From contig NZ_JARBWD010000001.1 of NCBI RefSeq assembly GCF_030140925.1, forward strand, positions 2,108,001 through 2,172,000: 64,000 bases of DNA. The letters run 5' to 3'. Of the stretch, positions 1 to 64,000 are shown piece after piece (within the stretch, counting starts at the first letter, position 1; each line of letters starts with the position of its first letter). The notes beneath the pieces were generated by a model that saw nothing but the letters and a program-made list of their open reading frames with translations, had not been told where the DNA came from and did no database searches. A program made the position numbers and the translations under genes. This stretch comes from Parerythrobacter aestuarii (GTDB taxonomy: Bacteria; Pseudomonadota; Alphaproteobacteria; Sphingomonadales; Sphingomonadaceae).

Positions 1-290
1 ACGCCGTCGGTTGGGCTCGACGAGGACCGTCGGGGACGATCGGCACCAACCGACCCGATGGCTATTCCGTCATTGAAAAGATTGTCGAAGACAGCGAATC
101 GGGCGCACTCGGCAATGGCGGAAAGAAGGGGCGTGAGGGCTTCGATGCGCTGGCGGCCGAACGCGGGCTGGACGTCGTGACCTTCCGGGACTGGAAAAAG
201 ATCGAGGAAGCCGAAGAAGCCGCAGCTCGCGACGGTGCCCCGCGCGAGAAATTCGTCGATGTCGCCAGCATGATTGCGGCGCGGAAATGA
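1..290 (+). CDS. ferredoxin/adrenodoxin-type NADP reductase, C-terminal part
   Basis: This is the 3' end of a gene that begins before the window; the reading frame is open from base 3 to the TGA at 288-290. The visible protein starts AVGWARRGPSGTIGTN, the NADP/FAD-contact motif of the adrenodoxin reductase / FprA family of flavoprotein ferredoxin-NADP reductases, and continues into the usual C-terminal helix with a late DVVTFRDW segment. Enzymes of this family pass electrons between NADPH and ferredoxins in the cytoplasm. About 95 residues are visible, so only the C-terminal quarter is present. It is cut by the window edge, not broken. Confidence 0.85.
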   Translation, partial: AVGWARRGPSGTIGTNRPDGYSVIEKIVEDSESGALGNGGKKGREGFDALAAERGLDVVTFRDWKKIEEAEEAAARDGAPREKFVDVASMIAARK

Positions 291-443
291 GCACGGCCAT
301 GAATACGTAGCCCGCAGGCCCTTTCGCCCTACCCTGCCCCTAGGTCGCGATGGCCAAGCGCTGGAGGATTTTGCTAAAGGGCCGCATTAGATTCTCACGC
401 CCGCGCGCAATCGCTGCAGGCGCAAGACAAGGAGAGCCCGAAG

Positions 444-2129
444 ATGGCCGTAGAATTCGAAGATGAAGCCGCTCAGTACACCACCGCGCTCGGCCCGCTC
501 GTTGGCCTGACGCGCGAGGATATTTTCGGCGCCGTCGCCGTCCTGCTGCGCGAAACCGCTTCCGACCCCCAGCGTCTGATGCGCCATGGGCAGGAAATGG
601 GCAGCGACATGATCAAGATCATGACCGGCAAGAGCGAGCTTGCGCCCAATCCGCGTGACAAGCGTTTTATGGACCCGGCCTGGCAATACAATCCGTTCAT
701 GCGCGCCGGGATGCAGTATTACCTTGCCGTGCAGAAAGGCATGTCGAAATGGCTCGAGGAGCTTGAGCTGGACGAACTGGAGAAGGACCGTGCCCGGTTC
801 ATCTCCAACATCATCATTGACGGGCTCGCCCCCACCAACACGCTGATGGGCAACCCGACCGCCCAGAAGCGGTTGATCGACAGCGGCGGGCTCAGCCTGA
901 TCAAGGGTCTCAAGAACGCTTACACCGACCTGACCCAGAACAAGGGCATGGTGAGCCAGGTCGACAAGCGTCCGTTCAAGCTGGGCGAAAATGTCGCCAC
1001 CTCCAAAGGCTCGGTCGTGCTGCGGACGGACATGATGGAGCTGGTCCATTACGCTCCGACCACCGACGAGGTCTACGAGATCCCGCAGCTGACGATCCCG
1101 CCGCAGATCAACAAGATGTACATCAACGACCTCTCGCCAGAGAAGTCGGTCGTGAAGTACCAGCTCGACAATGGCGTCCAGACCTTTGTCATCAGCTGGC
1201 GCAATCCGTCGAAGGAACAGGGCCATTGGGACATGGCCGACTATGTCCGTTCCTGCCGCGAAGCGATGGAGGCGGTCAGCGCCATCACCGGCTCCAAGAA
1301 GGTCAATGTCTCGGCCGGTTGTTCGGGCGGGCAGACCGCAACCATGCTGGCCAGCAAGATGGCCAGCGACAAGGATGATTTGCTTGGCGCGCTCACATTG
1401 ATGGTGTGCGTGCTGCACCCCAAACAGAACGATATCGAAGCCGGCTCACTGATCAGCCAGAACGGCCTGGAACTCGCACGTCGTCGCGCAGCCAAGAAGG
1501 GCATCATCAAGGGCGACGACCTCGCCCGCGGCTTCGCCTGGCTGCGACCCAACGACCTGATCTGGAACTACGTCATCAACAACTACCTGCTGGGCGACGA
1601 TCCGCCTGCGTTCGACGTGCTGTTCTGGAATGCCGACGCAACCAACCTCTCAGCCGCACTGATGGGCGATTTCCTGACCATTTTCGAGACGCTGGCCTTC
1701 ACCAAGAAAGGCGAAGTCGAGATGTGCGATCACAAGATCGATCTCAGCAAGGTGAAGAGCGACCTCTTCATCCTTGGCGGCGTGACCGACCACATCACGC
1801 CGTGGAAGGCGACCTACCGTTCGACGCAGCTGTTCGGGTCGAAGGACATCACCTACGTCCTCTCGCATTCGGGCCACATGCAGGCGATCCTCAACCCGCC
1901 GGGCAACCCCAAGGCGCGCTACTACCTCAACAACGGCAAGAAGCTGCCGGCAACCGCCGACGAATGGCAGGCCGGGGCTGAGGAAATGGCCGGCAGCTGG
2001 TGGCCCTACTGGATGGAATGGGTGCAAAAGCGCAGTGGCAAGAAACACGCGGCACCCAAGGAACTGGGGAATGCGGAGTACAAACCGCTGGACCCGGCCC
2101 CCGGTCTCTACGTAGTGGAGGAGGTCTAA
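444..2129 (+). CDS. phaC: poly(3-hydroxyalkanoate) synthase, medium-chain (class II-like)
   Basis: A 561-residue PHA synthase that polymerises (R)-3-hydroxyacyl-CoA into storage polyester at the surface of cytoplasmic granules. The lipase-like box AGCSGG holds the nucleophile Cys293; the rest of the triad is Asp449 in GGVTDH and His478 in SHSGHM. Length and triad spacing match the Pseudomonas class II enzymes, which also have CSGG; class I enzymes usually have CVGG. The start is an ATG with AAGGAG about 10 bases upstream. A matching depolymerase follows 40 bases later on the same strand, the Pseudomonas-like phaC-phaZ order. No phasin or phaD regulator gene lies in the window. The family assignment is secure; the medium-chain preference is inferred. 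Confidence 0.93.
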   Translation: MAVEFEDEAAQYTTALGPLVGLTREDIFGAVAVLLRETASDPQRLMRHGQEMGSDMIKIMTGKSELAPNPRDKRFMDPAWQYNPFMRAGMQYYLAVQKGMSKWLEELELDELEKDRARFISNIIIDGLAPTNTLMGNPTAQKRLIDSGGLSLIKGLKNAYTDLTQNKGMVSQVDKRPFKLGENVATSKGSVVLRTDMMELVHYAPTTDEVYEIPQLTIPPQINKMYINDLSPEKSVVKYQLDNGVQTFVISWRNPSKEQGHWDMADYVRSCREAMEAVSAITGSKKVNVSAGCSGGQTATMLASKMASDKDDLLGALTLMVCVLHPKQNDIEAGSLISQNGLELARRRAAKKGIIKGDDLARGFAWLRPNDLIWNYVINNYLLGDDPPAFDVLFWNADATNLSAALMGDFLTIFETLAFTKKGEVEMCDHKIDLSKVKSDLFILGGVTDHITPWKATYRSTQLFGSKDITYVLSHSGHMQAILNPPGNPKARYYLNNGKKLPATADEWQAGAEEMAGSWWPYWMEWVQKRSGKKHAAPKELGNAEYKPLDPAPGLYVVEEV

Positions 2130-2169
2130 CCGGTCCGGCTCCCTGCCGGGCTGCGCAGGGGGATCGAAA

Positions 2170-3024
2170 TTGACGAAGAAGCAGGAACTTACCGCCGATA
2201 TCTCGATGGTAGAAGTCGGTGGACGGACATTGCGGGTGGCAGCCTGGCGGCTCGATGAGCCGTCCGATCACCCGCCGGTCCTGTTCTTCAATGGCATTGG
2301 CGCCAATATCGAGGCGGTCGCCCCGCTGGCCGAAGCGCTCGACGATCGCGGCTTCATCATGTTCGACATGCCCGGGGTCGGGGAATCGCCTGATCCGGTC
2401 GTGCCCTACAATCCCTTCACCATGAGCTGGACCACCGCCAGCCTGCTCGACAAGTATGGCATCGAGATGGTCGACGTGGTCGGCATCAGCTGGGGCGGCG
2501 CGATGGCGCAGCATTTCGCGCTCCAGCACGGCGGGCGCGTGCGCAAGCTGGCGCTGATCGCCACCACTGCGGGCATGCTGATGGTACCGGGCAACCCCGC
2601 CGCCTTCACCAAGATGGCCGACCCGCGCCGCTACATCGACCCCGAATTCATGAACGAGCATTTCGCCACGCTCTATGGCGGCATCGATGCCGATGGCGCG
2701 GAGCATCAGAAGGACAGCCATATTGGCCGCCTCAAGCCACCTTCCCCAAGGGGTTATGTCTACCAGCTGCTATGCATGCTGGGCTGGACCAGCGCCCCTG
2801 CGCTGCCGTTCCTGACCAAGGAAACGCTGATAATGATGGGCGATGACGACCAGATCGTACTGCCCATCAATGGCAAGTTCCTCAACACGTTGATCCCCAA
2901 CAGCCGTCTCTACACCGTCAAGGGTGGCGGGCACCTGTTCCTGCTGACTCATGCCGACGAGAGCATTGCCGAGCTGCGTGGGTTCCTCGATGGGGTCGAG
3001 GCAAACGAAGCCGAAGCTGCCTGA
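2170..3024 (+). CDS. phaZ: intracellular PHA depolymerase (alpha/beta hydrolase)
   Basis: A 284-residue alpha/beta hydrolase that releases 3-hydroxy acids from stored polyester. Ser107 lies in the nucleophile elbow GISWGG, the acid is probably Asp227 in MGDDDQIV, and the base is His255 in GGGHLF. The NGIGAN oxyanion region and SWTTASLLDKYG helix resemble Pseudomonas intracellular medium-chain PhaZ. There is no signal peptide, as expected for a granule-bound enzyme. The start is TTG at 2170, with an AGGGGG ribosome site 7 bases upstream and no better in-frame ATG. Its position just after phaC suggests one mobilisation/synthesis operon. Confidence 0.85.
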   Translation: MTKKQELTADISMVEVGGRTLRVAAWRLDEPSDHPPVLFFNGIGANIEAVAPLAEALDDRGFIMFDMPGVGESPDPVVPYNPFTMSWTTASLLDKYGIEMVDVVGISWGGAMAQHFALQHGGRVRKLALIATTAGMLMVPGNPAAFTKMADPRRYIDPEFMNEHFATLYGGIDADGAEHQKDSHIGRLKPPSPRGYVYQLLCMLGWTSAPALPFLTKETLIMMGDDDQIVLPINGKFLNTLIPNSRLYTVKGGGHLFLLTHADESIAELRGFLDGVEANEAEAA

Positions 3025-3177
3025 CATCCCTGTCGCTCGTCGGTGCAGGTGCGGCATTGAAACCTATTCGCTAGACAGCCGTCTGCGCATGTGACACGCC
3101 TCCGCCCGGAGAGGAGCGTTTGGCCTGGGTGGCGTAGACCATCACCGCGCGCTCGCATTCGGGAGCACGCAACGCCT

Positions 3178-4692
3178 GTGACGGTCACCACCCCTGCGCA
3201 TCATGACGATGCCTTCAACGATCCTCATCATCCGGAAACGACGGCCCGACCCAGTACGGGTATCGGCGGCGCGATGGGCAAGACGGGTTTTGCCTGGGCA
3301 GTCTTCGAATTGGCGCGCAACCCGTACTACATCCTGATCGTCATCTATATTTTCGCGCCCTATTTCGCGCGCGATATCATCGGGGCGGACCTGCTTGCCA
3401 GCGGGACGCTTGACGGGCTGGATCCGGATACCGCGCGCGCCACCGCCAATGCACAAGGCCAGGCCACCATTGCTTCGGTCACCAAATGGGCCGGCTTTAT
3501 CGCGGCCTTGACCGCCCCCTTCCTCGGCGCTGCACTCGATCGCGGCGGACGGCTGAAGCCGATCCTGGCCATTTTCCTGGGTTCGATCGTGACCTGTTCG
3601 GCCCTGCTGTGGTTCGCCATGCCGGGCGGACAGGGGCTGCCGGTCGGCGCAATCATGGCGCTGCTGGTGGTGGCCTATGTCAGCTACACCTATTCCGAAG
3701 TCACCCATAATGCGATGCTGAGCGTGGCGGGGGAGCCCAACCGGCTGGGCATGATTTCGGGCCTCGGTCTTGGCCTCGGTAACCTGGGCGGGGTTCTCAT
3801 CTTTGCCGCGATGGCGCTGCTCTTCATCCTCCCCGGTACGATGCAATGGCCATTTGCAGCACCATTGTTCGGGATCGACCTCGCCAGTTTCGAACATGCC
3901 CGCATCGCCGGCCCCATCTGCGCGGTATGGCTGGCGGTGTTCTCCATTCCGTTCTTCCTCAATGCCCGCGATCCGGGCGTGCCGGGCGCAAGCTGGGCCA
4001 CGGCGGTCAGGACCGGGGCTCGCAGCGTGATCCAGACCTTCCGCGAGGCAACCCGCTATCGCGAGCTGCTCAAATACCTGCTGGCACGCATGTTCTACGC
4101 CGATGGCATGGCGGCCTTGCTGGCGCTGGGTGCGGTCTATGTCGCTCTGTTCCTCGAATGGAATTTCCTGGAAATGCTCTGCTACGCCATCTTCGCCTCG
4201 GCCTGGGCCTTCCTTGGCGGGTTGTTCGGCGGGTGGCTGGAGAACAAGGTCGGCGTGAAATACGCGCTGATCCTTGTCATCTTCGGGATGGTGCTGACTC
4301 TTCTGGTGCAACTGTCCATCACGCAGGAGAGCCTGTTCTTTGGCGCAATCGCCAATTACCAGGTCTGGGACGGGCCCGTTTTCCAGACCCTGTCGGACCT
4401 TGTCTACCTTGGCCTCATCGGCATCGTCGGGGTGACGGCGACGGCGAGCATATCCTCCAGCCGGACCATGCTGGTCGCGCTCGCTCCATCCGGCCGCAGC
4501 GGCGAATTCTTCGGGCTCTATGCCATTGCCGGAACGATCACCGTGTGGATGGGGCCGCTGCTGGTGGAATACTTCACGCTGTGGTCGAACAGCCAGCGCA
4601 TCGGCATGGCGTCGATCTCCATGCTGTTCGTGATCGGGCTGGCGGTGCTGTTCTCGATCAGGATGCCGAGTAGTCCGGCAGCCAGTCACTGA
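3178..4692 (+). CDS. MFS transporter, UMF1/Atg22-like
   Basis: An integral membrane protein of about 504 residues with some twelve hydrophobic segments. The opening FAWAVFELARNPYYI is typical of the UMF1 (Atg22-like) branch of the major facilitator superfamily, whose bacterial substrates are mostly unknown. The start is uncertain: GTG at 3178 has a GGAG 12 bases upstream; ATG at 3274 would remove a hydrophilic leader of 32 residues; a GTG at 3091 gives an implausible Arg-rich leader. The 3' end overlaps the convergent hydrolase gene by 35 bases. It lies between the PHA genes and the catabolic group, so export or uptake of a related metabolite is possible but unproven. Confidence 0.75.
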   Translation: MTVTTPAHHDDAFNDPHHPETTARPSTGIGGAMGKTGFAWAVFELARNPYYILIVIYIFAPYFARDIIGADLLASGTLDGLDPDTARATANAQGQATIASVTKWAGFIAALTAPFLGAALDRGGRLKPILAIFLGSIVTCSALLWFAMPGGQGLPVGAIMALLVVAYVSYTYSEVTHNAMLSVAGEPNRLGMISGLGLGLGNLGGVLIFAAMALLFILPGTMQWPFAAPLFGIDLASFEHARIAGPICAVWLAVFSIPFFLNARDPGVPGASWATAVRTGARSVIQTFREATRYRELLKYLLARMFYADGMAALLALGAVYVALFLEWNFLEMLCYAIFASAWAFLGGLFGGWLENKVGVKYALILVIFGMVLTLLVQLSITQESLFFGAIANYQVWDGPVFQTLSDLVYLGLIGIVGVTATASISSSRTMLVALAPSGRSGEFFGLYAIAGTITVWMGPLLVEYFTLWSNSQRIGMASISMLFVIGLAVLFSIRMPSSPAASH

Positions 4693-5566
4693 GGATCGCG
4701 TTGACCTGGTCTGGCGCATCCTGCTGGACCCAGTGCGAGACTCCCGGCAGCCGCTTCACGGTGATCTGCGGGACCCATTCTTCGGTTCCCTCGGTACACT
4801 TGATGTTGAGCGCGACATCTTCCTCGCCCCACACCAGCAAGGTCGGGATTTCGATGCGCATGTCGCCAACGTCAATGGTATTCCGGCACTGCAGCAAGGC
4901 GCGGTAGTAGTTGAACATCGCCGTCAGAGCGCCGGGCTTGGCCGCAGCACGGCTGTAGACCTCCTGCACTTCGCGCCCGAACCGCTCAGGGTGGCAACTG
5001 GTACGCTGGAAAAGCTGGCCGATCGCCCGGCCCTTGCCGCCGCGCCCCAGCATCTTCTCCGGCAACCATGGCAGCTGGAAGAAGAAGATATACCAGCTCT
5101 TCTTGAACTGCCGCCAATGTTTGATCTCGCGCTGGCCCACGGCAGGATGCGGGACATTCATGATCACCAGCCGCTCCAGCGGGCGCAGCCTCAGGATGGC
5201 AAAGGCCCAGGCCACGATCGCCCCCCAGTCGTGCGCGATGAGAGTGACTTTCGTCGCACCGCTCGCATCGATCAGCGCGGCGAGGTCCTGCGTCAAATGG
5301 TCGAGCGCGTAGCTACGAATGCCCTCAGGCCGCGTGGTTTCCCCATAGCCGCGCATGTTGGGTGCCCATACGCGATAACCCATCTTCGCGAGATGCTGCA
5401 TCTGGTGGCGCCAGCTGTAATGCAGCTCTGGAAAGCCGTGCACGCATAGCGCCAGGTGCTCACCCTCACCCGCTTTTGCGACCTCGAAGGTCAGCCCATT
5501 GGCATCGACCCAGTCGATGGTGATCCCGCTCGCCGCATCGGGCGTCCAGCTTGTCTGCCTCTCCAT
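4658..5566 (-). CDS. alpha/beta hydrolase, epoxide hydrolase-like
   Basis: A 302-residue cytoplasmic alpha/beta hydrolase of the epoxide hydrolase / haloalkane dehalogenase branch. The oxyanion motif is HGFPE (43-47), the nucleophile is Asp113 in HDWGA, the acid is Asp250 in WGEEDVAL and the base is His278 in GVSHW. An Asp nucleophile instead of Ser favours epoxide hydrolysis over ester hydrolysis. Its stop lies inside the last codons of the convergent MFS gene, and its start faces the amidohydrolase gene divergently about 70 bases away. No strong ribosome site is visible before the ATG. The substrate is unknown. Confidence 0.8.
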   Translation of the reverse strand: MERQTSWTPDAASGITIDWVDANGLTFEVAKAGEGEHLALCVHGFPELHYSWRHQMQHLAKMGYRVWAPNMRGYGETTRPEGIRSYALDHLTQDLAALIDASGATKVTLIAHDWGAIVAWAFAILRLRPLERLVIMNVPHPAVGQREIKHWRQFKKSWYIFFFQLPWLPEKMLGRGGKGRAIGQLFQRTSCHPERFGREVQEVYSRAAAKPGALTAMFNYYRALLQCRNTIDVGDMRIEIPTLLVWGEEDVALNIKCTEGTEEWVPQITVKRLPGVSHWVQQDAPDQVNAILSDWLPDYSAS

Positions 5567-5638
5567 ATTTGCGGGCTTACCACCGCCCGATTGTATGTGC
5601 TACATCAGTTGCAAAGAGAAATGGGAGAGGAGAGCACA

Positions 5639-7393
5639 ATGGCCAATTTCGATCTTGTCATCCGTGGCGGAACCATCGTCGACGGGACCGGGGCAGAGCG
5701 CTTCACTGGCGACGTCGCCATCAAGGACGGCCTGATCGCGCAGGTTGGCGAAGTCGCAGGGAGCGGCGCTGAAGAAATCGATGCGACAGGCATGGTCGTC
5801 ACCCCCGGCTTCGTCGATATTCATACCCACTATGATGGCCAGGCCACGTGGGACCAGGAAATGGCCCCCTCCAGCTGGCATGGCGTCACCACGGTGGTGA
5901 TGGGCAATTGCGGCGTCGGCTTTGCGCCCGCCAAGCCCGACAAGCACGAGTGGCTGATCCAGCTGATGGAAGGCGTCGAGGATATTCCGGGCACCGCGCT
6001 GGCCGAAGGCATCACCTGGGAATGGGAGACCTTCCCCGAGTATCTCGACGCGCTTGAGAAAATGCCGCGCACGGTCGATGTCGGCACCCATGTGCCGCAT
6101 GGAGCAGTAAGGGCCTATGTCCTTGAAGAGCGCGAGGAGCCCGGTGCCGTCCCCACCGAAGACGACATCCGCCAGATGGCGCAGATCGTCGAGGACGGCG
6201 TACGCGCTGGCGCGCTGGGCTTTTCGACCAGCCGCACTGTGCTGCACAAGGACGTCAACGGCGTGCTGGTGCCCGGCACCACCGCCACTGCAGAAGAACT
6301 GGTCGAACTCGGTCGGGCAATGGGCCGCGCGGGCCATGGCGTGTTCGAAATGGCCAGCGACCTGCGCCGCGAATGGAACGAGTTCGAGTGGATGGGCAAT
6401 CTGAGCCGCGAGACCGGCCTGCCGGTGACCTTCGCCGCGCTGCAATCGATCGCCAAGGAACAGCCGCTCGACGAGCAGATCAGCAACATGCGCGCCGAGA
6501 ACGACAATGGTGCCAACATCGTCGCGCAGATCGCGCTGCGCGGCAACGGCATCATCATGGCCTGGCAGGGGACCGTGAACCCGTTCGTCCTGCGCCCCAG
6601 CTGGCAGGCGATGGAAGAACTGCCATGGGACGAGAAGAAAGCGAAGCTGCTCGACCCTGCGTTCAAGGCGCAGCTGCTGGCCGAACCCAACGACTATTCC
6701 GAAGTCGCGGAAGACGTGAAGGAAGTCATTTTCGCCCTCACCAACGGCTGGGGCCTGATGTTCGAAATGGATGAGGACTTCGACTACGAACCGCCACAGG
6801 ATGCGACCGTTCAGGCGCGCGGCACCGCATCCGGAGTCGCGCCGCAAGAGTATGCCTATGACATGCTCTGCCGCGATGACGGGAAAGGCTTCATCTACTT
6901 CCCGATCCTCAACTATGCCGATGGCGACCTGGAATTCCTGCTGCCCCTGCAGCACAGCGATGACACGGTGAACTCGCTCTCGGACGGCGGCGCTCATTGC
7001 GGCACCATCTGCGATGCGGCTTCACCTACCTTCATGCTCCAGCACTGGGTCCGTGATCGCAGGCGCGGCGCCACCATCAGCCTCGAGAACGCCATCAAGC
7101 GGCAATGCTGGGACACCGCCAAGCTCTATGGGCTGGAGGATCGCGGCGTGCTCGCGCCCGGCTACCTTGCCGACCTCAATATCATCGACATGGAGCGGCT
7201 CAAGCTCGGCAAGCCATGGCTTGCGTTCGACCTGCCGGCGGGCGGCAAGCGGCTGCTGCAGAAGGCCGATGGCTATGTCGCCACCATCAAGAACGGAACC
7301 ATTACGTTCCGGGACGGTAAATGGACGGGGGCCACGCCGGGCGGACTGATCCGCGGGCCTCAGCGTGTAGAAATGGCAGAGGCAGCAGAATGA
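5639..7393 (+). CDS. N-acyl-D-amino acid deacylase-type amidohydrolase
   Basis: A 584-residue metal-dependent amidohydrolase of the D-aminoacylase type. It opens with the family's beta-sandwich segment ([15 protein letters not shown]), then HTHYDGQ with metal ligands His62 and His64, then GNCGVGFAP with Cys91, the extra ligand seen in D-aminoacylases. SDGGAH near residue 450 carries the catalytic Asp. Family members hydrolyse N-acyl-D-amino acids or related cyclic amides. The ATG at 5639 follows a strong GGAGAGGAG; the frame is open farther upstream but that part does not look coding. The end overlaps the next gene by ATGA, so the two are probably translated together. Confidence 0.85.
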
Positions 7394-8400
7394 AAGCAAT
7401 CCGCACGGGCGCTCAGCCCTCTTCGCTCGATACCCTCGAATATGTCGATATCGACGAAGCTCCAGCGCCCGGGCCGGGCGAAATCACTGTCCGGCTGAAG
7501 GCGAGCTCGCTCAACTTCCATGACTTTGCCGTGGTGGTCGGGATGATCCCGGCGGCAAAGGGCCGCATCCCGATGTCGGATGGTGCTGGTGAAGTGACTG
7601 CGGTGGGTGAAGGTGTCACCGAGTATGCGGTCGGCGACCATGTCGTCTCGACCTTCTTCCCGAGCTGGCTCGACGGCGCACCGCCAACGACTGCCTTCAC
7701 CGGTGTCCCCGGCGACGGGATTGACGGTTACGCCCGCGAAGCCATCACTGCGCCGACCACCTGGTTCACCAAGGCACCCAAGGGCTACTCCGCCGCACAG
7801 GCCGCGACCCTGACTTGCGCCGGCCTGACAGCGTGGCGCGCGCTGTTTGTCGACAATTCCATCAAGCCCGGCGACATCGTCCTGACGCAGGGCAGCGGCG
7901 GGGTCTCGGTCTTCGCACTGCAATTCGCCAAGATGGCTGGTGCGACCGTCATCTCGACCAGCTCTTCGGGCGAGAAGCTCGATCGGCTCAAGGACCTCGG
8001 GGCAGACCACTTGATCAATTACAAGGAAACCGAAGCCTGGGGTGCGAAGGCACTCGAGCTGACTGGCGGCCGCGGTGTTGATTGCGTGGTTGAAATCGGT
8101 GGTCCGGGTACGCTCGACCAATCGATCATCGCCACCCGTGTCGGCGGGCACATCGCGCTGATCGGGGTGTTGACCGGGATGGCCGGCAATGTCTCGACCG
8201 CGATGCTGATGGGCAAGAACCAACGCCTGCAGGGCCTCACCGTCGGCAGCCGCGCGCAGCAGCTCGACATGATCGCCGCCATCGAAGCCAATGGCATCGC
8301 GCCGGTGATCTCCGATCACTTCCCGCTGCAGGACCTCGCCGCAGCTTTCGCCCACCAGGCAGCGAACAAGCACTTCGGCAAGATCTGCGTCGATATTTGA
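7390..8400 (+). CDS. zinc-independent MDR-family NAD(P)-dependent alcohol dehydrogenase/quinone reductase
   Basis: A 336-residue medium-chain dehydrogenase/reductase. The N-terminal GroES-like half (LKASSLNFHDFAVV) is followed by a Rossmann half with a GSGGVSVFALQFAK nucleotide-binding motif near residue 170. The structural zinc Cys cluster of true alcohol dehydrogenases is absent, as in quinone oxidoreductase relatives. The ATG shares an ATGA overlap with the amidohydrolase stop, indicating one operon and probably one pathway. The substrate cannot be read from the sequence. A paired-hairpin repeat directly downstream may end the transcript. Confidence 0.8.
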   Translation: MKAIRTGAQPSSLDTLEYVDIDEAPAPGPGEITVRLKASSLNFHDFAVVVGMIPAAKGRIPMSDGAGEVTAVGEGVTEYAVGDHVVSTFFPSWLDGAPPTTAFTGVPGDGIDGYAREAITAPTTWFTKAPKGYSAAQAATLTCAGLTAWRALFVDNSIKPGDIVLTQGSGGVSVFALQFAKMAGATVISTSSSGEKLDRLKDLGADHLINYKETEAWGAKALELTGGRGVDCVVEIGGPGTLDQSIIATRVGGHIALIGVLTGMAGNVSTAMLMGKNQRLQGLTVGSRAQQLDMIAAIEANGIAPVISDHFPLQDLAAAFAHQAANKHFGKICVDI

Positions 8401-8428
8401 TCTGACCCACTAACACCCATGCAAAGCC

Positions 8429-8510
8429 CGTTCGGGCTGAGCTTGTCGAAGCCCAGCCATTGCCATTGCGAACGGTGGTGCCTGCCCTTCGACAGGCTCA
8501 GGGCGAACGG
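8429..8510. repeat. paired-hairpin repeat, family B copy 1
   Basis: Two inverted half-elements, each built around TTCGACAGGCTC-like loops. Left half 8429-8455, right half about 8483-8510, joined by an unrelated spacer. The ends CCGTTCG and CGAACGG are complementary. Each half can fold by itself: stem GGGCT/AGCCC on the left, GCCCT/AGGGC on the right, so the stems differ but stay paired. The same family occurs inside trmD at 41965-42040. It lies between two genes running toward each other and may act as a bidirectional terminator or an mRNA-end stabiliser. Confidence 0.85.
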
Positions 8511-8534
8511 GGATGGGCGCTGAGGCCAACAAGC

Positions 8535-9617
8535 TTAGGGCTCGATCACGATCCCGACTGACGGATCGGCCTTGCCCGCCAGTGTCTCGAGATAGGCGTT
8601 CCGCGCCGCTTCGAGGCCCTGGCGGCGGTCGATACTGATGGTGCCACTGGCGGCGTCGAGGAAATAAGCCCAGCTTTCGGCCATCTGCCTGCCCGCACCC
8701 TCGGGCCCAAGCTCCTTGAACAGTGCGACGGCATGGTCGGGCGCGAAGAACAGCGTCGGGGTTGCGCCGGGCAAGTCTGCTCCTGCGCCCATCCCTTCGC
8801 CGCGATCCTCGACATGGGTCGCACCGACAAGGCAGGAGTATTTGAGGTCGTCCCCGAAGTGCTTGTGCAGGCTGGCGAGCAATCCCGCATTGCCGGCGAA
8901 ATCGACGGTTACCGTAGGCACCACTTCGAGTGATCCCACATCGCCATAAGCCACGACTTCGTCGTACATCCCCGTGCCCTTCACAAAATCGACATTGCCC
9001 GCCGAGGTCAGCCCGATCCGCCTGATGCCGGGCGAGCGTTGCTTCGCCACCGCCGCGAGGCCCATAGCGGTCTTGGAGGAGGCGCTGGTCAGGATCACCT
9101 GCCCGGCCCCGAACCAGTCCTGCCCGCGCATGAAATACTCGATCAGGAAGCCGGTCTTGAACAGCGGGCCGAAGATCATCCGCTCGCCCTCGCGCGCGGG
9201 ATCATGCTCGGGATCGGCGGCGAGGCGCGAATACTGGTTGTAGATCGGGCTCATCGGCTGGCGATGTGCGGCCGTGTCGACGAAGCTGCTCTTCGAGACA
9301 TTGCCCGGCACGACATCCAGATGGGTCGCCATGGGGAGGTAGCCATAGACCCGCTCGCCCACGGCGATGTCGGGCAAATTGCTCTCGGTCACTCGGGCGT
9401 GGCCCCACATCGGAACGATGCCCATGCCATCCGGCGCGGGGAAGAAGTTCCAGTAGCCGAACCCGTCGCCGACCACGGCGTAGGTGACGTTGTTAGCGGT
9501 GACGGAGAAACTCTCGATCTCCAGCCTCACAGCGCCTTCTGCCAGCGGCACGTCCGCAATGTCAGCGATGGCAGTGGTGGCCAGTTCGTCCTTCTGGACG
9601 TGGACGGCTTGAGTCAT
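8535..9617 (-). CDS. DUF2855 family protein
   Basis: A 360-residue protein of the DUF2855 family, which looks like a distant MDR-type fold: an N-terminal GroES-like part (ERVYGYLPMATHLDV) and a nucleotide-binding-like middle (VILTSASSKTAMGLA) without a classic GxGxxG. No biochemical role is known to me. The ATG has GAGGAG upstream at good spacing. It sits convergent to the amidohydrolase-MDR operon across a repeat, so a shared role is possible, but nothing in the sequence proves it. Confidence 0.8.
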   Translation of the reverse strand: MTQAVHVQKDELATTAIADIADVPLAEGAVRLEIESFSVTANNVTYAVVGDGFGYWNFFPAPDGMGIVPMWGHARVTESNLPDIAVGERVYGYLPMATHLDVVPGNVSKSSFVDTAAHRQPMSPIYNQYSRLAADPEHDPAREGERMIFGPLFKTGFLIEYFMRGQDWFGAGQVILTSASSKTAMGLAAVAKQRSPGIRRIGLTSAGNVDFVKGTGMYDEVVAYGDVGSLEVVPTVTVDFAGNAGLLASLHKHFGDDLKYSCLVGATHVEDRGEGMGAGADLPGATPTLFFAPDHAVALFKELGPEGAGRQMAESWAYFLDAASGTISIDRRQGLEAARNAYLETLAGKADPSVGIVIEP

Positions 9618-9664
9618 GCGAGGGCTCCTCTCGGTTTCCCCAATCCATCGGTTGCCGCGCCGCG

Positions 9665-10120
9665 CTAGTCAACCTGCAGCCGAAATTGGCCGCGCGAAGC
9701 CTGCTCGATCCGGCGCGCAGTACGCGGACGAATCTTGACGCCCTTTTCTTCAGGTGAACCCAGGCCAAGACGAACATAGGAGAACAGGAACACGCGCGCA
9801 TGGCTGGTCGCAATGTGACGCCACGGCACCAGGAAAGGCTTCGCAAAGGGCCCGAAGATTTTCCAGACCTTGAACCTCAGGCCACCTGTGCAGACCTGCA
9901 GCGTCAGGCAGCCGTTGAAATTGACCCCACCGAAGGCCGATCCACCAAAGATAGCCGACTGCATCGGCAACGAGAGGAGCAATTCCTCGCGCTCATCATC
10001 GGGAAACCGCTCTTCAAGCGCATACCAACCCGACATGCGCATGAGCAGCGAGCTTATCAGCAGCCAGAGACCGGCAAAGACAATCGGAAACAGAGTGAGG
10101 ACGATCGGGAGCGGATCCAT
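9665..10120 (-). CDS. hypothetical membrane-anchored protein
   Basis: A 151-residue protein I do not recognise. Residues about 5-28 form one strong membrane helix (IVLTLFPIVFAGLWLLISSLL), and the rest is a soluble part with several aromatic and basic residues. It starts 13 bases after the dnaN stop on the same strand, so it is probably the last gene of that transcript. Codon use resembles its neighbours and there is no sign of disruption. Confidence 0.6.
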   Translation of the reverse strand: MDPLPIVLTLFPIVFAGLWLLISSLLMRMSGWYALEERFPDDEREELLLSLPMQSAIFGGSAFGGVNFNGCLTLQVCTGGLRFKVWKIFGPFAKPFLVPWRHIATSHARVFLFSYVRLGLGSPEEKGVKIRPRTARRIEQASRGQFRLQVD

Positions 10121-10133
10121 CCTCGCCCGGGTC

Positions 10134-11261
10134 CTACACCCGCATCGGCATCAGCACGTAGAGCGCCGGGCTGTTCTCGTCCTTGCGGATCAGAGTCGGG
10201 GCGCCGGCATCGGCCAAGTGCAGTTCGACCGTATCGCTGTCGATCTGGCTGAGGATGTCCTTGAGGTAACCGGCGTTGAAGCCGATCTCGAAACCATCGC
10301 TGCTGTATTCGGCAGCGAGTTCCTCGGTCGCAGTGCCGTTGTCGGGCGAAGTGACCGAAAGCGTGACCTTGTCGGCATCGAGGCCCATCTTGACCGCGCG
10401 GGTTTTTTCCGTGGCGATGGTCGCCACGCGGTCGACACCTTCGAAGAAGCTCTTCGGGTCGACCTTGAGCAGCTTGTCGTTCCCGGTCGGGATGACGCGC
10501 GTATAGTCCGGGAAGGTCCCGTCGATCAGCTTGGAGGTCAGCACGGTGCCGCCCTCCCCACCGAGCGTGAAGCGGATCTTGCTGGCCGAAAGATCGACCT
10601 GCACATTGCCGTCCATCCGCTCTTCCAGCAGCTTGCGCAGCTCGGCCACGGCTTTGCGTGGCACGATCACGTCGGGCATGCCGTCGGCACCATCGGGGCG
10701 CGCAATGGTGTAGCGCGCCAAACGGTGGCCATCGGTGGCGGCGGCCTTGAGCACAGGCTCGTCTTCATCCGAAACGTGGAAGAAGATGCCGTTGAGGTAA
10801 TAGCGGGTTTCCTCGGTGCTGATGGCGAAGCGGGTGCGGTCGATCAGCTCGGCCAGCACCTTGGCCGGGATTTCAAAGCTGGTCGGCAGATCGCCTTCGA
10901 CGATAACCGGGAAATCATCCTTCGGCAGGGTCGGCAGCTGGAAGCGGCTGCGCCCGGCCTTGATCGTCATCCGATTGTCGGCGGTTTCCAGGCTGACCTG
11001 GCTGCCATCGGGCAGCTTGCGCGCGATATCGAACAGCAGGTGGGCGGAAACCGTTGTCGAACCGGCGGCATCGACGCCCGCCGCAGCCATGGTTTCCACC
11101 ACTTGCAGGTCGAGGTCGGTCGCCATCACCTTGACCGCACCACCTTCGCCAGCCTCGATCAGGATGTTCGAGAGGATCGGAATGGTGTTGCGGCGTTCGA
11201 CAACCGACTGGACATGGGAGAGGCAACGGAGGAGCGTTGCGCGTTCGATGGTGGCCTTCAT
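10134..11261 (-). CDS. dnaN: DNA polymerase III beta sliding clamp
   Basis: A 375-residue protein, the usual length for DnaN, opening MKATIERATLLRCLSHVQSVVERRNTIPIL (first 20 residues diagnostic). It forms the dimeric ring that tethers DNA polymerase III to DNA. The conserved C-terminal tail ends ALYVLMPMRV, the surface that receives clamp-binding peptides. The ATG at 11261 is chosen because it gives the canonical N-terminus; the frame is open 16 codons farther but those are not conserved. dnaN is separated from dnaA here, as in many Alphaproteobacteria. Upstream lies an inverted repeat containing near-DnaA-box sequences. Confidence 0.97.
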   Translation of the reverse strand: MKATIERATLLRCLSHVQSVVERRNTIPILSNILIEAGEGGAVKVMATDLDLQVVETMAAAGVDAAGSTTVSAHLLFDIARKLPDGSQVSLETADNRMTIKAGRSRFQLPTLPKDDFPVIVEGDLPTSFEIPAKVLAELIDRTRFAISTEETRYYLNGIFFHVSDEDEPVLKAAATDGHRLARYTIARPDGADGMPDVIVPRKAVAELRKLLEERMDGNVQVDLSASKIRFTLGGEGGTVLTSKLIDGTFPDYTRVIPTGNDKLLKVDPKSFFEGVDRVATIATEKTRAVKMGLDADKVTLSVTSPDNGTATEELAAEYSSDGFEIGFNAGYLKDILSQIDSDTVELHLADAGAPTLIRKDENSPALYVLMPMRV

Positions 11262-11400
11262 CGGTCTTTCTCTCGTTTCAGGGGCGCCCAACAGGTGCAA
11301 AAACCCCACCGGAATCGCCCCGGGCGCCGGGTAAATTGCCTCTAAACCCTAGCGCACCTGCGAAGCCCCGCAAGGAGTATCGCCCAAGCGGCGGGATTCC

Positions 11401-11428
11401 TTGGGGATAACCACGAGGTTGTCCCCAA
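11401..11428. promoter_or_regulatory. inverted repeat between fabG and dnaN (terminator or DnaA-like site)
   Basis: Arms of 12 bases (11401-11412 and 11417-11428) with one mismatch and a 4-base loop. It begins 12 bases after the fabG stop on the minus strand, where a terminator would fall, but no T-run follows. Each arm also holds a 9-mer near the DnaA box: TTATCCCCA on the minus strand (one difference from TTATCCACA) and TTGTCCCCA on the plus strand. It lies about 140-165 bases before the dnaN start. Either reading is inference. Confidence 0.45.
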
Positions 11429-11440
11429 ATTCGGACCCGA

Positions 11441-12196
11441 TCAGGCGCTCACCATCGCCATGCCGCCGTTTACATGCAGCGTCTGGCCGGTGATGTAGCC
11501 CGCCTCCTTGCTGGCAAGGTAGGCGACAGCAGCGCCGATATCCTCGCCTTCGCCCATGCGGGCCATGGGGATGCGGGCGTTGATCGCCGCCTTCTGGTCG
11601 TCGGTCAGCTGGTCGGTCATGGCGGTACGGATAAAGCCGGGGGCGACGCAGTTCACGGTGATGCCACGGCTGGCAAGTTCCTGTGCCAGTGCCTTTGACA
11701 TGCCGGTGAGCCCGGCCTTGGCCGCAACATAGTTCATTTGGCCTGGGTTTCCGGTCGCTCCGACCACGCTTGTGATGGAGATCATCCGTCCAAACTTCGC
11801 CTTCATCATCGGCCGCGCAGCAGCACGCATCAGGCGGAAGGCGGATTCGAGATTGATCTTCATAACCTCGTCCCACTCCTCGTCCTTCATCCGCATGGCG
11901 AGGTTGTCACGCGTGATGCCGGCGTTGTTGACGAGAATGTCGATCTTGCCGAGCGTATCGATTGTCGCCGGAATCAGCTCCTCGACCTGCGTGCTGTCGG
12001 AAAGGTTGCAGGTGATCTCGACATGATCGTGTCCGAACTCGCTGTTGAGCTCTTCGCGGAAAGACCGGAGCTTCGATGGATTCGAGCCCGACAGCGCCAG
12101 CCGCGCACCCTGACGGGCAAGCGCCCGCGCAATGGAGGAGCCGATCCCGCCGCTTGCTCCGGTCACGAGGGCGGTCATTCCTTCAAGCGAGAACAT
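11441..12196 (-). CDS. fabG: 3-oxoacyl-ACP reductase
   Basis: A 251-residue short-chain dehydrogenase with the FabG signature: cofactor loop TGASGGIG (12-19), NNAG (90-93), and catalytic Ser143, Tyr156 and Lys160. It reduces 3-oxoacyl-ACP with NADPH in fatty acid elongation. The pairing with fabD directly upstream makes the fatty-acid role much more likely than another SDR role. The ATG overlaps the fabD stop (TGATG) and has AAGGAG 8 bases upstream inside fabD. No acpP or fabF follows here. Confidence 0.95.
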   Translation of the reverse strand: MFSLEGMTALVTGASGGIGSSIARALARQGARLALSGSNPSKLRSFREELNSEFGHDHVEITCNLSDSTQVEELIPATIDTLGKIDILVNNAGITRDNLAMRMKDEEWDEVMKINLESAFRLMRAAARPMMKAKFGRMISITSVVGATGNPGQMNYVAAKAGLTGMSKALAQELASRGITVNCVAPGFIRTAMTDQLTDDQKAAINARIPMARMGEGEDIGAAVAYLASKEAGYITGQTLHVNGGMAMVSA

Positions 12197-13134
12197 CAAC
12201 CAATCTCCTTTGCGAGGGCTTCCAGGTCTTCCATTGTGATAGCGCTGGTCACGGCAGCATCCTTGGCGATGCGGCCCACCATCGGGCCAACGACCTTGCC
12301 GCCGAGTTCCACGAAATGTGTCACACCCGCAGTGGCCATCGCTTCGACACTCTCGCGCCAACGGACGCGGCCCGTCACCTGCTGGACCAGCAGGTCGCGC
12401 TCTGCATCGGCGTCGGTGACCTGTGCTGCGGTGACATTGGCGTATACCGGCAAAGTAAAGCTCTGCGGTGGGGTATCTTCGAAGGCGGCTGCCATGGCAT
12501 CTGCGGCAGGCTGCATCAGCGAGCAGTGGAATGGCGCAGAAACGGGCAGCATGATGCCGCGCTTGATCCCGTGTTCTTTCGCCAGTTCGATGGCCCGCTC
12601 GATCGCGCCCCGATGGCCGGAGATGACCACCTGCGTGGGATCGTTGTCGTTGGCCACTTCGCAGACCTCGCTCTGTGCGGCGGCTGCGGCGAGAGCAGTC
12701 GCCTTCTCGATATCGGCTCCGAGCAGCGCGGCCATCGCGCCTACGCCAACCGGCACTGCCGCCTGCATTGCCTGTCCGCGCAACTTCAGCAGACGAGCCG
12801 TGTCGGCCAGCGAGAACGCGCCAACAGCACACAGCGCAGTGTATTCGCCCAAGCTGTGACCAGCAACGCAATCGCCCTTGTCAGCCAGCGACACACCGAA
12901 TTCCTGCTCCAGGACCCGCAGCGTGGCGATGGCATTAGCCATGATAGCCGGCTGGGCGTTTTCGGTCAGCGTCAGATCCGCTTCGGGCCCTTCGCGCATG
13001 ATGGTACTGAGCGTCTGGCTCAGCGCCTCGTCGACTTCCTCGAACACTTCGCGAGCGGCGGCGCTAGCGACGGCAAGGTCTGCCCCCATGCCGACTTTCT
13101 GGCTGCCCTGCCCGGGAAAGATAAATGCGCGCAT
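12196..13134 (-). CDS. fabD: malonyl-CoA:ACP transacylase
   Basis: A 312-residue acyltransferase that loads malonate onto acyl carrier protein. The nucleophile Ser94 is in GHSLGE and the partner His203 is in SAPFHCSLM; FPGQGSQ opens the protein as in all FabD. The start has AGGAG at good spacing. It is the first gene of a two-gene fabD-fabG unit on the minus strand, joined by a TGATG overlap. Nothing is unusual in length or motifs. Confidence 0.96.
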   Translation of the reverse strand: MRAFIFPGQGSQKVGMGADLAVASAAAREVFEEVDEALSQTLSTIMREGPEADLTLTENAQPAIMANAIATLRVLEQEFGVSLADKGDCVAGHSLGEYTALCAVGAFSLADTARLLKLRGQAMQAAVPVGVGAMAALLGADIEKATALAAAAAQSEVCEVANDNDPTQVVISGHRGAIERAIELAKEHGIKRGIMLPVSAPFHCSLMQPAADAMAAAFEDTPPQSFTLPVYANVTAAQVTDADAERDLLVQQVTGRVRWRESVEAMATAGVTHFVELGGKVVGPMVGRIAKDAAVTSAITMEDLEALAKEIG

Positions 13135-13161
13135 TGGTAATCTCCTGTCTTGGAGAGCCGG

Positions 13162-13992
13162 TTAGGTCGGCTGCGGCGGACTCGCAACCCCGAACGGCAC
13201 GACATGGTTGTCGACCGTATGCCCTATCTTCGCGCGCCCGAGGTAGGGAATACCCGCCCTGTCGCACCAGAATTGCGCGATCTCTTCGGGCGTCTGGCCG
13301 AAATCCCGGTCGTTCTCGGGCACGTTTGTAACGTAGCCCAACCGCAATCCTGCAAGGCGCGGCAAAGTATTGGCAAGGCTGAAGAACAGGCGATCGATAG
13401 CGTAAAGATGCTCGCTGACTTCTTCGACCATCACGACATGGCCGGAGAGATCCGGTAGCAGCGGCGTATCGACCAGCATCGCCAGCGTGATGAGGTTGAA
13501 GGCGACCGTCGGCGTCTTGCCATCGACCGAGGGTTCGACCCCGCTGGCATCGCCGGAAAACCAGTTGAGCACGCGGCGCAGCGCCACCCTGCCGCGCTCG
13601 CTGCGCGCGCTCACCGGCATGGATCCGTGCACAGGCTGGCCGATTCCCGCCCGATAGAGCGCGGCGAGCATGTAGCCCATGTCGGAATAGCCGACATAGG
13701 TTTTCTCGCGCGCGGCATCGTTCATGCGGGCGATGGCGGCCTGAGCAATACGGTTTGAACCATAGCCGCCCTTGGCGAACCACACGGCGTCGAATTCGGG
13801 GTTGTTGGCGCAGTCGACCAGCGCACTGAGCCGGGTCAGGTCGTCCCCGGCATAATGCGCGTAGGTTTCGAAGCACTGGTCATGAAACCACAGCTCGTGC
13901 TGGGGATACTCAGCGGCGACGAATTCATGCGCGGCTTCCGCGTGTTCGCGGGTGATGGCCGTGGCCGGGGCGCAGATGGCGATGCGGGTCAT
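13162..13992 (-). CDS. LD-carboxypeptidase, S66 family (LdcA/MccF type)
   Basis: A 276-residue serine peptidase of family S66. Visible signatures: ICAPA at the N-terminus, WFAKGGYGSNR (71-81; the family usually has ARGGYG), nucleophile Ser103 in VGYSD, Glu190 or 191 in VMVEEVSE, and His258 in KIGHTV. Enzymes of this kind trim D-Ala from murein tetrapeptides in the cytoplasm during wall recycling, or inactivate microcin C. The ATG at 13992 is preferred to a TTG two codons earlier. It faces the Mur ligase gene divergently across a repeat, which supports the recycling role. Confidence 0.85.
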   Translation of the reverse strand: MTRIAICAPATAITREHAEAAHEFVAAEYPQHELWFHDQCFETYAHYAGDDLTRLSALVDCANNPEFDAVWFAKGGYGSNRIAQAAIARMNDAAREKTYVGYSDMGYMLAALYRAGIGQPVHGSMPVSARSERGRVALRRVLNWFSGDASGVEPSVDGKTPTVAFNLITLAMLVDTPLLPDLSGHVVMVEEVSEHLYAIDRLFFSLANTLPRLAGLRLGYVTNVPENDRDFGQTPEEIAQFWCDRAGIPYLGRAKIGHTVDNHVVPFGVASPPQPT

Positions 13993-14025
13993 GGACAACG
14001 GTCTAGCATTCGCTTCACAAAGTGC

Positions 14026-14104
14026 GAGTCCCCGCGTAGGCGGGGACCTCAGTCCGCCTGTTCCGCCTCAACTGCATGAGATTCCCGCCTGCGCGGGAAA
14101 TCAC
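14026..14104. repeat. paired-hairpin repeat, family A copy 1
   Basis: Two GC hairpins in inverted arrangement: 14028-14047 (GTCCCCG / CGGGGAC) and 14082-14099 (TTCCCGC / GCGGGAA), separated by about 34 bases, and ending TCAC. The same layout recurs at 51759-51834 and 53652-53728 with different but still paired stems. It fills most of the gap between the divergent S66 peptidase and Mur ligase genes, so their promoters must lie inside or beside it. Confidence 0.85.
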
Positions 14105-14115
14105 TCGGGATTACA

Positions 14116-15546
14116 ATGACCGACCTGCCCGATCCGACCGCCGACCTCACTGCGCGCCCGTGGTTCTTCTGCGGCATCGGCGGCTCGGGGATGCAGCCGC
14201 TGGCAGCAATCCTCAAGGGGCGCGGCGCCGAAGTCGCCGGGTCCGACCGCAGCCGCGACCAGGGTCGTACACCGGAGAAATTCGCCGCGCTGGAGGCGCA
14301 AGGCTTCGAGCTCTTCCCGCAGGACGGCAGCGGGATCACCCGGCCCGAGCAGGTGCTGGTTGCAAGCGCTGCAGTTGAAGACACAGTGCCTGAAATCGTC
14401 CGCGCGAAAGAGCTCGGCCTGCCGCGCCTGACCCGCGCCGATCTCAACGCCGCATTGTTCAATTCTGCCGAGACCGGGATCGCCGTAGCCGGGACCAGCG
14501 GCAAGTCCACGGTCACCGCCATGCTTGGCTGGATCCTGCACCATGCCGGGCGCGATCCGACCATCATGAATGGCGCGGTGATGAAGAACTTCGTCTCTCC
14601 CGAGCGCCCTTTCGCCAGCGCGGCGGTGGGCGACGCGAACCTCTATGTGTCCGAGGTGGATGAAAGCGACGGGTCGATTGCGTCCTACAAGCCCACGGTC
14701 GGTGTCCTCCTCAACGTCAGCCTCGATCACAAGAGCATGGAGGAATTGCGCCAGCTGTTCGGTGACTACGTCGCAGCCTCGGACGTGGCTGTCATCAACG
14801 CTGATGACGACGAGGCGCTGCAACTGGAAGGCCGCGCAAAACACGCGATCACATTTGCCATCGATGATCTGGGCGCGAGCATCGGCATCGTCGAAGGCAG
14901 CCATGCGGATGGCCCGACCCGGCAGGCAGCGACCGTGATCGATCGACACGACGACAGCGAGCATGCGCTGGTGCTGCATATGCCGGGACTGCACAACCTC
15001 TCCAATGCGCTGGCCGCGATCGCCGGGGCGAGTGCGGCTGGCGTGCCCGTCTCCGATGCTGTCGCGGCATTGAGCGAATTCAAGGGCCTCGCGCGCCGGT
15101 TCGACATCGTCGGCACCAGTCCTTCAGGCGTGACGGTAATCGACGACTTCGGCCACAACCCGGAGAAATGCCGCGCCACTTTGCGCACGCTCAAGGCGCA
15201 TCCGGGCCGCGTGCTCGCCTTCTTCCAGCCGCATGGTTACGGGCCCTTGAGGCAGATGGGTGCAGAACTGGCAGAAACCTTTGCCCATGAACTGGGGCCC
15301 GATGATCTCACGCTGCTGTGCGACCCGGTCTATTTCGGCGGCACAGTCGACCGCAGCGAAGGCAGCGAGCGCATCGTCGACCTAATCGCCAAGGCGGGCG
15401 GAAAAGCTCTGCATATCAATACCCGCGAAGGCTGCGGCGATTTCCTTGTCGCCAATGCCAGGCCGGGCGACCGCATAGTGGTAATGGGCGCGCGCGACGA
15501 TACGCTGACGGAATTTGCGGCGTCGATCCTGGTGCGACTGGGTTAG
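14116..15546 (+). CDS. Mur ligase family protein (MurC/Mpl-like)
   Basis: A 476-residue ATP-dependent Mur ligase. N-terminal UDP-binding loop CGIGGSG (19-25), ATP loop GTSGKST (126-132), central EVDESDGS, and C-terminal DDFGHNPEK. The first domain is MurC/Mpl-like, but the C-terminal motif is HNP as in MurE, MurF and cyanophycin-type ligases, rather than the HHP of MurC. True murC normally sits in the division/cell wall cluster, so this is probably a second ligase. With the neighbouring S66 carboxypeptidase, ligation of recycled murein peptides (an Mpl-like job) is plausible. Its stop codon shares bases with that of the convergent GST gene. Confidence 0.75.
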   Translation: MTDLPDPTADLTARPWFFCGIGGSGMQPLAAILKGRGAEVAGSDRSRDQGRTPEKFAALEAQGFELFPQDGSGITRPEQVLVASAAVEDTVPEIVRAKELGLPRLTRADLNAALFNSAETGIAVAGTSGKSTVTAMLGWILHHAGRDPTIMNGAVMKNFVSPERPFASAAVGDANLYVSEVDESDGSIASYKPTVGVLLNVSLDHKSMEELRQLFGDYVAASDVAVINADDDEALQLEGRAKHAITFAIDDLGASIGIVEGSHADGPTRQAATVIDRHDDSEHALVLHMPGLHNLSNALAAIAGASAAGVPVSDAVAALSEFKGLARRFDIVGTSPSGVTVIDDFGHNPEKCRATLRTLKAHPGRVLAFFQPHGYGPLRQMGAELAETFAHELGPDDLTLLCDPVYFGGTVDRSEGSERIVDLIAKAGGKALHINTREGCGDFLVANARPGDRIVVMGARDDTLTEFAASILVRLG

Positions 15547-16181
15547 ACCGACGCCGGTCCCGCCTTTTCGCGTTCGACCGCTCGCTGGTAGCCTTCGCGC
15601 GCTTCCAGCCGCTCGCGATAGGCCTTGAGGCTCTCTGGCACCCCTTCGTCGAGGCCTACGCTGCGCGCGAGAATCAACGCGTAGCCGACACAGATATCGG
15701 CGACGGTAAAGCGGTCGGCGCACAAGAACTCGCGACCCTCCAGCCGCTGCTCGACCTTGATCAGCCGCTTCCAGAACCACTTGGCATAGGCGTCGCCCGC
15801 TTCGGCCCAGCCCTTGTCCTTCTCGAACAGTGCGAAACGCATGTAGACCGTTTGCGGGAAAGTGATTGTCGCATCGGCGTGATAGGTGAAGTCGAGATAT
15901 TCGGCATAGTCCCGCTCACCGGGCGCGATGGCCAGGTCGGTATAGCCGTCCTTTGTCGCTAGGTAGTGCGCGATGGCGCAGCTCTCGGTCATCCGCGAGT
16001 CGCCATCGACCAACAACGGGATCGTCCCCAGCGGGTTGATTTCCAGGTACTCCGGCGCCTTGAAGCGCGGAGGAAACGGGAGCAGCCTGAGCTCGACATC
16101 GACCCCGGCTTCCTCTGCAGCCCAGGTGCAGCGCAGCCCGCGCGAGCCACGGCAGGTATGGAGGATAGGACGCGCCGTCAT
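15543..16181 (-). CDS. glutathione S-transferase family protein
   Basis: A 212-residue GST. The N-terminal thioredoxin-like domain has LLPFPPRFKAPEYLEINPLGTIPLL with the cis-Pro of GTIPLL, and DSRMTESCAI supplies the glutathione gamma-Glu contact. The all-helical C-terminal domain includes FTVADICVGY. The start is uncertain: ATG at 16181 lies directly after the DUF808 stop (TGAGATG), while an ATG at 16211 would overlap it by 29 bases. The substrate is unknown; such genes are numerous in this order. Confidence 0.8.
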   Translation of the reverse strand: MTARPILHTCRGSRGLRCTWAAEEAGVDVELRLLPFPPRFKAPEYLEINPLGTIPLLVDGDSRMTESCAIAHYLATKDGYTDLAIAPGERDYAEYLDFTYHADATITFPQTVYMRFALFEKDKGWAEAGDAYAKWFWKRLIKVEQRLEGREFLCADRFTVADICVGYALILARSVGLDEGVPESLKAYRERLEAREGYQRAVEREKAGPASV

Positions 16182-16182
16182 C

Positions 16183-17136
16183 TCAATGCGCCTGAGCTCC
16201 ATCATCGCCATGCGCGCCGAACTTCAGCACATGGTGCAGCACAAACACGATGATCGCGCCCAGGACCAGGCCGAAGATAGCCGAGAGGCCGGCATAGGTC
16301 GTCCAGCCCAGCACGCCCGAAAGCGCTCCCGTCGTTTCCTCGACGGCGTGCTGAACGCTGTGCGCAAGGTCGGACGGGGCGTGAATCCCGATCTCGTGCA
16401 GCCCGTGCAGGATGATCCCGCCACCAACCCACAGCATCGCGATGGTCCCGATGAACGACAGCGCGACCAGCAGCCGCGGCATCGCCAACAGCAGGAACTC
16501 GCCGATTTTCTGCCCTGCCTCGCCACCTTCTTCCTTCAAATGCAGGCCGACATCATCCATCTTCACGATCAGGGCGACCGCGCCATAAACCACCAGCGTG
16601 ATGGCGATCCCCACCGCAGCAAGCGCTGCTGCGCGGATCCAGAATTCATCGCTGATCTTGGCAATCTCGTTCAGCGATATCGCCATGATCTCGGCAGAAA
16701 GGATCAGATCGGTCCGAATCGCACCGTTGATCCGCTTCTTCTCGAACTCCTCCACGTCCTCGATCGGATCTTCCAGCGTCTTGCCATGCTTCGGCTCACC
16801 CAGCTTTTCCATCACCTTCTCAGCGCCTTCGTAGCAAAGGTAGCTGCCGCCCATGATAAGGATGTAAGTAATCGCCTGAGGTAACAGCCAACTGAGCAGC
16901 AATGCCCCTGGCAACAGCAGGATCAGCTTGTTCTTGAGGCTGCCCTTGGTGATGCTCCAGATGATCGGCAGTTCCCGCGCAGGCGAGAGGCCTGTGACAT
17001 AACCCGGCGTCACTGCGGCATCGTCGATCACCACTCCGGCGGCCTTGGTGCCCGCCTTGCTCGCCGCGACGCTGACATCGTCGATCGAAGCCGCCGCTGC
17101 CCGCGCAATCACCGCAACATCGTCTAACAGTGCCAT
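16183..17136 (-). CDS. DUF808 family inner membrane protein (YedI-like)
   Basis: A 317-residue multi-pass membrane protein of the DUF808/YedI family: [20 protein letters not shown] at the N-terminus, [13 protein letters not shown] in the middle, and three to four strong membrane helices in the second half. The function is unknown in the literature I know. The chosen ATG at 17136 gives the family's conserved first residues; the upstream extension is not conserved. It probably shares a transcript with the GST gene, which starts one base after its stop. Confidence 0.85.
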
Positions 17137-17350
17137 CAGGCCACCGGGCACAGGCATTCTCCCATTCGTAAAGCGTGTCTCGAACGCCGCACTGCCTGCG
17201 CAATGGCGGCGAGGCAAGGCTTGCATTATGCGCCGATCCCGCTATGTGCGCCGCTTCCGTGCTTCAGGGCTCGGAAACGAAGAAAGCCGGAGGGGCCCCC
17301 GCGCGGTGTGGGACAAGCCAGCGATCGGCGTGGAAATGAAAGGACGCGAG

Positions 17351-17716
17351 ATGGCTCTGTACGAGCATATCTTTCTCGCGCGTCAGGATCTGAGCCAGGC
17401 TCAGGTCGACGCGCTGGCGGCTACCGCCACTGAAATTGTCGAGGCCAACGAAGGCAAGGTCACCAAGACCGAAACCTGGGGCCTGAAGAACCTGGCTTAC
17501 AAGATCGACCGCAACCGCAAGGCGCACTTCGTGATGTTGAACATCGAAGGCCCCGGCAGCGTCGTTGCCGAGCTGGAGCGCCAGACGCGCATCAACGAAG
17601 ACGTCATCCGTTACATGACCATCCGTGTCGAAGAGCACGAAGAAGGTCCGAGCGTGATGATGCGCAAGAACGACCGCGACAGCAAGAAGCGTCGCGAACG
17701 CGAGGAGCGCAACTGA
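17351..17716 (+). CDS. rpsF: 30S ribosomal protein S6
   Basis: A 121-residue S6 ([15 protein letters not shown] start; [11 protein letters not shown] in the middle). It binds 16S rRNA as a dimer with S18 in the small-subunit platform. The ATG at 17351 has an AAAGGA ribosome site. First gene of the conserved rpsF-rpsR-rplI operon, with a TGATG overlap into rpsR. The C-terminus is basic and ends REERN, not in glutamates as in E. coli, which matters because a RimK-like enzyme, whose known target is the S6 tail, is encoded about 6 kb away. Confidence 0.97.
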
Positions 17717-17940
17717 TGGCCCGCCCGTTTTTCCGTCGCCGCAAGACTTGCCCGTTCTCGGCCAAGAATGCACCCAAGATCGACTACAAGGACACGCGCC
17801 TGCTGCAGGGCTTCATGTCCGAGCGTGGCAAGATCGTCCCCAGCCGCATCACCGCCGTCAGCGCGAAGAAGCAGCGTGAGCTCGCCAAGGCGATCAAGCG
17901 CGCGCGCCACATCGGCCTGCTGCCCTACATCGTGAAGTAA
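17716..17940 (+). CDS. rpsR: 30S ribosomal protein S18
   Basis: A 74-residue basic protein with the S18 pattern ([38 protein letters not shown]). It pairs with S6 on the 30S platform. The ATG overlaps the rpsF stop by one base (TGATG), so translation is coupled. The single Cys is at the zinc-less position typical of Proteobacteria. Spacing of 12 bases to rplI. Confidence 0.97.
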
Positions 17941-17952
17941 GGAGAAGGCATC

Positions 17953-18597
17953 ATGGATATCATTCTCCTCGAACGCATCGGCAACCTCGGCTCGATCGGT
18001 GACGTTGTTACCGTGAAGGACGGCTACGCCCGCAACTTCCTGCTCCCGCAGAAGAAGGCCCTGCGTGCCAACGAAGCCAACAAGAAGGTCTTCGAAGCCA
18101 ATCGTGAACGCCTCGAGCAGGAAAATGCCGAGAAGCGCAGCGAAGCCGAAAAGCTGGGCGAAAAGGTCGCTGGCACCGAGATCGTCCTGATCCGTGCTTC
18201 GTCCAACGCCGGGCAGCTTTATGGTTCGGTCAACCTGCGTGACGTCGTTGCCGGTCTCGAAGAAAAGGGCCACGCGATCGACAAGAAGCAGGTCGTGATG
18301 GGTCACCCGATCAAGACCATCGGCATGCACGATGTCACCATCGCGCTCCACCCCGAGGTCCACATCACCGTCAAGGCCAATGTCGCCCGTTCGGACGACG
18401 AAGCCGAACTGCAGAGCCAGGGCGTGGACGTGCTCGCCCAGCTGTTCGAAGAAGAGCAGAAGGAAATCGAGGAAGCCGCTGCGGCGACTGCGATTCCCGC
18501 TCAGCTCGAGCCGGGCGAGATCCCCGCTGAACTGCTGGAAGATGGCGCTGAGACTGAAGCCTCTGCCGAAGACGGCGAAGAAACCACCGAAGGCTGA
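17953..18597 (+). CDS. rplI: 50S ribosomal protein L9, with acidic C-terminal extension
   Basis: A 214-residue L9; the family is usually about 150. Residues 1-48 give the N-domain ([29 protein letters not shown]), followed by the long connecting helix and the C-domain to about residue 150. Beyond it lies an extra tail rich in Glu and Ala ([15 protein letters not shown] to ETTEG). Such tails are seen in this order. GGAG precedes the start. It ends the operon; an intrinsic terminator lies 21 bases downstream. Confidence 0.96.
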
Positions 18598-18618
18598 TTT
18601 ACCTGCCTTTCGGGTTGC

Positions 18619-18654
18619 AAAAAGGGCGTGGCCTATGCGGGCTGCGCCCTTTTT
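18619..18654 (+). terminator. intrinsic terminator after rplI
   Basis: Stem AAAAAGGGCG (18619-18628) pairs with CGCCCTTTTT (18645-18654) around a 16-base loop, and the right arm ends in a T-run. It is the expected end of rpsF-rpsR-rplI. Confidence 0.88.
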
Positions 18655-18728
18655 CTATGCGTGGCACAGACCTGGCGAGCAGGGGTCCGACCGCTTGAAT
18701 TGTCACAAAAAGGCGTTAGGGGCTGGTC

Positions 18729-20171
18729 ATGCAGACTGTTTCCAACATCATCAAAGACCTCCACCGCGTTTTCGATGCGGCAACCATAACCCTGCGCGAA
18801 GACGTGCTCGCCTATGCCAAGGACGGCACCTTGCCTCCTGCTTCGCGCCGCACCGATGGCAGCTATTCCTACCCCGAGTTGCGGCTGCACTTTGCCGGCA
18901 AGGGCAACCCCTCGGACCGCTCGCGGGCATTCGGACGGCTGGAGCAAGCCGGGACTTTCGTCACCACGATCACCCGCCCGGCGCTGTTCGAAAGCTACCT
19001 TACTGAACAACTGGAGCTGATCACCAGCGACTATGACGTGACTCTCGAAGTCACGCGTTCGGACCAGGAAATACCGTTCCCCTACGTCCTCGATGGCGAT
19101 GCCGGGGCCAAGATGGCCGGGATCGCGCCGATGGAACTGGCCGAACATTTTCCCTCGACCGATCTCGCACTGATCGGGGACGAACTGGCCGACGGGCATG
19201 AGATCTTCGACATGGATGGCACGGCCATGCCGCTGTCGCTGTTCGACGGCCTGCGCACCGATTATTCGCTAGCCCGGCTGGCCCATTACACCGGCACACG
19301 GACGGAGGATTTCCAGCACTTCATCCTGTTCACCAACTACCATCGCTATGTCGATGAATTCGTGGACTGGGCAGCGCAGCAGATCGGCAGCGACGGCTAC
19401 ACCGGGCTGACAGGCGCTGGCGGACTCGACATTGGCGAGCGGACCGACAACGCCCGCGAGCAACTGTCCGACACCGCCTGGCGCAAGCACCAGATGCCCG
19501 CCTATCACCTCTTGCGCGGTGACAAGACCGGGATCACGCTGGTCAATATCGGGGTCGGCCCCTCCAACGCCAAGACCATCTGCGATCACCTTGCAGTGCT
19601 GCGTCCGCACAGCTGGCTGATGATCGGCCACTGCGGGGGCCTGCGCTCCAGCCAGAAGATCGGCGATTTCGTGCTTGCTCACGCCTATCTACGCGACGAT
19701 CACGTGCTCGACGCGGTGCTGCCGCCGGAGATCCCGATCCCGCCGATTGCCGAAGTGCAGCAGGCACTGGCCGGTGCGGCGGAGCAAGTCTCGGGCGAGC
19801 AAGGCTCCAACCTCAAGCAGCGTATGCGCACCGGCACCGTCGTCACCACCGACGATCGCAACTGGGAGCTACTCTATTCGTCCAGCGCGATGCGTTTTTC
19901 GCAGAGCCGTGCCATCGCCATCGAGATGGAAAGCGCCACCATCGCCGCGCAGGGTTATCGCTTCCGCGTCCCCTACGGCACGCTGCTGTGCGTGAGCGAC
20001 AAGCCGCTTCACGGCGAGATCAAGCTGCCCGGGCAGGCCAACCAGTTCTATGAAGAAGCCATCGCCGCGCACCTGCAAATGGGCATCGAAGCCTGCAAAC
20101 GCCTGCGCGACGAAGGCGACCGTTTGCACAGTCGCAAGCTGCGCGCCTTCAACGAGCCGCCGTTCCGGTAA
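18729..20171 (+). CDS. amn: AMP nucleosidase
   Basis: A 480-residue AMP nucleosidase, which splits AMP into adenine and ribose 5-phosphate. An N-terminal regulatory domain (to about residue 190) precedes a purine-phosphorylase-like catalytic domain with GVGPSNAKT, MIGHCGGLR, and EMESATIAAQGYRFRVPYG; the last holds the acidic residue that contacts ribose. The length matches the E. coli enzyme. The ATG has AGGGG 6 bases upstream. It stands alone after the ribosomal terminator, so it probably has its own promoter in 18655-18728. Confidence 0.93.
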   Translation: MQTVSNIIKDLHRVFDAATITLREDVLAYAKDGTLPPASRRTDGSYSYPELRLHFAGKGNPSDRSRAFGRLEQAGTFVTTITRPALFESYLTEQLELITSDYDVTLEVTRSDQEIPFPYVLDGDAGAKMAGIAPMELAEHFPSTDLALIGDELADGHEIFDMDGTAMPLSLFDGLRTDYSLARLAHYTGTRTEDFQHFILFTNYHRYVDEFVDWAAQQIGSDGYTGLTGAGGLDIGERTDNAREQLSDTAWRKHQMPAYHLLRGDKTGITLVNIGVGPSNAKTICDHLAVLRPHSWLMIGHCGGLRSSQKIGDFVLAHAYLRDDHVLDAVLPPEIPIPPIAEVQQALAGAAEQVSGEQGSNLKQRMRTGTVVTTDDRNWELLYSSSAMRFSQSRAIAIEMESATIAAQGYRFRVPYGTLLCVSDKPLHGEIKLPGQANQFYEEAIAAHLQMGIEACKRLRDEGDRLHSRKLRAFNEPPFR

Positions 20172-20239
20172 TCGCCGTATTAGTATGTGTTACTTAGCTT
20201 AACGTGATTTAAAGACCTTCCCTGCGACTAGCGCGCTCG

Positions 20240-20575
20240 ATGATATCGATCGATCGCACTCAAGACGCGCGGCCGTGGCCTGTGCGCCTGTTCGGGCTTG
20301 GCCAGCTGGCGCTGTGCACAGCGGCGATCGGCTCGCTTCTCCTCACGCCGCCTGCGCAAGGGCAGATGGCGCTTTACCCGGTCACGGAAGCCGGCAAGCA
20401 CGAGCTTGCGCGGATCGCTACTTCCGACGGCCGCTCCATCATCTCCATGGCACCTATTTCGGGCGGGCTGGTCATCCAGGGCCAGCGCCCGGATTGGATC
20501 CCCCTCCTGCTCGACCATGGAATCCTCGCCCTCGCCGTCCAGGACAGCGGCTGCATCGGAATTCAAACCACATGA
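20240..20575 (+). CDS. small exported hypothetical protein coupled to a chemoreceptor
   Basis: A 111-residue protein I do not recognise. Residues about 15-42 look like a signal peptide ([20 protein letters not shown], then PPAQG/Q), leaving about 70 periplasmic residues. Its stop overlaps the start of the chemoreceptor gene (ATGA), so the two are translated together. The 68-base gap upstream is AT-rich and probably holds the promoter for both. No clear ribosome site is seen. A role as a periplasmic partner or ligand-sensing part of the receptor is inference. Confidence 0.6.
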
Positions 20576-22053
20576 CCAACGAACTCGATCGCTTGCGCCA
20601 ACAAGGCGTGAAGTGGATCACTCTGGGCGGCTGGGGCGCGACCTTCGCCATAGGCTTGCTGAGCGTGCCGATGGGCCGCCAGGCGCTGGTCGCCTGCGGG
20701 ATCAGCGCACTGCTCAACCTGCTTCCTACGCTGGCTACCCTGACGAAGCGCGCCGATGTATCCGCTCGCTATGCGGTTGCCTTGATGGCGGCGCTACAAC
20801 CTGCCTTGCTGCTCTACGCCATGCGCGGGGCGGAGTGGCAGATCGACATGCACATGTATTTCTTCGTCGGGCTCGCGGTGCTCACGATCCTGTGCGACCC
20901 GCGTCCGATCCTGCTGGCGGCAGCGACCATCGCCGCGCACCACTTGCTGTTGGCATTTCTTTCGCCGACCTGGGTCTTCTCCGGTGGAGGCGGGATCGAA
21001 CGCGTTCTGGTGCACGCGCTCGCTGTTGTGCTCCAGGCCGGGGCGCTATCTTACCTTGCGATGCATCTTGGCTCGGTCCTGTCGAGACTGGGCCAGGCAG
21101 TAGTCGAAAGCGAACGTGCCAAGGTCGAAGCGACCGATGCCCTGCGGCAGGCCGACCAGGAACGCGCCGCTCGCGTGCAAGCCGAGCTCGAACAGGCTGA
21201 AAGTCGACGGGCGGATATGCTCCGCATTGCACAGGAGTTCGAATCATCGGTCGCTGAGCTGACAGCTTCGGTTGCGAAGAGCGCCGAGGAACTCGACCGC
21301 GCCATGGACACGCTTGACGAGACCGTGAAGGACACGGGCCGTGAAGCGAGTGAAGTCGCCGCATCGGCGTCGCAGGTTTCCAATGCCGCCGGGCATGTCG
21401 CCCACGGCGTAACCAAGCTCTCGCACTCGATCAGCAATATCGCGGTGACAGCGGGCCAGCAGGATACATTGGCCAGCACTGCGGGTGCACGCTCGACCTC
21501 TGGCGTCGCAGCAGTCGGCAGCCTTTCAGGCCATTCCATGACCATCGGCGAAGCAACCAAGTCCATCGCCAGCGTCGCCGCCAAGACCAATTTGCTAGCG
21601 CTCAACGCCGCCATCGAAGCCGCTTCGGCAGGCGATGCCGGGCGCGGGTTTGCGGTAGTGGCGCAGGAAGTCAAGGACCTGGCCAACCAGGCCGCGCGTG
21701 CGACCGACCAGATCGACGAGCTTCTCTCAGGCGTGCAATCGGGCACGCTGGAAGCGGAAACGAGCTTTGCCGAGCTGAGCGAGACCATTGCCGAAGTTGC
21801 CCGCTCTGCCGCCGCGATCAAGAACGACGTCGACAGCCAGCGCTCGGTTGCCGCCAGCATCGAAAGCAACGCCAGCGAAACCGCGCAGGGGACCGACGAA
21901 ATGGCCCGCCGCAGTGCGTCCCTGGCTCAGAACGCCAGCACGACCGAGAAGCTGTTCAGCGACACGCGCGGAACGGTGAAAGGCCTGCTGGAGAACATCC
22001 GCTCGCTGGAAAGCTCGGCCAACCGCTTTGTGGCGAACATCAAGGTCGCTTGA
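20572..22053 (+). CDS. methyl-accepting chemotaxis protein without periplasmic ligand domain
   Basis: A 493-residue receptor. The first 165 residues hold about six membrane helices with only short loops, including His94 and His123-His124 ([11 protein letters not shown]) near the membrane faces. A coiled coil follows from about 175, then the MCP signalling hairpin tip at about 331-380 ([18 protein letters not shown], then [15 protein letters not shown]). No HAMP domain is obvious. It would signal to CheA/CheW, but no che gene is nearby. Its start overlaps the stop of the 111-residue exported protein, suggesting a two-part sensor. The ligand is unknown. Confidence 0.85.
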
Positions 22054-22091
22054 GCGCTTGCCATTGTCATCCGGCTGGCTAGGCTTTCAGG

Positions 22092-22862
22092 ATGACCGAT
22101 ACACCCAACCGCTCCCGCTCGATCGCCGGGCGTGTCGCCATCGTTACCGGGGCCGCCAGCGGTATGGGCCGCGCGACGGCCAAGCTCTTTGCAGCCGAGG
22201 GCGCGAGGGTGGCGGTGACCGATCTCGACCTTGCCGCCTGCGAGGCGGTCGCGGCGGAGTGTGGCGAAGGCGCGCGGGCCTATGCGCTCGATGTGGCGGA
22301 CAAGCATGCAATTGCGCGGGTCGTCGCGCAGATCGCCGAGGACTTTGGACGCGTCGACATCCTCGTCAACAATGCCGGGGTTTCGAGCTTCTGCGCGCTT
22401 GATGACGAGGAATATGACGACACCTTCGCCCGCGCGCTGGCAGTGATGCTGACCGCGCATCAGCGCATGGTTCGCGCTGCCCTGCCGCACCTGCGCAAGA
22501 GCGACGCGGCCAGAATCGTCAATATCGCCAGCACCGAAGGCCTGGGCGCGACGCCCGGCGACACGCCCTATGTCGCGGCCAAGACCGGGGTGACGGGCCT
22601 GACCCGCGGCCTCGCGGTCGATCTCGGCCCGGAAGGCATCACCTGCAACTGCATCTGTCCCGGCCCGATCAGCACCGCGATGACGAAGGGCGTGCCCGAC
22701 GAGCACAAGGTGATCTTCGCCAAGCGCCGCACTGCCCTCAAACGCTACGGCGAACCGGAAGAAGTGGCGCATATGACGCTGTCACTGGTGCTCCCGGCGG
22801 CCAGTTACATCACCGGCGCAGTGATCCCCGTCGATGGCGGGCTGATGGCGCGGAATGCTTGA
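22092..22862 (+). CDS. short-chain dehydrogenase/reductase
   Basis: A 256-residue classical SDR: cofactor loop TGAASGMG (19-26), NNAG near 97, catalytic Ser in NIASTEG, and YVAAKTG with the Tyr and Lys. VTDLD after the second strand suggests NAD rather than NADP. It reads like a hydroxy-compound dehydrogenase but the substrate is not visible. It begins 38 bases after the chemoreceptor; a link is not implied. A family D repeat follows. Confidence 0.85.
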   Translation: MTDTPNRSRSIAGRVAIVTGAASGMGRATAKLFAAEGARVAVTDLDLAACEAVAAECGEGARAYALDVADKHAIARVVAQIAEDFGRVDILVNNAGVSSFCALDDEEYDDTFARALAVMLTAHQRMVRAALPHLRKSDAARIVNIASTEGLGATPGDTPYVAAKTGVTGLTRGLAVDLGPEGITCNCICPGPISTAMTKGVPDEHKVIFAKRRTALKRYGEPEEVAHMTLSLVLPAASYITGAVIPVDGGLMARNA

Positions 22863-22890
22863 GGGGTCGCTAGTCGGCCCTATACTCACT

Positions 22891-22981
22891 CGTCATGCTG
22901 AACTCGTTTCAGCATCCATTCGTCAGCCCGCACCGCCTACGAAGGTGGAGAGATGGACCCTGAAACAAGTTCAGGGTGACG
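22891..22981. repeat. paired-hairpin repeat, family D
   Basis: Two half-elements with complementary ends (CGTCA / TGACG). Left hairpin 22895-22915 has stem ATGCTGAA/TTCAGCAT; right hairpin about 22957-22977 has ACCCTGAA/TTCAGGGT: the outer pairs differ between halves yet remain paired. It sits between two convergent genes, and its right end (22971-22981) is part of the lipoprotein gene, including the TGA stop codon on the minus strand. Confidence 0.85.
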
Positions 22982-23510
22982 GCTTTTCGGTAGTCGCTCG
23001 ATAATCGTAATAGTCGATGCCCAGCAGAGAGGGCGCTGTAGTCAGGTGATCGATCGCCTCAGCTTTCGCCTCAGGATCGCATCCGAGATCGATCCGTAGC
23101 CTGTCTGTCTTCAAGGGACTGCGCCATTCAATCAGCACGTCGCCTAGATGCGGGACCTCCACAACGCATTCAGCAGTATTAGCACTCCAACCTTCTCGGG
23201 CTGTCCAAAACCTGTCCAAGCGGTCCTTGAATGCGGACAATTGGTCATTCGAGACCTGAACCGTGGAGAGTTGTGTCTTCCAATTGCGATAACGGCCCGC
23301 CCAATGGCCATCTTCGATCAAGACCTTGCCATCATCGTGAACATAGAGAGTACGTTTGTCACACCTCCCGCAATAGGGTCCGCCACTTGAAATTGAAAAG
23401 ACAATCTGAGTCTCGGCGTTCGATGCCGAGAAAGCCTCATAGCCCTCCCCTCCACAAGATGCAGAAAGAAAAGCCAGCAACAACGCGGGTGGTAAAGTGC
23501 GCGATCTCAC
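22971..23510 (-). CDS. putative lipoprotein, DUF6438-like
   Basis: A 179-residue protein with a lipoprotein signal peptide (LLAFLSASC, acylated Cys19). The mature part has a CGRC pair (Cys47, Cys50) followed by [16 protein letters not shown], which resembles the DUF6438 domain; this match is by eye. The start is GTG at 23510, overlapping the rimK stop (GTGA), so it is the last gene of the rimK operon. G+C is clearly lower than in neighbours. Its last codons and stop lie in a family D repeat, suggesting the insertion shortened or re-ended the reading frame. Confidence 0.65.
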
Positions 23511-24412
23511 CCCTTACCCTTGGTCTTCGTCTTCCCCGCCTTCGCGTTGGCGGCGATGTAGTCGATGATCATCCCCGCAATATCCTTGCCGGTGGCGTTC
23601 TCGATGCCTTCCAACCCCGGTGACGAATTCACCTCCATGATCACCGGGCCGTGATTGCTGCGCAGCATGTCGACGCCACAGACGTTGAGGCCCATGTGCT
23701 TGGCGGCGCGGACGGCGGTGCTGCGTTCTTCCGGCGTGATCTTGATCAGCTGCGCGCTGCCGCCGCGATGGAGGTTGCTACGGAAATCGTCGGGCGCGCC
23801 GGTGCGCTTCATGGCCGCGACAACCTTGCCGCCGACCACCAGCGCGCGGATGTCTGTCCCGCCGGCTTCCTTGATGAACTCCTGCACCAGGATGTTGACG
23901 TTGGCCCCGCGGAAGGCCTCGATCACGGACTTGGCGCTCGACATGGTCTCCGCAAGCACGACCCCGATGCCCTGTGTCCCCTCCAGCAGCTTGATCACCA
24001 CCGGCGGGCCGTTGACCGCCTTGATGATCTCCTCGGCCGCCTTGGGATCGTTGGCATAGGCGGTCAGCGGCAGGCCGAGCCCGTGCTTGGCGAGGATCTG
24101 CATGCTGCGCAGCTTGTCGCGGCTACGGCCGATGGCGACGCTTTCGTTAAGCGGCCACACCCCGCCCATTTCGAACTGGCGCAGCACGGCGAGGCCATAG
24201 TTGGTAATCGACGCACCGATGCGCGGGATCACAGCGTCATATTTGGGCACCGTCTGCCCGTTGTAGCTCAGCGTCGGACGATGGCTGGCAATATTGACCG
24301 TGCAGCGGGTCGTGTTGAGGATATCGAACTCGTGGCCGCGCTCCTCCGCCGCTTCCTTCAAGCGCTTGTGCGAATAAAGGTTCGGGTTGCGAGCCAGCAT
24401 GGCGATTTTCAT
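23507..24412 (-). CDS. rimK: RimK-type ATP-grasp glutamate ligase
   Basis: A 301-residue ATP-grasp ligase ([20 protein letters not shown] start; [16 protein letters not shown] phosphate loop; [35 protein letters not shown] magnesium site). RimK adds glutamates to the C-terminus of ribosomal protein S6 in E. coli; relatives make poly-glutamate or modify other carriers. The ATG overlaps the protease stop (ATGA), so the two are coupled. Here S6 does not end in Glu, so the true target could be another protein. Confidence 0.9.
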
Positions 24413-24870
24413 TTGAGTATCCTTTGGCACTCTGCGGCGCTCGACTGGAGATAGGATCGGCCCGAATCCACGAGGAACCGGCGGCGCAGGGCCGTCCTGC
24501 CGATGAGAATTGGAAATTTCATGTCGCTGCGGTCGGCGAGGCTGAATTCCGCCTTGAAGCGAAGCTCGCCGAGTTCAAGCGTGGTGCGGATGATGAAGCG
24601 CTCCTGCGCTTCACCGTTGGAACTGGTGACGATGCGCTTGTCGGCACGGGGGGCTTCGACGGTAACCGGCTCGCTCCGCCCTTCGCCGATGTCGAGGAGG
24701 AAGCGGACCCAGCGATGTCCGTCGCGGTCGAACCGCTCGATTTCCAGCGCGTGCAACGAGGAAGTGCGCGCGCCGGTGTCGATCTTGGCCGGAATCCGGG
24801 CCTCGGTCAGGTCCGGCAACGCGACCATTTCACGCCACCCGACAATGGGGAGCGCAGGTTTATTCGTCAC
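24409..24870 (-). CDS. RimB-like retropepsin aspartic protease
   Basis: A 153-residue single-domain aspartic protease with DTGA at 31-34 ([13 protein letters not shown]), [19 protein letters not shown], and [10 protein letters not shown] near the C-terminus. This is the family often labelled ATP-dependent zinc protease and found beside RimK; in Pseudomonas the RimB member trims the glutamates RimK adds. It starts at GTG 24870 with an AAGG site, overlapping the beta-propeller gene by 11 bases, and ends in an ATGA overlap with rimK. Function by family and context is fairly firm. Confidence 0.85.
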
Positions 24871-25948
24871 CGCTGCCTTCGCTCTCAGGAAGCGCAACCA
24901 CCGCCAGCCCGTCACCATCTTCGCCGACCAAGAAGTGGCGCAGGACCTTGCCGCCGGCATAGTCGACTTCGGCTACGGTATTGCTGCCGGTCTCAGCGAC
25001 ATAGATGCGGCTGCCGTCGTCGGACCACAGCACTGTGACCTGGAAGCGTTGCTCGGCCTGCCCCGGCCCGCCGACCTTGATCGTGCGGGTCAGTTCGCCG
25101 GAGGCCAGCTCGATCACCGACAGCGTCGCATCTTCCAGGTTGGATGTGATCGCGACATCGCCTTGCGGACGGATCGCCAGCCGCAGCGGGAAGCGCCCGG
25201 TCTCAAGTCGCTTGCGCACCTCCAGCGTCGCCGGGTCGAGCTCGAATGCCTCGTTAGACCCGCGCGCAGACACCCACAGCGCGGTCCCATCGGGCGACAA
25301 GGAAATCCCCTCGGGCTCTTCCCCCATCGGCACTGAGAGCGGAGGGCTGTCACCGGCGAGATCGATGCGTGTCACTGTGCCCGACCCCATGTCGACGGTC
25401 CATGCCGCGCTGCCATCGGGGGCAACGGTGAGCATATGCGTGCCCTTCTTGTTAGTCTTGAATTCAGCCAGCACGGGCGCTTCGCCGAGCGGGTCCTCTA
25501 CCCGGACCATCGCTTCCCGCCCTTCAGCGGTGGCGTAGAGATTGCCGTTGGCGTGCCAGACGATGCCGTGCGGCCGCGCGCCTTCGCCAAGCTCGATCTC
25601 CTTGACCACGACCAGATCGGCGGTGCGCAGGATCGTGATCGAGCGCCCGCCATAGCAGCCCAGCGCGACATGCCGGCCGTCTGGCGATACAGCCAGTTCA
25701 TGCGGGGTCGTGCAGCTGTCGACACGCTGCACTTCCTCGCCTGTCGCGAGGTCAACCTTGCTCAGCGTGTCTTCGCCCTTGTTGGTGACAAACAGGACTT
25801 GCCCCTCCATCGCTCCATCGGCGACAACTTCGGGTGGCGGCAGGTCGGCGGCCGCAGGCGAGCAACCTGCCAGCCACAACGCCGGGGCGGCCAGCCGCAG
25901 CATGGTCTTGCCAACATGGGCATTCCTGGATGCGGGAAATGATGTCAT
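24860..25948 (-). CDS. YncE-like beta-propeller lipoprotein
   Basis: A 362-residue protein with a lipoprotein-type signal (LAAPALWLAGC) and repeated blades such as PHELAVSPDGRHVALG, PHGIVWHANGNLYATA and PEGISLSPDGTALWVS, the pattern of YncE/lactonase-like seven-blade propellers. ATG at 25948 is chosen for its AAAGGA site; ATG at 25903 also leaves a signal peptide. It leads an overlapping operon with the RimB-like protease, rimK and a second lipoprotein. The ligand or enzyme activity is unknown; why an envelope propeller is coupled to a ribosome-modifying pair is unclear. Confidence 0.8.
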   Translation of the reverse strand: MTSFPASRNAHVGKTMLRLAAPALWLAGCSPAAADLPPPEVVADGAMEGQVLFVTNKGEDTLSKVDLATGEEVQRVDSCTTPHELAVSPDGRHVALGCYGGRSITILRTADLVVVKEIELGEGARPHGIVWHANGNLYATAEGREAMVRVEDPLGEAPVLAEFKTNKKGTHMLTVAPDGSAAWTVDMGSGTVTRIDLAGDSPPLSVPMGEEPEGISLSPDGTALWVSARGSNEAFELDPATLEVRKRLETGRFPLRLAIRPQGDVAITSNLEDATLSVIELASGELTRTIKVGGPGQAEQRFQVTVLWSDDGSRIYVAETGSNTVAEVDYAGGKVLRHFLVGEDGDGLAVVALPESEGSGDE

Positions 25949-25999
25949 GCAAAATCCTTTAGCAGCATCGATACACAACCGAAACGGCGCGCGCGGCGA

Positions 26000-26989
26000 T
26001 CACTTGGCCTTGCGATATTCCTCGCGGAAGAGCTTCCTGGGTCGCTTGCGGCACCCCTCGATAGTCTTCGCGAACTTGCCGTTCCAGCGCTCCATCCGGT
26101 CCTTGAATCCCTTGGTGTCGCCGGATTTGCTGATGGCGACGAGGAATTCGGCACCGATCAGCATCTTGCGCAAATCGTAGTCGTCTGGATCGGCTTCAGG
26201 AAAGGCACTGCGCCACCAGTCGTACTCTTTGATGAACGCTTCGCAGCGATAGGTCTCGATCCCGCTCAGATAGCTGCCGCCATCCTTGCCCTGGCCGAAG
26301 TCCAGCGCGAAAACGACATCATAAGAGGCCGGTTCTCCCTGCAGATCGAAGGGCGCAGCATAGCGCCACCCCTTGACGGCTTCGAGCGCCGCCGCATCGA
26401 GGATCGTTGAACGGCTGCTGGCGGACACTTCTGCATTGCCGATGCTGCCATCGGGCATGATCGTGCCGGCGATACGGACGGCTCCATGGTGACCGAGCGC
26501 CTTGGCCTCTTCAGGCATCGCCGGCTGGCCGCCTTCGAGACGGTCGGGAAACTTGCCGATAAACCACGAAAACTTGGCCAGGCTGGGAACGGCTTCCCCA
26601 TCCTTTCGGCCGGCCCACAGCTTCCATCCGGCAAGCGCCTCGAGGATCTTCGCGTCGAGTTCGGTATCGCCGCTGCCGAGTAAAAGCTCGGGCTCGGCAA
26701 TGGCCCCTTCGCGTGTCACGATCGCCTGAGCTTTCACCCGCTGCCCGCGCCCTTGTTCAGCGTAGGCTTTGGCCTCGGGAAATTCGGCGGGGTCGTCTCC
26801 CGATCGGTATCGCGGCGGGGTCTCCAGCAGGCTGAGTTCCGTGACGACAACTTCGTCATCATAGCGCAACGATTCCGTGTCGGGCATGGCCTCTGACAGA
26901 GGCTCCGAAGAGGGGGCCTCTTGGGCCAGGACCGGGAACGACAGGGACGAAGCAGCCAGCAGCGCGACCCACACAGCCTGCCTCACCAT
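26000..26989 (-). CDS. periplasmic protein with two TonB-C-like domains
   Basis: A 329-residue protein with a cleavable signal (LLAASSLSFPVLA/Q). Two segments resemble the TonB C-terminal domain: about 75-125 (AIVTREGAIAEPELLLGSGD, AGWKLWAG) and about 145-205 (RIAGTIMPDGSIGNAEVSAS, AVKGWRYAAPFD). True TonB is anchored in the inner membrane; this one appears released to the periplasm. Its start overlaps the M2 peptidase stop by 7 bases, so the pair is one operon. A last domain of about 90 residues is unassigned. Role unknown. Confidence 0.65.
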   Translation of the reverse strand: MVRQAVWVALLAASSLSFPVLAQEAPSSEPLSEAMPDTESLRYDDEVVVTELSLLETPPRYRSGDDPAEFPEAKAYAEQGRGQRVKAQAIVTREGAIAEPELLLGSGDTELDAKILEALAGWKLWAGRKDGEAVPSLAKFSWFIGKFPDRLEGGQPAMPEEAKALGHHGAVRIAGTIMPDGSIGNAEVSASSRSTILDAAALEAVKGWRYAAPFDLQGEPASYDVVFALDFGQGKDGGSYLSGIETYRCEAFIKEYDWWRSAFPEADPDDYDLRKMLIGAEFLVAISKSGDTKGFKDRMERWNGKFAKTIEGCRKRPRKLFREEYRKAK

Positions 26990-28830
26990 CCTTGCGGCTG
27001 TCCTTTGTTCTGCTCTTCGAGCCAGGCCATCAACGGGGCGAAGTATTCGATCATCGCTTCGCCGCTCATCTCGCGGCTGCCCGTGAAGGCTTCCAGCGCA
27101 TCGGGCCATGGCTTCGACGCGCCCATTTCCAGCATCGCGCCCAGCTTCTCTCCGACATCCTTGTTGCCGTAGAAGCTGCAGCGGTGCAGCGGCCCTTCCC
27201 ACCCGGCAGCATCGCAGGCCGCCTTGTAGAACTGGAACTGCAGCACCCGGGCGAGGAAATAGCGGGTGTAGGGCGTGTTACCCGGGATATGATACTTCGC
27301 GCCCGGATCGAAGGCGTCGGCGGGCCGCTCGACCGGCGGGACAATGCCCTGGTACTCGGTCCGCAGCTCGGTCCAGGCGGTGTTGTAATCCTCCGGCGCG
27401 ATCGAACCGTCGAACACGCCCCAGCGCCATTTGTCGACGAGGTGCGCGAAGGGCAGGAAGGCGACCTTGTCCATCGCTTGCCGCAGCAGCAGCCCGATAT
27501 CCTTGTCCGCGCCGGGGACTTCGCTTTCGTCGAGCATGCCGATCTGCACGAGATATTCAGGCGTGATCGAAAGCGCGATGGCATCGCCGATCGCTTCATG
27601 GAAGCCATCATTCGCGCCATCGAGGTGGAGGTAGTCTTGGTCCTTGTAGGCGCGCTGGTAGTAATTGTGGCCAAGCTCGTGGTGGATCGTCACGAAGTCA
27701 TCGCCATTGCGCTTGATGCACATCTTGATGCGGATGTCGTTTCCGTCCTCAACATTCCATGCGCTGGCATGGCAGACGACTTCGCGGTCCGCCGGTTTGG
27801 TGAACTGGCTGCGCTCCCAGAATGTCTCCGGCAAGGGATCGAATCCGAGCGAGGAGAAGAATCCTTCACCGACCTTGACCATGCCTTGCTCGTCTAGCCC
27901 CTTGGCCTCGATCAGCGCGGTCAGGTCGTAGCCGATATCACCTGCCCCTTCCGGCGCGACGAGGGGGTAGATATTGCCCCATTCCTGCGCCCACATGTTG
28001 CCGAGCAAATCGGCGCGGATCGGACCGGTGGCGGGCTGGACCGCGTCGCCATATTTCTCGTTGAGCTTGCGACGGGTGTAAGTGTGCAGCTGCATGTAGA
28101 GCGGCTTGACCTGATCCCACAGCTTTTCCTTGGCTGCGGCGAATTCCTCTGCGCTCATATCGTAGTTGGAGCGCCACATGGCACCGACATCGGCGAAGCC
28201 CAGTTCCTTGGCACCTTCATTGGCGATAGCGACCATGCGGACGTATTCGTCCTTCATCGGCGCGCCGACCTGATCGTTCCAACTGGTCCACATTTCGGCG
28301 AATTCTTCCGGGGTGTGGTCAAGATTGCCCATCTCGGCTTCGATATCGCTGCCGCTGATCGCTTCGCCGTTTAGGGTACCCTTGCCCTTGCCATACTGGC
28401 TGTTGAGGCTGGTCGTGATTGTCGCCAGTTCGTTGGCCGAACCTTCTGTCGTTGGAGCAGGCAACACGATCCCGGTGCGCAGCTTGTCGAGCTTGCGAGC
28501 CACCTCCGGATCGAGCCCTTCAATGGTAGCAAACTTGGCCGCTTCCAAGGCATACAGAACCGACTTTTTCGTACCTTCAGCGCTGACCCTGGCCGCCAGG
28601 GCATCAGTGTCATGGGTAATATAGGTTTCATTGATCCAGTAGATACGGCCGGCATCGACCGAGAAAGCATCAAGATCGGCTTCGACCATCGCTACCCAGT
28701 TGGCCGCACCTTCGGGAGTCATCGGAAATTCGGTAGTGGCTTCGGCCTCGGCAGGCTCGTGATGTTCGGCATAGGCTGGAGCAGCCATGACCAGCGCGAG
28801 GGCGGTGACAGCGGGGGCGAACAGTTTCAT
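26983..28830 (-). CDS. peptidyl-dipeptidase, M2 family (ACE-like)
   Basis: A 615-residue secreted zinc peptidase of the angiotensin-converting-enzyme family. Signal peptide to about residue 21 (MAAPAYA/E). Zinc motif HELGH at 384-388, third ligand Glu412 in FHEAIGD, and the chloride/substrate region with HIPGNTPYTRYFLARVLQFQ (20 residues) farther on. It removes dipeptides from peptide C-termini, presumably in the periplasm. The ATG at 28830 gives the signal peptide. Bacterial M2 enzymes are fairly common in this order and in Xanthomonas. Confidence 0.92.
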   Translation of the reverse strand: MKLFAPAVTALALVMAAPAYAEHHEPAEAEATTEFPMTPEGAANWVAMVEADLDAFSVDAGRIYWINETYITHDTDALAARVSAEGTKKSVLYALEAAKFATIEGLDPEVARKLDKLRTGIVLPAPTTEGSANELATITTSLNSQYGKGKGTLNGEAISGSDIEAEMGNLDHTPEEFAEMWTSWNDQVGAPMKDEYVRMVAIANEGAKELGFADVGAMWRSNYDMSAEEFAAAKEKLWDQVKPLYMQLHTYTRRKLNEKYGDAVQPATGPIRADLLGNMWAQEWGNIYPLVAPEGAGDIGYDLTALIEAKGLDEQGMVKVGEGFFSSLGFDPLPETFWERSQFTKPADREVVCHASAWNVEDGNDIRIKMCIKRNGDDFVTIHHELGHNYYQRAYKDQDYLHLDGANDGFHEAIGDAIALSITPEYLVQIGMLDESEVPGADKDIGLLLRQAMDKVAFLPFAHLVDKWRWGVFDGSIAPEDYNTAWTELRTEYQGIVPPVERPADAFDPGAKYHIPGNTPYTRYFLARVLQFQFYKAACDAAGWEGPLHRCSFYGNKDVGEKLGAMLEMGASKPWPDALEAFTGSREMSGEAMIEYFAPLMAWLEEQNKGQPQGW

Positions 28831-28925
28831 GGGGACACTTCCTCTCAAGTCCGGAGACAACCGGTTTCCATTGATATCGGTTTGGACCCGCGCGGGGTAT
28901 GAATCAAGCGGCCATCGCGGACCTA

Positions 28926-29444
28926 TCAGGCCGGGCGGCGCTGGCTCCGCTCCAGGATCAGGCCGTTGAGCGGCAGGATGAAGCAGGCGATCCACGAGAT
29001 CAGCTTGGGATAGTGCATCGCTGCCGCCAGGTGCGCCTTGACGTCATCCCCCTTGCCGGCAGTGAGTTGCTGGATCTGCATCGCCGTTTCCGTAAGGTCG
29101 CTGGCAAGGAACACCAGGGCCGAGCCGACCAGCGCCCAACCGATCATGCGCAAGGTTCCCTGCCCTGTGCGCAGGAAATAGAGCCCGCCCATCAGGCTAC
29201 CGATACCGTAAAGCAGGATAAAACCGAAATCGCTGAGCATCGCCGTAAAGGCGTTGCGATACACGCCGGCCTCGGCCCATGCTTGCTGGATGGCGTCGAC
29301 CCGTGCCCCGGTGGTGGCGGTCTGGTGATCTACGATACCTTCAGGCACCGCTTCGATCGTCAGCGGCATGTGTAATGCCAGAGCGATGGCAAACGCGATC
29401 AACCCGCCCACCCAGAACATCAGGAATCGCCGCCGCGAAATCAT
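28926..29444 (-). CDS. hypothetical membrane protein
   Basis: A 172-residue protein with four hydrophobic segments (about 8-28, 70-92, 100-120, 148-165) and a longer loop between the first two. I do not recognise the family. AGGGGG lies about 10 bases before the ATG. It starts 15 bases after the stop of the upstream alpha/beta hydrolase on the same strand and may be its co-transcribed partner. Confidence 0.6.
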   Translation of the reverse strand: MISRRRFLMFWVGGLIAFAIALALHMPLTIEAVPEGIVDHQTATTGARVDAIQQAWAEAGVYRNAFTAMLSDFGFILLYGIGSLMGGLYFLRTGQGTLRMIGWALVGSALVFLASDLTETAMQIQQLTAGKGDDVKAHLAAAMHYPKLISWIACFILPLNGLILERSQRRPA

Positions 29445-29459
29445 CTTACAGGAGCCCCC

Positions 29460-30221
29460 TCAAGCATCCTTCAACCAGTTTGCGATGGCCTCACCCAAAT
29501 CGGGCTTGGTCACGCTCGACATGTGCGTACCGGGAATTTCGACATAGGTGGCATCGGGCAATAACCCTGCCAGCTCGATGGCCGATCCGTTGTCGCGATC
29601 CTCATCCCCGCATACGACAAGCGTGGGCATAGTGATATTCTTCAGCGCTGCAAGATCAAGATCGGGCAATGTTTGCAATAACATACGTGCCGCGACCCGA
29701 TCAGTCCCCTGACTCTTGAGAAACTGGCGCGAGAAATAGGCTGGGTCGTCGCGACCTATGGTGTCGAACTCGTCGATCACGCGCAGGAAATGGGCCGAGC
29801 GCTTCGACCATTCGCCGAGACCCGCCGTGCCCATCCCACCGATCACCAACCGCTGCGGATCGAGGATACCTTGCGCCACCGCATGGATCGACGTGCGCGC
29901 GCCGAGCGAGAAGCCGCCAAGGACATAATCCTCGAGGCCGAGGTGATCGACCAGAGCCGCGACATCGCGCACCAGCACGTTTTCAGGGTACTTGGCCGGA
30001 TCATGCGGCGCATCGCTCATCCCGTGGACGCGGAAATCGAGCATGATCACCTCGAAGCCCGCCGCGGCAATCGCCTCGGCATGGCCCCACCGGATCCAAT
30101 TCATGTCGGCATTGGAAAACAGGCCATGGAGCAGCACGAAAGGCGTGCCCTCACCGATCCGGTGCACCGCCAGTTCTGTGTCGTCGAATGAAGCAAAGCG
30201 GGTCGTCGAATGGGCGCTCAT
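29460..30221 (-). CDS. alpha/beta hydrolase
   Basis: A 253-residue alpha/beta hydrolase: HGLF oxyanion motif (32-35), nucleophile Ser105 in GGFSLGA, acid in VVCGDEDRDN and base in PGTHMSSV near the end. The substrate is unknown. ATG at 30221 is preferred; an earlier TTG/ATG extension of 20 residues is not family-like. It is divergent from the marR-emrAB operon across a palindrome, so MarR may control it too. Confidence 0.8.
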   Translation of the reverse strand: MSAHSTTRFASFDDTELAVHRIGEGTPFVLLHGLFSNADMNWIRWGHAEAIAAAGFEVIMLDFRVHGMSDAPHDPAKYPENVLVRDVAALVDHLGLEDYVLGGFSLGARTSIHAVAQGILDPQRLVIGGMGTAGLGEWSKRSAHFLRVIDEFDTIGRDDPAYFSRQFLKSQGTDRVAARMLLQTLPDLDLAALKNITMPTLVVCGDEDRDNGSAIELAGLLPDATYVEIPGTHMSSVTKPDLGEAIANWLKDA

Positions 30222-30283
30222 GCGCGGCTCACTAACCGCAAGAGCAGGGCTTATCCAGCCGCATTTGGCGTCTGCACCCATCG

Positions 30284-30311
30284 TTGCCTTTAATAAGCAT
30301 CCTTATTATAT
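30284..30311 (+). promoter_or_regulatory. candidate promoter of marR-emrAB
   Basis: TTGCCT at 30284-30289 as -35, 16 bases, TTATAT at 30306-30311 as -10. Transcription would start about 30318, only a couple of bases before the marR ATG at 30320, implying a leaderless or near-leaderless mRNA. The palindrome overlaps the spacer and the -10. By eye only. Confidence 0.4.
30291..30308. promoter_or_regulatory. 18-base palindrome, candidate MarR operator
   Basis: TAATAAG (30291-30297), spacer CATC, CTTATTA (30302-30308): perfect 7-base arms. Length, AT-rich arms and position over the promoter between divergent genes fit a MarR-dimer site, as in many self-repressing marR-efflux operons. Confidence 0.6.
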
Positions 30312-30319
30312 GTGCGGCT

Positions 30320-30766
30320 ATGGACAAGAATCTTGGCTGGCTGATGGCGGACAATTCACGGCTGCTGCGGCGCGCTTTCGAAGAGCGTGTGCGCACCACG
30401 GGAATTACGGCGCCGCAAGCGCGCCTGTTGCTGGCACTGGAACGGGCCCCGGGCGAAAATCAGGCCTTCTATGCCGACCTGCTGGAAGTGGAACCGATCT
30501 CATTGTGCCGCATGGTCGACCGGATGGAGGATTCGGGCCTGGTCGAAAGACGTCCCAACCCCACCGACCGGCGCGCCCGGTTGCTGCATCTGACCAAGCG
30601 CGCCCTTGGTGAGATCGCGCGTATCCGGGCCGCGCTCGATGGGTTGCTCGACCGGATGGTCGAAGGGCTCAGCCCCCGCGAGCAGGACGAGCTTGTACGC
30701 ATGCTCCAGGTTGTGACGGCCAATCTCACCCCGGCTGGCGAGGCCAGGGAGATTGCTCATGGCTGA
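30320..30766 (+). CDS. MarR family transcriptional regulator
   Basis: A 148-residue winged-helix regulator: helix-turn-helix about 40-75 (APQARLLLALE, VEPISLCRMVDRME) and a wing with RRPNPTDRRARLLHLT. The ATG at 30320 gives a normal MarR N-terminus. It overlaps the emrA start by 8 bases, so it is the first gene of the efflux operon, and it probably represses its own promoter through the palindrome just upstream. The inducer is unknown, presumably an efflux substrate. Confidence 0.9.
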   Translation: MDKNLGWLMADNSRLLRRAFEERVRTTGITAPQARLLLALERAPGENQAFYADLLEVEPISLCRMVDRMEDSGLVERRPNPTDRRARLLHLTKRALGEIARIRAALDGLLDRMVEGLSPREQDELVRMLQVVTANLTPAGEAREIAHG

Positions 30767-31832
30767 AGCGGATCCGACCGTCGTGCAAGACCAAGCTCCC
30801 GCCGAAGCGCAATCCGACGCGCCCCCTCGGTCCAAGCGCCGCTGGGGACGCATCGTCCTGATGGTTTCGCTGCCGCTGGCACTGGCCCTTGGTGCGCTGA
30901 CCTATTGGTGGAGCCTGCAAGGCAAGGTCTCGACAGACAACGCCTATATCCAGCAAGATCGCGTGGCGATTTCCTCGGAGGTCGGCGGCCGCATTGTCGA
31001 AGTGTTGGTTGGCGAAGGTGACACGGTCAAAGCCGGGCAGCTGCTCTATCGGCTCGATGAAGAACCCTTCCGGGTGGAGATCGCCGAAGCCAATGCCACC
31101 ATCGCGCAGGCGCAGGCAAACCTCACTGCCCTGGGAAACGATGCCGACCTGTCCGGTGCCGCGATTTCCGCTGCGCAGGAGGACATCGCTTTCGCTGAAG
31201 CAAATTTTGCGCGCAAGGACGCGCTCTACAAGCGCGGCTTCCTGACCCTGACCGAGCATGACGCCGCTCGCCATGCCGTATCGCAAGCGCGCGAGCAGCT
31301 CCGCATGGCGCAGGCCCGCCAGACAGAAGCGCGGGCGCGCCTGGCGCGAGGTCCCGCGGTACCAGACAAAGACCCGCAAGTGGCCGCCGGAGAGGCACGC
31401 AAGGCCTCTGCCGAGCTCAATTTGCGCCGGACGGAGGTTCGCTCGCCGAGCGCTGGCACGGTGACCCAGGCCGACCGCCTCCAAGTCGGACAGCAGGTCG
31501 TACAAGGCTTGCCGGTGCTGACACTGGTGGAAGACGGCAGCTCCTATGTCGAAGCCAATTTCAAGGAGACTGACCTTGCCGACATGGTAGTGGGCCAACG
31601 AGCTGAAATCCGCCTCGACGCCTATCCGGATGTTGTGCTGGAAGGTCGGGTCGAGACGATTGGTGCCGGTACGGGCTCTGAATTTTCCGTCCTGCCGGCG
31701 CAGAATGCGACTGGCAACTGGGTCAAGGTGACGCAGCGCGTGCCGGTGCGTATACGCATCGACAGCAAGAGCCCACGGCGCCTGATTGCCGGGCTTTCGA
31801 CCGAAGTCACTGTCTTCACCGACGAGGACTGA
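30759..31832 (+). CDS. EmrA/HlyD-type membrane fusion protein
   Basis: A 357-residue periplasmic adaptor. Cytoplasmic N-tail, one membrane helix at about 33-53, then the biotinyl-lipoyl-like segment VSTDNAYIQQDRVAISSEVGG (first 20 shown), an alpha-helical hairpin of about 100-185, and a beta-barrel part (EANFKETDLADMVVGQ). It links the EmrB pump to an outer-membrane channel. The start has AGGGAG and overlaps marR. No tolC-like gene lies nearby. Confidence 0.9.
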   Translation: MAEADPTVVQDQAPAEAQSDAPPRSKRRWGRIVLMVSLPLALALGALTYWWSLQGKVSTDNAYIQQDRVAISSEVGGRIVEVLVGEGDTVKAGQLLYRLDEEPFRVEIAEANATIAQAQANLTALGNDADLSGAAISAAQEDIAFAEANFARKDALYKRGFLTLTEHDAARHAVSQAREQLRMAQARQTEARARLARGPAVPDKDPQVAAGEARKASAELNLRRTEVRSPSAGTVTQADRLQVGQQVVQGLPVLTLVEDGSSYVEANFKETDLADMVVGQRAEIRLDAYPDVVLEGRVETIGAGTGSEFSVLPAQNATGNWVKVTQRVPVRIRIDSKSPRRLIAGLSTEVTVFTDED

Positions 31833-31836
31833 GGGA

Positions 31837-33411
31837 GTGGCCAGCGCCGCGCGCCCTGCCTCTCCTGCGCCCGGTGCGGCTGATCCGGTAAGCGACCATG
31901 CCTTGCTGGAAGTCCGCAACCAGCCTTTGCTGATGGTCGGGATCATGGCGGCCTCGCTGATCCAGATTCTCGACACCACCATCGCCAATGTCGCGATCCC
32001 GCATATGCAGAGCAGCCTGGGCGCAACGGTCGAGAGCGTGACCTGGGTGCTGACCAGCTACATCCTGGCGAGCGCGGTGGCGATGCCCATCACCGGCTGG
32101 CTGGCCGACCGGTTCGGGGCGCGGCGGTTGTTTCTCCTCTCCGTGCTCGGCTTCATCATCACATCGATGATGTGCGGGCTGGCACAGAACCTCGAGGAAA
32201 TGGTGATCTTCCGCGCCTTGCAGGGAATCACCGGGGCCTTTATCCCGCCGCTGAGCCAGAGCTTCATGCTCGATACCTCGCGCCCCAGCCGCCACCCACA
32301 GGTGATGGCGATCTGGGGCCTTGGCATCATGATCGGCCCGATCCTGGGTCCGGTGGTCGGCGGCTGGCTGACGGAAAGCGCCAACTGGCGATGGGTCTTT
32401 TTCGTCAACTTGCCGATCGGCTTGCTCGCGCTCGCGATCCTGATGGCGGAACTTCCGCACCGGGATGCAAAGGCACGCAAGTTCGACCTGTTCGGCTTCC
32501 TCATGCTGGGGATCGCGCTGACCGCGCTGCAACTGATGCTAGACCGGGGGACGCAGCAGGACTGGTTCGATTCAGCGGAGATATGGATCTATGCCTTGCT
32601 CGCCGCCAGCACAGGTTGGATCGCAATTGTCCATTTCGCCACCGCTGGAGAGCCACTGTTCGACAAGGCGATATTCGCCGACCGCAATTTCGTCATCGCG
32701 CTCAGTTTCATGTTGATCATTGGCGTGGTCATGTTTGCCAACATGGCGCTGATGCCGCCGATGCTGCAGCGATTGTTCGGTTACGGCGTGATCGACACCG
32801 GTATCGTGCTGATGCCGCGCGGCGTGGGGGTGATGCTGAGCATGCAGCTGTCCGGCCTGTTGATCCGCCGCGGAGTCGATGCGCGAATCATTGTCGCCAC
32901 TGGATTCGCCATCGCCGCGTGGTCGCAGTGGTTGATGGCAGGCTGGTCACTGCAGGCTGACAGCTGGCATTTCATCACCACAGGCCTGATCCAGGGGCTG
33001 GGCCTGGGACTGGTGTTCATCCCGCTCAATGTGACTGCGTTTTCGACGCTGGAAGGGCGGCTGCGGACCGATGGGTCGAGCCTGCTCAATCTCACCCGCT
33101 CGCTCGGCGCATCGGTGGGCATTTCGATCACCAGCGCCCTGCTCGGTGCCAATCTCCAGACCGCGCATGAAGAGCTGGGCGGCCATGTGACAGGTGCAAG
33201 CACAGACTTGATTGACCTGTCGACCGTTGACCGCTTCCAGATGGCCGGAGAAGTCATGCTGCGCCTGGTCGATTCGGAAGTGAACCGGCAAGCGGCCATG
33301 ATCGCCTATGTCGACGATTTCTACCTGATGATGTGGCTGACGCTGGCTGCGATCCCCTTCGCCTTCGTGATGCGCAAGGCGGGGCCGCCGCCCGGTGCCA
33401 AGCCGGGTTAG
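31837..33411 (+). CDS. EmrB/QacA-type MFS drug efflux pump
   Basis: A 524-residue, 14-helix DHA2-family transporter: LDTTIANVAIPHMQ in helix 1 (motif D1), WLADRFGARRLFLLS (motif A), GPILGPVVGGWLTE (motif C). It exports hydrophobic compounds using the proton gradient together with the EmrA protein. The start is GTG at 31837, 4 bases after the emrA stop; GAGG precedes it. It ends 8 bases from the convergent gene. Confidence 0.92.
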   Translation: MASAARPASPAPGAADPVSDHALLEVRNQPLLMVGIMAASLIQILDTTIANVAIPHMQSSLGATVESVTWVLTSYILASAVAMPITGWLADRFGARRLFLLSVLGFIITSMMCGLAQNLEEMVIFRALQGITGAFIPPLSQSFMLDTSRPSRHPQVMAIWGLGIMIGPILGPVVGGWLTESANWRWVFFVNLPIGLLALAILMAELPHRDAKARKFDLFGFLMLGIALTALQLMLDRGTQQDWFDSAEIWIYALLAASTGWIAIVHFATAGEPLFDKAIFADRNFVIALSFMLIIGVVMFANMALMPPMLQRLFGYGVIDTGIVLMPRGVGVMLSMQLSGLLIRRGVDARIIVATGFAIAAWSQWLMAGWSLQADSWHFITTGLIQGLGLGLVFIPLNVTAFSTLEGRLRTDGSSLLNLTRSLGASVGISITSALLGANLQTAHEELGGHVTGASTDLIDLSTVDRFQMAGEVMLRLVDSEVNRQAAMIAYVDDFYLMMWLTLAAIPFAFVMRKAGPPPGAKPG

Positions 33412-33419
33412 CGATCGAC

Positions 33420-34166
33420 CTATTCCGGGATTGAAACCTCGATGATCTCCTTTGGCATCGGCAATTCAATCGCTGCGCGCTCAACGATTGCGAAATCCAC
33501 CAGCCGGATCTTCAGGAATTCAGCTGAATTTGGACCGTCCCAGGCAATCAGGGTCACAGTATCGCGGTCGATCGTGTTTGCTGCATCGACAAATCTCAGG
33601 CGCTTCGCGAGCGTCACTTGCTCGAGATCGGAAAAGCGCCCGATGATAAGGTCCAGCCTGCCATCAGCGTAGTCCTGCCGTGTACCGACCAGCGCCACAT
33701 AGGCCACAGTGACTTGCCTGACTTCATCGTCGCCCCAGCGGCGCGGTACCTCGAGCGTAGTCCAGTTGAAGAGCAGTTGGTCGGAGCCCTCCGGGAGGAG
33801 CAGGCGCGACTTTCCGGTGGTCATATTGACCAACGACAGGTTTTCGCCGTCAACGTCGAGATCCTCGGCGTCGTCCGGTACAATGCGATACTTGACGATG
33901 GTTCCTTCCGGAGTTTCGATTTCCTCGCCCTCGTAGCGGGATTCTCCATCGAGACCGGGATCTCCGTAGACCTCGAGCTCCGATCCCCACTCGATTGACC
34001 AGTCGCCAGCCTCATCGACCGCTTCAGCGACATCTTCCAAAGCGGCGTCGACGGCATCGGCGGCTGAGTCCGAATCCATTTGCCTGGTATCTGGCACATC
34101 CTGCGCCTGCGCCGCGAAAGAGGTCGACAAAGCGAAAGCTGCGGCCATTGTCAGCAGTTTGCTCAC
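33420..34166 (-). CDS. exported hypothetical protein
   Basis: A 248-residue protein with a signal peptide (LLTMAAAFALSTSFAAQA/Q), an acidic linker (about 25-60, many Asp/Ala), and a beta-rich remainder. I do not recognise it. The start is GTG at 34166, overlapping the upstream isomerase stop (GTGA). It ends a minus-strand group with the isomerase and a lipoprotein gene; the mix of secreted and cytoplasmic products gives no clear pathway. Confidence 0.6.
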   Translation of the reverse strand: MSKLLTMAAAFALSTSFAAQAQDVPDTRQMDSDSAADAVDAALEDVAEAVDEAGDWSIEWGSELEVYGDPGLDGESRYEGEEIETPEGTIVKYRIVPDDAEDLDVDGENLSLVNMTTGKSRLLLPEGSDQLLFNWTTLEVPRRWGDDEVRQVTVAYVALVGTRQDYADGRLDLIIGRFSDLEQVTLAKRLRFVDAANTIDRDTVTLIAWDGPNSAEFLKIRLVDFAIVERAAIELPMPKEIIEVSIPE

Positions 34167-34810
34167 CGCTTGTCCAGCCCCTTCTGCTCCATCCGCCATT
34201 GCACCATCTCGATCCGGTCCTGGCCAAAGAAGGGCTCGCCTTCGAACACCAGCGTCGGCACGCCCCAGTGGCCGGCCGCCTCGAGCGCGTCCTGGTTGGC
34301 GGCGATCTCGGCGTCGAGCTGGTCCGCCTCCGCGCTCACTTCGGCGTCGAGATCGGCAAGGTCGAGCCCGGCCCGCTCGGCTGCACCAGCGAGGTGGTCA
34401 CCCTCGTGCCAGTTCTCCGCCCCGCCCCAGATGAGCCGTCCAGCTTCGGCAGCAAAAGCCAGCCCCTTGCCGCGCCGGGCCGCCGCCTGCCCCAGCCTTG
34501 TGACGCGGCGGATGTAGGGCTGATCGGCGGCAATCTCGCGGGTCTGGACATTCTGGATGATCGGATCGGGCCGCGGCGGGCCGAACGGGATGCCGTGGAA
34601 CTGCGCTACGCGGAACATGTCGCGGAAAGTGTAGCCGAGCCAGTTGGGATGGTTGCGTTCGAAGAAATCGGGCTGCCGCACCGCCAGCGGATAGACCGGA
34701 CGCAGCGCGATATCGACGGTGTAGTCCTCGCTCATCGCGCGATAGCGTCCGATGGCGAGGTAGCTGTAAGGTGAGCGGAAGCTGAAATAGAGATCGGCTT
34801 GCAAGGTCAT
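34163..34810 (-). CDS. 2-hydroxychromene-2-carboxylate isomerase / DsbA-like kappa-class GST
   Basis: A 215-residue thioredoxin-fold protein of the kappa GST / HCCA isomerase family. YFSFRSPYSYLA (8-19) carries the Ser-Pro active-site pair in place of a CxxC, so it is not a disulfide oxidoreductase. WGVPTLVFEGEPFFGQDRIE near the C-terminus holds the cis-Pro. HCCA isomerases act in naphthalene degradation, but members without that context are common, and no aromatic pathway lies here. Confidence 0.8.
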   Translation of the reverse strand: MTLQADLYFSFRSPYSYLAIGRYRAMSEDYTVDIALRPVYPLAVRQPDFFERNHPNWLGYTFRDMFRVAQFHGIPFGPPRPDPIIQNVQTREIAADQPYIRRVTRLGQAAARRGKGLAFAAEAGRLIWGGAENWHEGDHLAGAAERAGLDLADLDAEVSAEADQLDAEIAANQDALEAAGHWGVPTLVFEGEPFFGQDRIEMVQWRMEQKGLDKR

Positions 34811-34815
34811 GATCT

Positions 34816-35445
34816 TCACCTGAAAACACAGCTGGTGCCGGCCCACAAATCCTGCACGTCGCCATCGCCAAAGATGCCGGAAACAACGCCGTCGTTGCTG
34901 TCCGTGATGGTGAACTCCTCGCCCAGCGTGCTTTCTTCGTAGAGCTCGTAGCCGTCGAGCGCTTCGACCTTGGCCCGTGCGGTACCGATACCGGTACCAT
35001 CGCTGGTAGCGATGTCGCTATCGCCGCGCAGCCACCAGCCGACGAAGACATCGTCCTGCACATTGATGGTCAGCGGGCCGAAATCGATGAACTCCATCGG
35101 TCCCGCGCCGCATTCGTCATTGCTTTCCTGTCCGCGCGGTGCGCCAATCGATTGCGCCAGCGTGGCAGCGACATGGTCGGCAGCGGTGCCAAAGGGCAGG
35201 ACCGTGACGGCAACATCGCTACGGCGGACAATCCCCAGCCCTTCACCATCAAGCACGACGAAATAACGGCTGTCGTCATAGGCCTCGCCCGGTTCGGCGT
35301 CCGTATCCTCCTCGGCCTCCGTGTCTCCCTCATCGTCGACAAGCCCAACTGCGCTGTCTTCATCGGCATAGGCCTCAGCGTCTTCGTCGCAAGCGACCAG
35401 CGCGAGTGCCAGCGCGGCCATGCCGCCAATCAGGATTGTTCGCAT
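34816..35445 (-). CDS. putative acidic lipoprotein
   Basis: A 209-residue protein with a lipoprotein signal (GGMAALALALVAC; acylated Cys about 19), then a very acidic stretch of Asp/Glu/Ala (about 20-55), then a compact domain with two more Cys (one in NDECGAG, one at the C-terminus in TSCVFR). I do not recognise the domain. ATG at 35445 follows a GGGGGAAG. It ends 5 bases before the isomerase gene. Confidence 0.65.
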   Translation of the reverse strand: MRTILIGGMAALALALVACDEDAEAYADEDSAVGLVDDEGDTEAEEDTDAEPGEAYDDSRYFVVLDGEGLGIVRRSDVAVTVLPFGTAADHVAATLAQSIGAPRGQESNDECGAGPMEFIDFGPLTINVQDDVFVGWWLRGDSDIATSDGTGIGTARAKVEALDGYELYEESTLGEEFTITDSNDGVVSGIFGDGDVQDLWAGTSCVFR

Positions 35446-35494
35446 GTCTTCCCCCTTCTTTCCCCGCGGGAGGTGCCACCAAGCGGAAGCGAGG

Positions 35495-36139
35495 TCAAAC
35501 TGCGTTGGGTCGCCCCAAACTGCGGCGCAGCGCAATCACCGCCGCCGCCACCAGCGATCCGAGGAACGCCAGCGCCATGTCCTTTTGCGCGTCCCAGTAA
35601 TCGCCCTGCTGGCCGTTGTAGGCCTCGACATTGTCGGGCGCGAGCAGGATCGACAGTGTCCATTCAACGATCTCGTAGATGCCGCTGATCGCCACCACGA
35701 ACTCGACTGCGAAATAGAGTGCCAGCTTGCGCGCTACCCCGGCATGGTCGCGCAGGAACTCCACCAGTGGCAACACGAACAGCAGGCCGAAGCTGAAATG
35801 CACCAGCCGGTCGTAGTTGTTGCGCTGCCACCCCATCAGCTCGTTGAAGCCGGTGCCGGTCAGCGCCTCGAACCAGGCGTCATAGGGCATGTTGGTATAG
35901 GTGTAGCGCCCGCCCACCGTGTGCAGCACGAGGAACAGCATCAGGCAGCCGAACGCCGCGTTGGAGAGCGGAAACCGCCTGAGCAGGAACGGTGCGGAAA
36001 TGAGCGCGATCAGCGTCGGCGTATGATGCAGCACCGCGACTTCAGGGTAAGGCTGCCCGATCTGCATGAGCGCTAGGCCGATTAGGCCAAAGCCGATCAT
36101 CCAGCGCTGCGGTGCAGGCAAGGCGCGCCAGGCTTCCAC
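35495..36139 (-). CDS. DUF2238 / YjdF family membrane protein
   Basis: A 214-residue membrane protein with about six helices. The pattern RYTYTNMPYDAW, NNYDRLVHFSFGLL and GQQGDYWDAQKDM is typical of the DUF2238 (YjdF) family, whose function is unknown. The start is GTG at 36139 with no strong ribosome site; it lies 11 bases after the asd stop and may depend on asd transcription. Confidence 0.85.
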   Translation of the reverse strand: MEAWRALPAPQRWMIGFGLIGLALMQIGQPYPEVAVLHHTPTLIALISAPFLLRRFPLSNAAFGCLMLFLVLHTVGGRYTYTNMPYDAWFEALTGTGFNELMGWQRNNYDRLVHFSFGLLFVLPLVEFLRDHAGVARKLALYFAVEFVVAISGIYEIVEWTLSILLAPDNVEAYNGQQGDYWDAQKDMALAFLGSLVAAAVIALRRSLGRPNAV

Positions 36140-36150
36140 GAAAGTGCTGC

Positions 36151-37176
36151 TCAGCCTTTCTGCAGGTGACGCCGCCCCAGCAGCTCGGCAATCTGTACCG
36201 CGTTGAGCGCAGCTCCCTTGCGCAGATTGTCAGAGACGCACCACAGGGTGAGGCCATTTTCGACCGTCGGATCGTCGCGCACGCGGCTGACATAGGTCGC
36301 GCCATCTCCCGCGCTTTCCACGGGTGTGACGTATCCGCCGTCCTCGCGCTTGTCGACGAGCATCACGCCCGGCGCCTCGCGCAAAATCTCCATTGCCTGG
36401 TCTGCGCCCAGCTCGTTCTCGAACTCGATGTTGACGGCTTCGGAGTGGCCGACGAACACCGGTACGCGCACGCAGGTGGCATTGAGCTTGATCTTCGGGT
36501 CGAGGATTTTCTTGGTCTCGACCACCATCTTCCACTCTTCCTTGGTCGAGCCGTCATCCATGAACACGTCGATGTGCGGGATAACGTTGAAGGCGATCTG
36601 CTTGGTGAACTTTACCGGCTCCACCGGATCGCCCACGAAGATCGCGCGGCTCTGGTTGAAGAGCTCGTCCATCCCCGCCTTGCCGGCACCGGAAACCGAC
36701 TGATAGGTGCTCACCACCACGCGCTTGATCGTCGCGGCGTCGTGCAGCGGTTTCAATGCCACCACCAGCTGCGCTGTCGAGCAGTTGGGATTGGCGATGA
36801 TGTTCTTCTTCTTGTAATCGTCGATCGCGTCGGGGTTCACTTCCGGCACGATCAGCGGCACATCCGGGTCCATACGGTATAGCGAGCTGTTGTCGATCAC
36901 GACACAGCCGGCGGCCGCCGCCTTGGGCGCATATTCCTTGGCCGGGCCGCTGCCCGCCGCGAACAAGGCGATATCCCAGCCGGTGAAATCGAAATGCTCG
37001 ATGTTCTTGCATTTGAGCATCTTGCCGGTGTCGCCGAACTCGACCTCTGTCCCGACCGAGCGCGAGGACGCAACTGCAGCCACTTCGTCGCACGGGAATT
37101 CCCGCTCGGCGAGGATCTGCATCATTTCACGACCGACATTCCCGGTCGCACCGACAACGGCTACGCGATAGCCCAA
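36151..37176 (-). CDS. asd: aspartate-semialdehyde dehydrogenase
   Basis: A 341-residue enzyme that makes aspartate semialdehyde from aspartyl phosphate with NADPH, the branch step to lysine/diaminopimelate, threonine and methionine. GATGNVG (9-15) binds the cofactor; Cys132 in NPNCSTAQ is the nucleophile; VFVGHSEAV carries the active-site His. The start is TTG at 37176 with GGAG 8 bases upstream; no ATG precedes the conserved GYRVAVVGATG. An essential gene for wall precursor synthesis. Confidence 0.95.
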   Translation of the reverse strand: MGYRVAVVGATGNVGREMMQILAEREFPCDEVAAVASSRSVGTEVEFGDTGKMLKCKNIEHFDFTGWDIALFAAGSGPAKEYAPKAAAAGCVVIDNSSLYRMDPDVPLIVPEVNPDAIDDYKKKNIIANPNCSTAQLVVALKPLHDAATIKRVVVSTYQSVSGAGKAGMDELFNQSRAIFVGDPVEPVKFTKQIAFNVIPHIDVFMDDGSTKEEWKMVVETKKILDPKIKLNATCVRVPVFVGHSEAVNIEFENELGADQAMEILREAPGVMLVDKREDGGYVTPVESAGDGATYVSRVRDDPTVENGLTLWCVSDNLRKGAALNAVQIAELLGRRHLQKG

Positions 37177-37322
37177 GGTATTTCTCCGCACGTCAAAGAT
37201 TTCCGGACCGCGCCGCTGCACCCCTGTGCTGCGCTTGGCAAGCAAGAATGCGTATGCGCGGACCAAACCGCCTTTCGCACATGCAACATTACGTGCAGCT
37301 AAACCAGCCCCAGCAGTAAGAG

Positions 37323-37394
37323 CGGTCAACCATGAATTCGAACTGGGCGTTCGGCATGGCCAGGCGTTGACCGCAAACGCAATCACTGTATTGC
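37323..37394 (+). promoter_or_regulatory. candidate promoter with flanking inverted repeat before the GETH-motif gene
   Basis: CGGTCAAC at 37323-37330 and its exact inverse GTTGACCG at 37366-37373. The right copy overlaps a possible -35 (TTGACC, 37367-37372), followed 16 bases later by TATTGC (37389-37394). The spacing between half-site centres is about 43 bases, near four helical turns. The rest of the 241-base gap between asd and the next gene shows nothing I can name. Confidence 0.3.
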
Positions 37395-37417
37395 CGACCT
37401 AATACAGGGAGAGAATA

Positions 37418-38650
37418 ATGCGTTTCACTATCGGCTTCGCGGCACTGGCAGCCATCGCGGCTTCACCGATTCTGGCGCAGGATGACACCGATCCGATGGT
37501 CGATGCCATTGCTGCCAACACCTTGGAGATTGAGCGCGGTACGGACGGCTCTCTCTCCGGACCGGGATTCGATCAACTGATGGAGGAAGCCGACGCGGCA
37601 CAATTCTTCCTGGTCGGGGAGACCCACGCGACCGCCGACATCGCCGACGTGATCGGTAATTTGCAGGCTGGCATCATGGTCGGCGGCTATGACTACTTTG
37701 CTGTCGAGATCGGCCCTTGGTCCACGCGTGAGGTCGAACGGCTGGTCCGATCCGATGGCAGTGCGCTCACAGCGCGAATAAACCAGCCGCAAAGCGCCTT
37801 CCTGTTTCCCTTCCTCTCTTCGGTGGAGGAGATTGCGCTGGTTGAGACAGCCATTGCGCTCTCGCCCAAGGATAGGCCGGTGCTGTGGGGCGTTGACCAG
37901 GAGTTTATCGCTGCCGGGCCGCTGCTCGGACCGATGCTGCTGGAACTGTCTGAAACCGACGCACAGCGCGCTGCCGCGCAAAGCCTGACCGACAAGTCGG
38001 CGAGCAACTTCATGTATATCGGCGCTGCGCCGCAGGAGGAGATTGACGCGCTGGTGGCAGCTTTCGCCGATGGCCCGGCCAAGGCAAAGGCACTGGTCGA
38101 TGACATCGCCATCAGCCACCGGATCTACGGGGCGTTCGTACGCCAGGCTGGACCGATCTATGACGCCAATCTGGAACGCGAAAATTACATGAAGGCCAAC
38201 TTCCTCAAGCACTGGAAGGCAGCCGTTGCGGGCGACGGAAAGGCACCGAAGGTGTTCTTCAAGTTCGGCGGCTATCATATGGAGCGCGGGCTGAGCGGCA
38301 CCAACGTCCCCAGCTTCGGCAATTTCCTGATGGAATGGGGTCGGGCGCAGGACTTCGGTACCGTGCACCTTATGATCGATTGCCTCAGCGGCGAAGCATG
38401 GCAGATCCAGGCCAACAAGCCGGGTCCTTGCAAGCCCTATGGCCTCAAGGAGGGATCACCGATCCTGACCGTACTGGACGGCAAACCCATCGGGCTGGTG
38501 AACCTGAAGGCACTCCGTCCGCTGCTTCGCAGAAGCACCAAGATCGACGCCGAAACGCGCGACCTGATCCTGTCCTATGACTACTATATCGGCATTAGCG
38601 ACGTGAAGGCTGCAACACCTGCGGCAGACCTCACCTTCCCACCCCAATAG
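37418..38650 (+). CDS. exported erythromycin-esterase/ChaN-like protein
   Basis: A 410-residue protein with a clean signal peptide (AAIAASPILA/Q). The segment AQFFLVGETHATADI (Glu68, His70) matches the GExH motif of the EreA/ChaN/TIKI-like superfamily, and FKFGGYHMERGLSG in the second half could provide the second conserved His. Members hydrolyse macrolide lactones, bind haem or cut peptides; which applies is unknown. AGGGAGAG precedes the ATG. It is convergent with the S9 peptidase gene 14 bases away, with no obvious terminator between. Confidence 0.6.
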   Translation: MRFTIGFAALAAIAASPILAQDDTDPMVDAIAANTLEIERGTDGSLSGPGFDQLMEEADAAQFFLVGETHATADIADVIGNLQAGIMVGGYDYFAVEIGPWSTREVERLVRSDGSALTARINQPQSAFLFPFLSSVEEIALVETAIALSPKDRPVLWGVDQEFIAAGPLLGPMLLELSETDAQRAAAQSLTDKSASNFMYIGAAPQEEIDALVAAFADGPAKAKALVDDIAISHRIYGAFVRQAGPIYDANLERENYMKANFLKHWKAAVAGDGKAPKVFFKFGGYHMERGLSGTNVPSFGNFLMEWGRAQDFGTVHLMIDCLSGEAWQIQANKPGPCKPYGLKEGSPILTVLDGKPIGLVNLKALRPLLRRSTKIDAETRDLILSYDYYIGISDVKAATPAADLTFPPQ

Positions 38651-38664
38651 GTTGTTGTCGGAAT

Positions 38665-40887
38665 CTACTCGGGAGGGGTCACCCCATTCTCTTCAAGGAA
38701 GCGGAAGATCGTGTTCCACATATGGGGTGAAATCATCTCGCCGCCCACGCTGTGGGTATAGCCGGGATAGAGCATCATCTCGAACGGTCGGTTGGCTTCC
38801 TGCAGCACCGAGATCAGCTCCGACGAGTTCTCGAACACGACATTGTCGTCCGCCATGCCGTGGATCAGCAGCAGCGGATCGGTCATCTTCGTGGCATCGG
38901 GAATGGCGCTCGCTTTCTCGTAGGCTTCGGGCATTGTGCGCGGATCGCCCATGAACCGTTCGGTGTAGTGGGTGTCATAAAGCTCCCACTTGGTCACCGG
39001 CGCGCCGGTGATGCCGGCTGCATAGAGCCCCGGATCAGCCTGCATCTGCTTAAGGGTCATGTAGCCCCCATAGGACCAGCCGTAGAGCGCGATCTTGTCG
39101 GGATCGACAAAGTCGAGCGTCTTGAGATAATCCGCCCCCGCCTTCTGGTCGCGCACTTCGACCCCGCCCATGGCACGGTAGATCGACTGCTCAAAAGCGA
39201 CGCCGCGGTTGGCACTGCCGCGATTGTCGAGGGCAAACCAGATATAGCCCCTGTCGACGATCGCCTGCCGCAGCGCGCCGTTCCATCCATTGGCAACCGT
39301 CTGCGGCCCCGGACCACCATAGTGGCTGTAGAACACCGGGTAGCGCTTGCCCGGCTCCAGCTCGGGCGTGACCATCTCCCAGTAAAGCGCCGTGCCGTCC
39401 TCCGCCTCCACCGTCCCGTAGGTGGTCGGGCGATGGCTGGCGAGAAACGGCGCATAGGGATGGTCCGCATCGAGGGCGTTTTCCTCGATCCAGGTCAGCA
39501 GCTTGCCGTCGCTGTCAGCGAGATAGCTTTGCGGCGGGCTGTCGTCGCTGGAACGGGTGATGAGCAGGGTCTGCCCCTTGTCGTCCATGCTGGCGCTGTA
39601 GGTGAAGCCGGGCTCAGTCAGGCGGGTGATCTCATCTGGCTTGGTCAGATCGAGGCTATAGATGTGTTGTTCGAGCACGCCATCCATGGTGCCGGTGAAG
39701 AATACCGTGCCGGTCTCTTCGTCCACGCCTATCAGCTTGGTCACCACCCATTCGCCATCAGTCAACTGCCGCCAGTCATCGCCATCCTTGCGGTACAGAT
39801 GGGCGAAGCCATCGCGCTCCGACCACCAGATCAGCGAGCCATCTTTGAGCCAACGATAGTCGTCAGAGAGGTTGATCCAGTAATCCTCGACAGCGGCCCG
39901 CTCGGAGAAGGCGACGGAACTCGCGCCGGTCGCCGGATCGACACGCAACACGTCAAGCACGGTCTGCTCTCGGTTCTGCCGTTGCACATAGATGGCGCTG
40001 CCATCGGGTGCCCAGTCTACGCGGGCCACGTAGATGTCGGTTTCAGAGCCGAGATCGACCTTCACCTTGTTCCCGCCATCGGGGGCAATCACGAACAGCT
40101 CGACGATGGCGTTGTCGCTGCCTGCGACCGGATAGCGCTGGTCGAACACCTTGGTGCCGGTCGCGCCGATGGATGCGCGGGTGACGATGCCGACAGGGCT
40201 TTCATCGGTACGCTGGACGACGATGCGTGTGTCATCGGGTGACCACCAATAGCCAGCGAGTCGCGCCATTTCCTCCTGCGCCACGAATTCGGCTTCGCCC
40301 CAGCGGATGGTGTCGCCTTCCTTGGGCGTGACGGGAGCAGCCTCGCCGCCGGTCTCGCCCACCCACAGCTGGCGATCACGGACGAAGGAGACAAACTTGC
40401 CGGTCTTGCTGAGCGACGGGTTGAGCTCGCTTTCCTCGGTATCGGTCAGGCGCTGCACCGTGCCATCGAGCTTCGCCAGGTAGAGATCGCCATCGAGCGG
40501 CACCAGCAGGCCCGACCCGTCGGAATTCCACTGGTAGGAGACGATCCCCTTGAGGCTGCCTATGCGGGCGCGCTCGCGCTGCATCTTCTCGTCTTCCGAC
40601 AGCTCGCGCCCACTGCTGAGTTTCTCACTGTCGACCAACATAGACCATGCTCCGCTCTCGCGATCATAGGCCCACAGGTCGTAGCGCTCGCGGTCATCGT
40701 CGCGGTTGCGCAGCAAGGTGAGATAGCGTCCATCGGGCGACAGCTTGGCCTGCCGCGGGCTCGGCCCGTTGAGCGAAGGCGAAGCGAAGACGCGCTCGAA
40801 GGTGAGGTCCTGCGGTTCGCTCACTGGGTCGTCCTCGGCGATGGCTGGGGACGCGAGAAGCAGGGTTGCAGCCAACAGAAATCGCAT
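38665..40887 (-). CDS. dipeptidyl peptidase IV-like S9 family peptidase
   Basis: A 740-residue secreted serine peptidase. Signal peptide (LLAATLLLASPAIA/E), an N-terminal beta-propeller of about residues 50-480 including the DPP4-type EFVAQEEMARLAGYWWSPDD (20 residues), then a catalytic domain with Ser605 in GWSYGG, Asp680 in HGMADDNV and His712 in GYTHSV. The double Glu of QEE binds the substrate N-terminus in DPP4 enzymes, so removal of X-Pro or X-Ala dipeptides in the periplasm is likely. ATG at 40887 gives the signal peptide. Confidence 0.92.
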   Translation of the reverse strand: MRFLLAATLLLASPAIAEDDPVSEPQDLTFERVFASPSLNGPSPRQAKLSPDGRYLTLLRNRDDDRERYDLWAYDRESGAWSMLVDSEKLSSGRELSEDEKMQRERARIGSLKGIVSYQWNSDGSGLLVPLDGDLYLAKLDGTVQRLTDTEESELNPSLSKTGKFVSFVRDRQLWVGETGGEAAPVTPKEGDTIRWGEAEFVAQEEMARLAGYWWSPDDTRIVVQRTDESPVGIVTRASIGATGTKVFDQRYPVAGSDNAIVELFVIAPDGGNKVKVDLGSETDIYVARVDWAPDGSAIYVQRQNREQTVLDVLRVDPATGASSVAFSERAAVEDYWINLSDDYRWLKDGSLIWWSERDGFAHLYRKDGDDWRQLTDGEWVVTKLIGVDEETGTVFFTGTMDGVLEQHIYSLDLTKPDEITRLTEPGFTYSASMDDKGQTLLITRSSDDSPPQSYLADSDGKLLTWIEENALDADHPYAPFLASHRPTTYGTVEAEDGTALYWEMVTPELEPGKRYPVFYSHYGGPGPQTVANGWNGALRQAIVDRGYIWFALDNRGSANRGVAFEQSIYRAMGGVEVRDQKAGADYLKTLDFVDPDKIALYGWSYGGYMTLKQMQADPGLYAAGITGAPVTKWELYDTHYTERFMGDPRTMPEAYEKASAIPDATKMTDPLLLIHGMADDNVVFENSSELISVLQEANRPFEMMLYPGYTHSVGGEMISPHMWNTIFRFLEENGVTPPE

Positions 40888-40899
40888 TCCAATGGACAC

Positions 40900-40999
40900 C
40901 TCGTCATTGCGAGCAGCCGCCAGGCTGCGCGGCAATCCATTACCTTGGCCGGAGTCGACCGCTGGATTGCTTCGTCGCTTCGCTCCTCGCAATGACGAG
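40900..40999. repeat. palindromic repeat, family C
   Basis: Exact inverse ends CTCGTCATTGCGAG (40900-40913) and CTCGCAATGACGAG (40986-40999). Inner inverse segments (GCAATCCA and TGGATTGC) extend the symmetry, so almost the whole 100 bases can fold into one long hairpin. Repeats with these ends are widespread in Proteobacteria. It lies 12 bases before the S9 peptidase start and just beyond the rplS terminator. Confidence 0.88.
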
Positions 41000-41019
41000 T
41001 GGGAAAGGCAAGCCCAACG

Positions 41020-41049
41020 AAAAAGGGCGGCTCCCGCAGGAACCGCCCT
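41020..41049 (-). terminator. intrinsic terminator after rplS
   Basis: On the minus strand AGGGCGG pairs with CCGCCCT (41043-41049 with 41024-41030), extended by GGA/TCC, and is followed by TTTTTCG. It lies 23 bases after the rplS stop and ends the trmD-rplS transcript. Confidence 0.88.
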
Positions 41050-41072
41050 CTCGAACCTTAAGGTTGGTGCGC

Positions 41073-41447
41073 TTATTCGCCCTTGGCTGGGCGGGTGTCG
41101 CGACGTTCGGCGATACGCGCCGACTTACCGGTGCGGCCACGCAGGTAGTAGAGCTTGGCGCGACGCACGATACCGCGGCGTACCACGGTGATGCTGTCGA
41201 CGATCGGCGAGTAGAGCGGGAACACGCGTTCCACGCCTTCGCCGAAGCTCATCTTGCGGACGGTGAAGTTGGAGCCCATGCCACGGTTCGAACGGGCAAT
41301 GCACACGCCTTCGAACATCTGGATACGCTCGCGGCTGCCTTCGACAACCTTCACGCCGACGCGCACGGTGTCACCGGCGCGGAATTCGGGGATCTCTTTG
41401 CCAGCCTTGGTGATTTCCTCGGCTTCGATCTGCTGGATCAGGTTCAC
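41073..41447 (-). CDS. rplS: 50S ribosomal protein L19
   Basis: A 124-residue L19 ([55 protein letters not shown]). It lies at the interface with the small subunit. The start is GTG at 41447, overlapping the trmD stop (GTGA), so L19 translation depends on trmD being read through in frame. The length is normal. Last gene of the ffh-rpsP-rimM-trmD-rplS group. Confidence 0.97.
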
Positions 41448-42280
41448 TGGTCCATTTCCTTCTTCTTTCGCCGCGCGCCAGAGGCAGACTGGTCCCGAGC
41501 GTCACTATAACGCTCCCAAAGGTCCGGCCTGCGTAACCGTGTAATCTCTTCCGCCTGCGCCTTGCGCCAAGCGGCAATCTTCGCATGATCCCCCGATCGC
41601 AGCACTTCAGGGATCGTGCGCCCTTCCCATTCCTGAGGTCGGGTATAGTGCGGATATTCGAGCAATCCGTCTTCGAAGGATTCCTCATGCCCGCTTGAAG
41701 GCGCGCCCATTACCCCCGGAAGCAGGCGAATGCAAGCGTCGAGTATGGCTATGGCAGCGGTCTCACCGCCGGAGAGGACGATGTCGGCGAGCGACACCTC
41801 CTCGATCTCGGGCCGCGCGTCAAACAGCCGCTGGTCGAACCCCTCGAACCGCCCGCACAGCATGATGACGCCGGGGCCGGATGCAAGCTCGCGGATGCGG
41901 GCCTGGGTGATGGGTTTTCCGCGCGGGGTCATGGCAAGGATGGGCCTCGCGCCGACGCCCGTATCCGTTCGTGCTGAGCCTGTCGAAGTACGAATAGTCT
42001 GGCGCTCCGCCTGCCCTTCGACAGGCTCAGGGCGACCGGGATTGCCGTTTGTGACGTGGTCAAGCGCCCTCGCCATCACATCCGCCTTAAGCACCATCCC
42101 CGCCCCGCCTCCGGCCGGCGTATCATCGACCGTGCGGTGCCTGTCGGTGGCAAAGTCGCGCGGATTGACGGTCTCGCACGACCAGTCCCCCCGCTCGAGC
42201 GCCTTGCCCGCCAGCGACACGCCCAGCGGCCCGGGAAACATCTCCGGATAGAGAGTGAGGATGGTGGCGGCGAAGGTCAT
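41444..42280 (-). CDS. trmD: tRNA (guanine37-N1)-methyltransferase with in-frame repeat insertion
   Basis: A 278-residue TrmD, which methylates G37 next to the anticodon and prevents frameshifting. Core motifs are intact: [14 protein letters not shown] at the start, [24 protein letters not shown] and the SAM-knot [11 protein letters not shown]. Between the helix [13 protein letters not shown] and the strand [10 protein letters not shown] lie about 26 extra codons (residues about 81-106, PEPVEGQ to RTSTGSART) that are the translation of a family B repeat. The frame is kept, and the insertion falls in what is a surface loop in TrmD structures. The start overlaps the upstream gene (ATGA). Confidence 0.95.
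41965..42040. repeat. family B paired-hairpin repeat inside trmD
   Basis: Same half-elements as at 8429-8510: ends CCGTTCG and CGACCGG, with TGTCGAAG near 41981 facing CTTCGACAGGCTCAG at 42016-42030. About 76-78 bases, contributing a multiple of three. Right-hand stem GCCCT/AGGGC is intact; the left stem has one mismatch. It is fully inside the trmD reading frame on the minus strand. Confidence 0.88.
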
Positions 42281-42804
42281 GATTTCAGAGGATATTGTGA
42301 TTGCCAGACAACTTCAGAGACTTGGTGGACGACTTCCGCACAATTCCTCACGAATTCTTCGTCTGCCAAGACCAGCGTGTCGATCTCAGAACAATCACCT
42401 TCGTTGAAGAATTCCTCGTCGGGTGCCTTGATACGAAACGGTAGCTCACCTGCTTTCTTGGAGAGGCTTTCGTAGCTTCTTCCGTTACCATGCTTCAGGG
42501 CGTTGATCGCCTCGCAGTAAATTTCGAAACGATCGAGTAGATCCTGTTCTCCTTGCTCCTGCAGAAGCTTCCGGGCAGCCACAAAACCATTCTTTTCTCC
42601 AAGCTCTCTCTGCAAATCCGCATCGAACATGGAAAAAATTCCAACTGCGCTAACTGCATACTGGAGTTGAATCGACTGAAGGTTTTTGACGTGCACAGAC
42701 GAGCCGCCCTTCGACATTAAGTCTAAGATTTCTGCGCGAGCCTCTTCAAGACGAGTTGAAACAAACCCGACACAGCTTTCGATCAGAAGGGTGAACCTAT
42801 GCAA
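42277..42804 (-). CDS. hypothetical protein of low G+C, inserted between nitrilase and trmD
   Basis: A 175-residue, mostly helical protein I do not recognise, with no signal peptide or membrane helix. G+C is near 50 percent by eye, far below its neighbours, suggesting recent transfer. Still, it is precisely fitted in: TTG start at 42804 with GGAG upstream inside the nitrilase gene, and an ATGA overlap with trmD. The pattern [19 protein letters not shown] resembles families of small phage or defence-associated proteins only loosely; I assign no function. Confidence 0.65.
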
Positions 42805-43747
42805 ATTTCACTCCATCCTTCTCCCGCGTATCGACGCTTAGCTCGAAGACATCGGGCCGCGAGTAGTGGCCGTCGGTGTCGAGGCTGGCGAGGCCTTCGT
42901 TGATGGCGGACAGGTCGAGCTGGGCGTGGAGGATTTCCTCGCCCTCGCCCGCCTGTGCGATCACGCTGGCATCGGGTGCGGCAATCAGGCTGCCGCCCTT
43001 GTTGAGGACATCCGCCGGGATCGCCTCGATCAACTTGCGCGCCTCGGCTGAACCACCACAACGCTCCAGCCCGTCCAGCATATCCTCCTTATGCTGCACC
43101 AGCCCGGCCGCCAGCACATAGCACCGCCCCTCCATCGCATAGTGCCGACCGGCAATGGCGTAACTTTCGCGCACCGTCGGCCACGCGGCGACATGGACGC
43201 TCTCGCCGAGATTGTGCATCGCCGCGCGGGCCAGCGGCATCCAGTGCTCCCAGCAGATCAGGCTGCCGACCCGGCCCCATTCGGCCTGGTGTACGCCCAA
43301 TGTCGAACCATCGCCGCGCATCCACACCAGCCGCTCGCCATGGGTGGGCACCAGCTTGCGATGCGGCAGCGGGTCCTCGCCCGGGCGGAAGATCAGCTGG
43401 GTGTTGGTGAGCGAATTGCGCACGCGTTCATGCGCGCCGATGGAAATCACCGCGCCACTGGCATCGCACAGCTCCTGCAACGGCAGCAGCCGCTCATCAT
43501 TGGACACGACCGCATTCTCCAGCAGGATGCGATGCAGCGCCTTGCTGCCCGGATGATCCCACAGCGCCGCGCCGGGCGCCTCGTCGAGCCACAGCGGATA
43601 GCCGCCGAGGAAGGTCTCGCCGAAAGCGACAACCTGCGCGCCGCCATCAATGGCCTCGCGCGCCAGATCAGTCGCCTGCGCAATCCCGTCCCCAATGGCG
43701 AGCGGAATCGGGCGTCCCTGGACAATGGCGGCAGCAATGGTGCTCAT
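42797..43747 (-). CDS. nitrilase
   Basis: A 316-residue carbon-nitrogen hydrolase of the true nitrilase branch. Catalytic triad Glu44 (AFGETFLGGYP), Lys131 (HRKLVPTHGERLVW) and Cys165 (LICWEHWMPL); the CWEHW motif marks nitrilases/cyanide hydratases rather than amidases. It would turn a nitrile into acid and ammonia in the cytoplasm. It lies in the middle of the ffh-trmD translation operon, which is not where nitrilases normally occur. The end overlaps the next gene by 8 bases. Confidence 0.92.
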   Translation of the reverse strand: MSTIAAAIVQGRPIPLAIGDGIAQATDLAREAIDGGAQVVAFGETFLGGYPLWLDEAPGAALWDHPGSKALHRILLENAVVSNDERLLPLQELCDASGAVISIGAHERVRNSLTNTQLIFRPGEDPLPHRKLVPTHGERLVWMRGDGSTLGVHQAEWGRVGSLICWEHWMPLARAAMHNLGESVHVAAWPTVRESYAIAGRHYAMEGRCYVLAAGLVQHKEDMLDGLERCGGSAEARKLIEAIPADVLNKGGSLIAAPDASVIAQAGEGEEILHAQLDLSAINEGLASLDTDGHYSRPDVFELSVDTREKDGVKFA

Positions 43748-43791
43748 GTGGCCCGCCTAGCCTGCGGGGGCGAGCAAATCCACCACAAGCA

Positions 43792-44094
43792 CTACCTTTC
43801 GATGCGCGGCAATCCCTCAGGCGTTGGCTTGCGCGTTGCCTGGCGGCCGACCAAGGTTGCGATACCAGTACCTACCAACACCAGCCCACCGACTGACAGA
43901 AGGTCCGCACCGGTCAGCGCAACAGAGTCCTCGCGCACCAGCTCTTCGCCATAGATAACTGCCAGCGGCGCAAACCCGGCAAACAGGCTGCGGACACGGG
44001 TCGAAATAGTCGGCGATGCCTTCGCCATGATGTAGCTGATGGCTGCAGAACCGCCGGAATATGCGGCAAAGACCGCTGGGAGATTGTCGATCAT
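43792..44094 (-). CDS. small hypothetical membrane protein
   Basis: A 100-residue protein with two likely membrane helices (about 36-50 and 65-83) and a basic C-terminus. I do not recognise it. It lies between rimM and the nitrilase on the same strand, 44 bases before the nitrilase start, so they may be co-transcribed. A weak inverted repeat (44168-44174 with 44182-44188) lies between rimM and this gene and could end the rimM transcript. Confidence 0.55.
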   Translation of the reverse strand: MIDNLPAVFAAYSGGSAAISYIMAKASPTISTRVRSLFAGFAPLAVIYGEELVREDSVALTGADLLSVGGLVLVGTGIATLVGRQATRKPTPEGLPRIER

Positions 44095-44189
44095 GGACTA
44101 GCCCGTTTTGAAAGTGGGATGGGTTATATGGCGTCTTAATACACCATAACACCTTGCTGTCCATGGGCGACGGTGAAATCGACCGTCGG

Positions 44190-44696
44190 TTAGTCGTCGG
44201 CGAAATCCGCCGCGATCACAAGCCGTTGGCTGTCCCACTCCAGCACCGCCTGCTTCGTCATCGGCACCATGAAGGTCTTCATGCCCTTCTCCGGCACCGG
44301 CTCCTTCTCGATCTCTACGATATCGGTCGCGCCGAAATTGTGGACATCGATGACCGTGCCAAGGTGTGTGCCCGCATCGGTCACTGCATCGAGACCAATC
44401 AGGTCAGCAAAGTAGTATTCATCCTCCTCCAGCTCGGGGAGAACATCGCGTGTGACGTTGAGCGTGGTGCCGCGCAGCTTCTCGGCCTGGTCGCGGCCCT
44501 GCACCTCGGCGAAGCGCGCGATAGCGCCACCTTTGTTGTCGCTGCGAACCTTCTTCAGGGTCAGCGTGCCGTCATTGAAGCTGGTGTGCGCCTTGAGCGC
44601 CTCCAGCCCGTCACCAAGCAGCTTCAGACGCACTTCGCCCGCCACGCCGTGCGCACCGGTGATGGCGGCCAGCGTGACGGGCGTTGTGTCGGTCAT
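44190..44696 (-). CDS. rimM: 16S rRNA processing protein
   Basis: A 168-residue RimM (LAAITGAHGVAGEVRLK start; LRGTTLNVTRDVLPELEEDEYYFADLIGL; MVPMTKQAVLEWD). It binds S19 and helps mature the 30S head. ATG at 44696 is chosen; it lies 10 bases from a family E repeat that separates it from rpsP. The usual next gene, trmD, is displaced about 1.9 kb by three inserted genes. Confidence 0.94.
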   Translation of the reverse strand: MTDTTPVTLAAITGAHGVAGEVRLKLLGDGLEALKAHTSFNDGTLTLKKVRSDNKGGAIARFAEVQGRDQAEKLRGTTLNVTRDVLPELEEDEYYFADLIGLDAVTDAGTHLGTVIDVHNFGATDIVEIEKEPVPEKGMKTFMVPMTKQAVLEWDSQRLVIAADFADD

Positions 44697-44706
44697 CGGT
44701 TTTTGT

Positions 44707-44820
44707 CCCTCATCCAAGCTTCGCTAACGCGCTGCGCGCTTAAGCTGCGCTTTCCTTCTCCCAATGGGAGAAGGATACGAAGGCTTGGCGCCTTAGCGCC
44801 TAGCCGGAGTTGGATGAGGG
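44707..44820. repeat. palindromic repeat, family E
   Basis: 114 bases with exact inverse ends CCCTCATCCA (44707-44716) and TGGATGAGGG (44811-44820), further partly complementary inner segments, and a central perfect hairpin CCTTCTCCCA / TGGGAGAAGG (44754-44763, 44765-44774). It fills nearly the whole gap between rpsP and rimM, so the operon mRNA must carry it. Confidence 0.85.
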
Positions 44821-44831
44821 TCAGAACCAGA

Positions 44832-45350
44832 TCAGCCCTCGGACTTCTCTTCGCCAGCTTCTTCAGCCGGTGCTTCCTCAGCGGGAGCCTCTTCGGCAGC
44901 GGCTTCTTCAGCGGGAGCTTCTTCAGCAGCCGGAGCTTCCTCGGCGGCCACTTCTTCAACTGGAGCCTCTTCAACCGGAGCTTCAGCCGCTTCCTTGGCG
45001 GCTTCTTCGGCTTCGGCCAGCTTGGCAGCCTTTTCTTCAGCGCGTTCCTTGGCGGCTTCGCCCGGTTCGCCCTTCTGCGGGTTGTTGCGCGGCGCGCGCT
45101 CGAGGACGCCGGCGGCGTCGAGGAAGCGGTGGACGCGGTCACTCGGCTTGGCGCCGACGCTCAGCCAGTGGCGGGCGCGGTCTTCGTCGAGCTTGACGCG
45201 CTCGGCCGAATCCTTCGGCAGCATCGGGTTGTAGGTGCCGATCTGCTCAAGATATTTGCCGTCACGCGGCGAACGCACGTCGGCGACGACGATACGGTAG
45301 TAGGGGCGCTTCTTCGCACCACCGCGCGAAAGACGGATTGCAACTGCCAT
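44832..45350 (-). CDS. rpsP: 30S ribosomal protein S16 with long Ala/Glu tail
   Basis: A 172-residue S16, about twice the usual size. Residues 1-85 are the normal protein ([41 protein letters not shown]). Residues 86-172 are a low-complexity tail of Ala, Glu and Pro with repeats such as AEEAPAEEA. Such a tail cannot fit inside the 16S core and must project out. Extensions occur in related bacteria. First ribosomal gene after ffh. Confidence 0.96.
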
Positions 45351-45388
45351 TATAACTTACCTTTCCAATTCAAATCACTGTAATTCGG

Positions 45389-46876
45389 TTATTTCTTGTT
45401 CAACATGTCACGCAGGTCGGGGGGCAGCGTATCGGGATCGACCGAAGGACCCTTGCCGCCGCCCGGGCCGCCGAGACCGGGAAGGTTGGGCATGCCGCCC
45501 CCGCCCATTCCCGGGATACCGCCGCCGCCGCCAAACATGGCAGCGAGGCCCTTGAGCCCGCCCATCTTGCGGATCTGCTTCATCGCGCGGGACATTTCCT
45601 GGTGCATCTTCAGCACCTTGTTCACTTCCTGCACCGAAGTGCCGGAGCCGGCCGCGACGCGCTTCTTGCGCTTGGCGTTGAGCAGTGCAGGATTGGCGCG
45701 TTCCTTGGGCGTCATCGAGCCGATCAGCGCGTCCATGTGGACCAGCACCTTGTCGTCCATGTCGCTGGCCGCCATCGCTGCCTTGGCTTTCTTCATGCCC
45801 GGCATCATACCCGCCAGCGCGCCCAGCCCGCCCATGTTCTGCATCTGCTTCAGCTGCATACGCAAATCGTTGAGGTCGAACTTGCCTTTCTCCATGCGCT
45901 TGGCGAGCGCTTCGGCTTCTTCGACCTTGATGGTCTCGGCAGCTTTTTCCACCAGCGAGACGACGTCGCCCATGCCGAGGATGCGGTCGGCCACGCGCGC
46001 CGGGTGGAAAGCCTCGATCGCATCGAGCTTCTCGCCGGTCCCGGCAAACTTGATCGGCTTGCCGGTGACCGCGCGCATGGAAAGCGCCGCACCGCCGCGG
46101 GCGTCGCCGTCCATCCGGGTGAGGATCACCCCGGTAAGCGGAACCTCGTCGGAGAAATTCTGCGCGACATTGACCGCGTCCTGCCCCGTCAGGCTGTCGA
46201 CGACCAGCAGCACTTCGGTCGGCGCGGAAACGCCGGCGACGGCCTTCATCTCGGCCATCAGCGCTTCATCGACATGCAGGCGGCCCGCAGTATCGAGCAG
46301 CAGCACGTCGACATTCTGCAGCTTGGCCGCTTCAAGCGCACGGCGGGCGATATCGACCGGCTGCTGGCCCTTGATGATCGGCAGTGTCGCGACTTCGACC
46401 TGCTCGCCCAGCACCGCCAGCTGCTCCTGCGCGGCCGGACGGTTGACGTCGAGCGAGGCCATCATCGGCTTCTTGCCGTGCTTCTCGCGGATATACTTGG
46501 CCAGCTTGGCGGTCGAGGTGGTCTTGCCCGAACCCTGCAGGCCGACCATCATGATCACGACCGGCGGGCGCGCGTTCAGGTCGAGCGGGACATGGCCCGC
46601 TTCGCCTTCATCGCCGCCGAGCATCGCTACCAGCTCGTCATTGACGATCTTGATGACCTGCTGGCCAGGCGTGACCGATTTCAGGACATTCTCGCCGACG
46701 GCCTTCTCTGTGACCTTGTCGATGAAGCTGCGGGCGACCGGCAGCGCGACATCCGCTTCGAGCAGCGCAATGCGCACTTCGCGCATGGCATCGCGCACAT
46801 CCTGCTCGCGCAGCGCACCCCGGCCGCGCAGGCGGTCGAAAGTGGCTCCAAGGCGATCGGACAATGCGTCGAACAT
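45389..46876 (-). CDS. ffh: signal recognition particle protein
   Basis: A 495-residue SRP GTPase that delivers membrane proteins to the translocon. N domain 1-95, G domain with GLQGSGKTT, DTAGR and TRMDGDARGG, then the M domain with methionine-rich helices (MGGLGALAGMMPGMKKAKAAM, first 20 residues shown) and a Gly/Met/Pro-rich C-terminus. No 4.5S RNA gene is seen nearby. It leads the minus-strand translation group and lies downstream of tRNA-Ala. Confidence 0.97.
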   Translation of the reverse strand: MFDALSDRLGATFDRLRGRGALREQDVRDAMREVRIALLEADVALPVARSFIDKVTEKAVGENVLKSVTPGQQVIKIVNDELVAMLGGDEGEAGHVPLDLNARPPVVIMMVGLQGSGKTTSTAKLAKYIREKHGKKPMMASLDVNRPAAQEQLAVLGEQVEVATLPIIKGQQPVDIARRALEAAKLQNVDVLLLDTAGRLHVDEALMAEMKAVAGVSAPTEVLLVVDSLTGQDAVNVAQNFSDEVPLTGVILTRMDGDARGGAALSMRAVTGKPIKFAGTGEKLDAIEAFHPARVADRILGMGDVVSLVEKAAETIKVEEAEALAKRMEKGKFDLNDLRMQLKQMQNMGGLGALAGMMPGMKKAKAAMAASDMDDKVLVHMDALIGSMTPKERANPALLNAKRKKRVAAGSGTSVQEVNKVLKMHQEMSRAMKQIRKMGGLKGLAAMFGGGGGIPGMGGGGMPNLPGLGGPGGGKGPSVDPDTLPPDLRDMLNKK

Positions 46877-46983
46877 GCGCTACTCAAACTCCTGTCAGCG
46901 CTGGCTGGGCGCCAAATGCAAAAAGCGCCGGCGGATGAAAACTCATCGGCCAGCGTGTGGTTTCGACCACAAAATCAATCAAG

Positions 46984-47059
46984 TGGTGGAGCCTAGCGGG
47001 GTCGAACCGCTGACCTCTACAATGCCATTGTAGCGCTCTACCAACTGAGCTAAGGCCCC
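46984..47059 (-). tRNA. tRNA-Ala (anticodon GGC)
   Basis: A full cloverleaf on the minus strand: acceptor GGGGCCT / AGGCTCC (one G-T pair), D arm GCTC / GAGC, anticodon stem CTACA / TGTAG with loop ATGGCAT, T arm AGCGG / CCGCT around TTCGACC. Anticodon GGC reads GCC. The CCA end is encoded (46984-46986). It reads codons heavily used in this G+C-rich genome. Confidence 0.96.
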
Positions 47060-47151
47060 GATCACTTGCTGTAGAGAGGCACCTTGGTTCGTGCCCCACC
47101 CTTGCGGGAAGCGCCCATTATAAAGGCCGCTTCCCCTTTGCAACAAGAAAA

Positions 47152-47478
47152 TCAGTTATCGTCGTCTCCGTCGTCGTCATTGCTGGTGGTGACGCCCAGA
47201 TCGTCATCCCCGCCAAGATCGACTTCGTTGTCCGGCGAATCATCGTCTTCGTCGACGTCGATGTCCAGATCGTCATCGCCAAGGTCGCTGTCGGCTTCCT
47301 TGTCCTTCTTCTTCTCGTCTTCCTCGAACGGAATTGGCTGCTTGGTCTTCAGCACCGGCTCCGGAGTCCACTCTTCGCCGCATTCGATGCAGGCGACAGG
47401 ATCTTCCTTGCCGAGGTCATAAAAGCGGGTACCGCATTTGGGGCAGCTACGCTTGGTGCCCCATTCTGGCTTGGCCAT
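47152..47478 (-). CDS. TIGR02300 family (FYDLN acid) protein
   Basis: A 108-residue protein: an N-terminal zinc-ribbon-like part with CPKCGTRFYDLGK and CIECGEEW (two CxxC pairs), then an Asp/Glu-rich tail to the end. This is the TIGR02300 family of Alphaproteobacteria, function unknown. The ATG faces aroA divergently, with 117 bases between. The family name comes from FYDLN; here it is FYDLG. Confidence 0.9.
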   Translation of the reverse strand: MAKPEWGTKRSCPKCGTRFYDLGKEDPVACIECGEEWTPEPVLKTKQPIPFEEDEKKKDKEADSDLGDDDLDIDVDEDDDSPDNEVDLGGDDDLGVTTSNDDDGDDDN

Positions 47479-47595
47479 GTCTCACTGTTCCTTTGGTCGG
47501 GCTGGCAAGATCACCGTGGCCCGCGAAAAATTCTCTTTCTTGATGGGTAGCAAAAGGCCCCGAATCAAGAGCGCGGCGCGCCTTGCCATAGGCCC

Positions 47596-48945
47596 ATGCC
47601 CCTGTCAAAGACCGCGCCCGTGATTGACCAGCCCGCCCCGCATCGTTTTTCCGCTTCCGGCCCGCTAAAGGGGCGCATTCGCGTGCCCGGCGACAAGTCG
47701 ATCAGCCATCGCTCGATCATGCTCGGCGCGCTGGCGGTGGGCGAGACGCGGGTGACCGGCCTGCTCGAAGGCGAAGACGTGATGGCGACCGCCGCCGCGA
47801 TGCGCAGCATGGGCGCGCGGGTCGAGAAGATCGGCGAAGAATGGCGTATCCACGGCGTTGGCGTGGGCGGGCTGCTGCAGCCGCAAGCGGCGCTCGACAT
47901 GGGTAACAGCGGCACATCGACCCGGCTGCTGATGGGCCTTGTCGCCAGCCACGGCGTCACCGCGACCTTCACCGGCGATGCCAGCCTTTCCAAGCGGCCG
48001 ATGGGCCGGGTGATCGAACCGCTCAGCCAGATGGGCGCGCAGTTCCATGGGTCTGCCGACGGCACACTGCCGCTGACCATGCAAGGCCTCTGCCCGGCCG
48101 TGCCGATCGAATACCGCCTGCCCGTCGCCAGCGCGCAGGTGAAGAGCGCAGTCATGCTGGCTGGCCTCAACACGCCGGGCATTACCACGGTGATCGAACC
48201 AGTTCCGACCCGCGATCATTCCGAACGAATGCTGCGCGGTTTCGGCGCAGATGTGGAAGTCGAGGAGATCGACGGTGAACGGATCATCCGCGTCCATGGC
48301 GATGCCGACCTCAGGCCGCAGACCATCGACGTGCCGGGCGATCCCTCTTCGGCGGCATTCTTTGTTGTTGCCGCCCTGTTAGTCGAAGGCAGCGACCTCG
48401 TGATCGAGAACGTCGGCCTCAACCCGACGCGCGCCGGACTTTTCGATGTGCTGCGCCAGATGGGTGGTAGCATCGAAGAACAGGACCGGCGCGAAGTCGG
48501 CGGCGAACCGGTCGCGGACCTTCGGGTGAAGCACTCGACGTTGACCGGTATCGATGTCGATCCGGCGATCGCACCGAGCATGATCGACGAATTCCCGGTC
48601 CTGTTCGTGGCCGCCTCGTTGGCAGAGGGTATCACGACCACCAGCGGACTCGAAGAGTTGCGGGTCAAGGAAAGCGACCGCCTCTCTGCCATGGCTGCCG
48701 CACTGACCGGCGCGGGCGCGCAGATCGAAGAGCGCGAGGACGGCCTCGTCATCACCGGCACTGGCGGCGAACCGCTGCGTGGCTCGTCCAACAGCCGCAC
48801 CAAGACCCTGCTCGACCACCGCATTGCCATGAGCATGGCCGTGTGCGGCCTCGCCAGCCGCGACGGGGTGGAAGTGGACGACACACGCCCGATCGCGACG
48901 AGCTTTCCTAATTTCGTGGCGCGGCTGGAAGGCGCGGCAAGCTGA
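47596..48945 (+). CDS. aroA: 3-phosphoshikimate 1-carboxyvinyltransferase (EPSP synthase, class II-like)
   Basis: A 449-residue EPSP synthase of the shikimate pathway. Class II marks are present: [10 protein letters not shown] (31-40), [17 protein letters not shown]. It closely resembles the Agrobacterium CP4 enzyme along its length. At the position of CP4 Ala100, the residue that blocks glyphosate, this protein has Gly106 (GNSGTST). First gene of aroA - CBU_0592-like - cmk - rpsA, with a TGATG overlap to the next. Confidence 0.95.
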
Positions 48946-49199
48946 TGCCGCTCGATATCTTCTCGCTCATCGGCTTCGTCGGCACCGCCTGCATTATCGG
49001 CGCCTACGCCTATCTCACGCTCGACGACGCACCGAACCCCTATGTCCTGCACGGCACCAACCTCGCCGGCGCGGCGCTGCTGACAATTTCGCTGATCGTC
49101 CATACCAACTGGCCAAGCCTCGTGCTGGAAGGGTTCTGGGCTGTCATAGCAATCACCGGGCTGGTGAAGGCCGCCAGAACGCGTAAGACCGCGTCATGA
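48945..49199 (+). CDS. CBU_0592-like small membrane protein
   Basis: An 84-residue protein with three hydrophobic helices (LIGFVGTACIIGAYAYLTL; TNLAGAALLTISLIV; EGFWAVIAITGLVKA). It matches the small CBU_0592-like membrane domain, function unknown. Its start overlaps the aroA stop and its stop overlaps the cmk start (ATGA), so translation is coupled on both sides. Confidence 0.8.
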   Translation: MPLDIFSLIGFVGTACIIGAYAYLTLDDAPNPYVLHGTNLAGAALLTISLIVHTNWPSLVLEGFWAVIAITGLVKAARTRKTAS

Positions 49200-49816
49200 T
49201 CATCGCAGTCGACGGTCCCACCGCCTCTGGCAAAGGCACCATCGCTCAGGCACTGGCCGAGCATTTCGGCTTGCCACATCTCGATACCGGGCTGCTCTAT
49301 CGCGCGGTTGGGCGGCAGGTGGCGATCAATGATGGCGATGCAGACGATCCCGCCCAGGCGCTGGCGGCGTGCGACTTTCCCGATGAGCTGCTGGACGATC
49401 CGGCGCTGCGTTCGGAAGAAACCGGCGGGCTCGCGAGCCGGGTATCGGTCCATCCTGCGGTGCGTCAGGCTCTGTTCGAGCGGCAGCGGGCCTTTGCCAC
49501 TCAGCCGGAAGGCGCGGTACTCGACGGGCGCGACATTGGCACGGTGATCGCGCCGGAAGCCGAAGTGAAGCTCTATGTCACCGCCAGCGTGCAGGAACGC
49601 GCACGGCGGCGGTGGCTGGAGATGACCGGTCGCGAAGTCGAAATCAGCCTCGACGCGATCGAACAGGATATTGCCAAGCGGGACGCGCGCGATATCGGCC
49701 GTGCCGATGCTCCACTGCGCGCTGCGCCTGACGCACTGGTGTTCGATACCAGCCACTTCGACCGCGATCAGGCAATTGCCGAGGCAATTGCGGCGGTGGA
49801 GGCGGCGCTGGCATAG
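49196..49816 (+). CDS. cmk: cytidylate kinase
   Basis: A 206-residue nucleoside monophosphate kinase that phosphorylates CMP and dCMP: P-loop DGPTASGKGT (6-15), LDTGLLYRAV, and GRDIGTVIAPEAEVKLYV with the CMP-binding Arg/Asp. The cmk-rpsA order is conserved in many bacteria. The length is slightly short for the family but complete. Confidence 0.95.
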   Translation: MIIAVDGPTASGKGTIAQALAEHFGLPHLDTGLLYRAVGRQVAINDGDADDPAQALAACDFPDELLDDPALRSEETGGLASRVSVHPAVRQALFERQRAFATQPEGAVLDGRDIGTVIAPEAEVKLYVTASVQERARRRWLEMTGREVEISLDAIEQDIAKRDARDIGRADAPLRAAPDALVFDTSHFDRDQAIAEAIAAVEAALA

Positions 49817-49990
49817 CCCGCACCGCAAGCCGCATTTTCCTTGCTTTCCGCTCGCCTTTGGCCTAGGCGCGCGCCCGTTCTGGAAATCGCTGGATGGAAA
49901 GAACCTCTGCGCTGGCATGCGGCCTCGCGGAGATGTCGGCCTCTTGCCCCGTAAGCCCACGCAATCGTGCGCGGGAGACGGAGAAAGACC

Positions 49991-50005
49991 CGGAGAAAAA
50001 CTCCG
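49991..50005 (+). promoter_or_regulatory. leader hairpin before rpsA
   Basis: CGGAG, loop AAAAA, CTCCG: a perfect 5-base stem whose all-A loop is 38 bases before the rpsA ATG. The 226-base cmk-rpsA gap has no strong Shine-Dalgarno next to the start. In E. coli the S1 leader is also structured without a good ribosome site and S1 represses it; a similar feedback here is inference. I see nothing else in the gap. Confidence 0.4.
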
Positions 50006-50042
50006 TGGCCGGTAGCAAACAGTAAACGGGATACCCCAACCT

Positions 50043-51749
50043 ATGGCAACTTCTGCCAACCCTACGCGCGACGATTTCGAAGCGCTTCTTAACGAACAAC
50101 TCGGCGGTGCAGGCGAAGAAGGCTTTGAAGGCCGCGTCGTCAAAGGCACCGTGACCGCGATCGAAAACGGTTTTGCGATCGTGGATGTCGGCCTCAAGAG
50201 CGAAGGCCGCATCGATCTCAAGGAATTCATGCGCGTCGATGACGAGCACGGCCTGTCGGTCGGCAGCGAAGTCGAAGTGTTCGTCGACCGCGTCGAAAAC
50301 GCCGACGGCGAAGCGATGCTGTCGCGCGACCGCGCCCGCCGCGAAGCCGCGTGGGACAAGCTGGAAAGCGAATTCGGCGAAGGCAAGCGCGTCGAAGGTC
50401 GTATCTTCGGCCGCGTCAAGGGCGGCTTCACCGTCGACCTCGACGGCGCCGTGGCGTTCCTGCCCGGCTCGCAGGTCGATATCCGCCCGGTACGTGACGT
50501 TACCCCGCTGATGGACCAGCCGCAGCCGTTCCAGATCCTCAAGATGGACCGTCGCCGCGGCAACATCGTTGTCTCGCGTCGCGCCGTGCTCGAAGAAACC
50601 CGCGCCGAACAGCGCAGCGAGCTGATCAGCGATCTCGCTGAAGGCCAGGTTATCGATGGTGTCGTCAAGAACATCACCGATTACGGTGCGTTCGTCGACC
50701 TCGGCGGCATCGACGGCCTGCTGCATGTCACCGACATGAGCTACAAGCGCGTCAACCACCCGAGCGAAGTGATCGAGATCGGCCAGACCGTGACCGTCCA
50801 GATCGTTCGCATCAACGAAGACACCCAGCGCATCAGCCTCGGCATGAAGCAGCTGGAGTCGGATCCGTGGGATGGCGTCTCGGCCAAGTATCCGGTGGGC
50901 ATGAAGCTGACCGGTACTGTCACCAACATTACCGAATACGGTGCGTTCGTGGAGCTGGAGCCGGGCATCGAAGGCCTGGTCCACGTCAGCGAAATGAGCT
51001 GGACCAAGAAGAACGTCCACCCGGGCAAGATCGTTTCGACCTCGCAGGAAGTCGAAGTCATGGTGCTCGAAGTCGACAGCGACAAGCGCCGCATCAGCCT
51101 CGGCCTCAAGCAGGCCCAGCGCAACCCGTGGGAAGAGTTCGCCGAGAAGCATCCGATGGGCACCGAAGTCGAAGGCGAAGTCAAGAACGCCACCGAATTC
51201 GGCCTCTTCATCGGCCTCGACGGCGATGTCGACGGCATGGTCCACATGTCGGATATCGCCTGGGGCATCTCGGGCGAAGACGCGCTGGCGCTCCACCGCA
51301 AGGGTGAGATGGTCAAGGCCGTCGTGCTCGACGTCGACACCGACAAGGAGCGCATCAGCCTCGGCATGAAGCAGCTCGAAAAGGGTGCGCCGTCGGCCGA
51401 TGGCGCCGATGCCAGCAGCCTGCGCAAGAACCAGACCGTCACCGTCACTGTCCTCGAAGTCCGCGATGGCGGCCTCGAAGTGCAGGTTGGCGAAGACGGC
51501 GCGACCGGCTTCATCAAGCGGAGCGACCTCGGCCGCGACCGCGACGAGCAGCGTACCGATCGTTTCCAGCCGGGTGCGAAGGTCGATGCCATGGTCATCG
51601 GCTTCGACCGTTCGAAGAAGCCCAACTTCTCGATCAAGGCGCGCCAGATCGCCGAAGAGAAGGAAGCTGTGGCACAGTTCGGCTCGTCCGATTCGGGTGC
51701 ATCGCTGGGCGACATCCTCGGCGAAGCGCTGAAGAAGAAGGAAGATTAA
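50043..51749 (+). CDS. rpsA: 30S ribosomal protein S1
   Basis: A 568-residue S1 with six S1 (OB-fold) repeats at roughly 35-100, 118-180, 203-270, 288-358, 375-445 and 462-535. Typical repeat text: ITDYGAFVDLGGIDGLLHVTD, ITEYGAFVELEPGIEGLVHV (each at most 20 residues cited). It unfolds mRNA at the ribosome. Followed by a family A repeat and an intrinsic terminator. Confidence 0.97.
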   Translation: MATSANPTRDDFEALLNEQLGGAGEEGFEGRVVKGTVTAIENGFAIVDVGLKSEGRIDLKEFMRVDDEHGLSVGSEVEVFVDRVENADGEAMLSRDRARREAAWDKLESEFGEGKRVEGRIFGRVKGGFTVDLDGAVAFLPGSQVDIRPVRDVTPLMDQPQPFQILKMDRRRGNIVVSRRAVLEETRAEQRSELISDLAEGQVIDGVVKNITDYGAFVDLGGIDGLLHVTDMSYKRVNHPSEVIEIGQTVTVQIVRINEDTQRISLGMKQLESDPWDGVSAKYPVGMKLTGTVTNITEYGAFVELEPGIEGLVHVSEMSWTKKNVHPGKIVSTSQEVEVMVLEVDSDKRRISLGLKQAQRNPWEEFAEKHPMGTEVEGEVKNATEFGLFIGLDGDVDGMVHMSDIAWGISGEDALALHRKGEMVKAVVLDVDTDKERISLGMKQLEKGAPSADGADASSLRKNQTVTVTVLEVRDGGLEVQVGEDGATGFIKRSDLGRDRDEQRTDRFQPGAKVDAMVIGFDRSKKPNFSIKARQIAEEKEAVAQFGSSDSGASLGDILGEALKKKED

Positions 51750-51758
51750 GGTTGGCAC

Positions 51759-51834
51759 GAGCCCCCGCGCAGGCGGGGGCCTCAAGCCACCTGGTCCAAG
51801 CCATGCGGAGACCCCCGCCTGCGCGGGGGATCAC
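51759..51834. repeat. paired-hairpin repeat, family A copy 2
   Basis: Left hairpin 51761-51780 (GCCCCCG / CGGGGGC), right hairpin 51812-51829 (CCCCCGC / GCGGGGG), spacer about 31 bases, end TCAC. Layout as at 14026-14104, but the stem bases differ and remain paired. It lies 9 bases after the rpsA stop, ahead of the terminator. Confidence 0.88.
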
Positions 51835-51844
51835 AGCCAGAATC

Positions 51845-51874
51845 AGGCCCGCCCTCATTGCGAGTGGCGGGCCT
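51845..51874 (+). terminator. intrinsic terminator after rpsA
   Basis: AGGCCCGCC (51845-51853) pairs with GGCGGGCCT (51866-51874) around a 12-base loop; TTTCTC follows. It ends the aroA-cmk-rpsA transcript. Confidence 0.85.
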
Positions 51875-51908
51875 TTTCTCATGCGAGCAGAGGGAGTAGG
51901 CTCACACC

Positions 51909-52664
51909 ATGCTGACGATCCACCAATTCCCCTGCCTGTCCGACAATTACGGGTATTTGCTCCACGATACCGACAGCCATGAGACTGTCGCCATCGATAC
52001 GCCCGATGCGCAGGAGTATCTCAAACAGGCTGAGCTCAAGGGATGGCGGATCACGCAGATCTGGAACACCCATTGGCACCCCGACCATGCCGGCGGGAAC
52101 AAGGCCATTGTCGAGGCCACCGGAGCGACCATCGTCGCCCCGCAGGAGGTCGAAAGGATTTCCTCGATCGACCGCGTGGTGGCGCATGGCGATACCGTGT
52201 CCATAGGAGCCCACACCGCGCATGTGATCGATGTCAGCGGGCACACCAATGGCCACGTCGCCTTTCACCTGCCCGATGCGGGCATCGCGTTCGTCGGCGA
52301 CAGCGTGTTCGCGCTCGGCTGCGGGCGGATGTTCGAAGGCGAGCCGCAGCAGTTCTGGGACAGCCTCAGCCGGATCAGGGCGCTGCCGGGCGAGACCATG
52401 CTCTATTGCGCGCATGAATACACCGCCTCGAACGCGAAGTTTGCCAGCCATGCCGATCCCGACAACGCCGCCCTCGCCGCCTATGTCGAGGAGATCGCTG
52501 CCAAGCGGGCGAAGGACGAACCCACCGTACCGACCCAGCTGGCGCGCGAACTCGACACCAACCCTTTCCTGCGAGCCGACGATCCGGTGCTGGCGGCAAA
52601 ATGGGGCGGCTCGACACCCGCTGAAACCTTTGCCGCGCTACGGGCTGGCAAGGACAATTTCTAG
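51909..52664 (+). CDS. gloB: hydroxyacylglutathione hydrolase (glyoxalase II)
   Basis: A 251-residue metallo-beta-lactamase-fold enzyme that hydrolyses S-lactoylglutathione. Zinc motif THWHPDHAGGN (about 54-64), GHTNGHV, GDSVFALGCGRMFEG and the C-terminal substrate-binding CAHEYTASNAKFA. The length matches GloB. It starts shortly after the rpsA terminator and is followed 4 bases later by an MDR oxidoreductase, probably in the same transcript. Confidence 0.94.
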   Translation: MLTIHQFPCLSDNYGYLLHDTDSHETVAIDTPDAQEYLKQAELKGWRITQIWNTHWHPDHAGGNKAIVEATGATIVAPQEVERISSIDRVVAHGDTVSIGAHTAHVIDVSGHTNGHVAFHLPDAGIAFVGDSVFALGCGRMFEGEPQQFWDSLSRIRALPGETMLYCAHEYTASNAKFASHADPDNAALAAYVEEIAAKRAKDEPTVPTQLARELDTNPFLRADDPVLAAKWGGSTPAETFAALRAGKDNF

Positions 52665-52668
52665 CCAC

Positions 52669-53643
52669 ATGAAGGCCCTGCGCGTCCAGCACCTGTCCGA
52701 GGACCTCTCGGGCGTCGAACTGGTCGACTTGCCCAAGCCCGAGCGCGGCCCAGGCGAAGTCCTTGTTCGCGTGCGGGCTGCCTCGCTCAACTTCCCCGAC
52801 CTGCTGATGACGCGAGGCGCATACCAGTTCAAACCCGAGCCGCCCTTTATCAGCGGGATGGAGCTCGCCGGCGAAGTGGTCGAAGCAGATACCGATAGCG
52901 GCTTCGCGCCGGGCGCTCACGTGATGGGCGGCGCAAAGACCGGGGGATTCGCCGAGTTCGCCTGCGTCCCCGCCCGCTCGCTTCGCAAAGTGCCCGAGGG
53001 CGTGTCGCTGGCGGCCGCTTCATCCATGGGCGCGGCGTATTCCACCGCCTACACCGGGCTGGTCGAGCTTGGCGGGCTGAAGGAGGGTCAGACGGTGCTG
53101 GCACATGGAGCCAGCGGCGGGGTGGGCCTTGCCACCTGCGATCTGGCCAAGGCGCTGGGCGCGAGGGTTATTGCCGCCACGCACCGCGCGGACAAGCTGG
53201 ACGCGCTCAAGGCAGCCTCAGGCGCGCACCATGTCATCCTCAACACTGGGCGTTTCCGCGAAGAGGTGAGCAAGCTGACGGGTGGCAGGCTGTGCGACCT
53301 CGTGTTCGACACCGTCGGCGGCGACGTTTTCGATGAAAGCACCCGCTGCGTCGCCTTCGGCGGCAAACTGCTGGTCGTGGGCTTCGTTGCCGGGCGGATA
53401 CCGGAGATTGCGGTCAATATCCCGCTGATCAAGGGATTCTCGGTCGTCGGAGTTCGCGCCGGAGAATATGGCCGCCGCTTCCCCGATCGCGGGGCCCGGA
53501 TCATGGCCGAGGTTGCAAAGCTGGCAAGCGCGGGGAAAATCACGCCGCATATCGACCGAACTCTGCCGCTCGAGCGCTGGCGCGAAGCCTTCGACGCGAT
53601 GGCCGGCGGCGAGTTGATCGGAAAAGTGGTGCTGGAGCCTTAG
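52669..53643 (+). CDS. NADPH:quinone oxidoreductase-like MDR protein
   Basis: A 324-residue zinc-free MDR reductase: GroES-like N-half (VRAASLNFPDLLMTRG), cofactor loop AHGASGGVGLATCDLAK near 143, DTVGGDVFDES and GRIPEIAVNIPLIKGFSVVG. Typical of quinone oxidoreductases reducing enones or quinones with NADPH. ATG at 52669 is 4 bases after gloB, giving a small detoxification operon by context. Confidence 0.87.
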   Translation: MKALRVQHLSEDLSGVELVDLPKPERGPGEVLVRVRAASLNFPDLLMTRGAYQFKPEPPFISGMELAGEVVEADTDSGFAPGAHVMGGAKTGGFAEFACVPARSLRKVPEGVSLAAASSMGAAYSTAYTGLVELGGLKEGQTVLAHGASGGVGLATCDLAKALGARVIAATHRADKLDALKAASGAHHVILNTGRFREEVSKLTGGRLCDLVFDTVGGDVFDESTRCVAFGGKLLVVGFVAGRIPEIAVNIPLIKGFSVVGVRAGEYGRRFPDRGARIMAEVAKLASAGKITPHIDRTLPLERWREAFDAMAGGELIGKVVLEP

Positions 53644-53651
53644 GAGAGCTG

Positions 53652-53728
53652 TGAGTCCCAGCGCAGGCTGGGACCTTCTCGGAGCCTGGCCCTGGTGGCA
53701 AGAGACCCCAACCTTCGCTGGGGATCAC
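53652..53728. repeat. paired-hairpin repeat, family A copy 3
   Basis: Left hairpin 53655-53674 (GTCCCAGC / GCTGGGAC), right hairpin 53706-53723 (CCCCAAC / GCTGGGG, one mismatch), end ATCAC. Compared with copies 1 and 2, C-G pairs have become A-T pairs on both sides of the stem. It lies between convergent operons. Confidence 0.85.
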
Positions 53729-53734
53729 CGAATG

Positions 53735-53760
53735 AAAAAGGGCGGCCCGCTGGCCGCCCC
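53735..53760 (-). terminator. intrinsic terminator of the F0 ATP synthase operon
   Basis: On the minus strand GGGCGGCC pairs with GGCCGCCC (53752-53759 with 53740-53747) and TTTTTC follows. It lies about 27 bases after the atpF stop. The stem could also help end the convergent MDR transcript, though no T-run lies on that side. Confidence 0.85.
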
Positions 53761-53786
53761 CTCTTGATCCCACAATAGGTCCAGCC

Positions 53787-54365
53787 TCAGAGGTTCGAAA
53801 TCACCTCGTCCGCCAGCGCCTTGTCGGCGGCGGCATCGTGGCCTTCCGCGATCAGCTTGCGGCTGGCAGCGGTGGCAGCAGCAGCAGCGGTGGCGCGGAC
53901 TTCGTCGATTGCATCGCGCTCGGCAGCGGAAATCTTGTCTTCAGCCATCTTCTTGCGGCGTTCGATCAGCGCCTTGCTGTCGGCTTCGGCCTTCTCGAGG
54001 ATGGCGTCAGCTTCGTGCCTGGCGTTTTCCATCATCGCTTCGGCGTCTTTCTCCGCATTGGCGATCTTGGAGCTATATTCGTCGCGCAGCGCCTCTGCTT
54101 CGGCGCGCAAAGTCTTGGCTTCGTCGAGCTGCTGCTTGATCTCGGCGATCTTGTTGTCGAGCCCGCCAGCAATCAGCGCCGGGACCTTCTTCCACAAAAC
54201 CACGAGGATGAGCACCAGCATGGCCACGGAGACCCACTGGTAAGGCTCCAGCCCGAAAGCGGTCGGATCGGCGTGCGCCACGGTTTCGCCGTGCCCTTCG
54301 GCGACGAATACCTCGGCAGCTTCGGTCTCGAACACCTCGGGTGCGTTGGTCTGAGCGTTAGCCAT
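53787..54365 (-). CDS. atpF: F0 ATP synthase subunit b
   Basis: A 192-residue b-type subunit: a hydrophilic N-part of about 38 residues, one membrane helix (VSVAMLVLILVVLWKKVPAL), then a long charged coiled coil. It forms the peripheral stalk with b'. The start overlaps the b' stop by 8 bases. Last gene of atpI-B-E-F'-F. Which of the two paralogues is named b or b' is by position and by the longer N-terminal part. Confidence 0.9.
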   Translation of the reverse strand: MANAQTNAPEVFETEAAEVFVAEGHGETVAHADPTAFGLEPYQWVSVAMLVLILVVLWKKVPALIAGGLDNKIAEIKQQLDEAKTLRAEAEALRDEYSSKIANAEKDAEAMMENARHEADAILEKAEADSKALIERRKKMAEDKISAAERDAIDEVRATAAAAATAASRKLIAEGHDAAADKALADEVISNL

Positions 54366-54852
54366 GGGTCATGGCCTCCTTCACGGCCTTGGCCGCCGCC
54401 GCACCGGTCACCTTCACGCCAGCAAGGCGCGATACGATGTCCTGCGCAGCCTCGGCAGCCACGGTTTCCACTTCGGCCATGGCTTCGGCGCGAGCGGTGC
54501 CAATCCGTTCTTCAGCCTCGGCCAGCTTCTTGTCGAGCCGCTTCTGGGCTGCAGCGACTTTCTTTTCCGAGGCCGCCGCGGCTTCCGCCTTGGCTTCGGC
54601 CACGAGTTTCTGCGCCGCAGCGCGGTTCTCGTTTTCGCGCACCCGCCAGGCTTCTTCCTCGGCATCGGCCTTGTCGCGCGCGGCCTGCGCAGCGGCAAGG
54701 TCGCCCGCGATCTGCTGGTCGCGCTGCCCCACCGTCGCCATCACGCGCGGAACCATGCCCCGGCCAATGACGAAGAACGTGAACCCGAAGAATACCAGCA
54801 ACCAGAAGATCTGGCTGGAGTAGGTTTCAGCGAGCTGGGCTATCTGGGGCAT
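54358..54852 (-). CDS. atpF': F0 ATP synthase subunit b'
   Basis: A 164-residue stalk subunit opening MPQIAQLAETYSSQIFWLLV, with one membrane helix at about 14-32 and an Ala/Glu/Lys-rich coiled coil. Divergent b and b' subunits instead of a b homodimer are typical of Alphaproteobacteria and photosynthetic bacteria. A hairpin lies in the 84-base gap between atpE and this gene. Confidence 0.92.
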   Translation of the reverse strand: MPQIAQLAETYSSQIFWLLVFFGFTFFVIGRGMVPRVMATVGQRDQQIAGDLAAAQAARDKADAEEEAWRVRENENRAAAQKLVAEAKAEAAAASEKKVAAAQKRLDKKLAEAEERIGTARAEAMAEVETVAAEAAQDIVSRLAGVKVTGAAAAKAVKEAMTHG

Positions 54853-54893
54853 GAGTGCGGTCCCGGAAAGTCAGTCAGGAAAGGGATGTGACG

Positions 54894-54916
54894 GGGCCGG
54901 AACTTATGCCCGGCCC
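54894..54916 (-). promoter_or_regulatory. hairpin between atpE and atpF'
   Basis: GGGCCGG (54894-54900) and CCGGCCC (54910-54916) around a 9-base loop, without a T-run. As the c subunit is needed in many more copies than b', a stem after atpE could protect its mRNA or reduce read-through; that is inference. Confidence 0.4.
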
Positions 54917-54936
54917 TGCCAAAGCTGTTGGCTGTC

Positions 54937-55164
54937 TTAAGCGACGAAGATCAGGATCATCGCGACGACGAACGCCAGCAGGCCGAGAAGCTCGGCAGCG
55001 GCGAAGCCGATGAACAGGCGGCCCTGCTGGCCGTCGGCAGCACCCGGGTTGCGGAGAGCCGATTCGAGGAACGAGCCGAACACGTTACCCACACCGATGG
55101 CGGCCATGCCGGCACCGATAGCTGCGAGACCCGCACCGACCAGCTTTGCTGCTTCTGCGTCCAT
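54937..55164 (-). CDS. atpE: F0 ATP synthase subunit c
   Basis: A 75-residue hairpin of two membrane helices that makes the rotor ring. The ion-binding carboxylate is Glu58 (GFAAAELLGLLAF); helix 1 has the Gly-rich run GAGLAAIGAGMAAIGVG. The sodium-type ligand set is absent, so protons are the likely ion. AAGGAG about 9 bases before the ATG is the strongest ribosome site of the operon, fitting the high copy need. Confidence 0.97.
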   Translation of the reverse strand: MDAEAAKLVGAGLAAIGAGMAAIGVGNVFGSFLESALRNPGAADGQQGRLFIGFAAAELLGLLAFVVAMILIFVA

Positions 55165-55208
55165 TGTACTAACTCCTTGGAAAAATTCTGTTTGGTTGAA
55201 AAAGCGAC

Positions 55209-55997
55209 TTAGTGAAGGTTTTCAGCGTCGTTGAGATACAGCGAGGTCAACAACGCGAAGACATAGGCCTGGATGCCGGCAACGAGGATCTCCAGCGCGG
55301 AGATGCCGATCATCAGGGCGAAGCTCGGGACCGATACCAGCAGGCCGATCCCGGCACCGGCATTGATGCCATTGATGACAAAGCCCGAGAGCACCTTCAG
55401 CAGCACGTGCCCGGCCATCATGGCCACGAACAGTCGCAGGCCAAGGCTGAAGGGGCGAACCATGAAGCTGATAAGCTCGATCGGGAAGATCACCGGAACC
55501 ATCGGCAACGGCGTGCCATGCGGCACGAACAGGCTGAAAAAGTGGAAGCCGTGCTTCCAGAAGCCCACGATCAGCACGATCGAGAAGCTGATGATCGCCA
55601 GCACACCGGTGATGGTGAAATGGCTGGTGAAGGTGAACGGGTGGATGCCCAAGACGCCCAGCGGCAGCAGGCCCAGCATGTTGCCAAACAGGATGAACAT
55701 GAACAGCGAGAAGACGTAGGGCACGTACTTTTTGCCCGCCTTGCCGATGTTCACTTCCAGCATGTTGTCGATGAAGCCGGTGAAGAATTCCACCATCATC
55801 TGCCAGCGACCGGGGACCAGCTGGCCCTTCATCCCGCCCCACACGAACGCGGCCAGCAGGATGGTGGTGACCAGCATCCATGCAGCGCTGTTGGTGAACG
55901 CGATGTTGTAGCCGGCAATTTCCCAGTTCGCCGAGCCGAGAATCGGCTCGATGGTGAACTGGTGCATCGGATCGACTTTGCCTTCTTCGGCCGCCAC
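55209..55997 (-). CDS. atpB: F0 ATP synthase subunit a
   Basis: A 262-residue membrane protein with five to six helices; the essential Arg is in SLGLRLFVAMMAGH and the C-terminal helix has GIQAYVFALLTSLYL. It forms the proton half-channels against the c ring. The start is GTG at 55997 with AAGGAT upstream; Met11 would be an alternative. It follows atpI by 38 bases. Confidence 0.96.
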   Translation of the reverse strand: MAAEEGKVDPMHQFTIEPILGSANWEIAGYNIAFTNSAAWMLVTTILLAAFVWGGMKGQLVPGRWQMMVEFFTGFIDNMLEVNIGKAGKKYVPYVFSLFMFILFGNMLGLLPLGVLGIHPFTFTSHFTITGVLAIISFSIVLIVGFWKHGFHFFSLFVPHGTPLPMVPVIFPIELISFMVRPFSLGLRLFVAMMAGHVLLKVLSGFVINGINAGAGIGLLVSVPSFALMIGISALEILVAGIQAYVFALLTSLYLNDAENLH

Positions 55998-56035
55998 GTG
56001 AAATCCTTACGCGTTTCGGCGAACCCGCCTTGCCG

Positions 56036-56380
56036 TCAGCCCCTATTCGACAAGTCGTCGGAGCCTTCGGGCGGCGTGTTCGCCATCCGGAACACATTCC
56101 TGAAGGCAACGACTATCCCGAGGAACAGCCCCACCAACAGGCCCCACGGATTGGTGTCACTCAGATAGCCGACGGCATATCCGATCACCGTTCCGCCCAG
56201 GAGCCCGCCGAGAAGGTCCGCCAGCACCCGGTTTCCGCTGCGATAGTTCGCGTCGGAACCGCTGCCCCGCGGCCGGTTGCGCTCCTCTTCACGCTCGCGT
56301 GCGGCCTTTAACCGCTCTTCGAGCGCGTCGATACGCGCATCCTCGGCAATGGGTTCCCGTGCGGGCTTCTCGTCGCTCAT
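56036..56380 (-). CDS. atpI: AtpI/AtpZ-like ATP synthase assembly protein
   Basis: A 114-residue protein: charged N-part with a short coiled coil (DALEERLKAAREREEERN), then two membrane helices (LADLLGGLLGGTVIGYAVGY; GLLVGLFLGIVVAFRNVF). This matches the AtpI/AtpZ family that heads F0 operons and aids c-ring assembly. AAGGAG precedes the ATG at 56380. First gene of the operon. Confidence 0.88.
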   Translation of the reverse strand: MSDEKPAREPIAEDARIDALEERLKAAREREEERNRPRGSGSDANYRSGNRVLADLLGGLLGGTVIGYAVGYLSDTNPWGLLVGLFLGIVVAFRNVFRMANTPPEGSDDLSNRG

Positions 56381-56411
56381 GCCTTGCTCCTTTTGGGAAG
56401 GGTTGCGCGGC

Positions 56412-56505
56412 ACGGGCAAGAGCTGCCCGCCAAGGGCGCCGCCCCCTTAGAAGGGGGGTAAAAGCAAGTCAACCGGACAGCGGGGGAATCCGCGGTCCGG
56501 TTGAC
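56412..56505 (-). terminator. hairpin-rich region: probable ydbL terminator and atpI leader
   Basis: A long stem, GTCAACCGGAC (56468-56478) with GTCCGGTTGAC (56495-56505), continued inside by GCGG/CCGC, lies 30 bases after the ydbL stop; on the minus strand TTGCTTTTA follows, a weak T-run. Farther on are CCCCCTT/AAGGGGG (56442-56448, 56451-56457) and GGGCA/TGCCC near 56414-56428. The first probably ends ydbH-ynbE-ydbL; the others would be in the atpI leader. Confidence 0.6.
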
Positions 56506-56535
56506 GATATTTCTGCAACCTGTGTTGCGATGGAG

Positions 56536-56925
56536 CTAGGGGCAGCGCGGATCACGCGTCGGCGCAGCGCTGGTGCGGGTTTCCCAAGCGCCCGCAGGCG
56601 TCTGGTACTTTTCCCCCGGGACAGTCCGCTGGATCAGCTCGCAACCCTGCGCAAAGGCGTATTCCTGCAACGTCACGTTCTGGGCCTGCGCACGCTCGGT
56701 ATAGTTGGCGCGGCGCTTGATATTGATGTCAGCAACCAGCGCTTCGATATCGCCCGACTGCGCTCCGACAACACCGAGATAGCCGTCGGGCTTCTCGCCA
56801 ACCTGGCCTGCGGCGCGCGCTGCGGCATAGGCGGGCGAACGCTGGAAATAGGCCGAAGCGGGTACTGCCAGCGCTGCTGCCAGCACGGTTGCGATTGCGG
56901 TCTTGCCAAAGCTGCTTTTCAACAT
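56536..56925 (-). CDS. ydbL: YdbL family (DUF1318) periplasmic protein
   Basis: A 129-residue exported protein: signal peptide (ATVLAAALAVPASA/Y), then the DUF1318 pattern GYLGVVGAQSGDIEALVADINIKRRANYTE (cited segment starts about residue 48; key residues GYLG and NxKR) and the AQGCELI motif. In E. coli YdbL works with YdbH and YnbE in a phospholipid path across the periplasm and affects YdbH-YnbE assembly. ATG at 56925 gives the signal peptide; a GTG 8 codons earlier is possible. Confidence 0.88.
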   Translation of the reverse strand: MLKSSFGKTAIATVLAAALAVPASAYFQRSPAYAAARAAGQVGEKPDGYLGVVGAQSGDIEALVADINIKRRANYTERAQAQNVTLQEYAFAQGCELIQRTVPGEKYQTPAGAWETRTSAAPTRDPRCP

Positions 56926-56953
56926 GGCTTCAAAATCCCTCAAAAACACACCG

Positions 56954-57193
56954 TCAGAAAATTCCGGCGTTCTCTTCGATATTGTCCTCGACGTCAGCGG
57001 CCAGGCGGTAGATGACTTCCTGCCGGATATTGATGTTGAGCTCGATCACGATGGGCTCCGAGGGCGCATTCACATTGATGCACCCGCCCAGCATGACCGG
57101 TGCCAGCACCGATCCGGACATCAGCCAGAACCCCCGTTTCATGCCCGCTGTTGTCGCACCGGACAGGAGACCCGTCAAATTCGCTTGCATCAT
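56954..57193 (-). CDS. ynbE: YnbE family outer-membrane lipoprotein
   Basis: A 79-residue lipoprotein (62 if ATG 57142 is used) with lipobox VMLGGC. The mature part, NVNAPSEPIVIELNINIRQEV then DNIEENAGIF, is the YnbE pattern. In E. coli YnbE stacks beta strands on the end of the YdbH tube at the outer membrane. ATG 57193 has the better ribosome site (GAGGA), ATG 57142 the more normal signal length. It starts 2 bases after the ydbH stop. Confidence 0.85.
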   Translation of the reverse strand: MMQANLTGLLSGATTAGMKRGFWLMSGSVLAPVMLGGCINVNAPSEPIVIELNINIRQEVIYRLAADVEDNIEENAGIF

Positions 57194-57195
57194 GG

Positions 57196-60100
57196 CTAAT
57201 CCTCGCTTTCGCGGTCCTGAATAGGTGGTGTGCCGTCGGTTAAGCCGGCGGCTGGTGGTGTCGGTTTGTCGAGCAGCCCCAGCCCTTGCGGGTCGGGCAC
57301 GTAGTCGGGGTCGTACAGCGAGCGCATGTTGTTGAGCAGCTGGTAGAAAGGTGCCCGGATATTGACGTTGAAGCGGATCGGCAGCTTTGCCAATCGCCTG
57401 GTCACGAAATTGCGGCTGGCACCCTCGCCCTGGCTCACCCCTTCAAAACTGATGGCGGTCAGCACCTCGCCCGACAATGGCCCTTCGACGCCGACACGCA
57501 TCTGCCTGAAATCGAGCGACTGGAGCGACCGGAAGGCAAAATTGGCAATCGCGCCCATGTCCTCATAAGTCAGCTCGCCGACATAGGAGAGATTGCCACC
57601 TGGTGGCCGAGCGATCAGCACGCTTTCCTCGATGAAGCCGTTGCCGAATTCGTCGAAATAGACCTGCACCGTGCCGTCGAAAGTACCGCGGGCCGCAAGG
57701 TTGCTCATCTCCAGCCGCTCGATGAACAGCGCGGCATCGAGCCCTTCGATCTCGAAGATGTAGCGGCGCTCCTCGGGTTTCGAGAAATCCAGCAGCGAAC
57801 GGCGCATGGTCAGCGTCCCGCCCAGCCACGGCCAGGTCCCGCCTTTGAGGTCGAGCAGCGTGCCATTAGTCAGTTGCCAAACAATCTCCCCATCTTCGGC
57901 TTCGATCCCGGGATTGACCGATTGCACGAACAGCCGCTGGTTCGGAGCTGTAGTAAGGCTCAGCAAATCATCGAACACGATGGTCCCCGATGCGCCTTTC
58001 ACGGGGCCAAATGGGGCGGCGAGATCAAACCTGTCGGTGCTGAAGCGGCCCGTACTTGTCACTGCATCGCCATTCCAGTCGATCCGGCCTTCGCCGCGAA
58101 TGGTACCGTCGGCCAGCGCAACCAGCCCCTTGGCAAGCTCTGTCAGAGTGACAGGCTGCAACTGGCCGTCGAAGCGCAGCCCGGCGGTATCCAGATCGGC
58201 GGACCCAACTCCGCTGCCGAGGTCATGCCTAATCTCTACTGCAGTAACGACCCGCTGGCTGGACGGTTCGCGCAAGGCCGCATTGGCCATGATCCTGCTG
58301 TCCTGCAGGACGAGCCCGGCACCGCGCGCAACAAGCGGATAGAACCGGTCCTCATCCTCACGATCCTCGACCCGGAACGCGCCATTGCCGATCGTGAGCA
58401 CGCTGTCCTGGTAGCTCCAGTTGCCACTGGCATCGAAGATGTCGAGCGGTACCGGGTCCAGAGCGATGTCCGCCATCGCAAACGTGCCGGACAACACCTG
58501 GCCCAGCTCACCGCCGAATTCCGCGACCTTAAAGCGGGCGGCACTACCGTCATTCCCGATCACCATCGACACGTCGTTCGCAACCAACGTGCCTGGCCAT
58601 GCAAGCCCGACCGGGCCTGTCGAAAGCGTCAGCGGCGAACCGGCAAGGTTACCCTTGATATCGAGCGCCGCAGTACCCGCAGCCACTCGCAAGCCATCGG
58701 CATCGTAGCGCACGATCGGCTGGCCCGACTGCGGGCACAGCGTCATCTGCTTGGCATCGAGCGTCAGGTCGTAATAGCTGAGGCGCTCGAACGCGATCGG
58801 GGTGCAGCCCTGCCACATGCTGAAATTGCCATTCGCTGCCAGCTGACCGGCAATCGGCACATTGAGCCCGCGCACTTCGCCACCGGGAAGCGGGCCATCA
58901 GCCTGCATGGCCCCTGCCAGCTGCATGGCGCCAGAGCGTGCCTGGCGGATCTCAAGGTCGGAAAAGGCCAGCCTGCTGCCCTGCGCCTCGTAGGGAGCCA
59001 TGCGGATGCGGAAGACCGAATTCCCGCCGCCATCTCGCTCCATCCGCCCCTGCACCTGCGGCAAGCCAGCGCCACCCATGGCGATATTGCCGGAGAGCAG
59101 CGGTACACCACGGGCACCAAAACGAGCTTCTACGCGCGACAGGGCTGCCAGGGTGTCCCCGCCCCTGCCCGCAAGGCTGATCCGCGGTGCGACGAACGTC
59201 ACTGTCCCATCGCTTGTCCGCACGGTGAGGTCGGCAGCAAGCGACGCTCCGCGCACTTCGCGCTCGATCGCTCCGGCCAGCTGGCCAAGCAGGGGTGCCG
59301 CAAGGGTCCCCACTGCCGAACCCTGCGCCTCGCGCAATGCGGCCGACAGCGCCGGATCGAGCAGCAGGTCCTCTCCCTCCAGTTCGATATCCGATTGCAG
59401 CGCAGCGAGGCCTACATCAGTGCGAGCAGACCCGGTCACCCGTACTACCGCGAAGCCCATCTGCGCCGCCATCGCCTGGCCCAGGGCAGCGTCAAAGCCG
59501 GAGACCAGCCGTTCGCCGCGCAGGCTGGCATCGGCCTTGAGCTCAGTCACCTGCACCGCCCCGCCATTGAATGCGAGGCGCCCCAGCGTGCCGTTGACCG
59601 AACCCTCCCCGCCATCGAGGGTTGCATCACCCGTCAGCCTGAGCGCCAGCTCCGCCCCATCGAGCGCGATACCACTCGCCGCGCAGCGCGAAGGATCCAT
59701 GCGGAGCGGACCAGCGAACGCGGGCTTGCCAGCGGAAACAGTGACATCGCCATAGAGCGTCAGCCGCTGCAGATCGCAGCCGCCATAGGCAAGGTTGGGC
59801 GCAATCGCCGCCAGCTTGCCGGCAAATCCATCATCCAGTTCGCCCTCACCTTCGGCCTTGATACCGACGCCGCCCCACGGCGTTTCGATTCGGGCGCGGC
59901 CATCGGTGAGCTTGAGATCAAGATCGGGCAGGCCGGGCGGCCGATCGCTTCCGGCATAGATCACCTTGTCGAGCGTGCCGAAACTCAGCGTGCCGTCTTC
60001 CTTGACCCGCCCTAAGAGTCGCGGCCGCACCAGTTCGACCCGTCCAATGGCAGGAAAGCCGAAGCGATAACGCAGGTTGACGGTGACCTGCTCGATGGTG

Positions 60101-60369
60101 AGGTCAGGATTGTCAGGGTCGCCCAGAATCACATTGCGCACGACCTGCCTGGCCGGTCCGATCGATCCGATCTCATAGGTGGCAGGCAAGTCATATTGAG
60201 CGAGCTGGTCACCGATGACGTTGTCGGCAATCCTTTCGCGCGTGAGCCAGACTATGAGCAGGCCGACAACGAGCATGGCGAGCAACCCGAGCCCGCCGAT
60301 CCGCACCACGCGCCAGATCGCCCGATCGGTCCGGGCCGCTGCAACCGCCGTATCTTCGCCCGTTTCCAT
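57196..60369 (-). CDS. ydbH: YdbH family AsmA-like intermembrane lipid transporter
   Basis: A 1057-residue protein anchored in the inner membrane by one helix at about 22-45 (GGLGLLAMLVVGLLIVWL), with a periplasmic part of repeated beta-strand grooves typical of AsmA-like bridge proteins, and the conserved C-terminal domain (FEGVSQGEGASRNFVTRRL). Such proteins carry phospholipids to the outer membrane beside TamB and YhdP in E. coli. ATG at 60369 follows GGAG. The order ydbH-ynbE-ydbL matches E. coli. Confidence 0.9.
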   Translation of the reverse strand: METGEDTAVAAARTDRAIWRVVRIGGLGLLAMLVVGLLIVWLTRERIADNVIGDQLAQYDLPATYEIGSIGPARQVVRNVILGDPDNPDLTIEQVTVNLRYRFGFPAIGRVELVRPRLLGRVKEDGTLSFGTLDKVIYAGSDRPPGLPDLDLKLTDGRARIETPWGGVGIKAEGEGELDDGFAGKLAAIAPNLAYGGCDLQRLTLYGDVTVSAGKPAFAGPLRMDPSRCAASGIALDGAELALRLTGDATLDGGEGSVNGTLGRLAFNGGAVQVTELKADASLRGERLVSGFDAALGQAMAAQMGFAVVRVTGSARTDVGLAALQSDIELEGEDLLLDPALSAALREAQGSAVGTLAAPLLGQLAGAIEREVRGASLAADLTVRTSDGTVTFVAPRISLAGRGGDTLAALSRVEARFGARGVPLLSGNIAMGGAGLPQVQGRMERDGGGNSVFRIRMAPYEAQGSRLAFSDLEIRQARSGAMQLAGAMQADGPLPGGEVRGLNVPIAGQLAANGNFSMWQGCTPIAFERLSYYDLTLDAKQMTLCPQSGQPIVRYDADGLRVAAGTAALDIKGNLAGSPLTLSTGPVGLAWPGTLVANDVSMVIGNDGSAARFKVAEFGGELGQVLSGTFAMADIALDPVPLDIFDASGNWSYQDSVLTIGNGAFRVEDREDEDRFYPLVARGAGLVLQDSRIMANAALREPSSQRVVTAVEIRHDLGSGVGSADLDTAGLRFDGQLQPVTLTELAKGLVALADGTIRGEGRIDWNGDAVTSTGRFSTDRFDLAAPFGPVKGASGTIVFDDLLSLTTAPNQRLFVQSVNPGIEAEDGEIVWQLTNGTLLDLKGGTWPWLGGTLTMRRSLLDFSKPEERRYIFEIEGLDAALFIERLEMSNLAARGTFDGTVQVYFDEFGNGFIEESVLIARPPGGNLSYVGELTYEDMGAIANFAFRSLQSLDFRQMRVGVEGPLSGEVLTAISFEGVSQGEGASRNFVTRRLAKLPIRFNVNIRAPFYQLLNNMRSLYDPDYVPDPQGLGLLDKPTPPAAGLTDGTPPIQDRESED

Positions 60370-60441
60370 TACCCTCCACTTGCGCGTTTCGCCCAGCAAA
60401 GGCAATGGTTTGCACTTGCTTGGATTTGTCATGGGGGTTGC

Positions 60442-61152
60442 TTGCCGCAGACAGACGGAAAATCCGGGGCTGCAAAGCCTGCGCACGACGCGGTCGGCCA
60501 TCGCGCCCGCCTGCGCGAGCGGCTGCTCGGTGGCGGGTCGGAGGCGCTGGCTGATTATGAAGTGCTGGAATACTTGCTGTTCGCTGCCTTTCGCCAGGGC
60601 GATACCAAGCCCATAGCAAAGCGTCTGATAAAGCGGTTCGGGTCGCTTTCCGCCGTGCTCAATGCGGAACCAGGCGCGCTTGCCCGCGAGAAGGGTATGG
60701 GCGAAGCCAGTGCCGCCGCGCTAAAGGCTGTTGCCCTTGCCGCCCGCCGCATGGCACGCAACGAAGTGCAGGCGAAACCGGTGCTGGGCAGCTGGCAAGC
60801 GCTGCTCGACTATCTCACCGTCGACATGGCGCATCTCACGGTTGAGCGGGTACGTGTTCTCTACCTCAATGCCCGCAATGAACTGATCCAGGACCACCAT
60901 GTCGGCGACGGCTCGATCGACGAGGCCGCGATACACCCCCGCGAAGTCATCCGCCGCGGGCTTGACCTGGGCGCGACCGCGCTGATCCTTGTCCACAACC
61001 ACCCGAGCGGCAATCCCGAGCCGAGTCGGGCCGACGTCCAGATCACGGCTCGCATCGCCGAGGCCGGGCGGCTGCTGGGCATCATTGTCCACGATCATGT
61101 CATTGTCGGCCGAGACGGGCATACCAGCCTGCGGGCCAAAGGCCTGATCTGA
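60442..61152 (+). CDS. radC: RadC/JAB-domain protein
   Basis: A 236-residue protein of the RadC family: a helix-hairpin-helix part (LLFAAFRQGDTKPIAKRLI; EKGMGEASAAALKAV) and a JAMM-type metal site LILVHNHPSGNPEPSRAD. Despite the name, a DNA repair role was not confirmed in E. coli; the JAB domain suggests a metallo-hydrolase. The start is probably TTG at 60442 with GGGGG upstream, as no in-frame ATG is near. Divergent from ydbH. Confidence 0.85.
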   Translation: MPQTDGKSGAAKPAHDAVGHRARLRERLLGGGSEALADYEVLEYLLFAAFRQGDTKPIAKRLIKRFGSLSAVLNAEPGALAREKGMGEASAAALKAVALAARRMARNEVQAKPVLGSWQALLDYLTVDMAHLTVERVRVLYLNARNELIQDHHVGDGSIDEAAIHPREVIRRGLDLGATALILVHNHPSGNPEPSRADVQITARIAEAGRLLGIIVHDHVIVGRDGHTSLRAKGLI

Positions 61153-61168
61153 GCGCCTGGGATCGCCC

Positions 61169-63973
61169 TCAGCTTGGCGGCAACAGGTTCCAGAGCTTGT
61201 ACTCGGTCTCGCTCACTGGTCGCATGGCCAGGCCGGCATCGACGTCTTCCTTGCCCTTGGCATCGCCCATCGCCAGCCGGATCAGCCCGCGCAGGTAGCG
61301 CGAGCCGGCCATCGCCGGAGACAGTGCCAGCGCGGCATCGACATCGGCCAGCGCCTTGTCCAGTTCGCCGACCCGGTAATAGGCCAGAGCCCGGCTATCG
61401 AGCGAGGAAGCAGGGCTGCCCGACGATTCGACCGCGTCGGTGCAGATGTCGAGCACGCCATCGTCGACATCATCGAAGATCGCCGCTTGCCAGCAGGCCG
61501 TGTTGAGCAGCCAGGTCTCGTCTGGCTCAAGCAGGATCGTCTCTTCCAGCAAGGCCGAGCCTTCGTCGCGCTTGCCGGCATAGGACAGCGCATAGCTCAG
61601 CGTTTCGGCGGCATTGGCTTCCTCGGCAAACGCCTCATATTCCTCGGCCACGGCGATAGCTTCGTCGTGGCGACCCAGATAGGCAAGGATCTCCATCTGC
61701 ATGTAGAGCGTGTCGCCGTTGCCGGTCAGCTCTTCGACCTGGCGATAGTCATCCAGCGCCGCTTCCAGCCGGCCCAGCAGGTAGTTGTTGGCAGCGCGCT
61801 CTTCGAGATACACGCTCGAAGCTTCTTCGTCATTGGCCCGGGTGTAATCGGCCACTGCCCCGGCGTAATCATACACGCTGCGACGGAACGCACCCCGCAA
61901 GGCATAGGCTGCGGCAATGCCTTCATCGAGCTCGATTGACCGGTCGATGACCCTGTCGAGGGACTGTTCGATGGGTTCCAGCAGCTTGCGATCCTTGCCG
62001 AAGTACTGCCACCGTTCGCGTGCATCGGTGTTGGCCCTGAGACGCGGGAGGTTGCGGGTCAGCCGGGCCGCAGCGATCTTCTCCGCCCGGATCCGGTCAG
62101 CCGGGATTTCGCGCTCGACCGTACGGTAGGACTGTTCCAGCCTGAGGACGTCCCCGTCGAGGGTCGCGACCGATTCGACCCGCGCCCCGGCGGCGACCTG
62201 ATCGATCGAATCCTCACCGCGCATGGAGATCCCGTCGCCATCGTGCGGCAGCAGGATCGTGGTTTCGCTGCGCGAGTAGGAAGGTCCATAAACGGCCAGC
62301 GGAAGCTCCTTCCATTCAGCCCGGGCCCGATCGGCAGATACCGACAGGCTGGACAGCACCTGCGCCGGGACGGTCGATTCGGAATAGCCACGCTTGCGAT
62401 CCCAACCCGACCAGATCACGCCCTTGGCGGTAACGGTCGCGACCGACAGCTCCTTGTCGTAAGTGACATCGGCTTCGATCACATTGGCTTCGCCGAGCGC
62501 GCCGGCAACAGCTGCATCGAGCGATTGCTGACGCATCTTCTCGTTGGCTTTCAGCACCAGTTCCCACTGGCTGGCAGCAGCGCCGCGGGTTTCGATCGTA
62601 ACGTCGAACAACCCGGGCAGGAACAGACCGGCGCTCTGGTCGACTTTCAGCGAAACCAGCTGGTCCGGCAACGCCTTGGGACGTTCGGCCATATCGATCA
62701 GCTCCGCGCCCTTTTCGCCGATCGGCAGCGCGAAATAGAACCGCGGCACGTCGGCGATATTTTCCAGCCGTGTGCCGGCGCTGGTCCCGTCGAGCCAGTA
62801 GGTCTCCCCATCGATTTGCGCTCGCACGATGACATGATCGAAATTGCCCGCCAGCGGCAGCAGGACGGAAACGGTATCGCCGCCTGAGCTCTTTACCAGC
62901 ACAGGATCGGCCTCGATCCCCATTTCATGCAGCATCGCCAGCAGCAGCAAGGTCTTCGCCTTGCAATCGCCATAGCGTTGCTCCCACGTCTCTGCCGGGC
63001 TTTGCGGCAGATAGTTGCCGCCATCGAGACCATTGAGAAGATAGCTGATCTCATCCTGCACCAGCTTGGTCGCAGCAGCAGCGCGAGCCAGCGGCGTATC
63101 ATGCTCGGCCATGATCCTCGCAACCTGCGCGGCAATCTCGCCTTCCGGATCAATCGTACCGGTAGTCGCATAGTACGGGGCCATCACCCGCGAGAGATCG
63201 GCGTATCCGTCAAGATTGGTTGCTTGCACGAGCGGCGGCAGCCGGAAGCGCGCCGGCGCATCGGAGGGTTTGTCTTTCTGTTCTGCTAGCGGCAGGTCGA
63301 TGGTTAGCTTGTAGTAGCCATCTTCGAGCACCGGTTCAGGGGTCGGGAGTTCACCCTGCGTCGCCCAGACGATGTCTTCATCCTCAGGCCAAGAGATCGA
63401 CACGGCAGCCTTGCCGACCGGCAGGTCCCCGGCGAGCAGCCGCTCGGTGAATTGCATCTTGTCGCCCAGCGCCTGGTCGGACAGTGTCACAGAATAGGCC
63501 AGCCTGACAATGTCACCGACCCGCGCACCGGGCAGGTTGATGGTTGCCGTCAGCTGCCCGTCGACCATCCGCCGCTCCAGCCGCCTTTCGCGCCGAATGA
63601 CCTCGAATTTCGCTCCATCCGCAATCAGGTCGATGGTTCCGCCATCGCGAACCAGCTCCAGCCGGTGCACGATCAGATCGCCCTTGTCAGGCAGCCAATT
63701 GGCACTGAGCGTGCCGAACTGCGTCAGCATTTGAGGTGTGCTCAGGCTGAGCACTGCGTCCTGATACCGCCACACCCTGCCATCTTCGAGCCGCGCCTGC
63801 TTGTCAGCCAGTACGACCGGGAATTCCGCGTCGGCAGGCATTTCCGGTAGCGCAGCAATCTCCACCCATTCCGGAGCCGGCTCGTAGAGCACTTCTTCCC
63901 CGGCCTGCACCGGCTGCGCAAGCAGTACCGTCGGAACAATGATCGGTGCCGCAAAGCAAAAATAGCGATTCAT
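61169..63973 (-). CDS. DUF3857/transglutaminase-like protein with TPR region
   Basis: A 934-residue exported protein (signal about 1-24, PVQA/G). Residues about 60-220 are DUF3857; about 285-400 a transglutaminase-like domain with Cys337 (RYGDCKAKT), His380 (FDHVIV) and Asp395 (WLDGT), so the triad is intact; from about 690 to the end there are TPR-like helices. Family members are common in Sphingomonadales and Bacteroidetes, role unknown; peptide cross-linking or cleavage in the periplasm is possible. ATG at 63973 is 27 bases from the window end, so the promoter is outside. Confidence 0.85.
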   Translation of the reverse strand: MNRYFCFAAPIIVPTVLLAQPVQAGEEVLYEPAPEWVEIAALPEMPADAEFPVVLADKQARLEDGRVWRYQDAVLSLSTPQMLTQFGTLSANWLPDKGDLIVHRLELVRDGGTIDLIADGAKFEVIRRERRLERRMVDGQLTATINLPGARVGDIVRLAYSVTLSDQALGDKMQFTERLLAGDLPVGKAAVSISWPEDEDIVWATQGELPTPEPVLEDGYYKLTIDLPLAEQKDKPSDAPARFRLPPLVQATNLDGYADLSRVMAPYYATTGTIDPEGEIAAQVARIMAEHDTPLARAAAATKLVQDEISYLLNGLDGGNYLPQSPAETWEQRYGDCKAKTLLLLAMLHEMGIEADPVLVKSSGGDTVSVLLPLAGNFDHVIVRAQIDGETYWLDGTSAGTRLENIADVPRFYFALPIGEKGAELIDMAERPKALPDQLVSLKVDQSAGLFLPGLFDVTIETRGAAASQWELVLKANEKMRQQSLDAAVAGALGEANVIEADVTYDKELSVATVTAKGVIWSGWDRKRGYSESTVPAQVLSSLSVSADRARAEWKELPLAVYGPSYSRSETTILLPHDGDGISMRGEDSIDQVAAGARVESVATLDGDVLRLEQSYRTVEREIPADRIRAEKIAAARLTRNLPRLRANTDARERWQYFGKDRKLLEPIEQSLDRVIDRSIELDEGIAAAYALRGAFRRSVYDYAGAVADYTRANDEEASSVYLEERAANNYLLGRLEAALDDYRQVEELTGNGDTLYMQMEILAYLGRHDEAIAVAEEYEAFAEEANAAETLSYALSYAGKRDEGSALLEETILLEPDETWLLNTACWQAAIFDDVDDGVLDICTDAVESSGSPASSLDSRALAYYRVGELDKALADVDAALALSPAMAGSRYLRGLIRLAMGDAKGKEDVDAGLAMRPVSETEYKLWNLLPPS

Positions 63974-64000
63974 CAAAGTACTACCCCTGAGCCCAATTTC

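Follow-up and report, generated by a model that had tools for sequence, protein, structure and literature searches.

Palindromic repeats that are read in frame within protein-coding genes have been described in several bacteria. In Rickettsia, the RPEs are palindromic repeats inserted in frame in conserved genes, which they leave unbroken, at solvent-exposed sites. Different groups (RPE-4, RPE-6 and RPE-7) lie at or near one locus, for which hot spots have been weighed against divergence from a single insertion (PMC3767692). Similarly, intragenic REPs of the GTAG and CGTC families include REP dimers that encode 20-30 residues inside genes, tRNA synthetases and TruB of 'E. lithoralis' and S. 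alaskensis being among the genes listed, and different REPs stand at about one site of Xanthomonas recB (PMC3733652). The main text of that survey makes no mention of TrmD; its list of intragenic REPs (Additional file 3) may contain it. Nothing on a palindromic insertion in TrmD was found in the open-licence literature, judged mainly by titles and listings, and the literal arm sequences discussed below were absent from the open-licence literature searched, supplements being outside that scope.

Here, we describe an element of this kind in trmD of Parerythrobacter aestuarii (genome G000). It lies in the window, that is, the whole stretch of 64,000 nt of DNA that was analysed (Table 1). The element is 75 nt long and is built of two inverted units of about 26 nt each. 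The preliminary description had taken some 26 codons of TrmD for the translation of a dispersed repeat, and this was confirmed: the arm CTGAGCYTGTCGAAG has 38 exact matches in the 3.02 Mb genome (reversed control, 0), and matches to the arm CTGAGCCTGTCGAAG number 4 in the window when up to two mismatches are allowed (shuffle mean 0.32, maximum 2). The length is indeed a multiple of three and the minus strand free of stops, the 278-codon trmD frame translating straight through the element. A normally intergenic repeat is thus read in frame in an essential gene, and most relatives carry no insert. The resulting loop has 48 residues versus 16 in the commonest short form (DSV-type); the repeat supplies about 25 of the 32 extra residues and short non-repeat flanks the remainder. 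Folded in the mRNA sense, the element reaches -41.6 kcal/mol (z -5.15 against shuffles).

Table 1. Features of the trmD region and of the family B repeat, in window coordinates.
Feature	Position	Strand	Basis or remark
trmD, tRNA (guanine-N1)-methyltransferase, 278 aa	41444-42280	minus	ORF, Pfam, PDB sequence and fold matches
presumed rplS (L19), whose start shares a 4-nt overlap with the trmD stop	41073-41447	minus	ORF; name from sequence and position
Family B palindromic repeat, two inverted units	41965-42039	minus	read in frame as TrmD residues 81-106
Unit arm CTGAGCCTGTCGAAG	41974-41988	plus	arm match in window
Arm of inverted partner unit CTGAGCCTGTCGAAG	42016-42030	minus	arm match in window
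Expanded loop after V76, residues 77-111: repeat and short non-repeat flanks	41948-42052	minus	alignment with short-loop relatives
Intergenic family B copy of 83 nt, with 75% identity to the one in trmD	8428-8510	plus	arm match and alignment

Copies of family B consist of two units in inverted orientation, CCGTTCG-NN-CTGAGCYTGTCGAAG-N'N', and the variable bases within each unit can pair. We inspected the loci of 30 of the 38 arm matches, corresponding to 20 sites; with many copies lying mostly outside genes, the family is a dispersed palindromic (REP-like) repeat. The intergenic copy in the window, which had been called the same element, belongs to the same family, but its identity to the trmD copy is modest (Table 1). 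Among the 13 other complete copies extracted from the genome, the closest to the trmD element is intergenic and 89.5% identical, with its arm at G000:C1:2176628, outside the window and about 26.6 kb away, while the trmD inserts of other species reach at most 78% identity. The length is divisible by three in 8 of the 14 complete copies, that of trmD included, and 9 of the 14 are open in four of six frames, so that such elements should be read through easily. Besides trmD, 9-10 further ORFs were tested in the genome and in none did a Pfam domain span a B copy (in an IspA/YciB ORF running through one, the domain starts after the copy), which leaves trmD as the sole inspected B site whose location inside a gene is well supported. 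The Y1_Tnp profile (PF01797) gave no match in G000, and a transposase of this type was dropped as the mobiliser of family B. At G000:C1:2376692-2376754, two B arms stand in the order minus then plus, opposite to the usual pairs.

Membership of the host protein in the TrmD family is clear from both profile and fold. Pfam tRNA_m1G_MT (PF01746) matches on both sides of the insert with 156.8 bits (cut-off 27.3), and VIA-align places the predicted model at Z 22.1 to the TrmD structures 4ig6 and 3ief. Among the PDB TrmD chains listed that align in split form, every one breaks at the insert. The TrmD motifs, stated earlier to survive the insertion, are intact by the Pfam match and by alignment with relatives. 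The AlphaFold model, made with 40 sequences, is a weak one (mean pLDDT 69.0). It predicts a helix at residues 66-77, a strand at 114-123 and, between them, a low-confidence coil (pLDDT <50 at 88-108), in agreement with the placement first proposed, between a helix and a strand at the edge of the knot. Given this weak model, the insert would suit a flexible loop next to the SAM-binding knot.

The next ORF, which we take to be rplS (L19) from its sequence and position, overlaps the trmD stop with its start, as had been described, and the overlap amounts to 4 nt. Translation of trmD is coupled to that of rplS in Caulobacter, where rplS translation is aided by a hairpin close to the trmD 3' end (PMC8144410); this coupling supports the earlier remark that the frame had to be kept for L19 as well.

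Relatives were drawn from two sources: 80 chosen by likeness to the window TrmD, and a family sample of 199 genomes, of which 196 had a match and 146 were fetched. The 227 parsed loci, less 8 duplicates and 6 missed by the search pattern, gave 213 unique TrmD sequences. (Of the 6 outside this set, two have a filled loop (L051 and L054), two a short one (L059 and L223), and two are cut by contig ends (L135 and L137).) Loop lengths fall into two classes, short (16-26 residues, 174 sequences) and long (46-66 residues, 39 sequences). The short-loop sequences keep both flanks, so relatives without the insert and with intact flanks, which the preliminary description had looked for, make up 174 of the 213. 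The opposite outcome, a loop of the same length and of unrelated sequence in all relatives, was not observed, but long loops holding unrelated repeats do occur in a minority. In the family-wide sample, 20 of the 144 loops judged were filled and 124 were short; the 22 of 77 filled among the likeness-chosen loci do not represent a frequency, since these were picked by likeness to an insert-bearing TrmD. The preliminary description, which dealt with a single case in one genome, was therefore too narrow: other repeat families fill the same loop in other species and the filling varies within genera.

Palindromes of four main kinds fill the 39 long loops (11 of B, 14 of C, 10 of D and 3 of E), together with one further kind, F, which is similar to C; the automatic run left 4 of the 39 inserts unlabelled and 9 mixed, and those were assigned by eye. 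Alignment scores between families are typically at the shuffled level for B-C, B-D, C-E and D-E. They are clearly above it for C-F and slightly above it for C-D and B-E, and C and F, as well as B and E, may thus be related. The families found in the loop are dispersed in the filled genomes (for example, D has 28 matches in G116 and C2 43 in G108). Arms of family B are present in 17 of 20 filled genomes versus 3 of 11 empty genomes picked as close relatives, and in 123 of the 199 genomes of the wider family. The idea that a repeat-rich genome always fills the loop is false across the wider family, as G066, G042 and G091 carry 154, 148 and 138 B arms, respectively, and have an empty loop; with many such B-rich genomes, the presence of repeats is not sufficient for filling. 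At the loci L033 and L129 the arms have decayed and the reading frame was kept, and the hairpin is hence unnecessary for retention, the peptide outliving it. The L044 locus, sister of L033, has a loop of 26 residues and a 3' flank like that of its filled sister, possibly a deletion scar.

Several length classes of family B were seen in G158, G000, G096 and G092, with a subtype of 91-94 nt and a long spacer especially common in G158. We had considered the trmD elements as plainly inherited copies, from the likeness of the spacers in L114, L120 and L034, and dropped this reading; the likeness proves nothing, because copies of the long-spacer subtype are scattered through G158 (many of them at 76-84%) as well as through G000, G096 and G092.

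The content of the loop changes at short evolutionary distances. In the family sample, every one of the 11 genera in which a filled loop could be compared with another evaluated member is mixed: 9 contain both filled and empty species, and 2 (g4 and g33) contain two different families. Among the five genomes of the window's genus, G000 has a B element, G158 a B element in the other orientation and G096 a C-type element, and G002 and G199 are empty. Three species of genus g23 carry B-, D- and C-type elements between similar flanks. L050 holds a C1 element, L125 a C2 element and L136 none, yet to either side of the loop the three share 93-97% identity. The Fitch count on the core tree is 33 multistate changes (27 binary) versus a minimum of 36 and a mean of 38.3 in 200 multistate label shuffles, so the state of the loop is only weakly tied to the tree; these counts are rough, the core tree having 337 columns and trmD itself recombining. 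The trmD of L034 is a mosaic, 94-99% like L045 between codon 20 and the last base of the insert and 92-100% like L076 after the loop. The junction lies at the loop, and inserts thus also travel between species by recombination.

Repeats are concentrated in the loop to the exclusion of the rest of the gene. Over the 213 loci, the 15.7 kb of loop sequence contain 53 signatures of B, C1, C2, D and E, the 145 kb of trmD outside the loop contain 0, and the 604 kb of flanks contain 12; one element can carry two signatures. The 12 flank signatures correspond to 7 elements; 5 lie outside any ORF of 130 codons that reaches 30 codons past both ends, and 2 of the 7 lie within such long predicted ORFs. 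Upstream of the gene, L037 and L039 have a B element about 100-40 nt before trmD, and L076 has one about 640-580 nt before it. In L037, the trmD start (ATGACCTTCGCCGC or similar) is repeated on the far side of this upstream element, an arrangement suggestive of a start region duplicated about the element.

The TrmD loop looks like a recurrent landing place for dissimilar repeats. The most probable explanation (about 80%, in our estimate) is a tolerant loop in which in-frame, stop-free palindromic elements persist and whose contents turn over by insertion, loss and recombination. A dispersed REP-like element with two short inverted units would land, or be copied, in the loop connecting a helix with the strand that runs into the SAM-binding knot, a place that may tolerate extra peptide. 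Elements that keep the frame and bring no stop would persist as an additional, probably disordered peptide, with purifying selection preserving the remaining enzyme and the trmD-rplS overlap. Across the Erythrobacter-like bacteria, the loop would have been filled repeatedly by different palindromic families and then emptied or exchanged, and recombination between trmD alleles also moves inserts from species to species. The data directly establish what the repeat is, its open frame, the empty sites, the use of one loop by several families, the turnover inside genera and one mosaic allele. We infer the surface exposure and disorder of the loop, the tolerance or near-neutrality of the inserts, and the way in which the elements move.

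A tolerant loop would not by itself account for the preference for this site: of the ten other ORFs tested at B copies of G000, none has a Pfam domain running across the element. The positions of the elements give some hints. Taking the 5' ends of the elements alone, the parsed 3' ends of L034, L045, L061 and L118 being wrong, the B elements of the window genome, L114, L034, L045 and L120 all begin 13 nt after loop codon 11, with those of the window genome and L120 in the orientation opposite to those of L114, L034 and L045 (reverse scores exceeding forward scores). In addition, a Thr codon directly after DSV, in a GTNAC-like context, is found in 13 of 20 filled non-D loops versus 1 of 38 empty DSV-type loops (p 3e-7, kinship ignored). 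Both observations resist simple tolerance and hint at shared ancestry or a target preference, either of which would imply fewer independent insertions. Shared ancestry would mean an old inherited insertion whose content was exchanged or inverted, either through gene conversion at the conserved arms or when trmD alleles recombined. We regard this as a serious possibility, if one at less than even odds: the common offset in both orientations, the Thr codon and the L034 mosaic, with its junction at the loop, all speak for it, but the C, D and E elements begin at other offsets (D at -3, 0 and +21; C at +3, +6 and +21; E at +22 to +24), have no arms homologous to those of B (median cross-family scores being near the shuffled level), and filled clades contain empty close relatives. 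A broader form of the same idea is put forward more tentatively still, namely that the loop serves as a dock where palindromic families replace one another in place, the insertion point being inherited or specifically targeted, which would give an essential enzyme a loop that is encoded by repeats and changes fast.

A true insertion hot spot beyond tolerance, where the mobilising enzyme favours the loop sequence or a lagging-strand structure, seems unlikely to us. It would account for the restriction of the signatures to the loop and for the GTNAC-like context that precedes many inserts, but the junctions within the loop differ by family, the loop is empty in many repeat-rich genomes, and G000 has no Y1_Tnp/RAYT relative by the PF01797 profile alone. 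It is quite improbable that the element is functional, its mRNA hairpin or peptide being kept by selection for tuning TrmD/L19 output or the activity of the enzyme. The strong fold of the window element and the Caulobacter coupling with its hairpin near the trmD 3' end would suit such a role. However, about 520 nt separate the insert from the rplS start downstream of it, which places it beyond the 100 bp probed in PMC8144410, the frame was kept in L033 and L129 after decay of the arms, and most relatives have no insert at all. The window species is represented by one strain, which could raise the suspicion of an assembly or sequencing artefact; this has a negligible probability, as the genome is 100% complete in 3 contigs and in-frame inserts at the same loop are found in independently sequenced genomes, including the single-contig G158 and G096.

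This loop is of interest as a dated and replicated natural experiment in which non-coding repeats become protein, with relatives of more than 93% identity that differ in whether the site is filled or empty. One loop accommodates several repeat families. The enzyme is essential, serves as an antibiotic target and is known from many solved structures, and whether such repeats are tolerated, targeted or used becomes testable. There is also a practical warning, since trmD, which has been used as a phylogenetic marker, for instance in PMC4289293, carries recombining inserts.

The element in trmD is, like the RPEs, a palindromic repeat in frame inside a conserved gene, a likeness in features. It differs from them in that the TrmD loop holds palindromic families dissimilar in sequence, with empty sites among such closely related bacteria. 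The likeness to intragenic REPs extends to dimers inside genes, to the reuse of one site and to the inclusion of Erythrobacter and Sphingopyxis genes, as reported in PMC3733652. Compared with the family descriptions of the GTAG and CGTC REPs, the units of family B begin with CCGTTCG and show no clear GTAG or CGTC end tag in G000. Two short units in inverted orientation, mostly intergenic, also recall REPINs; a REPIN system with its RAYT differs by the Y1-type tyrosine transposase, for which PF01797 has 0 matches in G000. In-frame palindromic repeats are thus already known from RPEs and REPs, and the present case adds TrmD to their hosts together with a far denser record of one loop.
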